This document shows positions 1 to 64,000 of a DNA stretch of 64,000 nt, in pieces. A program made the position numbers and the translations under genes. Position 1 is the stretch's first letter. The number at the start of each line of letters is the position of its first letter. The stretch is taken from contig OW240913.1 in assembly GCA_933207985.1 (NCBI GenBank), positions 278,592,436 to 278,656,435 of the forward strand, written 5' to 3'. The notes beneath the pieces are model-generated. The model was not told the DNA's origin. It did no database searches and saw nothing but the letters and a program-made list of their open reading frames with translations. The stretch is from Pelobates cultripes (lineage: Eukaryota > Chordata > Amphibia > Anura > Pelobatidae).

Positions 1-1728
1 CATATATAGCAGTATAAAGCTAATAGTATTATGATATTTACAGTTTAAATGCCATGCAGAACTTGAAAAATAACAAAATGTCTTAACTATTTAACTTTAA
101 AAAAAATATATTTACATTAAATTATGTTGCATATACAAATATTAGATATGAAATGAAAGCCCTCTTTGTCCTGAACAAAATTATATATGATAGGTGTGGG
201 TGCATTTAAAATGAAACAGGTGAATTATGGTTGAACTGACTTGTAGCTGAAATTCTAGGTTTTGTTTACATTTTGTTTTGATCAGAAAGTGTACAGTTGG
301 AGCCGTCCTTAAGGGGTTAAATAGGCTCCAAGAGCATGGAATGTATAGATGAATGAAGTATTCATTCAAAATTATTTTTACTGACTAAGAATGAGTCATG
401 CATCTGTTCCATATATTCCAAGAATTATGATGAAAAAAAATACAAACTTTTTTTACATGTCAACATCGAAAATTCCAAGGACAAATTCCTTGACGAAAAC
501 AGCACAATAAATGGAAATATGTGTTTTGCAAACAATAATCATTCAGCTTTCAAAGTTCATGAAGCCACAAAAAAAAAGTAAATCAGGTGTACATCCACAA
601 CAGATAGGCAGGGCTTCTTAAAAAGGACTGTTCTATCTGTAAAGCTGGACAAAAGAGGCTAGAGTGAGGATGATCAAAAGAAAGAGTGTTGCTATCCACA
701 AAGGGAATTGCATATATTTCTTAAACTGGATGAGTCAAGGTTATTGGAATGAGTGTTATGCACGTATGGTACATCGATTTAAGAGCAACAAACCACATGA
801 TAGCTTATGATTCATTATTCATAGAAAATCGTGTGATTTTATCTGAACCTTGCTAATGTTCTTTTAGGAATTATAACTGGCCTTATTTACTTGGCTGTAC
901 ATTCACCATAGCATTCATGAAATAAAATAGGTTAAAAGCACAATTGAAGATTATGCTAGCTTTAGTGTACTGATAATCTTAATTTTAATAATGACAGGAG
1001 GTGAGTATTTTGCATCAACTCTCTTTAATTCCACAGCAGCAAAGAAAAAACATAAAGAATAAAGAACCAATCAATCAACAGCAGAGTATATAAGGGTCAT
1101 ATTGAACTAAGCTCTTCCTCCTTCTTGAAGCGACATCCAGGACAACAAAGAACGAGAACACAAGGGATATCCAGAATCACACGGGAACCCGAAACAGCAC
1201 CCAACAAGAATCCTGAAGTTAATTACACTGAAAAGAGAATAGGACATAGGTTAGGCACTAATTCAAAGACTGTCAAAAGCAACAAAATATCACTTGATAT
1301 ATAAAACACAGTATAGAGAGCGCAAAAAAGTATAAAATAAATAAAAAATAAATAAAACAGTGAACTTTCTAAAACAATGTTCCAAATTCGATTGTTCACA
1401 AGAAAAATAGAAAAAAGCTGCTAATTACATCAAAAACCTTCCCAAAGTTTTTAAATATCCCATAGGACAAAGAAATAAAAATAAATACGAAATCAGCGCT
1501 TAGTGGGTAAGTCCCTATTGGTTAAAAAAGGGTCCAGCACAACCAAATAGTCATTCAATGCAGAGTTTCAGTTCCAATGTTCTATAGGGGGTATTTCCAA
1601 ATTTCACAGGGATTGATTTCTGTAACAATGGCACATATAGCAAATCTGTATCCTTATGTGTGTCCAGACCTTTAAAAAAAGGAAACTGACATAGCGTAAA
1701 AACGTTACAGTTTTATTCCCATATGTTT
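1..1728. other. AT-rich non-coding stretch
   Basis: No gene or intact element is recognised. A short CCTTAAGGGGTTAA motif near 308-321 matches the terminal motif of the small palindromic MITEs at 11961 and 14383, so it is probably an old remnant. Open frames are short and lack coding character. Confidence 0.6.
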
Positions 1729-2189
1729 AAAAAACCCCCTAAGAGAAACTCTTACAATGCGATATTGTGAATCTTATTTCTAAGATTCACAGTTATAGCA
1801 AATTAAAACAAAGTATCAATGGAAGGATGAGATGTTACCGCTCCGTGAATAGATAGTTCGAACTGATCCTGTGCACTTGGATCCGTCCTTCACAAGAATG
1901 CCGACTTCCAGATACTGCTGTGCTGTGGTGTATTCAAAAGTCCTGCCAAAAAACACATCTTGTGTTTTTTGGCGGGACTTTTGAATACACCACAGCACAG
2001 CAGTATCTGGAAGTCGGCATTCTTGTGAAGGACGGATCCAAGTGCACAGGATCAGTTCGAACTATCTATTCACGGAGCGGTAACATCTCATCCTTCCATT
2101 GATACTTTGTTTTAATTTGCTATAACTGTGAATCTTAGAAATAAGATTCACAATATCGCATTGTAAGAGTTTCTCTTAGGGGGGTTTTT
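1729..2189. repeat. Near-perfect foldback palindrome, about 229-bp arms, 3-nt loop
   Basis: Seen directly: 1729-1957 is the reverse complement of 1961-2189, separated only by TCT at 1958-1960. By eye there is one substitution (T at 1944 against the C-type partner) and one base of difference in the terminal C/G run. Smaller hairpins lie inside each arm, for example GTGAATCTTA...TAAGATTCAC and AAGAG-AAA-CTCTT. No target-site duplication is visible at the outer edges and the flanks do not match. A 60-codon frame occurs twice because the arms are identical; I do not regard it as a gene. It could be a foldback element, a young palindromic rearrangement, or an assembly artefact from a hairpin read. 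Confidence 0.95.
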
Positions 2190-3100
2190 AGCTACCAGGT
2201 CCATTTACGTGGTTTCGACAATGGGGAGTCCATTACAATTTGTAAATGCTATGGTCCAACCATGTGGATGTGCCGATTCGAACTGATTGAATGCAAAATA
2301 AATTTTCCTGTTAAAAAAACAAGAAGTCTATACGAGAGTATCTTTTATGGATGGTTGAGTAGTGAGTGTAACCCTTAGTTTAGGGGTTTTTGACTCTCCA
2401 GCAATCTATCAGTCTGAGTGTGAGGAGGGACCGGTGTATGCTTCTCAGGGCACTCTGAGGAACGCTGCTGAGGAGTCCAGGATGGGGCACATTGAGACAT
2501 TGAAATCCCCACCTATCCAGAAGGTGGCCAACAATGTCTTACGGCATATGCCTCAATAGAGGTACAGCACTTCAATATGGGGGTGACTGATTATAAACAC
2601 TGTGGTTAACGTACCTGTGGTGTATTACCAAACTTTATAAATTATGTGCGCATACACATATAAACTCTGGTCCGTCTACTTTAACAAATATTCATTCAGA
2701 GAAAAAAAACAACAACAACATACAAATAATGTCACACAATCTAACTAAAACAACAACAACAACCACAATCTAACTAACTGACAATAACAACTAAACCTTA
2801 TAAAGTCATTAGATCCCACTCACAGTTCACCATGATAATAATTAACCCATGTCTGCTCAGTAGCAAAGCCAAGAAGGAACAGGGAGGAATGGAGATAGGG
2901 GGGGAGTGGTTCTCTCTTTCCTGACTTGTAAAGGTATTGAATTACCTAATTACCATACCAAAGGGTAAAGCACATGACCTCTGGTCACCATATTAGTTTA
3001 ATGTAGATGGCATACGGGGTGGGAGGGGTCACCCAGTCATGCAGGAATACAAAAAAAAAATAAAGAAGTGGGCCCACTTCCTTTGAAGAGTCATCTCATT
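2190..3100. other. Non-coding stretch with a short unexplained open frame
   Basis: A 65-codon frame (2362-2559, plus) has a protein-like composition (SPAIYQSECEEGPVYASQG) but matches no family I recognise and may be a transposon remnant. 2700-2765 is AAC-rich simple sequence. Otherwise nothing is seen. Confidence 0.4.
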
Positions 3101-3440
3101 TTTACACTTCTTTATATTGCAAATTCTGTTTAATTGCAAATGTCTTATCTCCTGCTCTGTTAATAGCTTTCTGGACCCTGCTGGAGCCTCCTGTGTGTGA
3201 TTTAAAGTACAATTTAAAGAACAGGAGATGAAAACTTTTAAAGTAGGTTACATCTGATTGAAAATGAAACCATTTTGGTTTCATGCAAGCTGTGTCAGTC
3301 ACAGCCAGGGGAGGTGTGGCGAGGGCTGCATTAATATAAACAAAAGTAATTTAGCTCCTAAATTGTAGTGAAATGTGATCTATACAGCAAAACTGCTTCA
3401 GTAAGCTAAAGTTGTTTTGGTGACTATAGTATCCCTTTAA
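3101..3440 (-). mobile_element. T2/Kolobok-type MITE, one end recognised
   Basis: Read on the minus strand the sequence starts TTAAAGGGATACTATAGTC at 3440, fitting the TTAAAGGRR end and TTAA target described for Xenopus T2 (Kolobok-type) elements. The adjacent ACAACTTTAGCTTA module recurs at 15.9 and 54.07 kb. The opposite end was not found, so the left boundary is approximate. It is non-coding. Confidence 0.65.
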
Positions 3441-5387
3441 GGGAAAATAAATAACGTCACCCCAGGGTTCTGAAGATATTCTTAAAAAAGACGCGCTCTT
3501 GTGGCTTGTTGTATTTTCCAAAAGATGTTACTGTCACGTATCTTATTTTTATAGCCTACCATAAACCCTAAATGGATCTTTATCTTAGGGATGATGTCAT
3601 TAAAAAGGTAGGCTATTACAAAACAATATGATAATAAATCCAATTTATTTTGCAAAAATTACATTTTATCACTAAGTGTTCAAAAAAGGAACATTTTAGT
3701 TGTGATTTGCATAGCTCAAGATTTCACTCACAAAGGGACTGATAAGTGGTAGTAAACACTAAAGGGACATATTCATGCTCCTAGTCATTTTAGCAATGAA
3801 GCCATACATGTTTTCTCCATTGATCCATTTTCTAAATAAGCAGAGAGAAAGGTTTCAACAGAAAATGAATCACGCATTCACCAACGTTTTAATACATTTT
3901 TTACACTGTCATTTCATCCTTTAAGTCCTGGTACTTAGCATTTAGAGTAGAAATTTATTTGGCTTGGTTTAAAAACTTTTAGCAAACATTCACATTCAGT
4001 TTACCCACATTCCTTTAAAACATTTTTATTGTAACCATGGCCACTTACCAACTAGAAATTATATCAGGTTGAGAAGAAACACAAACTGAAATGCAGTAAA
4101 ATCGTGTGCAATTAAAAACAAACACATAATACAAATCTGGTTACTTACTAAGCATCCAATTTTTGGCATGTCCACATGCTCCATTATTGTAGGAATATCT
4201 CCACCAATAACCATGAGTGGCAAAGGGAGGGAGATGGACGCTTGCCACTTTCATCTCCCCTCTTCTTTTATAGTTATTATTTGAAGGCCACATGATCATC
4301 ACTTGTGTAAGGGTCAGGGCAGGGGAAGTACTACTTGCAAGTCTTCCACCTTTTGTTGTATTTAGGACTCCAACTCATGGGTGCTGATTGGAGAGACAAT
4401 GGCATGTCCCCTCATATTGCAGTTATTCTGCTTTGACCAAATGTACACTGCAACAGCATTTCCACATGCCTTCATTAGCAATGGCTGCCCAGTCACCACT
4501 TATATTAACCTCCCTCCCCTGTTTGGCAGTGGAGGTGGAACTAAGGAGGACCGTAGACTGGTCCACCCCTATTCTGATGCCCCATCTATAAAAAGTTAAT
4601 CAGCTGGAGGCTGGTTTCCATTTAGAAGATGTACCTCCACCCATGGCATGTCAGATGTGACCATAAGGAAATATTTGATCATCCCATAAGTTATATGAGG
4701 CTTTTAGCATTGCTAGAGGGTTAATAGTTCAGATTTTAACAATTTGGACTTGTAGCATATTCCCTCCATTCAGTGTTAAACCATTTTTGGTAGTTGAACT
4801 CTAAATGTGGGTCACTGGCCATGCACAGTCTTGGCCCTCACTAGATATATAACTAAGGCAGAGGTTACGCTCTTCCTTAACCATCCCAATTCATACTAGC
4901 AATGTGATAGGTCAAATATAGTCAGCTGACACTCTCAGTCACATTAGCTCAAGCAATACAGATGGAAAAGGGTTTGGATGATTTTTACAAATCCAGACCA
5001 GGAGACGGGAGCATTTGAACTTTAGTGAATAACCAAAAGGCATAACTAAACTGGATTATACATATATTTAATATCTACTTCTCAACAATTCAAATGGTCA
5101 CAGAAGTACCCTACTGTTTGTATAAGCAGATTTGAACAACACGAAAATACAGAAAAAAGCATGAAACACATACATAGTAAATTCAAAGTGTAATTTCAAA
5201 CTGTATTTTTTATTTTGTAAGGCTGCATAAATGAATTTAGAAAAATGGCTTAAATATATGTAGAGGCTGGAAAAAATAATTTTTTAATTAATGTTTTGTT
5301 ATTCAGTTGTCATTATTTTTTGGCTTAGTTAAAATTAGTTTATGCCACTGTAAACTATTTTGTTATATTCAGATCTAGGGACAACTT
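3441..5387. other. Non-coding, with diverged T2-like fragments
   Basis: The part from about 4755 to 4970 shares phrases with the 26317 element (a CAATTCAT...GTGATAGG block followed by GTCAGCTGACACTC), so it is an older relative. An imperfect inverted pair TAGCCTACC/GGTAGGCTA lies at 3553 and 3608. The overlapping short frames at 4381-4599 are not convincing genes. Confidence 0.5.
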
Positions 5388-6250
5388 ACACTCATCAGCT
5401 ACAACATTAATCCCCTGACAGGTAAAATGAATAACATTGATTATATTGTTACAATGGCACGTGTCAAGGGGTGGTATATATTAGCAGCAAGTGAACAGTG
5501 AGTTTTTGAATTTCATGTGCTGGAAACAGTAAAATATTAATAGTGATGGCTAGATGACTAGGTCAAAGCATCTCCAAAATAACAAGTGTTGTGGGATGTT
5601 CCCAGTATGCAGTGGTTAGTACCTACCAAATGTCGAACAAGGAAGGACAACCGATGAACCGGCTTCAAGGTCATGGGCGCCCCAGGCTCATCGATGCAAG
5701 TGGGGAGCGAAGGCAAGCCGGTCTTCACACAGAAGAGCACTGTAGCTAAAATTGCTGAAAAATTTAATGCTGGCCATGGTAGAAACACATAGTCCATCGC
5801 AGATTGCTGCTTATGGGGCTGCATAGCTGCAGTCCAGTCAGAAATTGCCCTCAGTGGTGATGTAAGCATCAGAACTGGACCATGGAGCAATGAAAGAAGG
5901 TTTTTGGTCTGACGAAACATGCTTTTAGCTCAGGTGGATGCCTGGGTGCATGTGCATAATTTACTTGGGGAGAGAGATGTTATGCTCTGGGCAATGTTCT
6001 GCTAGGAAACATTGTGTCATGGTATTCATTTGGATGTTACTTTGACATGTATCACCTACCTAGAGATTGTTGCAGACCGCATACATCCCTGTATGGCAAT
6101 GGTGGCCTCTGATAGCAGTTGACTCTTTCACAAGGATAATGTAACCAGCCACACTGCAAAATTGTTCAGGAACAGTTTTAGGAACATGACAAAGAGTTTA
6201 AGCTATTGCCTTGGCCTCCAAATTCCACAGACCTCAAACCGACGACTCAT
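5388..6250 (+). pseudogene. Tc1/mariner-type transposon, dead and 3'-truncated
   Basis: The left end ACACTCATCAGCTACAACAT resembles the terminal repeat of a Tc1 family widespread in fish and frogs. The translated body keeps recognisable blocks on the plus strand: an HTH-like stretch (QSISK...VGCSQYAVVSTYQ), GHGRPRLIDASGERRQ, QNWTMEQ, LGNVLLGN, a degraded second catalytic block (HKDNVTSHTAKLF) and WPPNSTDLKPT. Several stops and frameshifts break it. It ends abruptly at a T2-type TTAAAGGGAT end at 6251, so the 3' terminus is lost or displaced. Related ends lie at 18517-18592 and 36565-36765. Confidence 0.85.
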
Positions 6251-6630
6251 TTAAAGGGATAATATTAACACCCAACCTTCTTCTATCTTAATTAACTGGT
6301 CTGACTGCAGTGCCCCTACTGTTTTGCTCCTTTAATGTGAAACATTGTCGTTTTGGAGATATTTTGTGTTTTGCAGATAAAATTAACATCCAACCTTCTT
6401 CTATCTTAATTAACTGGTCTGTCTGCAGTGCCCCTACTGTTTTGTTCCTTTAATGTAAAATATTGTCGTTTTGGAGATATTTTGTGTTTTGCAGGGAAAA
6501 AACACAAGTCCAGTTGCTGTCCACATTAAGTACACAGTGCTTAATTTTAAATCAATTTTAAATACAAAATAAGGGAAGAAATAATATGTTTTAGTACTAA
6601 TGTAATTGACTTACTTACCTGTCCATTTAA
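6251..6630. mobile_element. Candidate T2-type MITE inserted in Tc1
   Basis: The left end TTAAAGGGAT abuts the broken Tc1 body. A possible right end is GTCCATTTAA at 6621-6630, which matches the terminal motif imperfectly. It contains a 118-bp tandem dimer. The right boundary is inference. Confidence 0.4.
6259..6494 (+). repeat. 118-bp tandem dimer
   Basis: Two head-to-tail copies with period 118 (ATTAACACCCAACC at 6264 and ATTAACATCCAACC at 6382), each ending in GATATTTTGTGTTTTGCAG. A few substitutions separate them. No coding meaning is apparent. Confidence 0.85.
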
Positions 6631-6634
6631 TTTA

Positions 6635-6925
6635 CAGTATGTAGGGAGGACTAAACATCTCCTTTATAAAAGAAATAGGGATCACATCTATAACATCAAG
6701 AGAGCAGTGGAAAGTCACAGAGTTTCAGACCACTATAAAATTGTGGATAATCAAGATCCAAGTGGTGTTAAATTTCTAGGTATTAAAATAGTCTTTAAAT
6801 ACTGGAGAGGAGGGGCTTTATTAGGAAAATTGGACAGGAAGAAATGAACAGTATTTTTTATTTAAATACTTTGGATCCTGCTGGACTGGATATTGATTTT
6901 GATGTATTACATTTTTTTGCAAGTA
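6635..6925 (+). pseudogene. Penelope-like element, GIY-YIG endonuclease tail
   Basis: Plus-strand translation gives LQYVGRTKHLLYKRNRDHI, then RVSDHYK, DPSGVKFLGI, KYWRGGALLGKL and a degraded end resembling the usual L.PAGLN..D. This is the C-terminal GIY-YIG nuclease of a PLE, which nicks target DNA for retrotransposition. The RT domain upstream is absent, so it is a 5'-truncated or interrupted copy, and stops follow the WRGG region. It lies immediately after the candidate T2 insertion. Confidence 0.85.
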
Positions 6926-7339
6926 TTGAATTTTCGGTAATTTAAGCAAGGATATATCTTTATTATTAAAAAAAATGTATAATTCTTTATTTTTGCTCAC
7001 CTCACTGTCATGAGAAAAGCAGTATGTTGTCTGAAAAATAGAAAGAAAGTAACAATACTGGATTCAAGAATAAAATAACAGACTTTGTACAGTTAGCATC
7101 TTAACAGCTAGGTAAGTGTATTTAGGGTTATAGGAAAGCCTGGGCATACTTGTAATGAGCAGAAAGTTGGGTGGCCTCAGGATAGGCCTATAGTAGGTCA
7201 CTTCAAATTTACCATGCAATATTACGAGTTTTGACTCTTTGTATTCTAGGGTAGGAGGGTATGCATATGGAGGTCATTAATAAAATGATAAAAACCAGAA
7301 TGGTTAGAATAGCGTTTGTGTGTAATCCTCTCATGGACT
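6926..7339. other. Non-coding stretch
   Basis: AT-rich sequence without a recognisable gene or repeat boundary. It may include PLE 3' sequence. Confidence 0.5.
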
Positions 7340-8183
7340 AGGCTAGCATCCGGATTATGACCTTGCAGGTGACTTTGCAGCTGATGGGACTTAGGATGTT
7401 AGATGAGTCACAATTAGTTTTACGCCTCTGGGTAAAGCTAGGCTGAGTGAGTGGTCGCCACCGATACAGAGGTGGGGGATTGGGTAGCACTGGAAAATAA
7501 GCCCTAATGACAAACAAATAACTATAACTTAAAACATAATAATAAAACCAACAAATCAGGTTGTGGTTGCTGCGTAGGTGTCCAATGGGACAAAGGGGGT
7601 GACTTTCGCCATGTCCCATTTATGTGTCGGTGCTGGGGAGCCGCATGGGCCAGGCCTGGCCATAGAGTCCTGTGGGAGGGCCAGGGTCTCTAATTCGATC
7701 AGATCTCGAACCGAGTGGGTGACATCTCCCTGCAGGACCTGCAGTATTCTCAGGGAGCGCCATCGGTATCTAATGTAGTATTGCCACAAGGGGAAAATTT
7801 CTCCATTTCAGGGTGTCCCCGGAGAGGTCAGCATAAGATGTAAGCTACATATTCTCGAACTTGAATGGTGAGGTTATTTTGTTGCGGCGCCGTGCATCTT
7901 CCAGAAGAGCAAATTGTTGCTCAAAGGTGAGCTGTTGTTTTTTAAGGTACTGCACTTTCAAGAGAGGCGAGCTGTTGTGACTGCTGTTTGGATACCATTT
8001 CCACTGTCCTTATGCGACCCACAAGTATGGTTTTCTGGAGACCCTCAAGTAATTCCTTCAGAGTGGCCGTGGTCACAGGCTGGAAGTCAGCACACCTGCC
8101 TGAGGTTGAGGAGGAACTGGCAAGGTAGTTGTCCCCATGTCCAGCTCTGAGGAGCCTGAGAAGTCGTTGAAGTCAGCGGCCAT
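7340..8183 (-). pseudogene. L1-type ORF1 remnant
   Basis: On the minus strand a start at 8183 gives MAADFNDFSGSSELDMGTTT, then a coiled-coil-like tract and FEQQFALLEDARRRNKI, the point where the RRM domain of L1 ORF1p normally begins (LED..RRNN). Much of the RRM is missing; the C-terminal block resumes as DLSGDTLKWR...IRYRWRSLRILQ and DVTHSVRDL, typical of the ORF1p C-terminal domain. There are frameshifts and stops. The product would be the RNA-binding nucleic-acid chaperone of the L1 RNP. It is dead here. The downstream part to 7340 is less certain. Confidence 0.65.
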
Positions 8184-8399
8184 CTTTGGCCCGCTCACGC
8201 CATGCGCTTGTCTCAGGAGACCCTTGATATTCATGCCCATCCTGGGCTTGTTGGCTTTTGTTTTTTAGTCTTGCGAACCATCATGGGTATGTGTGCCAGT
8301 GTCTTTTGAAAATTGCTTTTGATATGTCAACCTGAATCCATACCCCAAGATGGCATAACAACAGATATAAGGGAAATGATCCTAGAAAACTAGAAGTCG

Positions 8400-9112
8400 T
8401 TGACAAGCGGAAGATCACTGGAAAGCAACCACCAGACCGCATACTAGCTGCAGTTAATGAAGCATTGTCCACAATCCCATCCTGCACCATCACATCCTGT
8501 CACAGCATTAGTGGTCGTCCAGCTACTTGACTACAAGATCAGGCTCAAAGAGAAGCAATTCCCATCATGGAGACTACGACTGGAAGCCAAGATAAAGACA
8601 GCATGTCAACTTAACAGAGGTAGAAAGATCAAAAATAGATCAATTCTGTGGAAGTACAAGGATATGCCTGTACCGGAGGCGCTGGAAACAGCTAAGTGTC
8701 CCCAACTACCGACCAATAACCTGCCTCCCCACAACATGGTCTCATAGCCTCAAAGCATCATAGCCTCCAAGATCCAAGGGTATATGAGTCAAAATATGAG
8801 CAATACTCAGAAAGGGATTGAAAACAACACTAGAGGATCAAAACACAAACTACTGTTAGACCAAGCAGTCACAAGGGATTCTAAGACCAAACAGACCAAT
8901 CTCAAATACAAGGTCAGCAAAGACAATAAGAGCCTTCACCAAGAACTCAATGTGCAAGTGGAAAACAACTCTAGAAGCCAATTCCAGGACAATAAATCAA
9001 GTGAACATCAAATGTGGTATATTCCAAGGTTATGCGCTATCCCCAATGCTGTTCTGCATAGGCCTCAATCCCCTTAGCCAAATCATCAAGAAGAGTGGAT
9101 ACTCAGTGGATA
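8400..9112 (+). pseudogene. Dong/R4-like LINE reverse transcriptase remnant
   Basis: Plus-strand frames contain WRLRLEAKIKTACQL, VPEALETAK, KHKLLLDQAVTRDSKTKQTNL and, at 9020-9090 after a frameshift, FQGYALSPMLFCIGLNPLS. The last block corresponds to the RT motif usually read as GIFQGDSLSPLLFC, and the middle blocks match the N-terminal and palm-entry regions of the R4/Dong (Rex6) clade. Frameshifts, a degraded Asp position (D to A in QGYALSP) and the absence of the YADD region make it inactive. Family assignment is from recalled motifs; I am fairly confident of a site-specific-type LINE RT and less so of the exact clade. Confidence 0.65.
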
Positions 9113-9169
9113 CTCAGTAAATAAAAAAATAAAAAAATGAAATAATTTTTTTTTATTAAAATGAACCCT

Positions 9170-9755
9170 CTACTCGACCTCCCCATGTACTCACCGATCA
9201 CCGCTATTCCCCCACCGGTGATTGGTCTTCTTCTCAGGGGAGACTGTCTGGGCTCAGCCCAGACAGTAACCCTTAAAGTTCTCCGTACACATATTCTTAA
9301 ATTGCTATGTGTCAAAAAATCACCAATTATTATTTTTTTTTTATTTGGCCTAGATTGTTGGTTAAAAGAGTCAAAATACCCCAAGTTTAATACCTTAGGT
9401 TGTCTTCTTTTAAAAAATATATCCATGTGAAGGGTTATTCAGGGATTCCTGACAGATATCAGTGTTACAATATAACTTGCATTCATTTCTAATCTCAAGA
9501 CAAAATTTAGAAACTATTTAGTATGGGTGTTTTTTTGGGGTTGTAGATGCGTAATAGATTTTGGGGGTTAAAGTTATAAAAAGTGTGGGTTTTTTTTTAA
9601 TTTTTTCATCATACTTTATCATTTGTTTTATAGTAAATTATATGAAATGATGAAAATAATGGTATCTTTACACAAACACCGCAGAAATGTAGAAAGGGCC
9701 CTAATCCTTAACGGTAAGAAAATTGAAAAACTGTCTGGTCACTAAGGGGTTAAAT
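9170..9755. repeat. Dispersed frog repeat ending in an AAGGGGTTAA motif
   Basis: Contains phrases I recognise as dispersed in frog genomes (GGGGTTGTAGATGCGTAATAG; ATGATGAAAATAATGGTATC; CACAAACACCGCAGAAATG) and ends with CACTAAGGGGTTAA near 9744-9755, the same terminal motif as the 80-bp MITEs at 11961. A palindromic CTGTCTGGGC/TCAGCCCAGACAG sits at 9245-9268. The start is approximate. Confidence 0.55.
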
Positions 9756-11599
9756 GACAAATAAAAGGAGACTGATTGTATTTTTGTCAAAGCAGTTTCT
9801 CAAAAATACAACACAATGAAAAACTAATGTTTTCATATTGACATAATGCTCACATAAAATACAGTTACATCAAACTTCTTCACAATATAGTACCTTGTAG
9901 ACTGGTGGTTGCAACCACAGAAAATACCTGTGATGTTCTAGGCTGCCATAAGAAAACCATATAGTTTGACCTCTGGAGATTTATGCTTTATGGTGTGGAG
10001 AAGAGGGGTTTGACATTTGTTTTTATGATATAAAAAAAAGCACTGAAGCGGAATGTGGAAAGAAAGCAGAACTTTCTGGGTTAAATTATGTTTTACATTG
10101 TTTTATAATACAAAATAAAAATTAGCAGATGCATAGGAATTTTAAAGGGAAACCTATAGTCCTGAAAAAAAAAATCAATCTTCGTTTTGAAACTGTAGGT
10201 TCCCTCCTATTGCTGTCTACATCCCCTCTCCCTCGTTTGCTAGAAAAAAATAAAGTTTAATAAAGATTACTTACCTAATTTACAGTGCCAAGACTCAACC
10301 TTTGGAGCCACCTGCTACATCTTTGAAGATGTCAGCATGCCTGGTGATGTATTCCGTGATCTCCTCCAATCCAATACTTCCAATATAGAAGCATTGGATT
10401 GGAGAAATGAACAAGAGATTGGACAAACAAAAGAGATTTACATTTTTTAACCTTTCTTCATAACTAAAGTGCTCCATTCCTTTTATCAATTTTGTTGCTT
10501 GTCTTGTTTTACAATAATACTACACATGCAATAATTAGTTCTCCAATAAAAGAATGAGTATATCATCACAAATTACAATAGAATACATTTAAAAAATAAC
10601 TAAGAAAACACATCATTGCCACCCCAGTGGTAATACAATATTAGTAAGAAAAATTCTAAATAATTATGCAATAATAGGTTAACTCAATCTAAAATACAAT
10701 AAAGCAGACAATATGATCATAAAAACAACCACAAATTGCACATTTGCACTTAATAAAATTATATGATGTGAACTTATATCTCAAAAACTTTAAATAGAAA
10801 AACAAACTAATTTATGTTTTTATTCTAAAAACAAATTACAATAATTGAAGTGGACATGACCAGGTCAAATAATAAGATCTTGTTACAACATAAAATTGGC
10901 ATTGATAAAAAAAAAAGTAACATCTCCTGCCAACACTTACTGTAATTTAGAGATTTATATGTGTTCCATATTTCCTGGAAATGTTAGAAAATAGAAGGGC
11001 ACCCATATCAATAATAAATAAGGTATGTAGTCTGAGAGACAAGCAATCAATAAAACAGTGCTCAAGAACAAAAAAAAAACCAAAACACTGTTTTCCATCA
11101 AGGCTAATCAGTACATCAAAATAAATGCTAACTCAGGCGTACACAAATATACTATAAAACATAATATTTATTACAAATTTAAACTTACAAAACACCATCA
11201 GATGACAAGTACAAAACTGCAAAAGGAAAATACCAATATAGCCAAATACATTAATGTAAAAGACTCAAAATGGCTCCTGGTTTATGAAGAAAGTAAGTGT
11301 GGCAAGCTGCATTTTATCCTACTGCATCAGATTCACCACAAGAAGATCCTAAAGAATGAGAGGGACATCCTGCACAATAGTCCCAATGCTGCTCCCATGA
11401 GAGCCATATGTTTATATTTGGCTCCTGGTTTGTGAGTACCTGATCCCCTTTCTTATTTTCCTTTATATATCTATTGACAATATTACACTATATTGTTCTA
11501 TATTTTTTGTAGATGCCTCAAGTAGTGTGATTCACCTACTATATATATATTGCTGCTTGTACCTGTGCTACAGTCAAGATAAATTGACATCTACCCTGT
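9756..11599. other. AT-rich non-coding stretch with a T2-type end
   Basis: TTAAAGGGAAACCTATAGTC at 10142 is a T2-type end; its body appears to run to roughly 10300-10400. The part 10340-10400 has a local inverted repeat (CTCCAATCCAAT / ATTGGATTGGAG). The stretch before 11600 may be PLE 3' sequence. The 125-codon frame at 11058-11435 is low-complexity and Lys/Asn-rich; I do not support it as a gene. Confidence 0.5.
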
Positions 11600-11612
11600 T
11601 TGTTAACCATTG

Positions 11613-11855
11613 TTAATTCCTAGTGTTCCTAAATTCAAAGGATCTCCTCCTCACCATGGGATTGTACATTTTTGTATACCTGTAAATTTTAGACAGCCTG
11701 TGTTGTTGTTTTTTTGATGTATTAAATAAATGTTTAGATTCTGTGTGGTTCTGATACCCGTTTTTGGTATCAAAATTACCAAATGTTGCCATATTACGGC
11801 AATGTTCTGATGTTCTGGTTTTGAGATTTCTAGATGTCATACCAAGGTATTCCAC
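11613..11855 (-). pseudogene. GIY-YIG endonuclease part of the minus-strand PLE
   Basis: Contains VEYLGMTSRNLKTRTSEHCRNM, with YLG as the second half of the GIY-YIG signature and the conserved Arg/His-containing helix, then NHTESKHLF and a basic tail MVRRRSFEF. Upstream in another frame is CAIQ...YWSVLVEY, the region that normally reads as a CPCG-containing lead-in. This is the nicking nuclease domain of PLEs. It is separated from the RT region by the MITE at 11961-12040 and by stops. Confidence 0.8.
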
Positions 11856-11960
11856 AAGGACACTCCAGTAGGTAGATTAAATGTTTTGTATTGCACATGA
11901 TAAAATCTTTTATTTTATACGTTTTATTTGTAATATTAGGTGCAAAATGTGTAGTCTTGT

Positions 11961-12040
11961 TTAACCCCTTAAGGACCAAACTCCTCGAATAAAAGGGAAT
12001 CATGACATGTCACACATGTCATGTGTCCTTAAGGGGTTAA
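11961..12040. mobile_element. 80-bp palindromic mini-MITE, copy 1
   Basis: Begins TTAACCCCTTAAGGACCAAA and ends GTCCTTAAGGGGTTAA, with the internal palindromic core CATGACATGTCACACATGTC. The ends are inverted repeats with outer TTAA. It interrupts the PLE between the KCGVCKTTQGSA block and the GIY-YIG domain. Confidence 0.9.
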
Positions 12041-12416
12041 AGCTGACCCCTGTGTAGTTTTGCAAACACCACATTTTCTGCATTTAAAAAAACCTTGTGC
12101 ATTAGATAAAGTGGAAGATTTAGTTGATTTATTTCTGGTAAAAAAATTTGTGAGGAGTGGTTTAAAATTAGGGGCACCTCTAAAGATTATATTTGGTCTA
12201 GCAGGGATGATCTTATTTAAAGTATCATCCTGTTGTAGGATATGCAAATGTTTTTGAATTACTTTTTTAATCTGTTTTTGTTGTTAAAATCTATTATAAT
12301 TGGGATAGAAGGAGTGGCCTTTTGGTATTATTCTTATCTCTGTATGTAAGAAGACTCTTTAATTAGATTTGACCTTCTTAATTATTGAGTCTAGTTTATC
12401 TTCTGAATATTTTTTT

Positions 12417-13175
12417 CTAAAAATTTATTTTTAGGATGGTTGTTTGTTCATCGAAATCTTCTGGTTTAGAGCAGTTTCTCCTTAATCTTAAAAAATTGAT
12501 CTTACGGGCCCTCTCAAGCCAGGGTATATAGTGGCAACTTTTTTGATCTTTCACAGTACTAGTGCATACTTTTAAAAAACATATTTTGGTATTACCAGTA
12601 CCTTCTTGAATGAAGATTTTAAGATCTAAAAAATTGAATTTCCTCTTTACTGTACTCAGTGGTTTAAACAATGAATAGCTGGGGGCAAACCTAGTCCCCA
12701 TTGCTGTGCCTCTTTTTAGGAGGTAAAAAGAATCTAAAAACCAGAAGAAATTGTTGTTTAAAATAATCTCTACACCGTCTCTAATAAAATTAATTTGAGG
12801 TTCACGGAAACTCTTTTTCATCCATTAGTATCCTGGTGACTGCTTCACATCTCTTTTGATGTGGGATAATTGTGTAGAGGGCCCAGCTTCATTTTTATGT
12901 ATCTAAGTTAAGAAATAAATTACTGAACTTTTTGGATACATTATATTTAAGTAATTATATTCTTGTTTGGTAAGAAAGTCAAAATTACTTCCTTTTATTA
13001 AATAATTGTTTAAGACCATTTTTAACTGAGGGGTGGGATCATTAGTTAGTTTCTGGTATACATCTGGGTCATTTAGTTGTCTTAAGGTTTCTTCTATGTA
13101 CATTTCTTTGGAAAGAATCACAAATTCACCACCCTTATCGGCTGGTTTAATGATTATGTCATCATCTTCTTTCAA
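12417..13175 (-). pseudogene. PLE reverse transcriptase region, catalytic motif deleted
   Basis: Minus-strand blocks: IIIKPADKGGEFVILSKEMY and LRQLNDPDVYQKL (N-terminal RT), then FREPQINFIRDGVEIILNNN, LLKRGTAMGTRFAPSY and, directly after, KRKFNFLDLKIFIQEGTGN. The family normally has the YxDD catalytic segment and about 60-80 residues between the last two; here they are fused, so the RT active-site aspartates are absent. In addition 12840-12902 holds a frameshift. RT would copy the element RNA at the nicked target; this copy cannot. Confidence 0.85.
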
Positions 13176-13242
13176 TTGTTCTAAATCTATTTTTGCTTGG
13201 TGGTTTAGATTAAGTTGGTCTGATTTTTGTTTAGTAATGTTG

Positions 13243-14345
13243 TTAAAATCTTTTAAGACAAGTTTTTTTCAAAAACTTTAAGGGGCCTAATTTAAAACTT
13301 GAGGGATAAAATTTGGATTGTGGTTTCAGGTTTGTATTAATAGCAGCATGCATTTGTATTGGAGCTTCTCCTTTGATTTTGTGGGAAGTGGTTGTAGCGG
13401 TACAATTTAGTGTAGTATTCTTGCTGTTAAAAAAATCCTTTTTTTTTCTTACAGATTTGTTAATGTCTAAAAATGCTTGGCAGGGTTTAAAGGAATTTAT
13501 TGGAGCAAATTTCAATCCCTTACTTTAAACTGCTAATTGAGTGGAATAAAGTTTTTTTTTGAGACAAATTAAAATGACCCATCTCCTTCTCGGTCTTAGT
13601 ATTGTCTATTCTCCTAATCTTTCTCTTTTGTGCTCTTTTCCACCTATCGCTCCTCTAATGTTAGGCTTCTTTTTCTTGCCCTTGATTGTTGGAATGTTAG
13701 TGCATAGGGGTTGGTGTTGGATCCGATCTCTAAATTATTCTCTATATCTCCTTCAGCGTCAATTGATAGTAATTGGTACCGGTTAGGGTGGTTATGTGAA
13801 ATAGGTGATTTGGGATGGTTAATATAGACGTAGTTCCTGTGTGAATATATTGGCCTTTGTGGTCTGTAAGATTGGTTCCTATACATCTTTCTATTTATTT
13901 CATGTGTGTCATTTGAGTATGAGACTTGATTTCTATAGTCATTCTGTGTGGTATTATGCTTATAATTTGGAGAACTAGGGGGTTCTTTAGTGTTAGTGTA
14001 GTGTGAGGGTCTTTGATATCTATTAGGTTGTGGAAAATGTTGCGATACTATTTTGGTATGGGATTTGGCTGCATGACTATAGTAACAATCCTTTTAGGAG
14101 TAGGAGTGTTGAGAATAATGTGATGTGTACTGTGGTCTGTGCATGTAGTACTTTGGTGGTGGATCATATCTTTGAAAGTGGGTGACATGTTTGGGCTGGT
14201 TGTATGATTGAGGACTAGTTTTATAATCCTGTGGCTTTGAACTATATTTTTTATTTTGGTGATACGTTCTAATTTGATTATTTGAATAATCGTGCTTAAA
14301 TCTGACATGTTTTTTTACCTTTATATGTTTCGTGTCCATGTCAAC
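13243..14345 (-). pseudogene. PLE N-terminal/linker region
   Basis: Minus-strand fragments in changing frames: MDTKHIKVKKHVRFKHDY and a His/Tyr/Ser/Gln-rich tract, then YRNQSYRPQRPIYSHRNY, an acidic stretch with AEGDIENN, a basic SRARKRSLTLEER and FAPINSFKPCQAFLDINK. The composition suits the poorly conserved N-terminal half of a Neptune/Poseidon-type PLE. No function can be assigned to the linker. Frameshifts separate the blocks. Confidence 0.65.
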
Positions 14346-14382
14346 TTTTTATATCTTATTCTGAGTAAAGATCGGATTTTGT

Positions 14383-14462
14383 TTAACTCCTTAAGGACAC
14401 ATGACATGTGTGACATGTCATGATTCCCTTTTATTCCAGAAGTTTGGTCCTTAAGGGGTTAA
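14383..14462. mobile_element. 80-bp palindromic mini-MITE, copy 2
   Basis: Same family as copy 1 in reverse orientation: TTAACTCCTTAAGGACACAT to TTTGGTCCTTAAGGGGTTAA. It differs from copy 1 by a few substitutions only, by eye. Confidence 0.9.
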
Positions 14463-14650
14463 ACACGTGTGTATCTATAAAGGGTGTTAGTTTCTCTTTT
14501 AAATCATAGATTTCTTTATCTAGAATAGTTTTTTGCTTTTTTTTAACAATTAATATATAAATGAGGCCGAATGTACAGATTTTAAAGTTTGCTGTACCAC
14601 TCATTAATTAATTCCTATATATTCTTGATCTGAAGTGGGATGTTTGAACA

Positions 14651-14729
14651 TCACTCCTTAAGGACACATGACATGTGTGACATATCATGATTCCCTTTTA
14701 TTCCAGAAGTTTGGTCCTTAAGGGGTTAA
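14651..14729. mobile_element. 80-bp palindromic mini-MITE, copy 3
   Basis: Same orientation and nearly the same sequence as copy 2, with a degraded left end (TCACTCC in place of TTAACTCC). It truncates the PLE N-terminal frame that starts at 15056. Confidence 0.88.
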
Positions 14730-15056
14730 GCCTCTGGGAGTGATTCTTTTGTCAATATATTTCTTAAAGGTTGCAACCTCCCATTTTAATTTAATTTCAC
14801 TTGTCAGAGCTTTTTCCAACTGGATAAAAAGCTCTTGCTGACTAAAGGTTGGTGGTCTGAAACAAATAGGGCTTTTGTCACCTTTTTCATAAACATCATT
14901 TATATTGACAGTGTGATTGCTTCTGAAGTCAAATATAGACATTATGTATATGATCAGTAATGAAGCTGCTAGGACCAGAAGTAAATATGTAATAGTTACA
15001 AAGTAAGGGGGATGGAACAGCGCTACACAATTGATCACACGTGTAGAGGGCAGCAA
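14718..15056 (-). pseudogene. PLE 5' open frame with hydrophobic segment
   Basis: A 112-codon minus-strand frame starting MLPSTRVINCVALFHPPYF, then a strongly hydrophobic segment (LLLVLAASLLIIYIMSIF), then FRPPTFSQQELFIQLEKAL and KLKWEVATFKKYI. A related start (MLPPTLVISGVKLFHPPYS) occurs at 18405, which argues that this is the start of the element ORF or its terminal repeat. Frame is lost in MITE copy 3. Confidence 0.6.
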
Positions 15057-15087
15057 AAGATAAGGGTGACCCTCAAACCCTTAAAAA

Positions 15088-16300
15088 AATGGTCTTAAAC
15101 AATTATTTAATCAAATGAAGTAATCTTAACATTCTTACCAAACAAGAATACAATTACTTAAATATAATGTATCCAAAAATCCTGGTAATTTATTTCTTAC
15201 CCAAGATACATAAAAATGAAACTTTCCTCCAGGTCATCCTGTTGTCTCAGGTTTCAACTCTATTTTATCTAATCTATCAGAGTATATTGACATTTTACTT
15301 AAGCCTTCAATGAAAAAAATGAAATCATATCTTAAAGACTCTATGTCTCCTTTTTTTAAAGGAGCACTATAGGGTCAGGAAAACAAACATGTATTCCTGA
15401 CCCTTTAGGGTTAAAACCACCATCTAGCCACCCTGGCCCCATCTTGTAATATAGTAAAATCTTACTTGAATTCAAGCCTGAAGCTGCTAGCTTTGTCCAG
15501 GTCTCCTTTCGAGTTTCCCACTGCCTGCTGACATCAGCAGAAGTGGTAGCCTGATCCAATCACAATGCCTCCCCATAGGATTGACTGCGACTGACAAAGA
15601 GGCAGATCAGGGGCAGAGTCAGCACAATTTAAAAACAGCCCTGGCCATCAGCATCTCCTCATAGAGATGAATTGAATCAATTAATCTCTATGAGGGAGGT
15701 TCAGTGTCTACATGCAGAGGGTGGAGACACTGAATGTTTGGATGCACTTTAGGCAGCCATGAACCAGGTAGGATCTCTAACAGCTATCTGAGGAGTGGCC
15801 AGTGTAGTTATCACTAGGCTGTAATGTAAACACTGCATTTTCTCTGAAAAAGACAGTGTTTACAGCAAAAAGCCTGTAGGTAATGATTCTACTTACAAAA
15901 CAAATTCAATAAGCTGTAGTTGCTCTGGTGACTATAGTGTATAGTGACCTGTGAAGTACAGTCTGTCTACACAGTTATTCCTCATCAAAAGGGATGTGAA
16001 GCAGTGACCAGGATACTTATGGATGAAAAGAGTATCCCCGAACCTCAAATTGATTTGATTAGAGATGGTATAGAGATTATTTTAAACAACTTTTTTTCAG
16101 GCTGTATAAAATGTACGGGTATACAAAAATGTACAATCCCATAGCAAGGAGGAGATATTAAAAAAAATTGGGTAGAGAACCGAGATGGAATGGGTTTTTA
16201 ATTTGAAAACATTAGTACCAGGAGGTCTAAATACAGACTTTGACAGTTTTTATTATTATAATTTTTGTATAAATTGTCTTCCTGTTGTTTTCAATTAATA
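15088..16300 (+). pseudogene. Penelope-like element, plus-strand deleted copy
   Basis: Starts inside the RT region: MVLNNYLIK, LTKQEYNYLNIMYPK, FLPKIHKNE, then VSGFNSILSNLSEYIDILLKP in shifting frames. It is interrupted by a T2 element at 15356-15945 and resumes as CEVQSVYTVIPHQKGCEAVT and EPQIDLIRDGIEIILNN. At about 16100 it jumps from the RT region straight to the end of the GIY-YIG domain (CTGIQKCTIP, then NLKTLVPGGLNTDFDSF at 16200-16250), so most of RT including the catalytic box and most of the nuclease are deleted. It is closely similar to the minus-strand copy. Confidence 0.85.
15356..15945. mobile_element. T2-type MITE inside PLE
   Basis: Left end TTAAAGGAGCACTATAGGGT fits TTAAAGGRR; the right end carries the familiar GTTGCTCTGGTGACTATAGT block but its last bases are degraded. 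It contains an inverted TCAGGAAA..TTCCTGA pair near the left end. PLE coding sequence resumes on its right side, so the insertion post-dates the PLE. Confidence 0.7.
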
Positions 16301-17620
16301 TACTATTAACCATATATTACATATATCTGTCTCCTCATGTTTTAGTGATATTTATATATTTTTGTTTATTTATGTGTGTTTTCCTTTCCTTGTTTATTTA
16401 TGCTATTATGTACCTATCCCTGTCCCAATAATTTAGATTTTATATTTATTTTTATTTTATTTTTTGTTATATGGTTCTGTCCCTTTAATTCCCCACTATC
16501 TAGTTCAGTTTCCCTTTTTCACAAAGTCCCCCCTTTGAACTTCTGCTATTTTCTAGCCCTTTGTGTTATTTACATAATATATCTCTTTCTAAGTTCGTTT
16601 TTTTACAATATCGCCCTTTTAGTCCCCAATCAAGATGGCTGCCACGCTTATCCTGATGCCCCGAGACATCTTACTAGTTTCTAATTTCCCTTCCTCCCAT
16701 AATCCTTTGTAAATCTCCTCCTTTGGGATATTTCAATTGGCCATCCAACTACACTCCCCACAATTCCTCACGGTTTCCCCATACATTGCTGTAATTTGGC
16801 ATTAACTATATTCTTTTACCCGAAGTTGTAAGCTATTTGTTATGACGTATGCTTTTTCCACTTATTTGGCCATTGCAATCTCGCGATCCGCCATCCTAAA
16901 CTACATCTCCCACAATGCTGTGCTCCCATCATAGAGCACACGCTATATTTTCTGTATTTTAAGTGTTTATATTTTAATATAAATAAATATCTAGTACCAT
17001 TTTAACCTTTTGATTTACAGTCAATTTTAACTCTGTATAATTAAGTCATGTGATCACTGTCACATGACGATGATGTCATTTTTTCGCCAAAATTCAATTT
17101 GCTGTAGTTAGAAGCCTATATAGATGCTGAGCTGCCAGGTATGTGTTTTATTCCACTTGATAAAGCCTCAATAGGGCTTTTATTACTCTGTTAATAAAAG
17201 TATTTTTTGACCACTTTATTATAAGTGGTTAGTCTTTATATTTTTATTATTTTTATGTTTTACCTTATACCTGGTAGAGTGTTTATCATCTAAAGCACCA
17301 GAATTATCATCAAAAGAATCCAAGGTGGGGATTGTTTCACCCATGCCTAGCACATAGAGCAGTTTGTCTGCTCTTTGTATAGTAAGTATATTTCCTATTA
17401 CTATTTATACTTATCTGTATGGAGAGCACTATTGGCCTTCTCTTCTTTTATTGCATATGATCTACACTGCCACAACCACCAGAGGGATATCCTGTTAGTG
17501 GGGATTTTTATACCACTGCACGCTGTTTTACCTAGAACTGGGCATAGCTTTATGATAATTGAGTTGGCATTTCTATACCTCAGTGTTGTTTGTAGCTGTC
17601 ATGTATTCATCTGCTTATAA
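16301..17620 (+). mobile_element. PLE 3' non-coding region
   Basis: Follows the GLNTDFD end of the plus-strand PLE. It holds a low-GC tract and, at 17140-17230, CCACTTGATAAAGCCTCAAT...TTAATAAAAG..ACCACTTTATTATAAGTGG, which resembles the GAGGAAGCC/GAAACGCGT module at 51730 that I associate with frog PLE 3' ends. Near 17045, CATGTGATCACTGTCACATG forms a short palindrome. The end point is approximate. Confidence 0.5.
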
Positions 17621-17639
17621 AAATGTGATTAATGGAATT

Positions 17640-18130
17640 TACTGTTCAGACAGGAAAAGTTGTGCCGAACAACATTACTGTCCTGACAGGAAAAGTTGTG
17701 CCGAGCACCAATCAAATTCACAGCAGGGTTTGTGCTGAGCAGCAATTATGCAAATAGGAACCTGGTAACTGCCTTTGGGGTCAAAGGCCAATTACACCCT
17801 ATCAGATCCAGATGAGTGGTATTTAGGCCCAGTTCTCATCCTGCTCAATGCCCTGTCGTGGTTTCCCTTGTGGTTGTTCGAGAGCGCGTTATTGATTCTG
17901 GTTATTCTGGTAATTTGACTTTGGCATGGATTTTGACAGTCCCTTCTGGCAACACTGACCCCTGGTTTTTCCTTATCGCTGTGTCTCTTTCTGTGTCTCT
18001 CGGACCTCGGCTATTCCTGACTATTCTTTGGTACGTTAGTCCGGCCATTCTAAGGTCTGGTATATGTTACCTATCAGTCCTCTGTGTTACACAATTCCAC
18101 GTGCTGGATCATTCTGTAATCTTGACAGCT
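17640..18130 (+). repeat. LTR-like repeat with 36-bp duplication
   Basis: GACAGGAAAAGTTGTGCCGA occurs at 17649 and 17685 (period 36). The remainder is pyrimidine-rich with phrases such as CCCTGTCGTGG and CTCGGACCTCGGCTATTCCT, the style of frog Gypsy-type LTRs, and ends near CTTGACA. No matching target duplication was found, so this is a weak call. Confidence 0.3.
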
Positions 18131-18369
18131 CAACTGACTTGCCATATTGCACTATTGAGTCCTTCAGTCTTCTGCTTTCTTTCATGCGCTGTTGCTGAAT
18201 TGAACTGTATCAAGGACTTTGCATGAACAGTTGAAGACATACTGTGTCTATATTTACCTTTGGTATTGTTTTTGGACTTTATTGTTCTTTTTCACTGTTT
18301 AGTTAGCTTTTTGTGGTCTAATATATCTCTCTGGTGCACCCTGTATTTTTTGTTCTGTTTTCTCTGGTT

Positions 18370-18480
18370 TATGAAGGGTTTGAGGGTTACCCTTATCTTA
18401 AGGAGTGCTGCCCCCTACACTTGTGATCAGTGGTGTAAAGCTGTTTCATCCCCCTTACTCAGTAATACAGAGTATAGTAC
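18370..18480 (+). repeat. PLE 5' terminal segment, inverted relative to 14993-15085
   Basis: AAGGGTTTGAGGGTTACCC...CTGCCCCCTACAC...TGTTTCATCCCCCTTAC matches the reverse complement of 14993-15085 with a few changes. It is either the start of a second plus-strand PLE unit placed after the first, or the PLE terminal repeat (pLTR). The same segment recurs on the minus strand near 19440-19520. Confidence 0.7.
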
Positions 18481-18516
18481 CTTACATATATGGTGACAAT
18501 ATCCCACCCCTCTGCA

Positions 18517-18592
18517 GGTGCCACTGTAACAATATAATCAGCTATTCACTTCACCTGTTACTGGTTTTAATGTTGTGGCTGATCAGTGTGTT
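18517..18592 (-). mobile_element. Isolated Tc1 terminus
   Basis: The reverse complement reads ACTGATCAGCCACAACATTA...ACAGGTGAAGTGAATA...GGCACCTG, the left end of the Tc1 family seen at 5388. Only the end is present; it truncates the PLE terminal segment. Confidence 0.75.
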
Positions 18593-21060
18593 AGTTCAAT
18601 ATAACATTACAGACTGTATTTAATTTTCAAATTAAAAATACAAAAAAATAATCTAAAAATGACATAACATTGAACATGTGCATCAATGTGATAGTCAATA
18701 AAACCATCATCTAAGAATTATATAAAATTTCATATTTTACTTCGCTACTTGTGCAATCCTTTCAAGAGGTAAAGGTAAGACATCAGAGACAGAATCATCT
18801 TTTTAGTGAACTACATTTTTTTATACTGTATGTTATATTCTACAATGTAAAGGATTCATTTTCTTTTCTAAGTTCCTTTGTCTGGTGTTCGAATGTGCAA
18901 AACTGACATTGAACCCTTGCCCCATATTCGTATTTCAAATGTGATAGAAGCATTGCGGAATTGCTTTACATAAGTCATTTTACAACTCATCAATACACAG
19001 TGGTGCCGATCTAGATAGAGTAAATAAAGGTTTGAATAGAGTTGACCCTAGAGATAAAATGACAGTCTAAGAAAAATGAGTAATTTATTATAGCAAGTGA
19101 TTTTTTATTTATGTGAAATAATTACATGATACTGACCCAGTCAGCAACATTGAATTTGCTTTAAACATTAGGTATACGCGTATATTATATTAAAGGGACT
19201 CATATTTTTGTAGTGTTCCATTTTTTTCAGTATGTTTATTCATTAAAATATACAAAAAATAAATACATTAAAAGCAATATTGTATTCCCCTTTAAAGTTC
19301 TTGCTGTTACTAATACTCCACAAACCAGGAGAAAAAAAAAATAATAAAAAAAAATAATAGAAAATTGCCAGACCAGAAAGAAGATTTTGTAATTTCCTAA
19401 ACCACCAATCAAAATTCTAATTTGTTTTTTTATGGATCGGAACTTATCCCATAAACTCCTGTCCAGTACATCTACACCACAGGGTACTATACTCCGTATT
19501 ACTGGACCTTAGAGTAAGAATGGTTAGAGAGATAGTGAAGCCAAAATTCAGGGGTACAGAGAACAGGATAACCGGTAATCAAACCAAAGTCAGTAACAGA
19601 AATATCCCTAGAACAATAAGCTTCTAGTAGCAATCGCATTTACCAAATCAGATACTCCACTCTCCACATTATCTTGTGCTTTGCATCCCAATTTACCCAT
19701 ACCTTAAAAATATGAACTTTACTGTCTAGAGATGACACATTTCAATTCCAATATCCCTTGAGAGGTTTGGGCAACAGAGACTCCCACAATTTTTATAATA
19801 AGACACTTTTACTGTAACCTGATTTATTTTGTAAGTTTCTCTCTTTATAGCATTAAACTTATATTCACATTTTCTCTTTCATGATGCTTGTATCTCTTTT
19901 ATACAAAACTGCAATGTTTTCAATTGCATGATAAAATGACGGGATCATTACACCAAATCCAGTTCATTGAAATTAAATGACTTTAGTGGTCTTTTAGACA
20001 AAATGCTCCTGTATATTTATATGCATAACTGAAACACAATAAAAACAATGGAACAAACAATATAAAAGTAGAAAGAAACTACTTAAATGCATTAGTATTT
20101 TGTTACTAAAACTATATAAAGTATTTTTATTTCATTTTATTAAGGGGGGAAAAAAAGACCTATTACCATTGAATACTGCGTTTATAGCAAACATATAATT
20201 GAAGGCCTATAATTGAGAATATTTGGAATGTGTAAAATAAACGTGTCTACATTGAAACAGCTCAATATAAACTATATTTATTTAACATTGTAAGAGCAAA
20301 CAAATATCTAGATAAATGTTATTAGTAAATAGCCTAAAACTAAAATACAATAACCCAATATTAAATAATTTCATGATCAATACTAAAGAAATGCAAATAA
20401 TTACTTTATGAATACAATTCGGTTTTTTTAGACGTATTGTTCCCAGCTCTGGTTGTTTCCTAAGAGTGTATGAAAGGGTCAATATTCCAAAGACAAACCA
20501 TTTCCAATATGATACTGCAGCTAGCTGTGCTACAATTTAGAACATGTTAGAGTATAAAGAATTTCATGATTTTCTGGAGCATAGAAAAAGCTTTAGCTAC
20601 TTTGTGAATTGGGTCATTGAAGTTACATTTTTTATAGTTGCTCAAAATAAGGCAAATAAACATCTATCCAGTGGCACTTTTTGTGACTTAAGTTCTCCAA
20701 ATATATGGAAGTTAATTCAAATAAAAATAGCATTTAGAGGCAAGGGTTTAGAGCCAAAAAGCAAATCAAAGAAATGTGTTTTCCATATTACTCTTCCACA
20801 CAATGGTATTAATACAAAAAAGTAAATAAAAGAAATGCTCAAGATCTCCCAATAAGCAGAAGGTATACAGCGGCATGGCCTCGTGGGTTGCATTGAAAGC
20901 ATGGGACCATGATGTAGAGAAGGATTCCATGTTACAGCTACAATTTATTATTTTTAGATAAGATTTTTAAATGACTTATTTTTGGATACACTTTTAAAAT
21001 GATTGTTTTCAAATAATAAAAATATATCAGTTATCAAAAAAAAAAAATAAAAAAAAAAAA
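18593..21060. other. AT-rich non-coding stretch
   Basis: Contains a 106-bp T2-type candidate and a PLE terminal fragment (19440-19520, minus), otherwise nothing recognised. Poly-A at 21034-21060 may be the tail of an old retroposed fragment. The 93-codon frame at 20544 is not supported. Confidence 0.5.
19190..19295. mobile_element. 106-bp T2-type MITE
   Basis: TTAAAGGGACTC at the left and TTCCCCTTTAA at the right are imperfect inverted ends carrying TTAA on both sides. It is very short and has no coding capacity. Confidence 0.5.
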
Positions 21061-21810
21061 ATTACCGGCAACTCTCCGTCCTCCTGCAGACTCAGCCAGT
21101 TCGAGGTGCCATCCTTCCCAGCAGGGGAATCGGCTGACTGCTTGATCGTTAGCCCGCAGTCCCACTAAATAACGTTCCCAGCCGAACTGTCCGAGCAGAT
21201 ACTCTCTATTAGGCTCCCACCGAGCAGACATGTTCTTTTTGTTGTCTCTCTGTATAGTATTCTTTTGACTAGCTCTATAGGGTTGGTGGGCAACCTAGCA
21301 TGTTTATTACCGCGATACGCACACTTCACTAAATACCTACACCAGGATATCGTTTATTAAATACTTACTCAGTATACCAGTAGGTTAAATCGTACTAAAT
21401 TGCTAACTAGCCTCAGAGGTCCACCCACCCACTCTCTCTGCCACACTATTTACCGTACTCATCTACAAGCATTTATACCAAGAGAGAGTACATTACATGT
21501 CTCATCTGCCTGTCACCTAACTGGTAACCATAGTTTACATGTGTACATCGGTTTGGTATTAGCTTATAGACTAAGCCGGTTTAATTTTACTTTAGTTTTT
21601 TTTTTTTATGCTATGCCTTATGCACAGGGAAGCCTCACACCCTACCATTAATCTACTTAATATAAAAAGAGGAATACGATTCTCAGAGCTGATATATTTT
21701 GTACTGCATTATCCCCATCCTGTATGTATCTTTATCGTCTCCCCTTCTTTATTCTGTACCCTTCAACGTTACGCCTCAATAAAAGAAAGATTGACAAAAT
21801 AAATAAATAA
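21061..21810 (+). mobile_element. L1-type 3' end
   Basis: A GC-richer block with degraded coding character (21061-21230) is followed by 3' non-coding sequence ending GCCTCAATAAAAGAAAGATT and an A-rich tail. The terminal phrase GCCTCAATAAAA also ends the L1 at 58388, which supports the assignment. It is strongly 5'-truncated. Confidence 0.5.
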
Positions 21811-23349
21811 ATCAGTGTATCAAACATCAAAATATTACATCCCAAAATATTTATAGTTTATTTAAAATTACTACATCATTTGAAAAGCATATCAAAAAAA
21901 TTAAATCAAGGCCTATTCAAGGCAAATATATATGTAAAATATATTTTTTACATATATATTTTTACGAAACTACTATCGTATAGTTATCTTTATGAAACTA
22001 CTATCATACTCTGTAATTGAAGTTAGAGCAATTTATTTAAATATCTAAATTTCACATATAAATATTGAAATATAATTATCAGCATTCCTCCCTATCACTG
22101 GATAACATTTACTTTGCAAAGTAAGTTAATGCTGAACAGAATCCAGCTCATGTATTGTTATTTTTCTTTAATACCTTTTTATCTTGAACAGCAATATTGA
22201 AAGAATAAACCATCTTATAGATGTTGCCTTTATCTTAAATTATTTCAGAAAGACTTCTAACAAAAAAGCAAAAATACATATTTTTTCACATATGCTCACA
22301 AATTAATAAGTAGAATTATAGTAAATACAGTAAGAACAGTATTAAAGCACTTAACTGGTTGAGAAGAGGACAGTAAGGAAATCACCTCCTGCCTACCATG
22401 GGTTAAAATAATAGTGGAGATTATTTCCCCAAAGCAAATGTTTATTTATGATGACACACTGAGCCACCTTGGTAAACAAAACTAGCTGTTTCAGGAAGAA
22501 AATGAATCTCAAGTTATTGGAAGGGTCCTTGGACTTTGCAGCTCCAGGCAAAATTCAAAGGAAGAAGGAGGGAAATGTGTTTTATAGGGGCAACATCTTT
22601 AATACATATTTTAGTTGTAAGCTGTAACACCTACCAGAAGGCACTCTATAGTATGAAACAGCAGCCAGCATAAAAGAATAAAAAAGTAGTCCGTTCGGCA
22701 ATTATTACTGTTGCACAACATGTATGGCGTGGCCGTTGGTTACTATGGTAACACTTCACGTGGCATGCAACGCATGCTGGAGCATTGCCATAGCATCCCG
22801 CTGCCACGTTCTTGCAGCTCGAGAGAGGGCATGATGTTGCTGGAGGTGCAAACAGGTTCCCGGACCCTCTTCATTGTGTAAGCCAGCACATATATGTGCA
22901 AAAAGACCTACAAGCCCTGTGCAGCACATTTGTCAGTGTATATGGGCAGTAAAATGCCGTCCCAGTCAAAGTGCCACCTGGAGCCTTGGTCCCACCAGGA
23001 CCTATGGACAGTCAGGCCCTGTACACAGGTAGGTGTTACATTTCCACAATACCCACCTCAGGTCTGCCTATGCTACTCCTGTGGTCCTCACTGATTTGCT
23101 CTGTTTGGGTAAGCTGTCTTTGTCAGCGTCGGAACAAAGTGAACCTATACTCCCTAGCCAGGACTTGTAGGACCAGCTTGAGAATTTCCATAGCAACCAC
23201 AACACATGCATTGTAGTTGCTATGGGTGGAAAGCAGAAGGACTGTCTGTGGGAGGTTCTTTCTGCTCTCCCTGCCAGTCAATTTTTATGCGTAGAGTCAC
23301 CATTGAAGAATGGATTGACAGGTGGGAGAAAAACCTATTTTTAAATACA
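21811..23349. other. Non-coding, AT-rich then a GC-richer repeat-like part
   Basis: 21811-22620 shows nothing beyond AT-rich sequence. 22680-23340 is GC-richer with a repeat-like character (GGTTACTATGGTAACAC near 22738) and hosts the following hAT insertion, but I cannot name the family. Confidence 0.4.
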
Positions 23350-23357
23350 TTTGTTAG

Positions 23358-24080
23358 CAGGGCCGAACTGGCCCAACGGTATACCGGGAAATTTCACGGT
23401 GTGGCTGGGCTGACTGCCCTAATCATCACTGATCAGACACATGTAATTTAAATTATTCTCCCCTCGGACTGTGCCAGCCTGTGTCAGTCCGAGGGGAGTA
23501 ATGAGGGAGGAGCTAGGGGCTGGTGCGGCTGCAATTACTCTGCTTGCGGCCGGAGGGAGACCTGTCAGTCTCCCTGCACAGTGTACAGCAATTACAGCCG
23601 CATGCCTCACCCCCACACTTAAGCCCCGCCTCCCAAACACAAGCCTCTCTCCCAGATGGAAGCTGCTGACCTCGCTGGAATGAAGAGGCCAAACATTGAC
23701 ACCTTCACCTACCAGTGCCAGGTAAGCTTTGCGTGTGCTAGTGAGTGAGCTTGTGTGTGTGTGTGTGTGTTTGCATCTGCTAGTGAGTGAGCATCTGCTA
23801 ATGAGTAAGCTTGTGTGTGTGCGTGTGTGTGTACCTGCTAGTGAGTGAGCTTCTGTGTGTGTTTGCCTCTGCTAGTGAGTGAGCTTGTGTGTGTGTGGGC
23901 ATCTGCTAGTGAGTGAGGTTCTGTGTAGGTGTGTGTGCACGTGCGCCTGCTAGTGAGTAAGCATCTGTATCTGCTAGTGAGTGAACTTCTGTGTGTGTAT
24001 GTGTATCTGCTAGTGAGTGAGCTTATGTGTGTGCATCTGCTAGTGAGTGAGTGTGTGTGCATGTGCCTGCTAGTGAGTTA

Positions 24081-24116
<36 letters not shown>

Positions 24117-24590
24117 TAGTGAGGAAGCTACTGTGTGTGCACCTGCTAGTGAGGGAGCTTCTGTGTGTGTGTGCCTGCTAGTGAGCAATCTTTGTCTGCT
24201 AGTGAGTGAGCTTGTATGTGTGTGCAGTCAGCATGTGTGTGACCATGAGCATGTCTGTATCAGGGAGCTTGTCTTTAGTGAATCTGAGTGTTAGTGAGCA
24301 TGTGTGTGTCAATGGGCTTGTCTGTAGGGAGAGTGTGAGCGCGTCAGTGAGCTTGTCAGTAGAAAGCTTGAATGTGTGAGTCATTGAGATTGTTTGTCAG
24401 TGAGCCTATTTGTGTGCATCAGTGAGCTTGTGTTTAGGTCAATGAGTGGATGTATATCAATGAGATTGTCTGTGAGACTGTGCATCAATGAGCTTGTAAG
24501 TAAGTCAGTAAGATTGTCTGTGTCTGCATGAGAGTATGCTTTACTGTATAATTTAATTACACTGAAAAGACTAATATTTTGAATTAAAAA

Positions 24591-24630
<40 letters not shown>

Positions 24631-24726
24631 AAAATTAAACACACACACACACTACATAGCACAAGGACTTATGGGGATGGCATAGATTTTTTTCCAGTGT
24701 TGCTTTGTATCCCCAGTCCAGCCCTG
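23358..24726 (+). mobile_element. Non-autonomous hAT element with perfect 8-bp TSD
   Basis: Terminal inverted repeats CAGGGCCGAACTGG and CCAGTCCAGCCCTG are flanked by identical TTTGTTAG at 23350-23357 and 24727-24734. CAGGG termini with 8-bp TSDs are the hAT signature. There is no transposase; the interior is a GT-rich minisatellite followed by (AT)n and (AC)n tracts at 24599-24654. It must be mobilised in trans. Confidence 0.92.
23725..24540 (+). repeat. Minisatellite, GCTAGTGAGTGAGCTTGTGT-type unit
   Basis: About 20-30 irregular units with GT runs of variable length, degenerating toward the right (GTCAGTGAGCTTGT). Open frames across it are repeat artefacts. Confidence 0.9.
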
Positions 24727-24734
24727 TTTGTTAG

Positions 24735-26316
24735 CAAAATGTATAAATGCACTTTCATGCTCTTTTCAAAGTGCATGGGTGGTTTCAAAGTGGAGGTGGA
24801 GGTGACAGGTACCTTTAACTATATATAAATGCACGTCTAGTTGATTTTTTTTTTTCTACATATAAACATTTAATTTCGCTAGTCAACTGGTCTCCAGCAT
24901 GCACTTAACTATTGTATTTACTAGACAAATTTATAATTAAGTAGACTGAATATTAATTTATTTATCAATTAAAAAGGGATTTAAATATTTATTCATATAC
25001 AGATGATTGATTAATACATTTTTTTTATTTTAAAAAAAAATAAACCCAGTTACAAGTTAAAACTAGGCAGATGAGATAGGGCTTCATTAGAGCAAACAAA
25101 ACCTCATTTTACACAACCTCTAACAAAAATGCAAGCTGTTTTATTTACCTAATGGTACATCTTCATATAGAGAAAGAAGTATAGTAGAAAAAAAATGTAT
25201 GTTTCTCATTATAGTTAGACTGAAAATCTTTGCTTACAAATAACTTGATGGAAAACAATCAAACAGAGCCTTCTGTGTTTGTATAACAAATCACCAGTTA
25301 ATAGCGTGCATATATACTACTGCTCCCAAGCTCAAATCTTGCAAGATGTTCATCTTATACACACACACCTCATTGCTTATCAAACAATTAAAAATCTTTA
25401 AACTGCACACTTATGAAAATGAAGTTTTTTTTTATATTCCTAATGTATCAAGCAAAATGACTAGATGTATTAAGCTCAAAGCAATAAGTGAAACAAAATT
25501 TTAATTTCCTTTGAAAATGTATCAGGGGTTGATCATACTATAGATAACTATGTACTGAAACACTTTAATTAGATGATATTTACAAATAGCCTTGGAAATT
25601 GTGAGAACAGTGTACTCATTTTGCCTCCTTGTTTCAATCATATGGCACATGGGGATTCTGACTCTTCTCATATGATGAAACTTTAATGAGATCTCTCTTT
25701 GAAATGATACAGCATTCAGTCTAGAGAAGAAAAAATATACACATGTCAAAAGTGTATTGACAGCCGGCAGGCTCAAAGGAGGAGAAACAGAATATATATG
25801 CCAGTGTTTTTCAGCGGAAATTATAAAAAATAAAAAATAAAAAAGTCTAGAAAATTGGCTTCTAAACAAACACATGTATGTGTCTTTAATGTTGGTTGCT
25901 AAAAGCTGGGAATTAAGAGAGTGTACATAATTTCAAATTTAAGATAATGAATGTCAAATAGAAAGATAAATGACGAATTAGAAAACTGTAAATATTCAGG
26001 AGTTGTTAAGCATCTATATTCCTTTCAAATCATTACAAATATTATAGAGGAAAAACGATATCGCCATTATAAAGGAAGAGATTACATATTTTGGAAAATA
26101 TTCAGATTTACATAAACATTGGTTGAGTTTATTTCCAAATTGAGGACTACGGAGAATTAACAATGGAATTTAGATTTAGAATTTAAATGGGGGTAAGTGG
26201 TGGAAATCTCTAAAAACAAAGGGGCTTTAGACAAATTGGAAATTACCGGAATGGAGGTAGGAGATAGAGAACTGAAATGGAGTAAGTGTACTAGTAGAGT
26301 TTTGATTAATTGTAGC
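24735..26316. other. AT-rich non-coding stretch
   Basis: A minus-orientation T2-type end may lie at 24808-24816 (ACCTTTAA). Otherwise no gene or element is seen. Confidence 0.5.
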
Positions 26317-26757
26317 TTAAAGGGACACTGCAGGCACTATAACCATTACATCACATTGTTTTGGTTATCGTTCCTGGAGTCCTTAGAGCTTTCACTCCAC
26401 TTAGTGTTAAAGGAGTTTAATAATAACTATGGTTCCCTGGTCATCCAAAGCCCAGCTATTATTGGAGGAATTGGTAAGGAAGAGATTGCACACTTTTTTT
26501 TAGCCATACCAATTCATGCCATCAACATGTGTTGTGATAGGCTGAAAGTAGTCAGCTGACACTCAGTTAATCAAAGCATCTCATGTTTAATCATTCTTTA
26601 TTAACCAAAGCAGCACAGAGGCTATGGTTTCCTGGGCACTCTCGCATTAAACCATTAAAAACAGTTTAAAGCTGAATGGAGGGATGGCGCAAGAGGACTT
26701 CAGACACTAACAATCTTCAAAGAGATGAAGCAGTTATAGTGCCTACAGTGTCATTTC
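26317..26757 (+). mobile_element. T2-type MITE, about 440 bp
   Basis: Left end TTAAAGGGACACTGCAGGC; the right end, read in reverse, is AATGACACTGTAGGCACTAT. The inverted ends match over about 25 bp but the outermost TTAA on the right is mutated. The internal block CAACATGTGTTGTGATAGGC...GTCAGCTGACACTC is shared with about 4900. Confidence 0.8.
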
Positions 26758-27685
26758 TATAAAAAAAGAAAAAAAATTACGGGCTAAACATGACATGTGT
26801 CGAATTAAAGTAATTCTGCGGAGTTAAGCCTATGTCTCATTTCTTTTGAATATGCAAAATATGAAACATAACACACAAAGCCTAAGAGATCTCTGCTACA
26901 TTGCCATTCACGCCCAGTTTATTTATTTATTTATGTGTACCGTAAATATGGCCAGTGATGGCTTGCAAATATCAGATACATTTAAGCTGTAACTTTCTTC
27001 AAGTGAGGTAGTTTTTTGTGATTTCTTTAGGAAACATTTTCTTCCATGTTTGCAAGAAGGTACATTATTCAGGAGATCCCTAAACATAGTCACAAAACAT
27101 GTATTTATATTAGGTATTAAACCAGTGGTGGCTGGTGATATGCCATATTTCTGAGTAAAAAGTATTTTATCTGTCCAGCTAAAAAATCAAAATCTAGAGT
27201 ATGAACATCTACAGTAATGTGCTACAAGGAATAACACGTAAAATGGCTTCTGGTAAGAATCAGCTAACCTTTAATTGTGTATATTTATGACAAAACCTAT
27301 GCATGTATTGGATTTTTTTTTTTTTTTTTTTTATTTGGACTACGTATTAAATACAAGCTATATAATGGCAAAATGTCACTAATACTATGGAGGGAAAATT
27401 AATATGTAATATGCAACCTGAAATGTTCTATGAAATATAGAGATTCTTCATGTAACTACAGTAAGCAGGGAAATTAACCATTTTATTTATCTATATTTGT
27501 CATCCGTACCCCAAGTGTAACAAAAAAGGGTCTTTCTGCTACTGTGCTAACATTTTAGATCTCGCCACTAATATTTCAAGAAAAAGGACACAGAGTAAAT
27601 TACAAAATAATGTTTCCCTAATCAAGTAAATATAAATAATGAAATTTTTAGGAAGCTTTGAAATCCAATCTATATATGAAATCAT
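26758..27685. other. AT-rich non-coding stretch
   Basis: A 20-base T tract lies at 27310-27332. Nothing else is recognised. Confidence 0.5.
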
Positions 27686-28753
27686 TAGTGATGTCGCGAA
27701 CATAAAATTTTAGATTCACGAACGGCGAATGCGAACTTCCGCAAATGTTCGCGAACGGGCGAACAGGGCGAACCGCCATAGACTTCAATAGGCAGTCAAA
27801 TTTTAAAACCCACAGGGACTCTTTCTGGCCACAATAGTGATGGAAAAGTTGTTTCAAGGGGACTAACACCTGGACTGTGGCATGCAAAACTCCCATGGAA
27901 AATTACATAGTTGATGCAGAGTCTGGTTTTAATCCATAAAGGGCATAAATCACCTAACATTCCTAAATTGTTTGGAATAGCGTGCTTTAAAACATCAGGT
28001 ATGATGTTGTATCNNNNNNNNNNNNNNNNNNNNNNNNNNNNNNNNNNNNNNNNNNNNNNNNNNNNNNNNNNNNNNNNNNNNNNNNNNNNNNNNNNNNNNN
28101 NNNNNNNNNNNNNTTTGTTTTTTAAATACAAGCTATTGTGACACCAGATGTAATTGGTGGCACTGACTGGGGAAATGGGCACAGTATGCACTGTGAGCCT
28201 GACACAGAAGCTGGCAGCAGTGGCAGACAACCCGCTTTAAAGACACTGACTGCTATTCAATCTATAACAGTGAAAAAAGTTTTTTGTTTTTAAATCCAAG
28301 CTATTGTGACACCAGATGTAATTGGTGGCACTGACTGGGGAAATGGGCACTGTGAGCCTGACACAGAAGCTGGCAGCAGTGGCAGACAACTAAGTGCATT
28401 TACATTACATAGAAAAATAAAATAAAAAAAAAGCATACCCTTATCCCTAACCTAGCTATGCTTTTCCCTATCTTATGAACAGCAGCTACACTTTCCCTCC
28501 TCTTACTAAGCATGCAGCTTGAGAATGAATCTAAAATGGATGCCTTCCAGGAGGTGGGAGGGTCTGCTAGGGAGGGTGTGCTGCTAATTGGCTGGAATGT
28601 GTCTGCTGACTGTGAGGTACAGGGTCAAAGTTTACTCAATGATGACGAATAGGGGGCGGGTTGAACCGCGCATATGTTCGCCCGCCTTGGCGAACGCGAA
28701 CATGCTATGTTCGCCAGTAACCATTCGCCGGCGAACCGTTCGGTACATCACTA
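27686..28753. mobile_element. Non-autonomous hAT-type element with assembly gap
   Basis: Left end TAGTGATGTCGCGAAC; right end, reversed, TAGTGATGTACCGAAC. The GTTCGCGAAC/GGCGAAC-rich subterminal parts match the element at 59832. No clear 8-bp TSD is visible (GAAATCAT versus CTGAGATA). A 168-bp tandem repeat (AGCTATTGTGACACCAG at 28131 and 28299) abuts the gap, so the true copy number is hidden. Confidence 0.75.
28014..28113. other. Assembly gap, 100 N
   Basis: Exactly 100 N, the usual placeholder for unknown size. It lies next to the 168-bp tandem repeat, which probably caused it. Confidence 0.99.
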
Positions 28754-30070
28754 CTGAGATACCATAGAGTTGTACCATCATCAGTTTGATTGGGCAGCTA
28801 TTGTACAAACTTTCTAGTTAATACTATGTGGCTATGCCTGGTACCTCAGAGCCATGTGTTTTTTTTCCACACTGTAGGATAGTCACTTATGCCAAAACCT
28901 GTATTTGTGGGAAAGCTTTGTTCTTCTCAGGGTAGAAAGGGTGAGTGTGTAGTCAATTGCCTAGTGCCCACTCACTGTGGGAAGTAGTAACACAATCTTC
29001 CTAAAAGTGTGCTGTAAAATATATTTAAATGTATATTACGAATATATATTGCCGTACACTGATTAATCCAAATCAGTATTTTTGGTAATGAAATTCTGCC
29101 AAGGCAAACTGAACTTTTCTATTTTGAAGAAAAATGGTTCGACCAAACTAAATTCTTTTGCTGTGCGCAAGTCTAATAAGTTGTAACGTCAACATTTTAA
29201 TATGAATCAGAACGGTTTATATTTACAGTCTATTAACTTATTAAATACATTAATTGGGAGAAAAGTATTTCCTTATAGCTTAAACGATAGCTAAATAAAT
29301 ATTTCATCTCAGTTTTGGTACATATTTTTGTACTGTCTGATTTTATGTACCCCATTAATAAATTGTAATCATAATTAATTAGAACTATAGCCTTAGCATT
29401 ATGTGAATTTCCTTCAAATTCTACTAAGCACACTTAAATTATTCATGTTTTACATACGTTCATAATTTATATGTAATAATTCCCTAGCCGTCTGACCTGC
29501 ATAATAATATCAACACAGGAAAAAGGATTTGCTCTGTAAAGTGTTTTTATCTCCAAAATGAGGGGAAGAAATTAAATTGGGATAGCAAATTTAGGAAAAT
29601 ACTGTTACAGGCATATTTGGATAATTCGTTTTCTCAAAATCATAGAAAATACAATTTCCCATAATTCAAACTGAACACACTTTCTATACTATACCCAATC
29701 AAAGTGTCTCCAAATTAATCTGAAATGCTTTGAATGCATCTCACTGTGTCCACCGAGTGCTCTGAACATGTTCTAGATGTTTTTCTAAAATCATAATTTA
29801 AAATGAACCTGTCTTGACAGGTTAATTTTAAGTGATATAGCCTTCATAGGCAATGAATATATCATATAACAGAGATAAATTATATATTTACTGTAAAATC
29901 TTTGAACATTACATCACATACTTCTGGACCAGTACCACTATGGCTGCTGCTCTGTGGGTGTTATATTAAAATAACACTAACCTCATACCCTTGGCCTTAG
30001 TTGATATGCTCTGCCTAAGAACTTTTTAAAAATAGGGCAATTTCTCCTCCATGATTCCAACATCCTGACT
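28754..30070. other. AT-rich non-coding stretch
   Basis: No gene, repeat boundary or strong structure was recognised. Confidence 0.5.
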
Positions 30071-30447
30071 TTAAAGGGACACTCCAGGCAACCAGAACAC
30101 TTCTACCCATTGGAGTGGTCTGGGTGCCAACTTCCACCACCCTTAACCCTGTAAGTGTAATTATAGAATTGTTTTTAAACTGCAATAATTACCTTGCAGG
30201 GTTAAGTCCTCCTCTAGTGGCTGTCTATCAGACAGCCACTAAAGGGACTTCCGTGTTCTTAGAACATGAAAAGTGTTTTAAACTGCGCTGGACGTCCTCA
30301 CTATGCATGAGGACCTCCAGCGTCGCCGGAATCCCCATAGGAAAGCAGTGAATGCATGCGAATTAGGTCTCCCCCGCCAGGTGACATCGATGGTGGAGGG
30401 GCGTGGGCAGAGCCTGACCAAGCTCTTTATTTGACCCTGTAACTTTA
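30071..30447 (+). mobile_element. T2-type MITE
   Basis: Left end TTAAAGGGACACTCCAGGCA, related to the 26317 and 54079 elements. Shares the CCACCCTTAACCCTG and AACTGCAATAATTA blocks with 54120-54190. The right end is taken at a TTAA at 30444 but is degraded. Confidence 0.65.
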
Positions 30448-31001
30448 AAAAACATGAAAAGTTTACATAGGGGGCATTGTCGTTCTTGTGGGACCTCACA
30501 GCAAAAAAAATATGTCTATTTTATTTCTGTAAAAGCGGAGAGTAGTTTGACATTCACAGTTAAAATGCCATGCAGAAGTTGGAAAATAGCCAAATTTCTT
30601 ACGATTTCACACTTTGTTAAATTTTATTTAGATTAAATTATATATTATATATAAATTAATATTTGATGTGAAATGAAAGCCTTGTTTCTCCTGAAAAACA
30701 ATGTATCTGTACTATAATTGTTGTAACTAAAGTGTGAAGTGGCAACAATAACATAAAGTGCTAGGCTGCAGTAGGAATTAGACCAAGAGGAACAAAATAG
30801 GGAAATTAACCTTTATAGTACTTGTCTAAGATAATCCCTGCACTGTGCCTTCGAGGGAACCTCCTTACCCACGAAAAAAAAGCCTGTTTTGTTCTGGTCT
30901 AGCCTAAGTTAACCTGTTTCCACCCCCAATGCTGGTACAAACATAGTAGCTCTAAGTAAATTCAATAAATAAAGATCGGTGGTATAAATACTGGTCTCCA
31001 T
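30448..31001. other. AT-rich non-coding stretch
   Basis: Nothing recognised. 30540-30690 repeats phrases found near 40-160 (ACAGTTTAAATGCCATGCAGA versus ACAGTTAAAATGCCATGCAGA, and ATGAAATGAAAGCC), so both belong to an unnamed dispersed repeat. Confidence 0.5.
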
Positions 31002-31721
31002 TAGAGTTGAGCGAACACCTGGATGTTCGGGTCTGGCAGGTTTGGCCGAACTTTGAAAAAAAGTCAGATTTTGGGCTCGAACTTGACCCCGAACTTGATC
31101 CCGAACCCCATTGAAGTCAATAGGGGCCCGAACTTTTGGCCACAAAAAATCCCCTGTAAAAAACTCCATGAAAGAGCTAGCGAGCTGCAAAAGCAAGTAA
31201 AATGGGGATAAGAATATGAGAAGTACCCTGCAAACAAATGTGGATAGGGAAATCACTTAAAATAACATAAAAATAAAAAATACAGCTGAGCCATAAAATA
31301 GCACTAGATGGATTTTAGCTTTGGAAGAACATAAATCAAAATCTAAAGCATTGCTGTCAGGAGGATCAATAGAATTATCCATTTGAGAGAGGGTTGGAGT
31401 GCAGGGTATTCTCTTTCATTGTTCAAACTGAGCTCAACTCCTGATGCATGGAGAAAAGGCCTTCACAAGCCTCTGCTATTGTGTACATAGTTTATACTAA
31501 GTGACCCATAGGTTGAGGAGGCTGTAGGGGGAAACAGCGGTGGAGAAAGAGGTAGCTAACACTGTTCTGATGCATGGAGAAATGCTCAACTCCTGATGCA
31601 TGGAGAAAAGGCCTTCACAAGCCTCTGCTAATGTGTACCTAGTTGATACTAAGTGACCCATAGGTTGATGAGGTGGTGACCGTGGCGGTGGAGGAGGAGG
31701 ATGAGGTAGCCAACACTGTAT

Positions 31722-33509
31722 TTTATGGGTTTTGTTTTTTTTGTTTTTTTTAATTTATGTTTTATTGTTTTAGTCAAAGTGGTTCGGGATACAGAAAAGA
31801 AGATAGGAGGGTTAGTTAGACAGGTGTCACTCTCCATGTGACATTAATGGTTACGTAACATTGTATTACAGGCATGCGTGGGATATTTGTTTCATTGTGA
31901 CATTAACGGTTATGCGACATAATACAAATACGTGTTAAACATTGTGGCATTAACGTTCATGAGATAGCATAGTACAGTTTCGTGTGAGACATTCAGTTCA
32001 TTGTCACCTGCACTATGGGTTGTCAGTGGCGTGAGAGAGCATTAGTTGTCTTATAGCGTCTCCCTTCTTCTCAAGGTTCTGGGTGGCATGAGCCTGGTGG
32101 GGAGTCAAGAACCTGAGAGGGGAGCCAAAGGTGACGAAGGGGGGGAGGCTATGGGCGGGTGGGGGGGTGGGGTAGAGAAGGGGAGAGGTGCGTGAGTAAT
32201 ACCTGTGGTCGTTTGATTGGTGTCCTGGCCTGGGGTCAGTATTATGGTGGGGGGAAAGGATAATCCGGGTTATGTTCCTAGTCAGTGCTCTTGGCAGTGT
32301 TTGCCATTGTTTGTGCCCTTTCTTTTGTCCGTCCAAACTCTTTTTCCCATTTACCCCAAGTAGCCTCAAAGTGCATTATTTTTTTCGCGGATGTAATTGC
32401 CATTTTCTCATATATATGAAATTGCTCTACTTTATCCGTAAACTGTGGCAAAGAAGGGCAGTCTTGGGATTTCCAATTAAGTGCTAGGAGATTTCTTGAT
32501 GCCAGTAAGACTAGCGTTATGATTCGTTTTTGGCCTGGGTTTAGGCCTGCAGGGAGCAGTAGCAGTAGGCAAATGGATGCCGTCTGTTCAAATTTTGGGA
32601 TGTCTAGTGTATCTAAGATTGACCTTGTTGTAGTCCAGAGAGGTTTAATGTCTCTACAGGACCACCACAGGTGTAATAGTGTGCCCGGGTCTGATTTGCA
32701 TCTCCAGCACAGCGGGCTCGTCGTGGGAAATAGCTGGTGAAGTCTTTGTGGGGTCATGTACCACCGGTACATGAGTTTCCTTTGGGCTTCTATGTGTGAG
32801 AAGCACTTTGTCCATTTGGACAACCCGTTTAGTACGTGGAGCCACTCTATGTCTGATAGGGCTATGTCACAGTCGTTTTCCCATTGGGCTTTGTGCGGAT
32901 GTGGTTTTGTTGGCGTGAGTTCTTGCCATGTTTTGTAACACAGTGTGAGTGTTTTAGGTTTGTTAGGTGAGGACCAACATCTGTCAATGAGCAACTGTGA
33001 GGTAACCTGTGGTGGGCCTTTTGAGTTGTGTGAGGTTGTCGTGTGTGCTTGTAGGACACTTTTAATCTGTAGGTAGGAAAAGATGGCTCGGCTTGGGAGT
33101 TGCCACTGTGCCTGTAGTGTTGGAAAGGGTGTTACTTTCCCTTCAGTCATCAGTTGGGATATGTGTTTGATCCCTGCTTTGTGCCAGTCTTGGAGTGGTA
33201 TGCCTGGTACGGTTGCTCTGAGGGTCGAAATTGGCGATTTAGGGTGGAAGGAGTTGTTGTAACCTATGGTTCCCATAAATTCATCCCACACTGCTATTGT
33301 GAGCTGGGTGGTTGGGAAGAGATCCTGTCGTTTCAATCTTAGATGCTTGGGTGTCCAGAGATATTCGAGTAGGGCTTGATTACGGAATTGTGCTCTTTCC
33401 ATGTCCACCCATTGGGTCGTGTTAGGTGGTGCATGTAGGAGGACATCGGAGGACAGAATAGCTGCCCTATAGTACTGTTTGAGATTTGGGAGGCCAACAC
33501 CGCCAGAGC
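31722..33509 (-). mobile_element. 5'-truncated L1-type retrotransposon
   Basis: The minus-strand element begins inside ORF2 (SGGVGLPNLKQYYRAAIL, near 33500), runs through a complete ORF2 C-terminus and about 550 bp of 3' region, and ends in a T-rich plus-strand tract at 31723-31757, corresponding to an A-rich tail. No clear target duplication was found. The open reading frame suggests a comparatively young insertion, and one later than its hAT host. Confidence 0.85.
32278..33408 (-). CDS. L1 ORF2p C-terminal fragment, uninterrupted
   Basis: 376 codons without a stop, in frame with about 33 further codons upstream (GGVGLPNLKQYY) that also belong to ORF2p; the listed Met is internal and not a native start. 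Visible features are an acidic/aromatic block after the RT domain (WDEFMGTIGY) and a Cys-rich knuckle at residues 234-251 (CWRC...H....C, spacing CX2C-X8-H-X4-C), the typical C-terminal Cys motif of L1 ORF2p that helps bind RNA. The endonuclease and RT active site are missing through 5' truncation, so no activity is expected. In the wider annotation this is a transposon fragment, not a host gene. Confidence 0.85.
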   Translation of the reverse strand: MDMERAQFRNQALLEYLWTPKHLRLKRQDLFPTTQLTIAVWDEFMGTIGYNNSFHPKSPISTLRATVPGIPLQDWHKAGIKHISQLMTEGKVTPFPTLQAQWQLPSRAIFSYLQIKSVLQAHTTTSHNSKGPPQVTSQLLIDRCWSSPNKPKTLTLCYKTWQELTPTKPHPHKAQWENDCDIALSDIEWLHVLNGLSKWTKCFSHIEAQRKLMYRWYMTPQRLHQLFPTTSPLCWRCKSDPGTLLHLWWSCRDIKPLWTTTRSILDTLDIPKFEQTASICLLLLLPAGLNPGQKRIITLVLLASRNLLALNWKSQDCPSLPQFTDKVEQFHIYEKMAITSAKKIMHFEATWGKWEKEFGRTKERAQTMANTAKSTD

Positions 33510-34196
33510 GTTAGAATGTTTACCACTGCGCAGTAAGCGCACTATTAGATGCTTCTATTTGACTCTCAGATATGAATTGTACCCCACTAATGTACTTTTT
33601 AGCACCCAAAACATTTTACGTTTTAAAACTGCAAAGTGACAGCAGTATTTGACGATTCTGTTTGACTCTCAGATATGAAGTACACCCCACTAATGTACTA
33701 CCCCACTAATGTACTATTTATCAGCAAAATAAAAATTACTTTTTAAAACTCTGATGTAACCGCGGTATTTAAAGCTTCTATTTGATTCTCAGATATGAAG
33801 TGCACCCCACCCCTCTAATGTACTAGTTTGCAGAATTCTTTCCTAAGCTGTCCCTATCAGCGGCAGCATCCTCTGCCTACACTAATAAGACTGCATGTGT
33901 GTACGGCGCTACGCGACTCCAGCTTATATATAGAGGCTGGGTAACATGCTGCACTGGCCAATCACAGTCATGCCATTAGTAGGCATGGCTGTGATGGCTT
34001 CTAAGGGCACACAAGTCAAACCCTTGTTGATTGGCTGCCCTGCAGCCTTTGAAAACAGGCCATTAACTCGCCGAACACCGTACTCCAACCCGAACATACA
34101 GTGATATGTCCGTGTTCTGGTCCGGGGTCCAAAAAACCTAATGTTCGGTACGAACCCGAACTTTTCAGTTCGGGTTCGCTCAACTCTAGTGTCCAT

Positions 34197-35560
34197 CTTA
34201 TAGCCAAACTCTAATGGTTTAGATGTTGATGGCCGTTCTATTGTGAGCACACTCTTGGTCCGGTGACTTAGTGCACCTGATGCGCGTTTTGCTGTATGGC
34301 TCATCAGAGGGGAGAAGATTAAGGGACAGGGAGGGGAGAGGATGACTAATGGCCATGGAGGGGAGAGTGGCACACAGGGGGGGCTGAGGGGGAAAAAGAC
34401 ACACATATGGACATGAGGGGGGAGAAAGATACCCAGATGGGCCTAGGACTGAGAAAGCTCACAGAGGGGCTGGGGATGAAAGTGGCACACAGAAAGGCCA
34501 GGGGGTGAAAATATAAAGGGGATGGGGGTCAAAGAAAAACAGAGTGGCTGGAGGAGAGGGGCTGGTGGTGAAAGAGAAACACACAAATTAGTTGGTAAGA
34601 GTAAAAGACACAAATGGGCTGGGAGAGAAGGAGACACACAAAGGGGCTGGGGGAGTAAGACACACAAAGGGGGGTTGTAAGAGATACACAAGGGAGGTGT
34701 GAGGCACACGATGGGGAAAAATAGGGGTAAGATACACTAAAGGAGGTAAGACATTTAAAAAAGGGGATAGGAAACAAAAGACGAGTTAAGAGGCACATAG
34801 GTTAAGATGCTTTGGGGAGCATCAAAATCATCTTTGCCTGTGTACCCAAAAATCCTTGCATCGGCCCTTTAGCAACCCCTTGCAAACACAACCTTCCCAG
34901 GTGCCTGAGAGTGACACAGGAACCTGGAATATCTATGAAGGTATGGGTGCCTTTATTTGCAAAGAAAGCAATGCAGCCACACAGTAGCAGACAGAAAGTT
35001 GTGTCAAGTGGTCCAATGGTCAGGGCTGGCACCAAGGAGCAAAGTCAAGAGACAAGCTGAAGGTCAGTAGCCAGGAAATTTCTTTCTGGCAGGATGCCAG
35101 AGGTCAAAGTTCAGAGACAAGTCATGATCAAATGAAAGGGTCAGAAGCTGAGAAGATTTTAATGGGAATCAGGAACCAGGACCAGGACACTGGGGCAAAC
35201 TTATGCTTGGGAATTTATAGGGAGAGCATGTTATGTGACCAGCCCCTACTTTCCTGTATACGGAGCCCCCAGTGGCAATTAAGGAGGAGCTGGACCTAAG
35301 GCCACATTGGTTGCATCAGGGCTTCCCAAACTGCTCCTCCTTGACCCTCCCCCCCACTCCTTCCCGAGAGGCAACGAAGGCATGTGGGTGACAGTAACCA
35401 TCTTGCCATGGCAGTGCCATTGCAGAGCCCGGCACCAACCGAGAGAACACTAGACCAGACCGCGGGGAGCACCACCGCAGTGGCAGCCTTCGAGGATCCG
35501 CTCCAAGGATGCAACAGGCACCCTGCAGCAAGTAAGTGCAGGAATTCCCTATGACACTGT
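34197..35560. repeat. G-rich minisatellite followed by LTR-like and GC-rich sequence
   Basis: 34300-34800 is a degenerate purine-rich repeat (GGGGCTGGGGGAGTAAGACACACAAA-like units). 34860-35300 has the GTCAG/CCAGGA-rich texture of a reversed frog LTR (GGAATCAGGAACCAGGACCA). 35310-35540 is GC-rich and may be another hAT end (CAGGGCTTCCCAAAC). No boundaries with TSDs were found. Proline-rich open frames here come from the repeat. Confidence 0.45.
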
Positions 35561-36560
35561 ATCCTTATGTGGCCAAATACAGTACCTCCAATAACCTGTT
35601 TTATTGCATCTCTATCTTTAGTATTATGGAATATGGAACATCTTAAACTGATTTTGTTTTTCTAAAATCTATAGAAAAAGGATTATCTTTTTTGGAAGAA
35701 TATTTTAAAAAGATTATTGTTAAGGTAGCCCATACCCATTAAACTGTATATCAATACTTTTAAACAAGTAGACATACATGGGAGTAAATATGTTGTCATT
35801 TTACAGTGTATTAATTGTTCAAGCTATTGACTACTGTACTGTGAAAAAAAAATGTCAAAATAAACTGCCTTTTTCACAGAAACTGGTTTATGTGAATTAA
35901 AATATATTAAAAGCTAAAATCAGGTTTCTTTTCCGAATGATTGCTTGAAAAATATTTCAAGTGAATATACCAAAGCTTGTTCAAAAAGCATCATTAAGTG
36001 AAATAAGATGTTCTGCCTGTGGCTACGTTAACAACATAAATACTAGGCATTTTGCCATGTACACATTTATGAGTAAGACAGACTGTTTTAGCAATGCTGC
36101 ATAAAAAAAAACTGAAAAAGACTAGCTTTCATATGTTTTTGTTTTTTTTTAAATAAAATTGAACTAGACTTTACGTTTTTCTCAAAGTATTTTTAAGAGG
36201 TTTATGTTTCAGCTATGTATCACAAAACGTAGATTTTTTGATTAAAAAAAAATAAAAACTGGTTAACAAAGTTCAAATTTCGTTGCTGCTTTTAATCCAT
36301 ATGAACACATATTGAAAACAAGTTCCAATTTTATCTTCTGAACTCTGAAGTGAGGAATGAATATTCCCTCTAAATCAAGACGTTCCTATTACATAGTTGT
36401 CTATGTTTAAAAAAAGTACATCAAGTTCAACCATAAAGCCCATTCTTTTATGCTGTTGATCCAAAAGAAGGCAAAAAAATTGATTGTAGCCATTTCCAAT
36501 TATGCCACAAAACAAAAAAACGGAAAAACTCTACCACTAACCACTGCATACCGGGAACAT
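35561..36560. other. AT-rich non-coding with one dispersed repeat
   Basis: 36390-36550 carries the frog repeat phrase ACATCAAGTTCAACC...GTTGATCCAAAAGAAGGC. Nothing else is recognised. Confidence 0.5.
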
Positions 36561-36564
36561 CCCA

Positions 36565-36765
36565 AAAGACTTGCCGTTTTAGAGATGCTCTGACCTAGTT
36601 GTCTAGCCATTACTGTTTGGCACTTTTTAAAGTTACTCATTTACCCATTGTTCCTGCTTCCAACACATGGAATTCAAGAACTGATTGTTCACTTGGCAGG
36701 ATCTATTATAAAGCTATAATAACCTGTCAGTGATTTTTAATGCTGTAGCTAATTAGTGTATGCTG
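36565..36765 (-). mobile_element. Tc1 5' fragment
   Basis: The reverse complement reads AGCTACAGCATTAA...GACAGGTTATT...ATGGCTAGACAACTAGGTCA and AGCATCTCTAAAACGGCA, matching the beginning of the Tc1 at 5388-5580. It is truncated after the HTH start. Confidence 0.75.
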
Positions 36766-37425
36766 AGCACGTGAAGGAGTTCCTTTAATCTCTCAAATTA
36801 TTCATTAGTGAACTCTGTGGCCACCAGTCCTAGACGGTAAACCAATTTGCTTTGCAGGAAATCCAGAACTGCACATACCTGCTATGTGTGTTTGCTTTTC
36901 CACATACTGACTAGACTTGTGCATTTGGTTCCAGCCAAATTCAGGCCAATTGGCAGTGATATATAAACGAGTGGATTCCTTTTAGCTTAAGCACCCCAAT
37001 ACTCCCTCTAGCTGCCCATTTTAAGGTGACCACAGGACAGCATACATTCGAGGAGAATCTCTGGAAGCTTTTAAAGTAGTAACCATTGAAAATAGCATGT
37101 ATATATATCTCATGTTAAAATTAATGTAGGACCCACCGATATTGGAGTACTGTGACATAGTGGTGGGCTTAACTCAAAAAGGCCAAATGGCCTAACTAAA
37201 TCCTATATTTGTTTGCCAAGATAGGTGATTTTAAGTAGCCTTGTCAAATTTAAAACTATTTTTTGCGTGTGTGAAATCTCTATTTTGTATATATTTTGGT
37301 CTTTACAGCAGAATCACTGCGGAGAAATGCATGTTCAGTTGGTGCTCCCCAATGCCCTTTTTTTCTTGCAAATGTAAAATACAGAAATTTCCCCGAATTT
37401 TAAGACATGTACCTTAGGTAATAAC
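36766..37425. other. Non-coding stretch with a dispersed repeat
   Basis: The part about 37125-37335 shares phrases with 41190-41255 and 44490-44530 (TAGGACC, TGTGACATAGT, TTGTATATATTTTGG, GAAATGCATGTTCAG), so it is a relative of that unnamed repeat. Confidence 0.45.
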
Positions 37426-37539
37426 CCTGTATGCAGTGGTGACTCTAGGAACAGTACACATGGGGGTGGAGGGGAGGGGCACAAAAGATACCACTCACAA
37501 AACTGGGGGCACTAATAATTTCAACCACTAAAATTTATT

Positions 37540-38720
37540 AGTAGTTGTCGCAGGGTGGATAGAGACTGTTGTGCATGCATGGGAGGAATAGGGGATGTAA
37601 TGGGTGCAGGGGATGGATTGGGGTTGTAGTTGGTGCAGAGGAGGGATTGAGGATGTAGTGGGTTCACCAGCATATAGGCTGTACCTGGTGCAGGAGATAA
37701 AAGGGGCTGTAGTAGGTGCAGAAAAAAGGGCTTTTGCCGGTGCAGGGGTGATAAGGGCTGTAGTCGGTGCAGGGTGCATAGGGACTATATATGGTGCATG
37801 GGCCCTAGGGGCTGTAGTTGGTTCATGGGATAATAAAGGCTGTAGTGTTTGCAGGGGAGGGTTAGAGGTAGTGATGATTGCAGGACGATAGGAGTAGTGG
37901 GTTGCATGGGGAATAGGGGATAATAGAGGCTGTGGTGAGTGCAGGTGGAATAGGGGCTATAGTGGGTGCAGGAGGGATAGGGACTATAGTGAGTGCAGAG
38001 GGCAGGTGGCTGTGGTGGGTGCAAGTGGTAATTAGGCTTGTGGTGTCATGATTGGCAGAGAAACTAACAGACAGGACACAACAGACAGAATTGCAATACC
38101 GGTACTTAGAATTGCCGGGCTATGCAAAAGAATAGTCAAGGTAAGCCAAGGTCAAAGGGAAATAGAGAGACGGAATATGAAGAGACAGAGAAAAAAAGAG
38201 TAAACCTAAGACAAGCCAGAGTTCGGTAACCAATAAATTCGACAGAGTATAACACACTATTGGGCTAAACAAAGACCACAACAGGGCACTGAGGCAAGGG
38301 GGAGGTTAGTTTATATACACACAGGGTGGGTCTGATTGGCTAACCTCCCATTAGTGTTAACCACAACACATGGGAGGTGTTTCTTCCCTTCCTTGTGATC
38401 TCTGAGGTCATCACTGTGTACTGGGTCACATGACCAGGTCTGGCACACACATAAGGATGCTGCTCTGGAGCGTGCAGCGTCAGAAACAATGTCAGTCTGG
38501 AGCACGGCGGCGGGGATAGCTACATGCCGCAGACAGGGACCAGATGGCGCGCTGCTTGCGGTGGCGGAGTAAGCAAGGCCGCCGCAAGCGGTGTGGAGGC
38601 AGGCGACCTGACATGTGGTGGGTGTAAGGTAAAGGGGTATGTAGTAGGTGCAGATGAGGGATAGTGGCTGTAGTAGGTGCAAGAGGCATAAGTGCTGTAG
38701 TGGGTGCAGAGGGTAAAAGG
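37540..38720 (+). repeat. G-rich minisatellite, GTGGGTGCAGGGGATAGGG-type unit
   Basis: Roughly 25-30-bp units containing GGGGCTGTAGTGGGTGCAGG, present on both sides of the solo LTR, which shows that the array existed before the LTR inserted. Reverse frames look His/Pro-rich but are artefacts. Confidence 0.88.
38044..38613. mobile_element. Solo LTR with 5-bp TSD
   Basis: 570 bp starting TGTCATGATT and ending GACCTGACA, with TGTCA/TGACA inverted ends and identical TGTGG at 38039-38043 and 38614-38618. A 5-bp TSD with TG..CA ends fits an LTR retrotransposon (Gypsy type likeliest by texture; an endogenous retrovirus is not excluded). The internal genes were lost by LTR-LTR recombination, leaving no coding capacity. 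Confidence 0.85.
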
Positions 38721-39494
38721 TAAAGGTGTGAATCTGGTGCCAGAAATTAGCCTAGAAGTGAAGAAGTTTTCTAGCAGCATTTCGTACAGATTTAACATTC
38801 TTTATTTTTTAAGTGCATAGGCAAGCAAACAAGATGACAATGACAGTTTTGGAAATATAGACTTGTCAAAAAAAAGTGAGAGAAATAGTTGAAAACATCA
38901 TAAGAAGCACTACACTTTTTTTATTTTAGAGAGAACAAAGACAAGAGTATATAGTAACATGAATATGCTACTAGCAAAAGTATGGCATTAGAGTAAATTA
39001 TGCTAGACTAATGTAGATCCACAGCCACTAAAATAAAGGTCAGCTACAGAGGCTCACTCAACACATGGCATATAGAAACAAGAGTAGAGGCACAGTATAA
39101 GCACATGGGACTATGAAGTAAATGAAAATGATGACTGTAAGGCATAGACATATCGAACATCAAATTAAATTAAAACAAATTGTGTGTTCTTCAGTCTGAC
39201 TCCTTAGAATTGATCTTCTAAATAAGGCATGTCCCCAGAATAGTCCCTGCTGATCACCCTATGCCAGTCCGAGAGGCATGCGGTATGAACTCGGAGTAAG
39301 GACCTGGAAGCAGTTGCGGCAGGACCCCACCATGCGGTGAGTCATCCCCCTCCTCCTGTTCAGCATCAAGGCAGATTGGCCAGGAAAGGAGATCTTTGAT
39401 CTCCCCACCAGCCATAAAAATCAGTGGGGAGGGGGAGGCACACGGGGGGGGTAATTGTCCCCCCCCCTTGACCCCTTGTAGCGATGCCTGTATG

Positions 39495-40321
39495 TTTTTC
39501 AGTTACAGTATTTTCTAATATTTTCCTTCTTACCAGTTGCACAGATACTAAATAAATTAATATCTTAATAATAATTCCTTTCAAAACATCAATGGATGTA
39601 AGCATTATTATCCTCTTTTTGTAATACAATACTCCATGTTCCAAAAAAGAGCACATCTTAAAAATATACATAAAAGCAAAGTATGACAAACGTAATTAAA
39701 ATAAAACCAGCACATCAAAATCTTCAAACAGAAAATAAACCAATACAGAGATTATTTCCTGTAACATAATGCATGGATGAAATTGGTTAAAATATTAACA
39801 GCAGAGTTCGAGTTTATAAAAAAAATGAATAAAGAATGGATAAGAAAGAACAATTATTCTTCTTCCAAATTAAGATGAAAGACACTATGACATTTTCAAT
39901 TGATATTGCCCAATCCTAGGAAACATATGCTGCATTCTTAAGCAAAAAATACACTTCATACTACAAAAGAATTTCAACCAAGTATGTTTTTCATTGGATG
40001 CAATGGTAATAGAGCTTGGCATTTTCAATTAAAATGTTATATGGAATGAGTTACTTTTACAATTCTACTGAAATATTCTGATTAGAATTTACATTAATGT
40101 CTAGAGGATGAACAATGACATAAAACATTTATTCATCTGTCATTATTGGATCATCTTTTACCGGATTAAAGATTGCATAAACTGAATGAACCCTTTCCAA
40201 TGCTTATTTGTAAAATGTAAAAATAAATACATTACCTATACACACACTATTAATGACTGAGCCATAAGACTTGCTTTTTCCACAGAAATATCTCCTTTGT
40301 AGGGATTCTGGGTTGGCATAG
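39495..40321. other. AT-rich non-coding stretch
   Basis: No gene or element recognised. Confidence 0.5.
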
Positions 40322-40329
40322 TTAATTAT

Positions 40330-40970
40330 TAGGGATGCACCGAAATTTCGGTTGACGGAATTTTCCGGCCGAAAATAGGCCTATGGTTTTTTTTTGTAGT
40401 GCATAGTTTAACATACATGTTTGCATTAACAATTCAGATGAGTATGAAAGATAGTAATGAAAGATAGTAATGATAACATGAAAAGTCAAGAATACTGTAC
40501 TTTGGATGGGGGCAGGGGGGAGTGAACACTATGGGATAGGGGAGGGGGGAAGAACACTATGAGACGGGGACGGGGGGAAAGAACACTATGGGACAGTGGA
40601 TGGGGGGGAGAACACTATGTGACAGTGGAGGGGAGGAAACACTTTGGGACTGGGGAGGAGGGGGGAAAGAACACTGAGACTGGGGAGGAGGGAGGAAAGA
40701 CCACTAAAAAAGAGGGAGGGGAGAGGAACACTAGAGGGGAGAGAGAGGAATATTAAAGCGGGGTGGGCACTAAAAGAGAAGGGAGAAGAGAAGTTTTTCA
40801 TATTAGACTAATTCGATTCATTAAAAAGTCTAATATTAATAAAATTATAGGAAAAAAAAACTTTTTAAAAATCATTTGGGGTGGAAAAGTCATTTTCAGT
40901 TTTGCTTTTCGGCCAAGGGCATCCTGAATTTTCGGTTTCGGCCCAGAATTTTAATTTCAGTGCATCCCTA
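40330..40970. mobile_element. Non-autonomous hAT MITE with perfect 8-bp TSD
   Basis: Ends TAGGGATGCACCGAAAT and, reversed, TAGGGATGCACTGAAAT; TTAATTAT is repeated exactly at 40322-40329 and 40971-40978. Subterminal parts are rich in TTTCGG/CCGAAA. It encloses a purine-rich minisatellite. Confidence 0.93.
40505..40770 (+). repeat. Purine-rich minisatellite
   Basis: About eight irregular 27-33-bp units with a GAACACTATGGGACxGGGG theme. Reverse-strand frames are Ser/Pro-rich by-products. Confidence 0.85.
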
Positions 40971-40978
40971 TTAATTAT

Positions 40979-41285
40979 ATATATAAGAAAGAGGGCTGCA
41001 CTCACCTGAACATGGATACATCTTAATCATACATCTTAATCATAAGTTGGCAGGCATATGCAATGTATGATCATATAATGTAACTAAACCCCCATAATTT
41101 TTTGCCTAGGTGAGGTGTTTTTAAATAAAACTATTACAATCTCTAAGATTTGAAATCATTGTTTAGTGAATAAGCGAGTGCGCTGGATTCTGGATTTTGT
41201 ATATTTTGGCCCCAGCAGCACCCTATAATGTATGCATGTTCAGGTGAGTGCAGCCCTCTTGGTTTCTTTTATATATTTGGTTGTC
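40979..41285. repeat. Short repeat with about 30-bp inverted ends
   Basis: AAGAAAGAGGGCTGCACTCA near 40984 is inverted at TGAGTGCAGCCCTCTTGGTT near 41253. The internal part 41046-41191 is repeated at 44537-44667 with about nine differences by eye. The family is unnamed. Confidence 0.75.
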
Positions 41286-41406
41286 CCAGCAGTGGCGGAT
41301 CCAGAGCCTGATCTTGGGAGGGGCACTTGTAGATTATTTAAAGAAATAATCCAGACACAATAACCACTACAGCTCAGTGTAGTGGTTATGGTGTCAATAG
41401 TGCCGG

Positions 41407-43080
41407 TGTTCCGTCAGATTGCTATACCTTGTCAGATTGCTATACCGGAAGTGACGCGGCCGCACCGGAAGTGACGCGGCCGCACCGGTAATTTCATTGA
41501 ACAGCTGGAGGAGGAGGAGCGCAGCGCCGCGCATGCGCAGAAGAGCAGGTAGGTAAAATTTACAGGCAGTGAGAGGAGAGGAGGCCGCCTAATGCGCCTG
41601 CGCGAATACAACACTGCGCCTGCGCATGGAGACAAGAGGCGGGGGAGGTAGGGGCCAGTGCGCACGCGCGGCTAAGTACTCCCGTCGGGCACAGACAGCG
41701 GGATACACCGCGCGTGCGCACCAGCGGGCAGGGAGATCGATTCAGCCGAACATTCATCCGATCTCCCTGCCCCACACTGCGCACGCGCCTACCCAGCCAG
41801 GACAGCCACGGACACCGCGCATGCGCACTGAGGGGGTATAGAAATCTGATGGCCATATCTTCTTCTAAGAAATCTCCTACCCCTGAGTGCGCATGCGCGG
41901 TGTCTGATCCACTGCATCCAGACATCCATCAGGTAAGCCTTGCTCCCAACACTCTCAGCCATCAGGGGGGTCTGTGCCTTATTGGGGGGGGGGGGCTGTC
42001 CAGTATTGGGGGGTCTGTGCCTCATTGGGGGGGTCAGTGCCTTATTGTGGGGGGGTCTGCGCAGTATATGGGGGGNNNNNNNNNNNNNNNNNNNNNNNNN
42101 NNNNNNNNNNNNNNNNNNNNNNNNNNNNNNNNNNNNNNNNNNNNNNNNNNNNNNNNNNNNNNNNNNNNNNNNNNNNNNNNNNNNNNNNNNNNNNNNNNNN
42201 NNNNNNNNNNNNNNNNNNNNNNNNNNNNNNNNNNNNNNNNNNNNNNNNNNNNNNNNNNNNNNNNNNNNNNNNNNNNNNNNNNNNNNNNNNNNNNNNNNNN
42301 NNNNNNNNNNNNNNNNNNNNNNNNNNNNNNNNNNNNNNNNNNNNNNNNNNNNNNNNNNNNNNNNNNNNNNNNNNNNNNNNNNNNNNNNNNNNNNNNNNNN
42401 NNNNNATAGAGACAGCCCCCCATATACTGCGCAGACCCCCCCACAATAAGGCACTGACCCCCCCAATGAGGCACAGACCCCCCAATACTGGACAGCCCCC
42501 CCCCCCCAATAAGGCACAGACCCCCCTGATGGCTGAGAGTGTTGGGAGCAAGGCTTACCTGATGGATGTCTGGATGCAGTGGATCAGACACCGCGCATGC
42601 GCACTCAGGGGTAGGAGATTTCTTAGAAGATATGGCCATCAGATTTCTATACCCCCTCAGTGCGCATGCGCGGTGTCCGTGGCTGTCCTGGCTGGGTAGG
42701 CGCGTGCGCAGTGTGGGGCAGGGAGATCGGATGAATGTTCGGCTGAATCGATCTCCCTGCCCGCTGGTGCGCACGCGCGCTGTATCCCGCTGTCTGTGCC
42801 CGACGGGAGTACTTAGCCGCGCGTGCGCACTGGCCCCTACCTCCCCCCCTCTTGTCTCCATGCGCAGGCGCAGTGTTGTATTCGCGCAGGCGCATTAGGC
42901 GGCCTCCTCTCCTCTCACTGCCTGTAAATTTTACCTACCTGCTCTTCTGCGCATGCGCAGCGCTGCGCTCCTCCTCCTCCAGCTGTTCAATGAAATTACC
43001 GGTGCGGCCGCGTCACTTCCGGTGCGGCCGCGTCACTTCCGGTATAGCAATCTGACAAGGTATAGCAATCTGACGGAACA
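41407..43080. mobile_element. Foldback (giant palindrome) element, arms about 670 bp
   Basis: 41407-42075 is the reverse complement of 42406-43080 apart from small indels (for example a 3-bp TCT difference near 41864). It starts TGTTCCGTCAGATTGC and ends with the inverse. CCGG occurs on both sides (41403-41406 and 43081-43084); because CCGG is itself palindromic it may be a 4-bp target duplication or just part of the arms. The arms are CpG-rich and carry repeated CCGGAAGTGACG (ETS-like) and GCGCATGCGC-like (NRF1-like) motifs. No protein domain is visible. The loop lies in the gap. Confidence 0.92.
42076..42405. other. Assembly gap, 330 N
   Basis: The gap sits at the symmetry centre of the foldback, as expected when a hairpin blocks sequencing or assembly. 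The right arm continues 13-14 bases further inward than the left before the gap. Confidence 0.99.
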
Positions 43081-43159
43081 CCGGGACCCCCTCCCACAGT
43101 AAGTAGTCAAACCGTTTTAGAACAGTTTGACAACTTACCTGAGATCTGCTGGGAAATGG

Positions 43160-43860
43160 GGCTGTAGTAGGGCATAGGAGCAGTGGTGTGTGTGAGTGGT
43201 GCAATGTGTAAGGGGTGCAGTGTGTGTGTGAAGGTTGTAGTGTGTGAGTGAGGGCGGCAGTGTATGTCAGGGATGCAGTGTATGTGTGGGACAGTATGTG
43301 TGTGTATGGGGGCAGTGTGTGTGTGTGTATGGGGGAGCAATGTGTGTGTGTGTATGGGGGAGCAATGTGTGTGTGTATGTGGGGGCAGTTTGTGTGTATG
43401 TGGGGGCAGTTTGTGTGTATAGGGGGCAGTTTATGTGTATGGCGGGCAGTTTATGTGTATGGGGGGAAGTGTGTATATGTGGGGCAGTATGTATGTGCAG
43501 TATGTGTGTATGGGGGCAGTGTGTGTGTATGGGGGCAGTGTGTGTGTATGGGGAGAAGTGTGTGTATGGCGGGCAGTTTGTGTATGGCGGGCAGTTTGTG
43601 TGTGTATGTGGGCAGTTGTGTGTATGCGGGCAGTGTGTGTGTATAGGGGCAGTTTGTGTGTATAGGGGGGCAGTTTGTGGGGGGGGGCAGTTTGTGTGAA
43701 TGGGGGGCAGTTTGTGAATGGGGGGCAGTGAATGGGGGCAGTTTGTGTGAATGGGGGGCAGTTTGTGTGTATGGGGGGGCAGTTTGTGTGAATGGGGGGG
43801 CAGTTTGTGTGAATGGGGGGACAGTATTGGGGGCAATATATGTGTGTGTGTGGATTTTTT
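43160..43860 (+). repeat. GT/G-rich minisatellite
   Basis: About 25 units of GTGTGTGTATGGGGGCAGTT type. Apparent 130-190-codon frames on both strands are repeat artefacts. Confidence 0.92.
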
Positions 43861-44003
43861 TTATTATATATATATTTTTTTATTTAATTAAAATAAATAT
43901 TATCCTATGTTCCCCCTCCCTTCTTACCTTTACTGGGGGGGAGGGGGGACATATTTCGATCCCTGGTGGTCCCAGTGGTGATTCATTGGTGGTCCCAGTG
44001 GGG

Positions 44004-44095
44004 AGAGTGAACTCTAGCCCGCGCTCCCGGGCTAGAGTTCACTCTTGCGAGATTTGGAGCGTTGCCGTGGTAACCGCGGCAACGCTTCAAATCTC
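44004..44095. repeat. Two adjacent hairpins near the hAT right end
   Basis: Stem 1: 44004-44021 pairs perfectly with 44028-44045 (18 bp, 6-nt loop). Stem 2: 44049-44066 pairs with 44078-44095 (18 bp, one mismatch, 11-nt loop). Such subterminal hairpins could be transposase-binding or replication-stalling structures; that role is inference. Confidence 0.9.
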
Positions 44096-44341
44096 ACGAG
44101 AGGAGGACCCGCAGGAGCTGCAGACTGAGCTCCGGGTCCTCCCTTTCACTCCCTCCCTCCGCCGCCGGCCGCCCGCACAGTGCCTGCGGACCGGGGAGGG
44201 AGATCTGTGATCTCCCTTCCGGTCCACAGGCACATTGCAGGGCTAGTACCTGCATGTGCTGGCAGGGGAGGGAGACCGGCGGAATTCTCGGGGGGGGCAA
44301 TTGCCCCGTTGCCCCCCCCTGGATCCGCCACTGAGTCCCAG

Positions 44342-44665
44342 GCCAACTCCTTGGTTTTGCACCCCTCCCTGTTACAGATGCCTCATTCCAGGACCCTATT
44401 TAGCCTTGACTTGCAGAGAGTACCAGTAAGGAAGTATTTCCCAAGTAAGTGGATTAATCTCATAAGAGCAAGCATTAGGCTGATACTAGGATAGGACCTG
44501 CCGAATATGTGGTACTTTGACATAGTTGTCAGGCTTGTGCAATGTATAATCATATAATGTAACTAAACCCCCATCATTTTTTGCCTAGGGGAGGTGTTTT
44601 TAAATAAAACTATTACAATCTCTAAGATTTTAAATCATTGTTTAGTGAATAAGCAAGTGCGCTGG

Positions 44666-44730
<65 letters not shown>

Positions 44731-45115
44731 CCCATTTCCCATTTGCCTTTGGATCCCTTCTTTCTGTCCTAAATTAATGGACAATGTCGTCTGGTTGTAA
44801 TGGCTCAGGCTCATTATCATTAAGATATTTTTATGTACGCTGAAAGCTGAAATGTGTTAATCCTTGCCTGACCTCTCTCTATGGAGAAACTTGAACTTAG
44901 AATGTAAAAGTTTGTAAACTTGTTAATGATCTTGTGTAATGGGGTTACTAATATATCTTTGTCAGTGTACACTAATTTAGCAACCTAGTGATTATTTCAC
45001 TAATTTTATTGTCCATTGAAAGCCTCTCAAATGTTAACCATGATTCAATTTCAATAGCTGAGCGTAAAAAGACAGCGATAACTCCAATCTGGAGTATATA
45101 CGAGCAATGTAACAA
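44342..45115. other. Non-coding spacer between two hAT copies
   Basis: Holds the second copy of the 41046 repeat (44537-44667) directly followed by (TA)n at 44668-44698 and (CA)n at 44699-44728. Otherwise nothing. Confidence 0.6.
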
Positions 45116-45984
45116 ATGTATGCCCCTCTAAAAAGACCAAACTCACACATACTGCCCCACATATACACTCACTGCCCCCTCACACACGTTGCCCGTCACA
45201 CACACTGCCCCCCCATATACACACTGCCCCCTGACACACACACTACACCCCACATAGACTGTGCCACACATACACACACTACCCCCTTACACACAGTGCA
45301 CAAACTGCACCCCTCACATATGACTCTCCCATACACAACTGCCCCACACACACAAACACAGCCCCGCTCATACACAAACTGCCCTCCCACACACTGCACA
45401 CCACACACTGCCCCATACACAACTGCCACACATACACACATTGCCCCCTTACACACCCACACTGCTTCCTCACACACACACACACACACACACTACACCC
45501 CACATACACTACCACATACATCCACACTGCACGCCTCACACACACTGCTTGCTCACACACACTACACCCCACATACACTACCACACACATCCACACTGAA
45601 CCCCTCACACACATTGCCCCTCACACTCACTCACTGTCCCCCCATACACAGCAGCCCACACACACACTGCTCCACACATACACACCCTGCCCACCTCACA
45701 CACACTGCTCCACACATACAAACTGCCATCCTCACACACATAAATATAAACTATCACATACACTGCCCCCTCACACACATTGCATCCCTCACATACAGGG
45801 CCTCTTTAATATTGACCGGCCCTGGGCAACCATTTGCTTGGGCCACCTGGAACCAGCCCAATGGCAAACATACTAACATACAGAGACATACACTGACAGA
45901 CAGACATACATATACACTGACAGACATACTGACACACATAGACACATACACTGACAGACACACTGACCCACACACTGACACATA

Positions 45985-47399
45985 CAGTTGCAAGGAAAAG
46001 TATGTGAACCCTTTGGAATGATATGGATTTCTGCACAAATTGGTCATAAAATGTGATCTGATCATCATCTAAGTCACAACAATAGACAATCACAGTCTGC
46101 TTAAACTAATAACACACAAATAATGAAATATTGCCATGTTTTTATTGAACACACCATGTAAACATTCACAGTGCAGGTGGAAAAAGTATGTGAAACCTTG
46201 GATTTAATAACTGGTTGAACCTCCTTTGGCAGCAATAACTTCAACCAAACGTTTCCTGTAGTTGCAGATCAGACGTGCACAACGGTCAGGAGTAATTCTT
46301 GACCATTCCTTTTTACAGAACTGTTTCAGTTCAGCAATATTCTTGGGATGTCTGGTGTGAATCGCTTTCTTGAGGTCATGCCACAGCATCTCAATAGGGT
46401 TGAGATCAGGACTCTGACTGGGCCACTTCAGAAGGCGTATTTTCTTCTGTTTAAGCCATTCTGGTGTTGATTTACTTCTATGCTTTGGGTCATTGTCCTG
46501 TTGCAACACCCATCTTCTGTTGAGCTTCAGCTGGTAGACAGATGGCCTTAAGTTCTCCTGCAAAATGTCTTGATAAACTTGGGAATTCATTTTTCCTTCG
46601 ATGATAGCAATCCGTCCAGGCCTTGACGCAGCAAAGCAGACCCAAACCATGATGCCCTCACCACCATACTTCACAGTTGGGATGAGGTTTTGATGTTGGT
46701 GTGCTGTGCCTTTTTTTTTGCCACACATAGTGTTGTGTGTTTCTTCCAAACAACTCAACTTTGGTTTCATCTGTCCACAGAATATTTTGCCAGTACTGCT
46801 GCGGAACATCCAGGTGCTCTTGTGCAAACTGTAAACGTGCAGCAATGTTTTGTTTGGACAGCAGTGGCTTCCTCTGTGGTATCCTCCCATGAAATCCATT
46901 CTTGTTTAGCGTTTTACGTATTGTAGATTCGCTAACAGGGATGTTAGCATTTGCCACTTTTATAACCCTTTCCAGTTTATGCAAGTCAACAATTCTTAAT
47001 CGTAGGTCTTCTGAGAGCTCTTTTGTGCGAGGCATCATTCACATCAGGCAATGCTTCTTGTGAAAAGCAAACCCAGAACTGGTGTGTGTTTTGTATAGGG
47101 CAGGGCAGCTGTAACCAACACCTCCAATCTCATCTCATTGATTGGACTCCAGTTGGCTGACATCTCACTCCAATTAGCTCTTGGAGATGTCATTAGTCTA
47201 GGGGTTCACATACTTTTTCCACCTGCACTGTGAATGTTTAAATGGTGTGTTCAATAAAAACATGGCAACATTTCATTCTTTGTGTGTTATTAGTTTAAGC
47301 AGACTGTGATTGTCTATTGTTGTGACTTAGATGATGATCAGATCACATTTTATGACCAATTTGTGCAAAAATCCGTATCATTACTTTTTCTTGCAACTC
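45985..47399 (-). mobile_element. Tc1-type transposon with complete ends
   Basis: 1,415 bp with about 210-bp inverted repeats beginning CAGTTGCAAGGAAAAGTATG on the left; TA flanks at 45983-45984 and 47400-47401. Each terminal repeat has an outer and an inner GGAAAAAGTATGTGAA copy, the IR/DR arrangement that provides paired transposase sites. The transposase gene is on the minus strand and broken. Confidence 0.95.
46204..47038 (-). pseudogene. Tc1 transposase, frameshifted
   Basis: Cut-and-paste DDE transposase. The N-terminal part starts at 47038 ([20 protein letters not shown]) and covers a shortened HTH region that jumps to [17 protein letters not shown], so several tens of residues of the DNA-binding domain are missing. 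The first catalytic Asp is in ILWTDETKVELFG. A frameshift at a 9-base T run (46711-46719) moves the rest into another frame: GIMVWVCFAASRPG, QQDNDPKH (second Asp) and [15 protein letters not shown] (Glu), with exactly 34 residues between the second Asp and the Glu, the DD34E spacing. It ends GGSTSY. Catalytic residues survive but the deletion and frameshift make it inactive. Confidence 0.93.
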
Positions 47400-47424
47400 T
47401 ATACGGACAGACATACTGATATAG

Positions 47425-48655
47425 ACACACATTATTATTATTATTATTATTATTGCCATTTATATAGCGCCAACAGATTCCGAAGTGCTTTACAATATTA
47501 TGAGAGGGGGGATTTAACTATAAATAGGACAATTACAAGAAAACTTACAGGAACAATAGGTTGAAGAGGACCCTGCTGAAACGAGCTTACAGTCTATAGG
47601 AGGTGGGGTATAAAACACATTAGGACAGGAAATATCAATAAAATAGAGTGGGAGTGGAGCAGAGCTGGAGGATAGAGTAAAGCACTGCCCTATAGGAGAG
47701 AGCAAGAGACAGGTATGTAAGGTAGAGGTTACTCTGGGAGGCCATAAGCTTTCCTGAAGAGATGGGTTTTAAGGCCCTTCTTAAACGATTGAAGACTAGG
47801 GGAGAGTCTGATGGGGGAAGGCAGGCTATTCCATAGGAAAGGAGCCGCCCGCGAGAAGTCCTGTAAGCGCGAGTTGACCGTACGGGTGCGAGCAGCAGTC
47901 AGGAGGTAGGCATGGAGGTAGGCAGAGCAGAGGGAATGAGGAGGGGCATACCTATGGATCTGTAAAGAGATATAAGAGAAGCTGAATTGTTCAGTGCTTT
48001 AAATGTATGGGTTAGCACTTTGAATTGACTCCTATAGGATACAGGGAGCCAAGGACTGGCAGAGGGGAGAGGTGTGAGAGGACCGACTAGAGAAGAAAAT
48101 CAGTCTGGCAGCGGCATTCATTAAAGACTGTAGCAGGGCAATACGGATTTTGGGGGGAACAATCAGGAGAGGGTTACAGTAATCCATGCGGGAAATTACT
48201 AGAGCGTGGACAAGCTCCTTGGTAGCATCTTGTGTAAGAAAGGGGCGGATGCGAGCTATGTTTTTAAGTTGAAACCTACAGGATTTGGCAACAAACTGGA
48301 TGTGAGGCTCAAAGATGAGGCCAGAGTCAAGTATGACACCAAGACTACACGCTTGCAAGGATGGACTTATGTGGATATCACTGACTTGAAAGGAGAGCGA
48401 GAGAGGAGGATCAGTATTAGGAGGAGAAAAGACAAGGAGTTCAGTTTTAGAGAGATTGAGTTTCAAAAAGCATGAGGACATCCAGTCAGAGATGGTAGAA
48501 AGGCAAGCAGTGATGCATTGCAGGACGGCAGGGGAGAGGTCCGGGGAGGAGAGGTATATCTGAGTGTCATCAGTGTACAGGTGGTAGTGGAATCCAAAAG
48601 AGGCAATAAATTTGCCAAGAGAGGCAGTATAAAGAGAAAATAGAAGGGGAATATA
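47425..48655 (-). mobile_element. 5'-truncated L2-type LINE
   Basis: The minus-strand element runs from the RT domain to a 3' end made of an ATT repeat (47427-47453) preceded by the TATAGCGCCAACAGATTCCG phrase typical of frog L2 3' ends. It lies inside the CATACTGACA minisatellite. The 5' boundary is where the minisatellite resumes. Confidence 0.88.
48032..48650 (-). pseudogene. L2 reverse transcriptase C-terminal half
   Basis: Open for about 200 codons within an [20 protein letters not shown]...[13 protein letters not shown] context, where YTDD is the RT catalytic box (YxDD). Downstream come [55 protein letters not shown] and [13 protein letters not shown], the standard thumb and post-RT blocks of L2/CR1-group LINEs. 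Everything before the catalytic box is missing. The N-terminal Cys/Val/Ser-rich frame extension at 48650-48790 comes from the minisatellite. Confidence 0.9.
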
Positions 48656-49140
48656 CATACTGACACATACACAGAGACATACAGTGACAGATATATACAC
48701 TGACAAACATACTGACACAAACACAGATACATACACTGACAGACAGACACTTACAGATATATACACTGACAAACATACCGACATACACATATACTACTGA
48801 CAGACATATTGGCACACACAGACACATACACAATGACAAACATGCTGACACACATACTGACACAGACACAGATACATTCACTGACAAACATACTGACACA
48901 AACACAGAGACATACACTGACAGACATACTGACACAGACAGGTATATACACTGACAAACATACTGACACAAACACAGATACATACACTGACAGACATACT
49001 GACACAGACAGATATATACACTGACAAACATACTGACATACACATATACTACTGACAGACACACTGGCACACACAGACACATACACTGACAAACATGCTG
49101 ACAGACATACTGACACTAACACAGACATACTGACATAAAT
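48656..49140 (+). repeat. CATACTGACAGACA-type minisatellite
   Basis: Continuation of the array at 45870-45984, split by Tc1 and L2. Units are about 30 bp with ACACTGACA(A/G)ACATACTGACAC themes. Cys/Val/Ser-rich reverse frames are artefacts. Confidence 0.92.
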
Positions 49141-49990
49141 TTGCACTTTTAAACTCACCATCCAGTTTCCTACCTTGACAGGCTAGAAGGGTGGTTTCCC
49201 CGGTGTCCAGTCTGGAGGCTGAGGATGTTGGGAGTTGGGGTCTGTCTCTCAGCCCAGCCCCCCTCCTTCCTGCGTCGTCTGTCTCCCGTGTGTCTCCTTT
49301 CCTTAGTGGGAGGAAGTGACTTGCGCCCTTCACTTCCTCCCAGCGCTGCGGAAAAGCAAGGGGCCCGGCCACGCTGTTAAAATGCCAGAGCGTGTGACCA
49401 AGCCACTGCTTACAAATTCCCACCAGGTGGCCCTTAGTTGATGGACCAGTCAGTGGGCCTCCTTAGTGTGCGGGCCACCGGTTGCATTGGCAGGCCCCTG
49501 GGGGAAAAAAAAAATAGTTGAGGGCAGCAGGGTCCATGGGGCAGCTGCGTTGGACATCCCGAGAGTAACTGGGCCCGGGGTAGCTGCCGTGCTTGCCCTG
49601 TGTTAAAGACAGCCCTGCTCAAACACACACACACACACACACTGCAACCCTCACACACACACACACTGCACCCCTTACACACATGCACACTGCCCCTCTC
49701 ACACACACACTGCACCCTTCGTACACACACACACTGCACCCCTCGTACACACACACACTGCACCCCTCACATACACCACTGCTCCTATGCTCTACTACAG
49801 GCCTTGTCCCCTATTACATCCCCATATCCTGGCAGACCCCAGGTAAGTTGTAAAACTGTTCTTAAATGGTTTGACTACTTACTCTGGGAGGACGTCACGG
49901 CACTCTTGACACCATAATCACTCATGAGAGCTGTAGTGGTTATTGTGCCTGGATTATTTATTTAAATAATCTACAAGTGTCCCTCCCAAA

Positions 49991-51640
49991 ACGAAAATGC
50001 CTTGGGTTTTTTGGACAATGTGTATTTAACAGTTTTCACAGACAATGATACATTAGGTTGGAATCAGGCACAAGACATTCCAGCTATCAGTAATCCCAAA
50101 ATACCAAGGTTTATACCACTATAGGATACAGAAAGCAAGAAAGAGAATCACCTTTGCTTGAGGATGAATACTTCAAGCAAATATAACTAAGTATGACATT
50201 TCTAGAGTCAGATTCCATCTTTTGCATAGTACCAGTTTCAGCAGTGTAAAAATTTATTTTCTGACACTCACAAATTGTTGTATATGTTTATGAGCTGCAC
50301 CTGCAGGAGCCCTTCTCTATAATTATAATAGAGGAAGAAAAGGGCCTGCCTGCAGTGCTGACTCATTACAACATTTATGAGCTAGTGGGAGAACATACTA
50401 TTTGGTTTTTCTCAGCAAGCTAAAAGTTGTTATACGCTTTATTTGTTGTACCTATTATGTAGACAGGTGTTATCAATATAATAGTAATAATAATATATTA
50501 ATAACTTATTATCTTATATATTTTCTAGTAAACCGGACTTTCTGTTTTTTTCATTATACACTCACTTTATAGCCACTTAACCAAATATATTTTGGAGCTC
50601 AACCATAAATAAAAACCTACTAATAAAAACTAAAGGAAACATTGCCAAAAATTAGAAAGTGCTGTCTGCACAAAACGCGTTAGAATCTCGCCCAATGCTA
50701 TCCCTGGTTTTGCCATGCAGAATGCTTAACGGATGGAATAATTTTGGTTTTAGAACTCTACTCTGATCAAAGAATCAATTTTCCTATATGGAAATCAATG
50801 GTGTTTTTGAAGCAAACCAGAGATCTGGAGCTACCTCTCAGCAAATGACCAGGTTCTAAGACGAGGAAAGTTTGCCCTACTTAATAATATGTTTGGATCC
50901 TCCTGTTTTATTTATATCTTGATTTAGTGCCAGAAATGAGCCTAGGAGTAATATAAATGCTTTCTTGCACCATTTTGTACAGAATTATTTTGTCAGTTTT
51001 GTCTGAGCTACACTAAATCTATCATTCTAGTTCCACAAAAATAGATTAGGAAATATTACTGCCCTGATTTAACTTAACTGCATGATCTTTCAAGCACTGG
51101 AAGTTGTTGAAACTGAACTAGTTTTCTATTTTAATATTATTGTAACACTATTGTCTGTGTACACAGTTCAAATGAAAAAGAAAAAAATATCATAATTTTT
51201 TTTTTCCAGAGTAGTTTCATCACCTCCAATCACCATATAAAATTGAGTGAAGAATGTATGTCTTCCCTTGACTAACATCCTTGATAACTACATACACATT
51301 ATAATCCTGAGCACTGTATATAGTCTGTACTCATATGTTTAATATTATCACCTTTTTCTGCAAGCAGTTACTATTTTTTAAACTGAAATGCATTATAGTT
51401 CACTTATAACACATTCTTGATACCTTGTGAAATATGTGAACGAAAAATATACATAACGATGTTCCTTTTTTTTTTTTATGTGCCCATGGAACATGTAATG
51501 CATAGCAATGGATGCGTTATGGAAAATAACGTTTAGTGATAATTTGGAACGCGAGCATGCGTTCCAAATACGGACTGATTGTGACGACATCATCATGAAG
51601 CAACGCGAGTACCGTGTCATTGAAGAGAGACGGAAGTTAT
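49991..51640. other. AT-rich non-coding stretch
   Basis: An imperfect hairpin at 50305-50370 (CACCTGCAGGAGCCCTT against AAGGGCCTGCCTGCAGTG) with an AT-rich loop may be a small MITE. Otherwise nothing is recognised. Confidence 0.5.
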
Positions 51641-52150
51641 TGGTAGAAACAGGTGATCGGAGTTAGCAATTGAGGAGGAGCACATGTAAACGACCGGACA
51701 AGAGGGAAAACCAAGAAGCAACTGAGGAAGCCTTTTCAACAGGCGAAACGCGTCTTGCAAGTTTATTTCATGTGGACTTTATTTATTATACCACTTTTTA
51801 ACACGCTTTTAATTTATTTTTTGTACCAATAAAGTTTTTCCGTTATTTGGAAATCACGTTCAGTGAACTTATTGGGTCAAGAAGAAAATTTCTACAGCAT
51901 CAATAAGGGAGTGGGGTCCCTTCTAACTTCCCCACCTGCGATGAGCCCTGCATATAGGCTCCATATTTGTGAGTACCGTATTCTAGAGTTATTCATCTGT
52001 TTACTGTACTAGGTTTTACTGAATTGCACTAGGCTTGGGCCTTGTCTTTTTGTCTTTTGCAGTGATATCATATGTGAATACCAACTCCACTCCACCTTTT
52101 TTTGTATGTATGCATAACCTTTATTTTGTGTGTATAGAGAGGTGAACACA
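51641..52150 (+). mobile_element. PLE 3' non-coding end
   Basis: Contains ACTGAGGAAGCCTTTTCAAC, then AGGCGAAACGCGTCTTG, an ACCAATAAAGTTTTTCCG segment and a downstream tail, a module I associate with frog PLE 3' ends. No coding part remains. Confidence 0.55.
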
Positions 52151-53369
52151 CAGGTGTTAGAGTGTGTTGGTGGATTCTAGATCACACAGCAGGACTTTGT
52201 ATTTATTTTGTATTGTAATATCATTGATAGCTAGTATAAAACAAAAGATCCATGTAGGCCTGCATCAAGTTTAATTTTACTTATTGTTACAAAACACTAA
52301 TAATGTGTTTAAACATAGAATTGGGAGAATGAAGAGGTGAATAAATCAGTTTAAAGTCAAAGTATTGCAAAACTTAAAAAACCATAAACTTGTTGCATAG
52401 GTTATTGGGTAAGAAGACCCAAGGTCCATGATCTACTTGCAATGACTGTGGTTCTACGATCAGAGCTACTTCTGTCAGAATTCCTTTGACAATTTGGGCA
52501 ACTTGTCTGCCCACGCTGCATCACGGAAGTGAGTGATTTGTATATGTAAAGTTTTAAAAAGCGGTTTGGAAATAAATTAATTAATTAAAAAGTGTTCATT
52601 CTATTAGATCATCTCTTTGTCAGTCAGAAATAAGTTACTGTTAATGATAATATTGTAAAATTGAAACATTCTGGATTTGAAAAGTGATCTTTTGAAATAG
52701 AAAAAAGCTGACACTAAAGTGAATTTCAAATTGAAGGTCAAAATAGCCAAATTGGAAAATTCTCTATCAGCTATGCTTTCCAATCAGCTAATCTGGCCTT
52801 ACATTTTACATATATTTTCAATTCACCTAAAATTCTCACCTTAGTGAACAACCCTAACATTTTAACATGGTGTCCAAAACTCTGTAAAAATAGTTCTAGC
52901 TAAGCTGTCAGAACTTAACTAGCGGCCTTGCCAATATGCAACACTTCCGGGTTCACAGACAATGACACACCCCCTTCTCTGACGCGGCTTCCTCACGCTA
53001 CTTAGAGGAACCGGGCCAGATTCAAAGTGCTTGATTATTTTGAAGCTTCCTGTCTTCTGACCGGCTACAAACTATCTCGCTAATCTACTGAATACGTGTA
53101 CCGAACCTGGACTGTTTAAACCGCTGATCTCCATTCTCCTTACCTTGACTCGGATTACCTTTGGAATACTCTTCTTGTTTAAACCTCCAACTTACGGCAA
53201 GTAAATATTGGACTATCCCTTTCTACTGGCACCTCAATGTCTTTCCGTGCCATATGAGTACTATTAATGGAAAAGCTATCTCTGTAATTCATACATGAAC
53301 TTATCCTCGCAGATTACTCCTCTGCATCCTCTCTGTATTATAATACAAGACGCTAATTCCCACTTGGGT
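52151..53369. other. Non-coding, GC-richer from 52915
   Basis: 52915-53340 has LTR-like or 5'-UTR-like texture (ACTTCCGGGTTC, CTTCCTGTCTTCTGACCGGC) leading into the tandem array. No ends were identified. Confidence 0.4.
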
Positions 53370-53830
53370 TCCTTAAAGCTTCAGGAACTCGTCTTAACGA
53401 ACTACCTTCTTATTGTATTCCTTAAAGCTACAGGAAATCATCTCAACGAACTACCTTCTTATTGTATTCTTCAAAGCTACAGGAACTCTTCTCAACGAAC
53501 TACTTTCTTATTGTATTCTTCAAAGCTACAGGAACTCTTCTCAACGAACTACCTTCTTATTGTATTCTTCAAAGCTACAGGAACATGTCTCAATGAACTA
53601 CCTTCTTATTGTATTCCTTAAAGCTACAGGAACTCGTCTTAACGAACTACCTTCTTACTGCATTCCCTAAAGCTACAGGAACTCTTCTTAATGAACTGCC
53701 TTCTTATTGTATTCCTTAAAGCTACAGGAACTCGTCTCAACGAACTACCTTCTTATATTATTCCTTAAGCTACAGGAACATGTCTCATCAAACTATCTCT
53801 ATATTGTGTTCCTTAAGTCTACAGGAACCT
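53370..53830 (+). repeat. 49-bp tandem array, about 10 units
   Basis: AAAGCTACAGGAAC-type unit starts at 53375, 53424, 53473, 53522, 53571, 53620, 53669 and 53718, then two degraded units near 53766 and 53815. The period is exactly 49 for the first eight. Since 49 is 1 mod 3, a reading frame cycles through all three unit frames; the 108-codon frame at 53295-53621 is open only because the unit lacks stops in each. Confidence 0.95.
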
Positions 53831-54045
53831 CTCCATCGACCTATACTCTCATCACTTCCTCAAACACTATTCTGCAGTTGAGTTCCACTCCAAATCCATA
53901 GGAAGCATAACATAAGCTTTTGTCAAATAGTAAATCATGACTATTACAATATATGATTTTCCTATAAAAATTTACTCCAAAGTCCGTAGATACTTATAAT
54001 TCATAAATGTCATCTACCAGGAAAAGACAAGTCATGCATGATTAT

Positions 54046-54235
54046 TTAAAGGGACACGATAGTCACCAGAACAACTACAGCTTAAAAAGACACTATAGGC
54101 ACCCAGACTTCTTCAGCTGTCCCAGCACCCTTAACCCTGCAAAGCTAATTATTGTAGTTTTTATAAATTGCAATAATTAGCATTGTGGGGTAACTCCACC
54201 TCTGGTGGAGTTTCCAAGAGCATTTCCTGTGATTC
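54046..54235 (+). mobile_element. T2-type ends in tandem (one T2 inside another)
   Basis: TTAAAGGGACACGATAGTC at 54046 is followed after 33 bp by a second, different T2-type end, TTAAAAAGACACTATAGGCA at 54078, whose body (CACCCTTAACCCTGC, TTGCAATAATTAG) matches the 30071 element. The right ends are not clear. Confidence 0.65.
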
Positions 54236-56700
54236 CTCTGTTTACTTGGTTCAACTGACCCCCCTTCTGGTTCCTGATTCAGGCTACCGGCTTGGTTCCT
54301 GATCCCGGCTCACCTCCTAGTCCTAGCATTTTCTTAGTACAAACAATCCAGATAGGTGAAATAAGCAATATTTGTTAAGAAAAAAGTTCAAGCAATGTCA
54401 AAATGTTTTCCTATTCTTTAAATATGGATATTTCTTCAAGATTTTAAACTATTGACAAGATTACCTGCACAGAGTTTATGTGTATGCTTCTTGAATGAAT
54501 ACAGGTTGCACAAAGACCTTGTAGACCTATATTATCAATGCTGCTTTAAAAAAAAAAAAAAAAAAACTTTTGGGGGTGAAGCCACAAATGTGGGTCTCTT
54601 TAGCCCCAGATCTCCCCAGTTGGTGGAAGGGACAGGTGAATATTATTGGGGGGATTATTTATTTATTTTTAATTTCAAGTTGGGCACTGTTTCTTAATAC
54701 AGCAGCCTACTATAGAACGATAGATTAGTATTACAGTGCTCCACCAGGCTAATTGGGGGAGTGCATGATGTCGCACAGGTGACACTCGGAAAGGAGTGCC
54801 GGAGAACAACATTTTGCTGCACAATATTCTATTAGTTAGGTAGCACATTGAATAACTGGCTGGGCATCATGTACTTGTTTCTGACTTTGCTTTCCTTGAG
54901 ATCCTAGAAAGCATCAGCATCACACTGTCCACGAGTTTAGAGGAAAGGACATAATATAGAAAGGTGGGGATACGACATGACATCCCAATATCTCTCTGTA
55001 ACTGTAGGGGTCATCGTGTTATACTTTGGGACTCAAGTCCCAGGTGTTTCTGGAACCCAGCAACATCCCTCGTGCTAAATAGTTCTTTTCTACAGTTTCT
55101 CCATGCAATGTTTTTGCAAAGGTGTTATACACTTTGCTAATAATTCAGATTGAATAGTAATGTTCATTAAGTGTTATTTTTATAGTAATTGTTAAGAATA
55201 TTATACAGTTCATTCTTTCCATATAATTATGTTTACTATAATTTATATTAATAAAAACAAAAAATAAAATATATGACGAAGGCAGTAGCTAAATACATGG
55301 AGAGTGCTGACTCGGCCAATGCCAAGTGAGTCACATTGAGCCTAGTTAGCAGGTCTTGTTTGCGGCTTGTAATATTCTTTTGAGTTTTTTTAATTTTTAA
55401 TTCTTTTTTTACTGTCAGCTTTGTTAGGTTTGGCTTCCCTGTTGTTTTGAGTGACTAAATTCACACTGACGCTTATACCTTTGGGATTAAGCTAAAACTA
55501 TAGGAACGAAATAATGATGGAAATGGCTAAAGTTAAGTGCAAATTCATAATGGGAAATGTCAAGAGGCTTAGCTCACCAGTTAAAAGGAGGCAATTATTT
55601 CACAACGTCAATAATCTTTAAATGAATGTGTATGTTTCGTAAGAGATTCATTTTCACAAATCCAGAGAATTTAATCTTAAAAGTAAACACTCAGTGATTC
55701 CGCTTCACACGTCTGTTGAAATAAAAAGAATGGTGTTTCAGTTCTAATTTCTAAGCCATTCAGTTTAGATGGGAAGAAAACTAAAAATGACTGTGAGGAT
55801 GTAGAGTTCATTCTAAGATTTCAATGTAGATATAATTTAATATATGGATTTAAGAACACCCGTGTACTTTCCTAATAACTTGTAACATGCAGTTGCTAAC
55901 GCATTATATAAAGTATTGTATGTTTTATAAAAGGGATAAAATAATGCACAGAAAGGAGTAAGCACACAAAAGAGAGAAGGTGGTTATTACTTAGTTAAAG
56001 TGGTTCTGCTACCTTTGAGATTTGTCTTTTTATTAAAGTAACATAGAAAAAGTATGTAGCAACCTTTAGAATGTATCATTATTATTCCTATTGTTGTATC
56101 TGCTGCATACATTTTTACCATAGCATTGCTGTAACATTCCTTAGACTCCAGGATTGAGCAAGTGTCAGGTGTAGGCTTTAAATGATTCCCAAGTCAGGGG
56201 TTATCCCGGAGTAGAAGGTGAGATAGCATACTAGTTCTGGGAGGGGTAAGACAGGAAGGAGATGTGAACAGACGTGTTCAGCAAGAGTTCTGACCGCACC
56301 ATAAGCAAAAGTGATTAACCTTCCTATAAAACCCATGATGGGCAACAAAAAAAAAAGAATCTCTGCTAGCTAAAGCCAAATTAAAATGGGTGGCAATCAA
56401 CTGTAATTCATAAAAATGTTGCTGGTGCCGTTGGGTTCCATGGCCTCTGCATCGCCTTTTGATTTTCATGGCTTATACTTGATAATGATTTTTACTTTCT
56501 ATTATCTTTTCTCGCTCTTGCATATAATGATTTATAATATTGAATATAAAACTTCTAACACGAAACTTCCCAGTAGTAACTATTGGATAATGAAAGTTCA
56601 GCGAAGTAATTAGCTCTCTTTAAAGCATGCGCTCACAAAGTCAAACAGGTCTATACTGACTGTATAATTTAATCTTCTATAATATAAATGGCTCCTCTCC
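54236..56700. other. Non-coding stretch
   Basis: 54230-54320 has an LTR-like pyrimidine texture (CTTGGTTCCTGATCCCGGCT). An 18-base A run lies near 54548-54566. The rest shows no gene or repeat I can name. Confidence 0.5.
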
Positions 56701-56729
56701 CCCACCCCTCCCCACCAAAGGAGCAGTGT

Positions 56730-57112
56730 CTTGACTTTAATATTCCTGAGGACACAGACTTTGGTCTCTTTACCCTGGAATTGACACTTATCAAACTGAT
56801 GCTATGTTCTATACCTCTGGGACGTTAGCTCCTATGAAGTGGGCAAGAAAAGAGGGGTTGCTATCCTATTTGCTTTTCACATATCATTCACAGTAGACGA
56901 ACAGATAGTTGATTCACAAGGAAGATTCTTGTTCCTACAAGGACATATAGGCTCCCAAGACTACACATTTGCAAACATACACGCCTCTAGCACTAAACAA
57001 GGTTTTCTCCTTTAAAGAAACATTATTTTACAAACCTTCAGCAAATGCATAATGATTTCTGGTGGCAATTTTAACATGCACCTGGACAAGAACTTAAGAG
57101 ACAACGGGAACT
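56730..57112 (+). pseudogene. L1 ORF2 endonuclease remnant
   Basis: Plus-strand translation gives KRGVAILFAFHISFTVDEQI, DSQGRFLFLQGHIGSQDYTF, ANIHASSTKQ and ISGGNFNMHLDKNL, the APE-type endonuclease of L1 ORF2p. The last block is normally GGDFN; here the catalytic-loop Asp is replaced by Asn. A stop and a frameshift interrupt it. RT is absent and only 3' sequence follows, so most of ORF2 is deleted. Confidence 0.85.
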
Positions 57113-57216
57113 AAAAACCCTTATTTAAGAGGGGGCGGCACTAACCGTTGAGCAGACAAGTCGCATGGTGCCTGAGCTCCCGCTCATATTCACTAACTAC
57201 ACTTATTGCTGAGTAG

Positions 57217-57320
57217 AGTTGAGCGGACACCTGGATGTTCGGGTCCGGCGGGTTTGGCCGAAGTTTGAAAAAAAGTCCTGATTCGGGATCGAACTTGACC
57301 CCAAAACTTTTGGGCACAAA
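57217..57320 (+). mobile_element. Fragment of the 31002-type hAT element
   Basis: TAGAGTTGAGCGGACACCTGGATGTTCGGG...GGTTTGGCCGAAGTTTGAAA matches the left end of the element at 31002. Only the end is present, lying within degraded L1 sequence. Confidence 0.8.
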
Positions 57321-58420
57321 AATGCGTGCGTGCAGCGTCCATACCCTACAAGTGGGGATACCCCAAGGGCTCTGATAGCCGAAAACAATGGCCAATGTTC
57401 TAGGCTTACATCAGAAGAAGCTGCGTTCCTGCGCTAACTGGGACTGGAAGTCTCCGACTCTTCAAATACCACGACCAGGCCCACTCACCAAAGGGACATT
57501 GCTAATGTCACAGTATTCACGCCTGCTGGATCATCTGCTCTAATTTTTATGTTTAACTGGTTATTTACATTGCAGTATTCGATCCGTTTTCAGTTTTGCT
57601 TGTATAGACACAACTGGGTCTCAATGTGTTACTCACCTTGACCCACGTCTAGGCTCTGTTAGATCCCCCCACCCCCTAGAGTTCTGGGGTTAGAAACTTC
57701 TCATCATTACACTCTACCTTGAGCATAGCTACCTACGCAACATGCCTATATATCCCACCGGGTAATGTAATACCCTTATAGCCTATTCCTTGCACCTTTT
57801 TTCCATTTTAGCTTTTCTCCAACAGCACCTGACATTAGCAAATATTTTCTTTTTTAGCCCTTAACTAATATTCACATTTTAGCTTTGTGATCTCAGGGCC
57901 CTAGACTCCACAGGGTACAAAAAGGGGCAAGTCACAGTTTATTTTATACACATAAAAAAGGGGCTAGGGGAACTATACTGTCACCATAGCTCCATGTCTT
58001 ATTTGTTTAACTACTCACTGAGCACAACCACTGCTTCATACCTTGTAACATATGCCTTTTTAGCATGTGGTTAGATCTCCTCTTGTCTTACTATTAGACA
58101 GGTTTATTCATCCGGATATTGTGCTAAAACATGTGCAGTTTATTTGCATGCCAGGTTCATGTTATGACAAAGATGTACATGCTGGAGCTGTTATAGCTTT
58201 CTTTGTAAGCATGTTTGTTCCCTAACACCCTTTTCTGTTATTTTAGTTCTTTTTCTCAAAAAAAAAAAAAAACGGGGCATGATTGACCGAACAGTAATAC
58301 TGACGTACCTATTTCTGAGATACCGTAATATTGCTTTTTTCTGACACTGTCACTGCTCTCTTGTTGTACTGTATACTATATCTATGCCTCAATAAAAACA
58401 AAGAATTACAAAAAAAACCT
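57321..58420 (+). mobile_element. L1 3' part
   Basis: Degraded coding-like text gives way to 3' non-coding sequence ending CTATGCCTCAATAAAAACAA and poly-A, the same end as at 21780. A 14-base A run at 58258 is internal. Confidence 0.55.
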
Positions 58421-58429
58421 TTTTAAATA

Positions 58430-59240
58430 ATACAATAGCGACACAATTAGACATAATTTGATTGTAGTCTTTGTGACAGAACCGTCTGTCTATAGATTGC
58501 TTTTATTCTTCCTCCATTCGTCTGTTTGTTCGGTTATTCCATTACCCGTACAGTCCCCCTGTGTTTCCTTGTTTTATACCGAAGAAATACCGAACGACCA
58601 CCGGAGAGCTGGCGTGTGCCGCCAATTGACCTCCCAGTAGCTGCGGTTAACCGCAGCTTAATTGACTACCGTGGGGTGGTCGTGGTTACACAGAGCTAAC
58701 ACACAGTGGTGGCAGTCTGCAGCTCACGAACGGCCAGCGGTGTTCAGTACCAAACTTATGGAACTGAAAACGGATACTTTTACTCACGAACACCGCTGAG
58801 CCGCCTTCCTGCTTCTACCTTCGGCTGGTTCCTGCAGTATTTAACCATGTGAATGCTGTTAACCCAGATAGCTATGCCATGGAGCCTATTCATGTAATAA
58901 AATACTTAAGCTCCATGGCAATTGAACCGTGTGTTGTCTGAGCGCCATTCAGTAATAATGTGCACTCGTACCTAAGCTATCTCGGCATATATGTTACATG
59001 TATATATTTCAGGTAATAAGTGTCACAGTGTATATTTTATTGTATTTTATTGTCCTGTAGTCACCACGTGGATAATGGCGATTTGCCTCTGTCCTGGGAG
59101 ATATTTAGATTACTTCCCAATTATCTCCAGGATAGAGAGGAGGGAATTGTGATGCATTGTGGGAATGTTTTACCACTGTGTGCTGAATGGGTTGTCCAAA
59201 CAAATGGGTATGTCTGTCATTGGTACTTGTTTGTCCTGTG
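58430..59240. repeat. Possible LTR or L1 5' region
   Basis: TGTGACA (58472) and TGTCACA (59021) are inverted ends about 555 bp apart, and AATAAAATACTTAAGC near 58898 could be a polyadenylation signal, but no TSD is found (GTCTT versus GTGTA). Alternatively this belongs upstream of the L1 ORF1 at 59269. Confidence 0.3.
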
Positions 59241-59931
59241 TCACAGGGAAAGTGCACTGCATCGATAGATGCCCTTCTTTGTGAAAACAACGACGCCAAA
59301 GCGGAAGCGCAAGCCTGGGGCCTACTCCACGCATACACTGCCTGCCCTGGAGGCACTCTTTGGCGGAGCCTACCAAGGCCTCTTCAGCAACCCAACCATC
59401 GGATCCTTTGCCAACCCAGGGACCCACATGCCCACCATGGGGCGACGATCCCAGAAAGCTGGAACCCAGACAGAAGGGTGAGACATTGGGGCCATGCTCC
59501 AGCAGCCTACTAGGCCCAAGCAGGCCTCAGAGGAACGCCAGTCTTCCGCTACCCAAACAGTCCAGGCTGAACAAGCAAAGAGAAACAGACTCCGTACGGC
59601 GCCACCGGCACCCCCAGAGGGATCGCCACCAGCAACAAACCACGACCTGCAAATACTTCTACACGACTTCCACAAAATTCTATCAAAAGAACTAGCAGGA
59701 CTCAAAGCAGACCTACAAAGCACAAAAGACTGAGAGTACAGGCTAACATGGCCGAAGTCTCAACTAACCTAACAAATGTACAAGACTGGGTACATAAGCT
59801 CCAGAAATCTCACCACAACATGGCCTTACACTAGTGATGTCGCGAACATGAAATTGGCTACAAGTGGCTGCTCACTGTAAAGTGGCTGCTCACTGTAAAA
59901 AACAAACAAAAACAAAAAAACCTATTGCCCC

Positions 59932-61160
59932 CACCCCTGTGCGATGGGTGGGGGCCATAAATTACAATGGGGGGGAGGACCTACTGTCCTACCCCCGGCT
60001 CCCACCCCTGGGCGGCAGGTGGGGACCATAAAGATAATGAGGGGCCCCCACCCGTCCTCCCCCCGGCCCCCACCCCTGGGCGGCGGGTGGGGGCCATAAA
60101 GATAATGAGGGGGGGACCTACTGTCCTCCCCCCCCGCCCCCTCCCCTGGGCAGTGGGTGGGGGCCATAAAAATAATGAGGGGGGGGACCTACTGTGCGGT
60201 GGGTGGGGGCAAATAAATCACAATGGGGGGGACCTATTGCCCCCACCCCTGGCCCCCACCCCTGAGCGGCAGATGGGGGCCCTAAATACTAAAAAGGGGG
60301 GGGACCTAATGTCCTCCACCCCGGCCCCCACCTTTGAGCGGCGGGTGGGGGCCCTAAACACTAAAAAGGGGGGGGGACCTAATGTCCTCCCCCCTGGCCC
60401 CCACCCCTGAACGGCGGGTGGGGGCCCTAAATACTAAAAAGGGGGGGACCTAAGGTCCTCCCCCTGGCCCCCACCCCTGAGCGGCGGGTGGGTGCCCTAA
60501 ATACTAAAAGGGGGGGGACCTAATGTCCTCCACCCCGGCCCCCACCCCTGAGCGGTGGGTGGGGGCAAATAAATCACAATGGGGGGACCTAAGGTCCTCC
60601 CCCCTGGCCCCCACCCCTGAGCGGCGGGTGGGGGCCCTAAATACTAAAAAGGGGGGGGACCTAATGTCCTCCCCCCCGGCCTCCACCCCTGAGCGGTGGG
60701 TGGGGGCCCTAAATACTAAAAAGGGGGGGGACCTAATGTCCTCCCCCCCTGCCCCCACCACAAAAAAGGCCAAAATATTTTTACAGGTACTTAGTTAAAG
60801 GTCCCCCCCTCATTATTTTTAGGGTGAGGGGGGTATGTAGGGGGTTAATTTTTTTTGGGGGGGAGGGGGTGACCTTAGGTCCCCCCCCTTTTTAGTATTT
60901 AGGCCCCCCCCGCGCGCTCAGGGGTGGGGGGCAGGGGGAAGGACCTTAGGTCCCCCCCATTGTGATTTATTTGCCCCCACCCACCGCTCAGGGGTGGGGG
61001 CCGGGGGGGAGGACATTAGGCCCCCCTTTTTAGTATTTAGGGCCCCCTCCCGCTGCTCAGGGGAGGGGGCCAGGGGGGGACAGAAGTTCCCCCCTATTGT
61101 TTTTTTTAGGGCCCCCACCCATCGCTCAGGGGTGGGGGTCGGGGGGAGGACAGTAGGTCC
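59932..61160. repeat. Inverted GC-rich minisatellite
   Basis: About a dozen units of roughly 60-75 bp (CCCCACCCCTGAGCGGCGGG...CTAAATACTAAAAAGGGGG...CCTAATGTCCTCC) run in plus orientation to about 60760; after a spacer (60760-60850), about five units run in the opposite orientation. Both halves can pair. Pro/Gly-rich frames across it are artefacts. Confidence 0.93.
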
Positions 61161-61164
61161 CCCC

Positions 61165-61245
61165 CCATATCATTGAGTAAACTTTGACAACCCCCACCCC
61201 CGAGCGGCGGGTGGGAGGGTTGTCAAAGTTTACTCAATGATATGG
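61165..61245. repeat. Perfect 29-bp hairpin
   Basis: 61165-61193 is the exact reverse complement of 61217-61245, with a 23-nt GC-rich loop that is itself part of a minisatellite unit. The GTCAAAGTTTACTCAATGAT arm also occurs once, unpaired, in the 27686 element near 28623. Confidence 0.95.
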
Positions 61246-61940
61246 AATAGTGGGCGGACCAAACATCGCATATGTTCGCCCGCCGTGGCGAACGCGAACA
61301 AGCGATGTTCGCCAGGAACTATTCGTCGGCGAACTGTTCAGGACATCTCTACCCTACACCTGAATGCCCTCGAGAACAGCCACAGATGCAATAACATCAA
61401 AGTAAGAGGCATCCCTACCAGTGTCACCGCAGAAGAGCTGCCGCATTATACGAGACGGCTACTGGCAACTATTTTACCTCCAGCAACGGCCCGAAAAATT
61501 GGTGATCGATGGAATATACAGGGTCACAGGCCCTCCAAGAGCCTCACCACAAACAGCTAGGGATGTTATACTACGTTGCACATCTTTCTCTGAAAAGGGA
61601 CAAATAATGACGGCGCTGCGGGGCAAGACCCCACTAACATTTGAGGACTCTAGCCTTACCTTCTACCAGGATTTAACGAGGGCCACCCTACAGTGACGCC
61701 TATCACTTCACCCAGTGACCCAACAACTTCGAGCCGCCAACATAACCTACATGGCTCACTACTATCTACTCACAATGGGACTACCCTCACACTAACAACG
61801 ATCACAGAAGCCTCATCCTTCCTTGAAATGCTGGGACTGACAACCGCAGACACACTAGCACCAGAGGGACAGGGGGAACCCGACAACAGAGCTCCCTCGG
61901 TTTCCAGCTCCAGCCTGATCCACCGCCCGACCACTTGAAC

Positions 61941-62640
61941 ACAGCGAGAAGTAACAACCTCAAGGACCTCACACAGAGACTATAAGTATACGGTCCAACC
62001 AGATAACAATAACGTGACGGTTTTGTTTTGTTTACATGTTAATAAGCTGAATAGGTTTTATTTAAAAGTCCATATGTTGAATACCATAGAGCAGGTCCAG
62101 TTCCCACCCTGAGTGACAAGGTATTCCACCTGCACTCCCTAAACAAACTGGGATCCACCAAAAGGGGACCCGGACCCGCCTCAGACATTACCCACTGAAC
62201 CGGCAACCACATAGCCAACTGCGAGATCACAACCCCCCCTGCAGCCCCCTTGGTAAGGGGTACAACCAGCAACACATTGATTACTAGGCGCAGGGGCCTG
62301 GGCTAGCAACAACACTGAATTACAATCAAAATCACCTTAACCCCAGACCTAGTCTCAGACCCACAACCCAAATCTCAGATTCCTCCCATGAGCACTGACA
62401 TGCCCAATCTAACTCGAACGGCACTCATCTAATCTCTGACATGTCCTATCACACGCTGTAGATACACAAAAAAAAAAAAGTGCTGTATAATCGTTGGAAA
62501 TTATTATTGATATTTACCTTTGTCACACAAATGTATGCCTGTTTATAACCTCACTCTGCTGTTGTGGCAGACGGGGTACAACTGTTCAATTTGTGCACGA
62601 CTAAATAAAGCATTTAAAAAAAAATTTAAAATTAAAAGTG
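61941..62640 (+). mobile_element. L1-associated 3' sequence with poly-A
   Basis: Non-coding sequence after ORF1 ending GACTAAATAAAGCATTTAAA and an A-rich tract at 62612-62635. No ORF2 lies between, so either ORF2 was deleted or this was an ORF1-only (HAL1-like) element. An A12 run at 62468 is internal. Confidence 0.5.
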
Positions 62641-63193
62641 ACTAAATGTAAAATAAAATAGCCTATAAATAACTTGACCAAGGCCAGTTTGGCTAAATAA
62701 AGAATTTGCATGAATATTTCCCACATGAATCAATAAGTTAATTGCTGGAATGTGATAAATCCAAATCCAAACAACTTCATAGACTCATACCCTAGACTAG
62801 ATACCATTCTTACCAACCACAGATTTCTTCTCATGGCACAAAAAAAAAAAAAAAAGTGGTCCCATAACGCCGCACTCTCTATGTTTGTTACCCTTCCTAT
62901 ATCCAGCAAAGAATGTAGAAATGGAAAACTCAATTTACCTCTTTCATATAAGTGTACCCCCACTTATTATACATCATTGTGCTCAGGAGAAATAAGGCTT
63001 TTATTTCATATCACATATTTATATATGAGACATAATTTAATATTAATAAAATCTAAACTAGCATTTACCTTGCTTCTTTCAGCTTCAGGTAAAAAAAATA
63101 AAAATCTAATGAGACAGGAAGGGGTATTTTCATAAAACCCTACATACTTATTAACCTTTAAGAGGGAACACAAAATCTGTTGGCACTATATAA

Positions 63194-63237
<44 letters not shown>

Positions 63238-64000
63238 CACATGGGCTGAGCGACAGCATTTTAACATAGCTGTGTGATACAATGGTAAATACTAATACAC
63301 AAAAAAAAAAAAAAATGAGTCCTGCGCTCAAACTCCCACTACTAATGGTGCCTTTGAGACCTTATGGTAGCCCAGGAATGAAAATTACCACCATCATGGT
63401 ATACCATTTATAAATTAGACAACCCAGGGTATTGAAAATGGGATATCTCCAGTCTTTTTTAGTAGCAACTGGTCAAGGTGTTCAAATATTTTTTTTCAGA
63501 CAAAAAAACTGCTTTTTCATAGATTATATCATCGTCATTATACATTTTTCTGCTCTAAAAAACACTCATATTTGTGTTCAGCTGTGTCTTACGGGTGCAA
63601 CAGTATTCCCCATGTACAAATTTTATTGGATTTTAGAAAGTTAAAGGGTCAAATATAGGGCCTGCAAATTTAATTGTCTGGACTTTCTGCCTGGGTTGTC
63701 AGGCAGGTACCTCAATGTATAATTAAGAAACGAACATAATAATGTCAAAATAATACATAAATATACCCATATTATTATATATTATATTTTATATATATAT
63801 ATAAAATTAAAGTGTATTTTGATATTAATATATATAATTATGCACATAGATCGATACTAACACTGTATAACTTTGCCCTAAGCATGACTAAAATTATGCA
63901 CCCTCCTCGATCTGAATGTGCCCCACCCCTTCCGGTCAAGGCCACTCCTCTTCCTTTTATGACCCAACCCTACTGTAAACTCCACCTCTTCCTCTTTAAG
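62641..64000. other. AT-rich non-coding stretch
   Basis: Includes an L2 3' tail (63175-63236) and A runs at 62840 and 63302. Overlapping frames at 62752-63135 and 63432-63644 are not supported as genes. Confidence 0.5.
63175..63236 (+). repeat. L2 3' tail grown into an (AAT)n microsatellite
   Basis: GTTGGCACTATATAAATGGT immediately before (AAT)n is the plus-strand form of the L2 3' end seen reversed at 47427-47470. No L2 coding part remains. Confidence 0.75.

Follow-up and report, generated by a model that had tools for sequence, protein, structure and literature searches.

A foldback element with clustered NRF1-like sites inserted into a repeat of the spadefoot frog Pelobates cultripes

A foldback element occupies positions 41407-43080 of the window (the whole 64-kb stretch of DNA that was analysed) and consists of two inverted, near-identical arms around a gap of 330 N (Table 1). 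As sequenced, the arms measure 669 nt (left) and 675 nt (right), in keeping with the approximately 670 bp proposed for them by an earlier sequence-only reading, whose bounds coincide exactly with the TGT...ACA element between the two CCGG copies. The arms are 99% identical, differing by two substitutions and two indels (1 and 3 nt) over the left arm's 669 nt. The substitutions, at 41528 and 41708, each lie no more than two bases from a GCGC site, and one of them is a C/T difference at a CpG. From the end inward, the element runs from TGTTCC through two copies of GTCAGATTGCTATACC, a 20-bp repeat containing CCGGAAGTGACG and GCGGCCGC, eight GCGCNNGCGC sites, a splice donor-like sequence and a G-rich minisatellite to the gap. 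Long inverted arms with internal repeats make up most of its length, which places it descriptively in the foldback class, and its mobility is attested by a target-site duplication and an empty site.

Table 1. Features of the foldback element and of its insertion site (positions in the window).
Feature	Positions	Strand	Remarks
Target-site duplication, left copy, CCGG	41403..41406		CCGG on both sides of the element
Left arm (long terminal inverted repeat)	41407..42075	+	TGTTCCG inward to the assembly gap
Subterminal direct repeat	41413..41446	+	GTCAGATTGCTATACC x2, spacing 2 nt; read directly
20-bp tandem repeat, 2.2 copies, ACCGGAAGTGACGCGGCCGC	41444..41488	+	bears ETS-like and TGACG motifs
Cluster of eight GCGCNNGCGC sites, left arm	41529..41898		41529, 41594, 41616, 41660, 41710, 41779, 41817, 41889
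Internal inverted repeats with GCGC sites in stems	41658..41904		41710-41739/41759-41788; 41811-41835/41880-41904; 41658-41671/41708-41721
CAGGTAAG, consensus-like 5' splice site, pointing inward	41930..41937	+	lies 3' of the GCGC sites
G-rich 20-bp minisatellite, (GGGGGGTCTGTGCCTTATTG)n	41965..42075	+	inner arm
Assembly gap	42076..42405		330 N at the palindrome centre; interior unsequenced
Right arm	42406..43080	-	ends CGGAACA; 10 nt deeper into the centre than the left arm
Target-site duplication, right copy, CCGG	43081..43084		exact match to the left copy
Uninterrupted counterpart site, CCGT on the minus strand	49897..49900	-	paralogous host repeat

The interval 41407-43080 is an insertion into a copy of an older, minisatellite-bearing repeat. 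The direct repeat at its two ends is exactly 4 bp, because the adjoining bases differ (G vs A and T vs G). An uninterrupted paralogue of the host repeat lies 6.8 kb from the element: one continuous minus-strand stretch near 49700-49989 is matched by the left flank (41314-41405; 89% over 92 nt) and by the right flank (from 43081; 75% over 201 nt). When the flanks are joined and one CCGG is removed, 35 of 40 bases are identical to the paralogue, where the site reads CCGT. The flanks thus form one repeat with an uninterrupted paralogue, and the palindrome is therefore an insertion and not an assembly fold-over. Minisatellites rich in GT and a short hairpin (ATAACCACTACAGCTCAGTGTAGTGGTTAT) are features of the host repeat, found at 41290-41405, 43085-43840 and 49640-49990 (minus).

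Within the window, the outer arm matches the two arms only (E<=0.01); the other matches at this threshold are internal self-matches, the host repeat, minisatellites and a weak 55-nt match of the left flank at 26317. An exact 26-nt pattern had no match in viral contigs, the arm had none among phages or among plasmids (as expected for a frog element), and Rfam gave 0 matches across the window at the gathering threshold. Comparison of 10 of the 46 listed window ORFs with Pfam returned Tc1-type and reverse-transcriptase domains only, and no other transposase or integrase domain. The former belong to a Tc1-type transposase remnant (46204-47038, minus) in two overlapping frames with DDE_3 and HTH_Tnp_Tc3_2, and the latter to a reverse-transcriptase remnant (48032-48793, minus) in which RVT_1 barely exceeds the cut-off (29.9 vs 29.6 bits). 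A reverse-transcriptase-like ORF (32278-33510, minus) has no Pfam match and five relatives at E<=0.001. These are all Pelobates cultripes proteins, some named reverse transcriptase, as expected of DNA from this frog or a near relative; the best match spans 96% of the query with 60% identity and another 62% with 91%. Tandem arrays lie at 53369-53828 (49-bp unit, 9.4 copies, 88% matches) and at 59927-61166, where the G+C-rich 68-72-bp units have opposite orientations on either side of about 60760-60856.

Motifs in the arms were sought with the usual consensus letters for NRF1, ETS, Sp1, TCTCGCGAGA and the splice donor. Strict NRF1-like sites (GCGCRYGCGC) number six per arm, at the starts listed in Table 1 other than 41594 and 41616; these two fit only the relaxed form GCGCCTGCGC and bring the relaxed total to eight per arm. 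CCGGAAG starts at 41445 and 41465, and CCGGAAGTGACG occurs twice per arm. All six GCGC sites named in the sequence-only reading were recovered no more than 1 nt from the positions given, and its duplicated motif near 41443 and 41463 is the CCGGAAG pair. All 16 occurrences of GCGCNNGCGC in the 64-kb window fall inside the two arms; outside the element the window holds three copies of CCGGAAG/CTTCCGG and three of TGCGCA. GGGCGG and TCTCGCGAGA were looked for in the left arm and are absent.

Only one arm counts in the statistics, because the second arm is a copy. In 2000 dinucleotide-preserving shuffles of the left arm (41404-42075), none matched the observed number of strict sites (6 vs a shuffle mean of 0.01), relaxed sites (8 vs 0.04) or CCGGAAGT (2 vs 0.01), these sites not all being independent since some belong to internal inverted-repeat pairs and the ETS-like pair is one 20-bp tandem duplication. 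Counts of CCGGAAG (matched in 7/2000 shuffles) and TGACG (172/2000) were less striking, as was that of the core CCGGAA. Under the stricter control of Markov models trained on 41407-41950 of the arm (2000 runs), order-2 sequences matched either GCGC count, strict or relaxed, in 1/2000, and order-3 sequences matched the strict count in 7/2000 and the relaxed count in 0/2000. Clustered NRF1-type sites above CpG-matched chance, as expected of an NRF1-driven CpG-island promoter, are thus present. The proposal that motif density exceeds that of CpG-matched sequence holds for the NRF1-like sites and is weaker for the ETS-like ones, because these stem from one tandem duplication and their CCGGAA core was matched in 69/2000 shuffles.

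The likeness among the eight sites extends into their flanks, with a mean identity of 0.423 vs 0.311 at random positions (0/300 as high), to which hairpin-paired sites contribute, and ACAC lies one base from the core in five of the eight. This suggests a repeated unit that is longer than an NRF1 site and specific to the element. Several GCGC sites lie in the stems of internal inverted repeats, of which the pair 41658-41671/41708-41721 was spotted by eye, and the fold of the arm has a z of -5.40, with 0/20 shuffles equally stable. At six of the eight sites, purines and pyrimidines alternate over 11 to 13 bases. The window has 146 alternating runs of at least 10 bases, 12 of them in the element, and none elsewhere has a G+C content of 0.7 or more; because runs with high G+C are confined to the element, Z-DNA formation is possibly another of its properties.

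A search of the translated arm against 5.8 billion proteins gave 62 candidates and one relative among them, P0006 (E 3e-11), a 110-residue predicted protein of Pelobates cultripes whose sequence follows, in two frames, a diverged arm copy; the minus-frame translation gave 13 candidates, 0 of them at E<=0.001. The ungapped core of P0006 matches the window in 49 of 50 residues at 41653-41802 and in 28 of 30 at 41816-41905, this core having been chosen by the analyst; residues 1-22 (weakly aligned, E 0.003) and the gapped last eight lie outside it. The change of frame implies an indel relative to the window copy, and since P0006 differs from both arms it represents another copy. The claim that the palindrome is mobile is therefore backed by the CCGG duplication, the uninterrupted paralogue and this second, diverged arm copy. 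Within the core, all 20 residues that overlap its five GCGC sites are kept; of the remaining 60 residues 57 are, so the contrast is too slight to demonstrate selection. The second copy is known via the predicted protein only, and kept residues do not prove kept nucleotides. In the weakly aligned start, the 41616 site is compatible with residues APA, and the 41594 site may be altered or lost, being ambiguous because the window reads MRLRE and P0006 begins MRE. The last codon of P0006 directly precedes the GT of CAGGTAAG, as would be expected if this donor were in use; the loss of one base, creating a stop codon, would give the same picture.

With its 4-bp direct repeat and near-identical arms, and with part of the arm present in a second, diverged copy, the insertion is best explained, on a balance tipping modestly in favour, as a recently inserted, non-autonomous cut-and-paste DNA transposon with very long terminal inverted repeats, moved by a Ginger1-like integrase-type transposase. 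Such a transposase would be made elsewhere and would mobilise the element through its arms, whose tandem and palindromic GCGC repeats may be subterminal binding sites. Transposases commonly bind repeated subterminal motifs, and because the flanks are shared beyond the NRF1 motif, the GCGC sites may be transposase-binding repeats besides or instead of promoter elements. The arms themselves, CpG-rich and NRF1/ETS-like upstream of a splice donor that points inward, may be derived from an autonomous parent's promoter and first exon.

A substantial, though lesser, probability belongs to a superfamily other than Ginger1: a foldback DNA transposon that makes a 2-bp CG or another 4-bp duplication and resembles Ginger1 by chance. 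The terminal TGTNR and the arm length of Ginger1 are not matched, and at this single site a CG duplication gives an identical empty site, so that CCGG and CG duplications are inseparable from one insertion. A CG duplication would, however, make the matching outer C and G a coincidence, and TGT...ACA together with CCGG is a specific combination. Another source of the ends, of the 4-bp duplication and of the downstream splice donor would be a pair of retroviral-type LTRs in head-to-head orientation that an integrase inserted by way of two identical ends; this is very unlikely, as inspection by eye beside the donor revealed neither an LTR end nor a primer-binding site nor any coding remnant, and the two ends are identical across the whole arm. 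Hardly any probability attaches to an assembly artefact from a folded or duplicated read. The gap at the centre and the 99% identity of the arms are what such a fold would leave, but the symmetry ends at CCGG (plus chance matches), the differing flanks together rebuild an uninterrupted paralogue, the arms differ at four places, and a separate diverged copy exists.

The transposon explanation is compatible with a further reading, in which the arms would be working NRF1/ETS-driven CpG-island promoters and each insertion would seed a bidirectional, possibly unmethylated promoter. Promoter activity of the arms is plausible, and the full reading is rather unlikely. The density of NRF1-like sites above CpG-matched controls speaks for it, as does a CpG observed/expected ratio of 0.96 at 41404-41950 and 0.79 for the arm as a whole up to the gap, compared with 0.36 for the window without the element; the ratio nevertheless falls to 0.63 once the sites are masked, and the youth of the insertion could by itself explain undecayed CpGs. 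In its well-aligned part, P0006 retains the residues at all five sites, but not clearly better than its other residues. The position of CAGGTAAG, 3' of the sites and exactly where P0006 stops, also speaks for the reading; against it, GGGCGG and TCTCGCGAGA are missing, and the sites share flanks that NRF1 does not need. In the available parts of the sources, methylation prevents NRF1 from binding, and in mouse cells that have lost it IAP elements account for about 14% of NRF1 peaks, as against a negligible share otherwise (PMC9729108, PMC7236515), which makes the promoter idea reasonable because NRF1 can occupy a mobile element where methylation is absent. IAP is a mobile element that NRF1 occupies in the unmethylated state, as it might occupy the present element, and differs in being a mouse LTR retrotransposon and not a palindromic DNA element (PMC7236515, as far as available).

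More speculative, and improbable as a whole, is a spadefoot-frog family of palindromic, integrase-moved elements that would disperse NRF1/ETS promoters resistant to methylation and furnished with an inward splice donor; some copies would already have been captured as gene starts, of which P0006 may be one. Should copies be numerous and unmethylated, they would offer a route for spreading promoters and a natural experiment on whether a high density of NRF1/ETS sites is enough to create a CpG island in a vertebrate genome that is methylated.

The suggestion that no described family is like this element stands in so far as, among the matches listed in the literature searched, no title or opening of an abstract points to an element of this kind; the ends, however, resemble the known Ginger1 superfamily. 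According to the part of Bao et al. (2010) available (PMC2836005), Ginger1 elements duplicate CCGG (75%) or CCGT/ACGG (24%), have ends of the form TGTNR and terminal inverted repeats of about 40-270 bp, and include non-autonomous copies. The present element shares with them the 4-bp CCGG duplication (at one site), the TGT...ACA ends and a presumably non-autonomous make-up, but its 5' end reads TGTTC, with C and not R as the fifth base, and its arms of at least 669 nt exceed the 40-270 bp range, possibly through secondary expansion. In the same part of that source, the animals named in the Ginger1 section are hydra, Aplysia, lancelet and aphid; vertebrates come up solely through their host genes Gin-1 and Gin-2 (PMC2836005). 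If the ends are truly Ginger1-like, they would point to recent Ginger1-type mobility in a frog, set against a vertebrate record that in the portion of the source available consists of derived host genes only. Because neither the arm length nor the fifth base of the ends agrees, and because the ORFs compared showed no transposase of the Gypsy-integrase-like kind that marks Ginger1, membership of Ginger1 is not claimed, and the element is described as probably working like a Ginger1-type non-autonomous element. Long inverted arms with internal repeats also mark the foldback elements Galileo and Tetris, whose duplication lengths are unlike that of the CCGG element. Both are insect elements, from Drosophila. 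Galileo is assigned to the P superfamily in the available parts of the sources (PMC4168063, PMC4079207).
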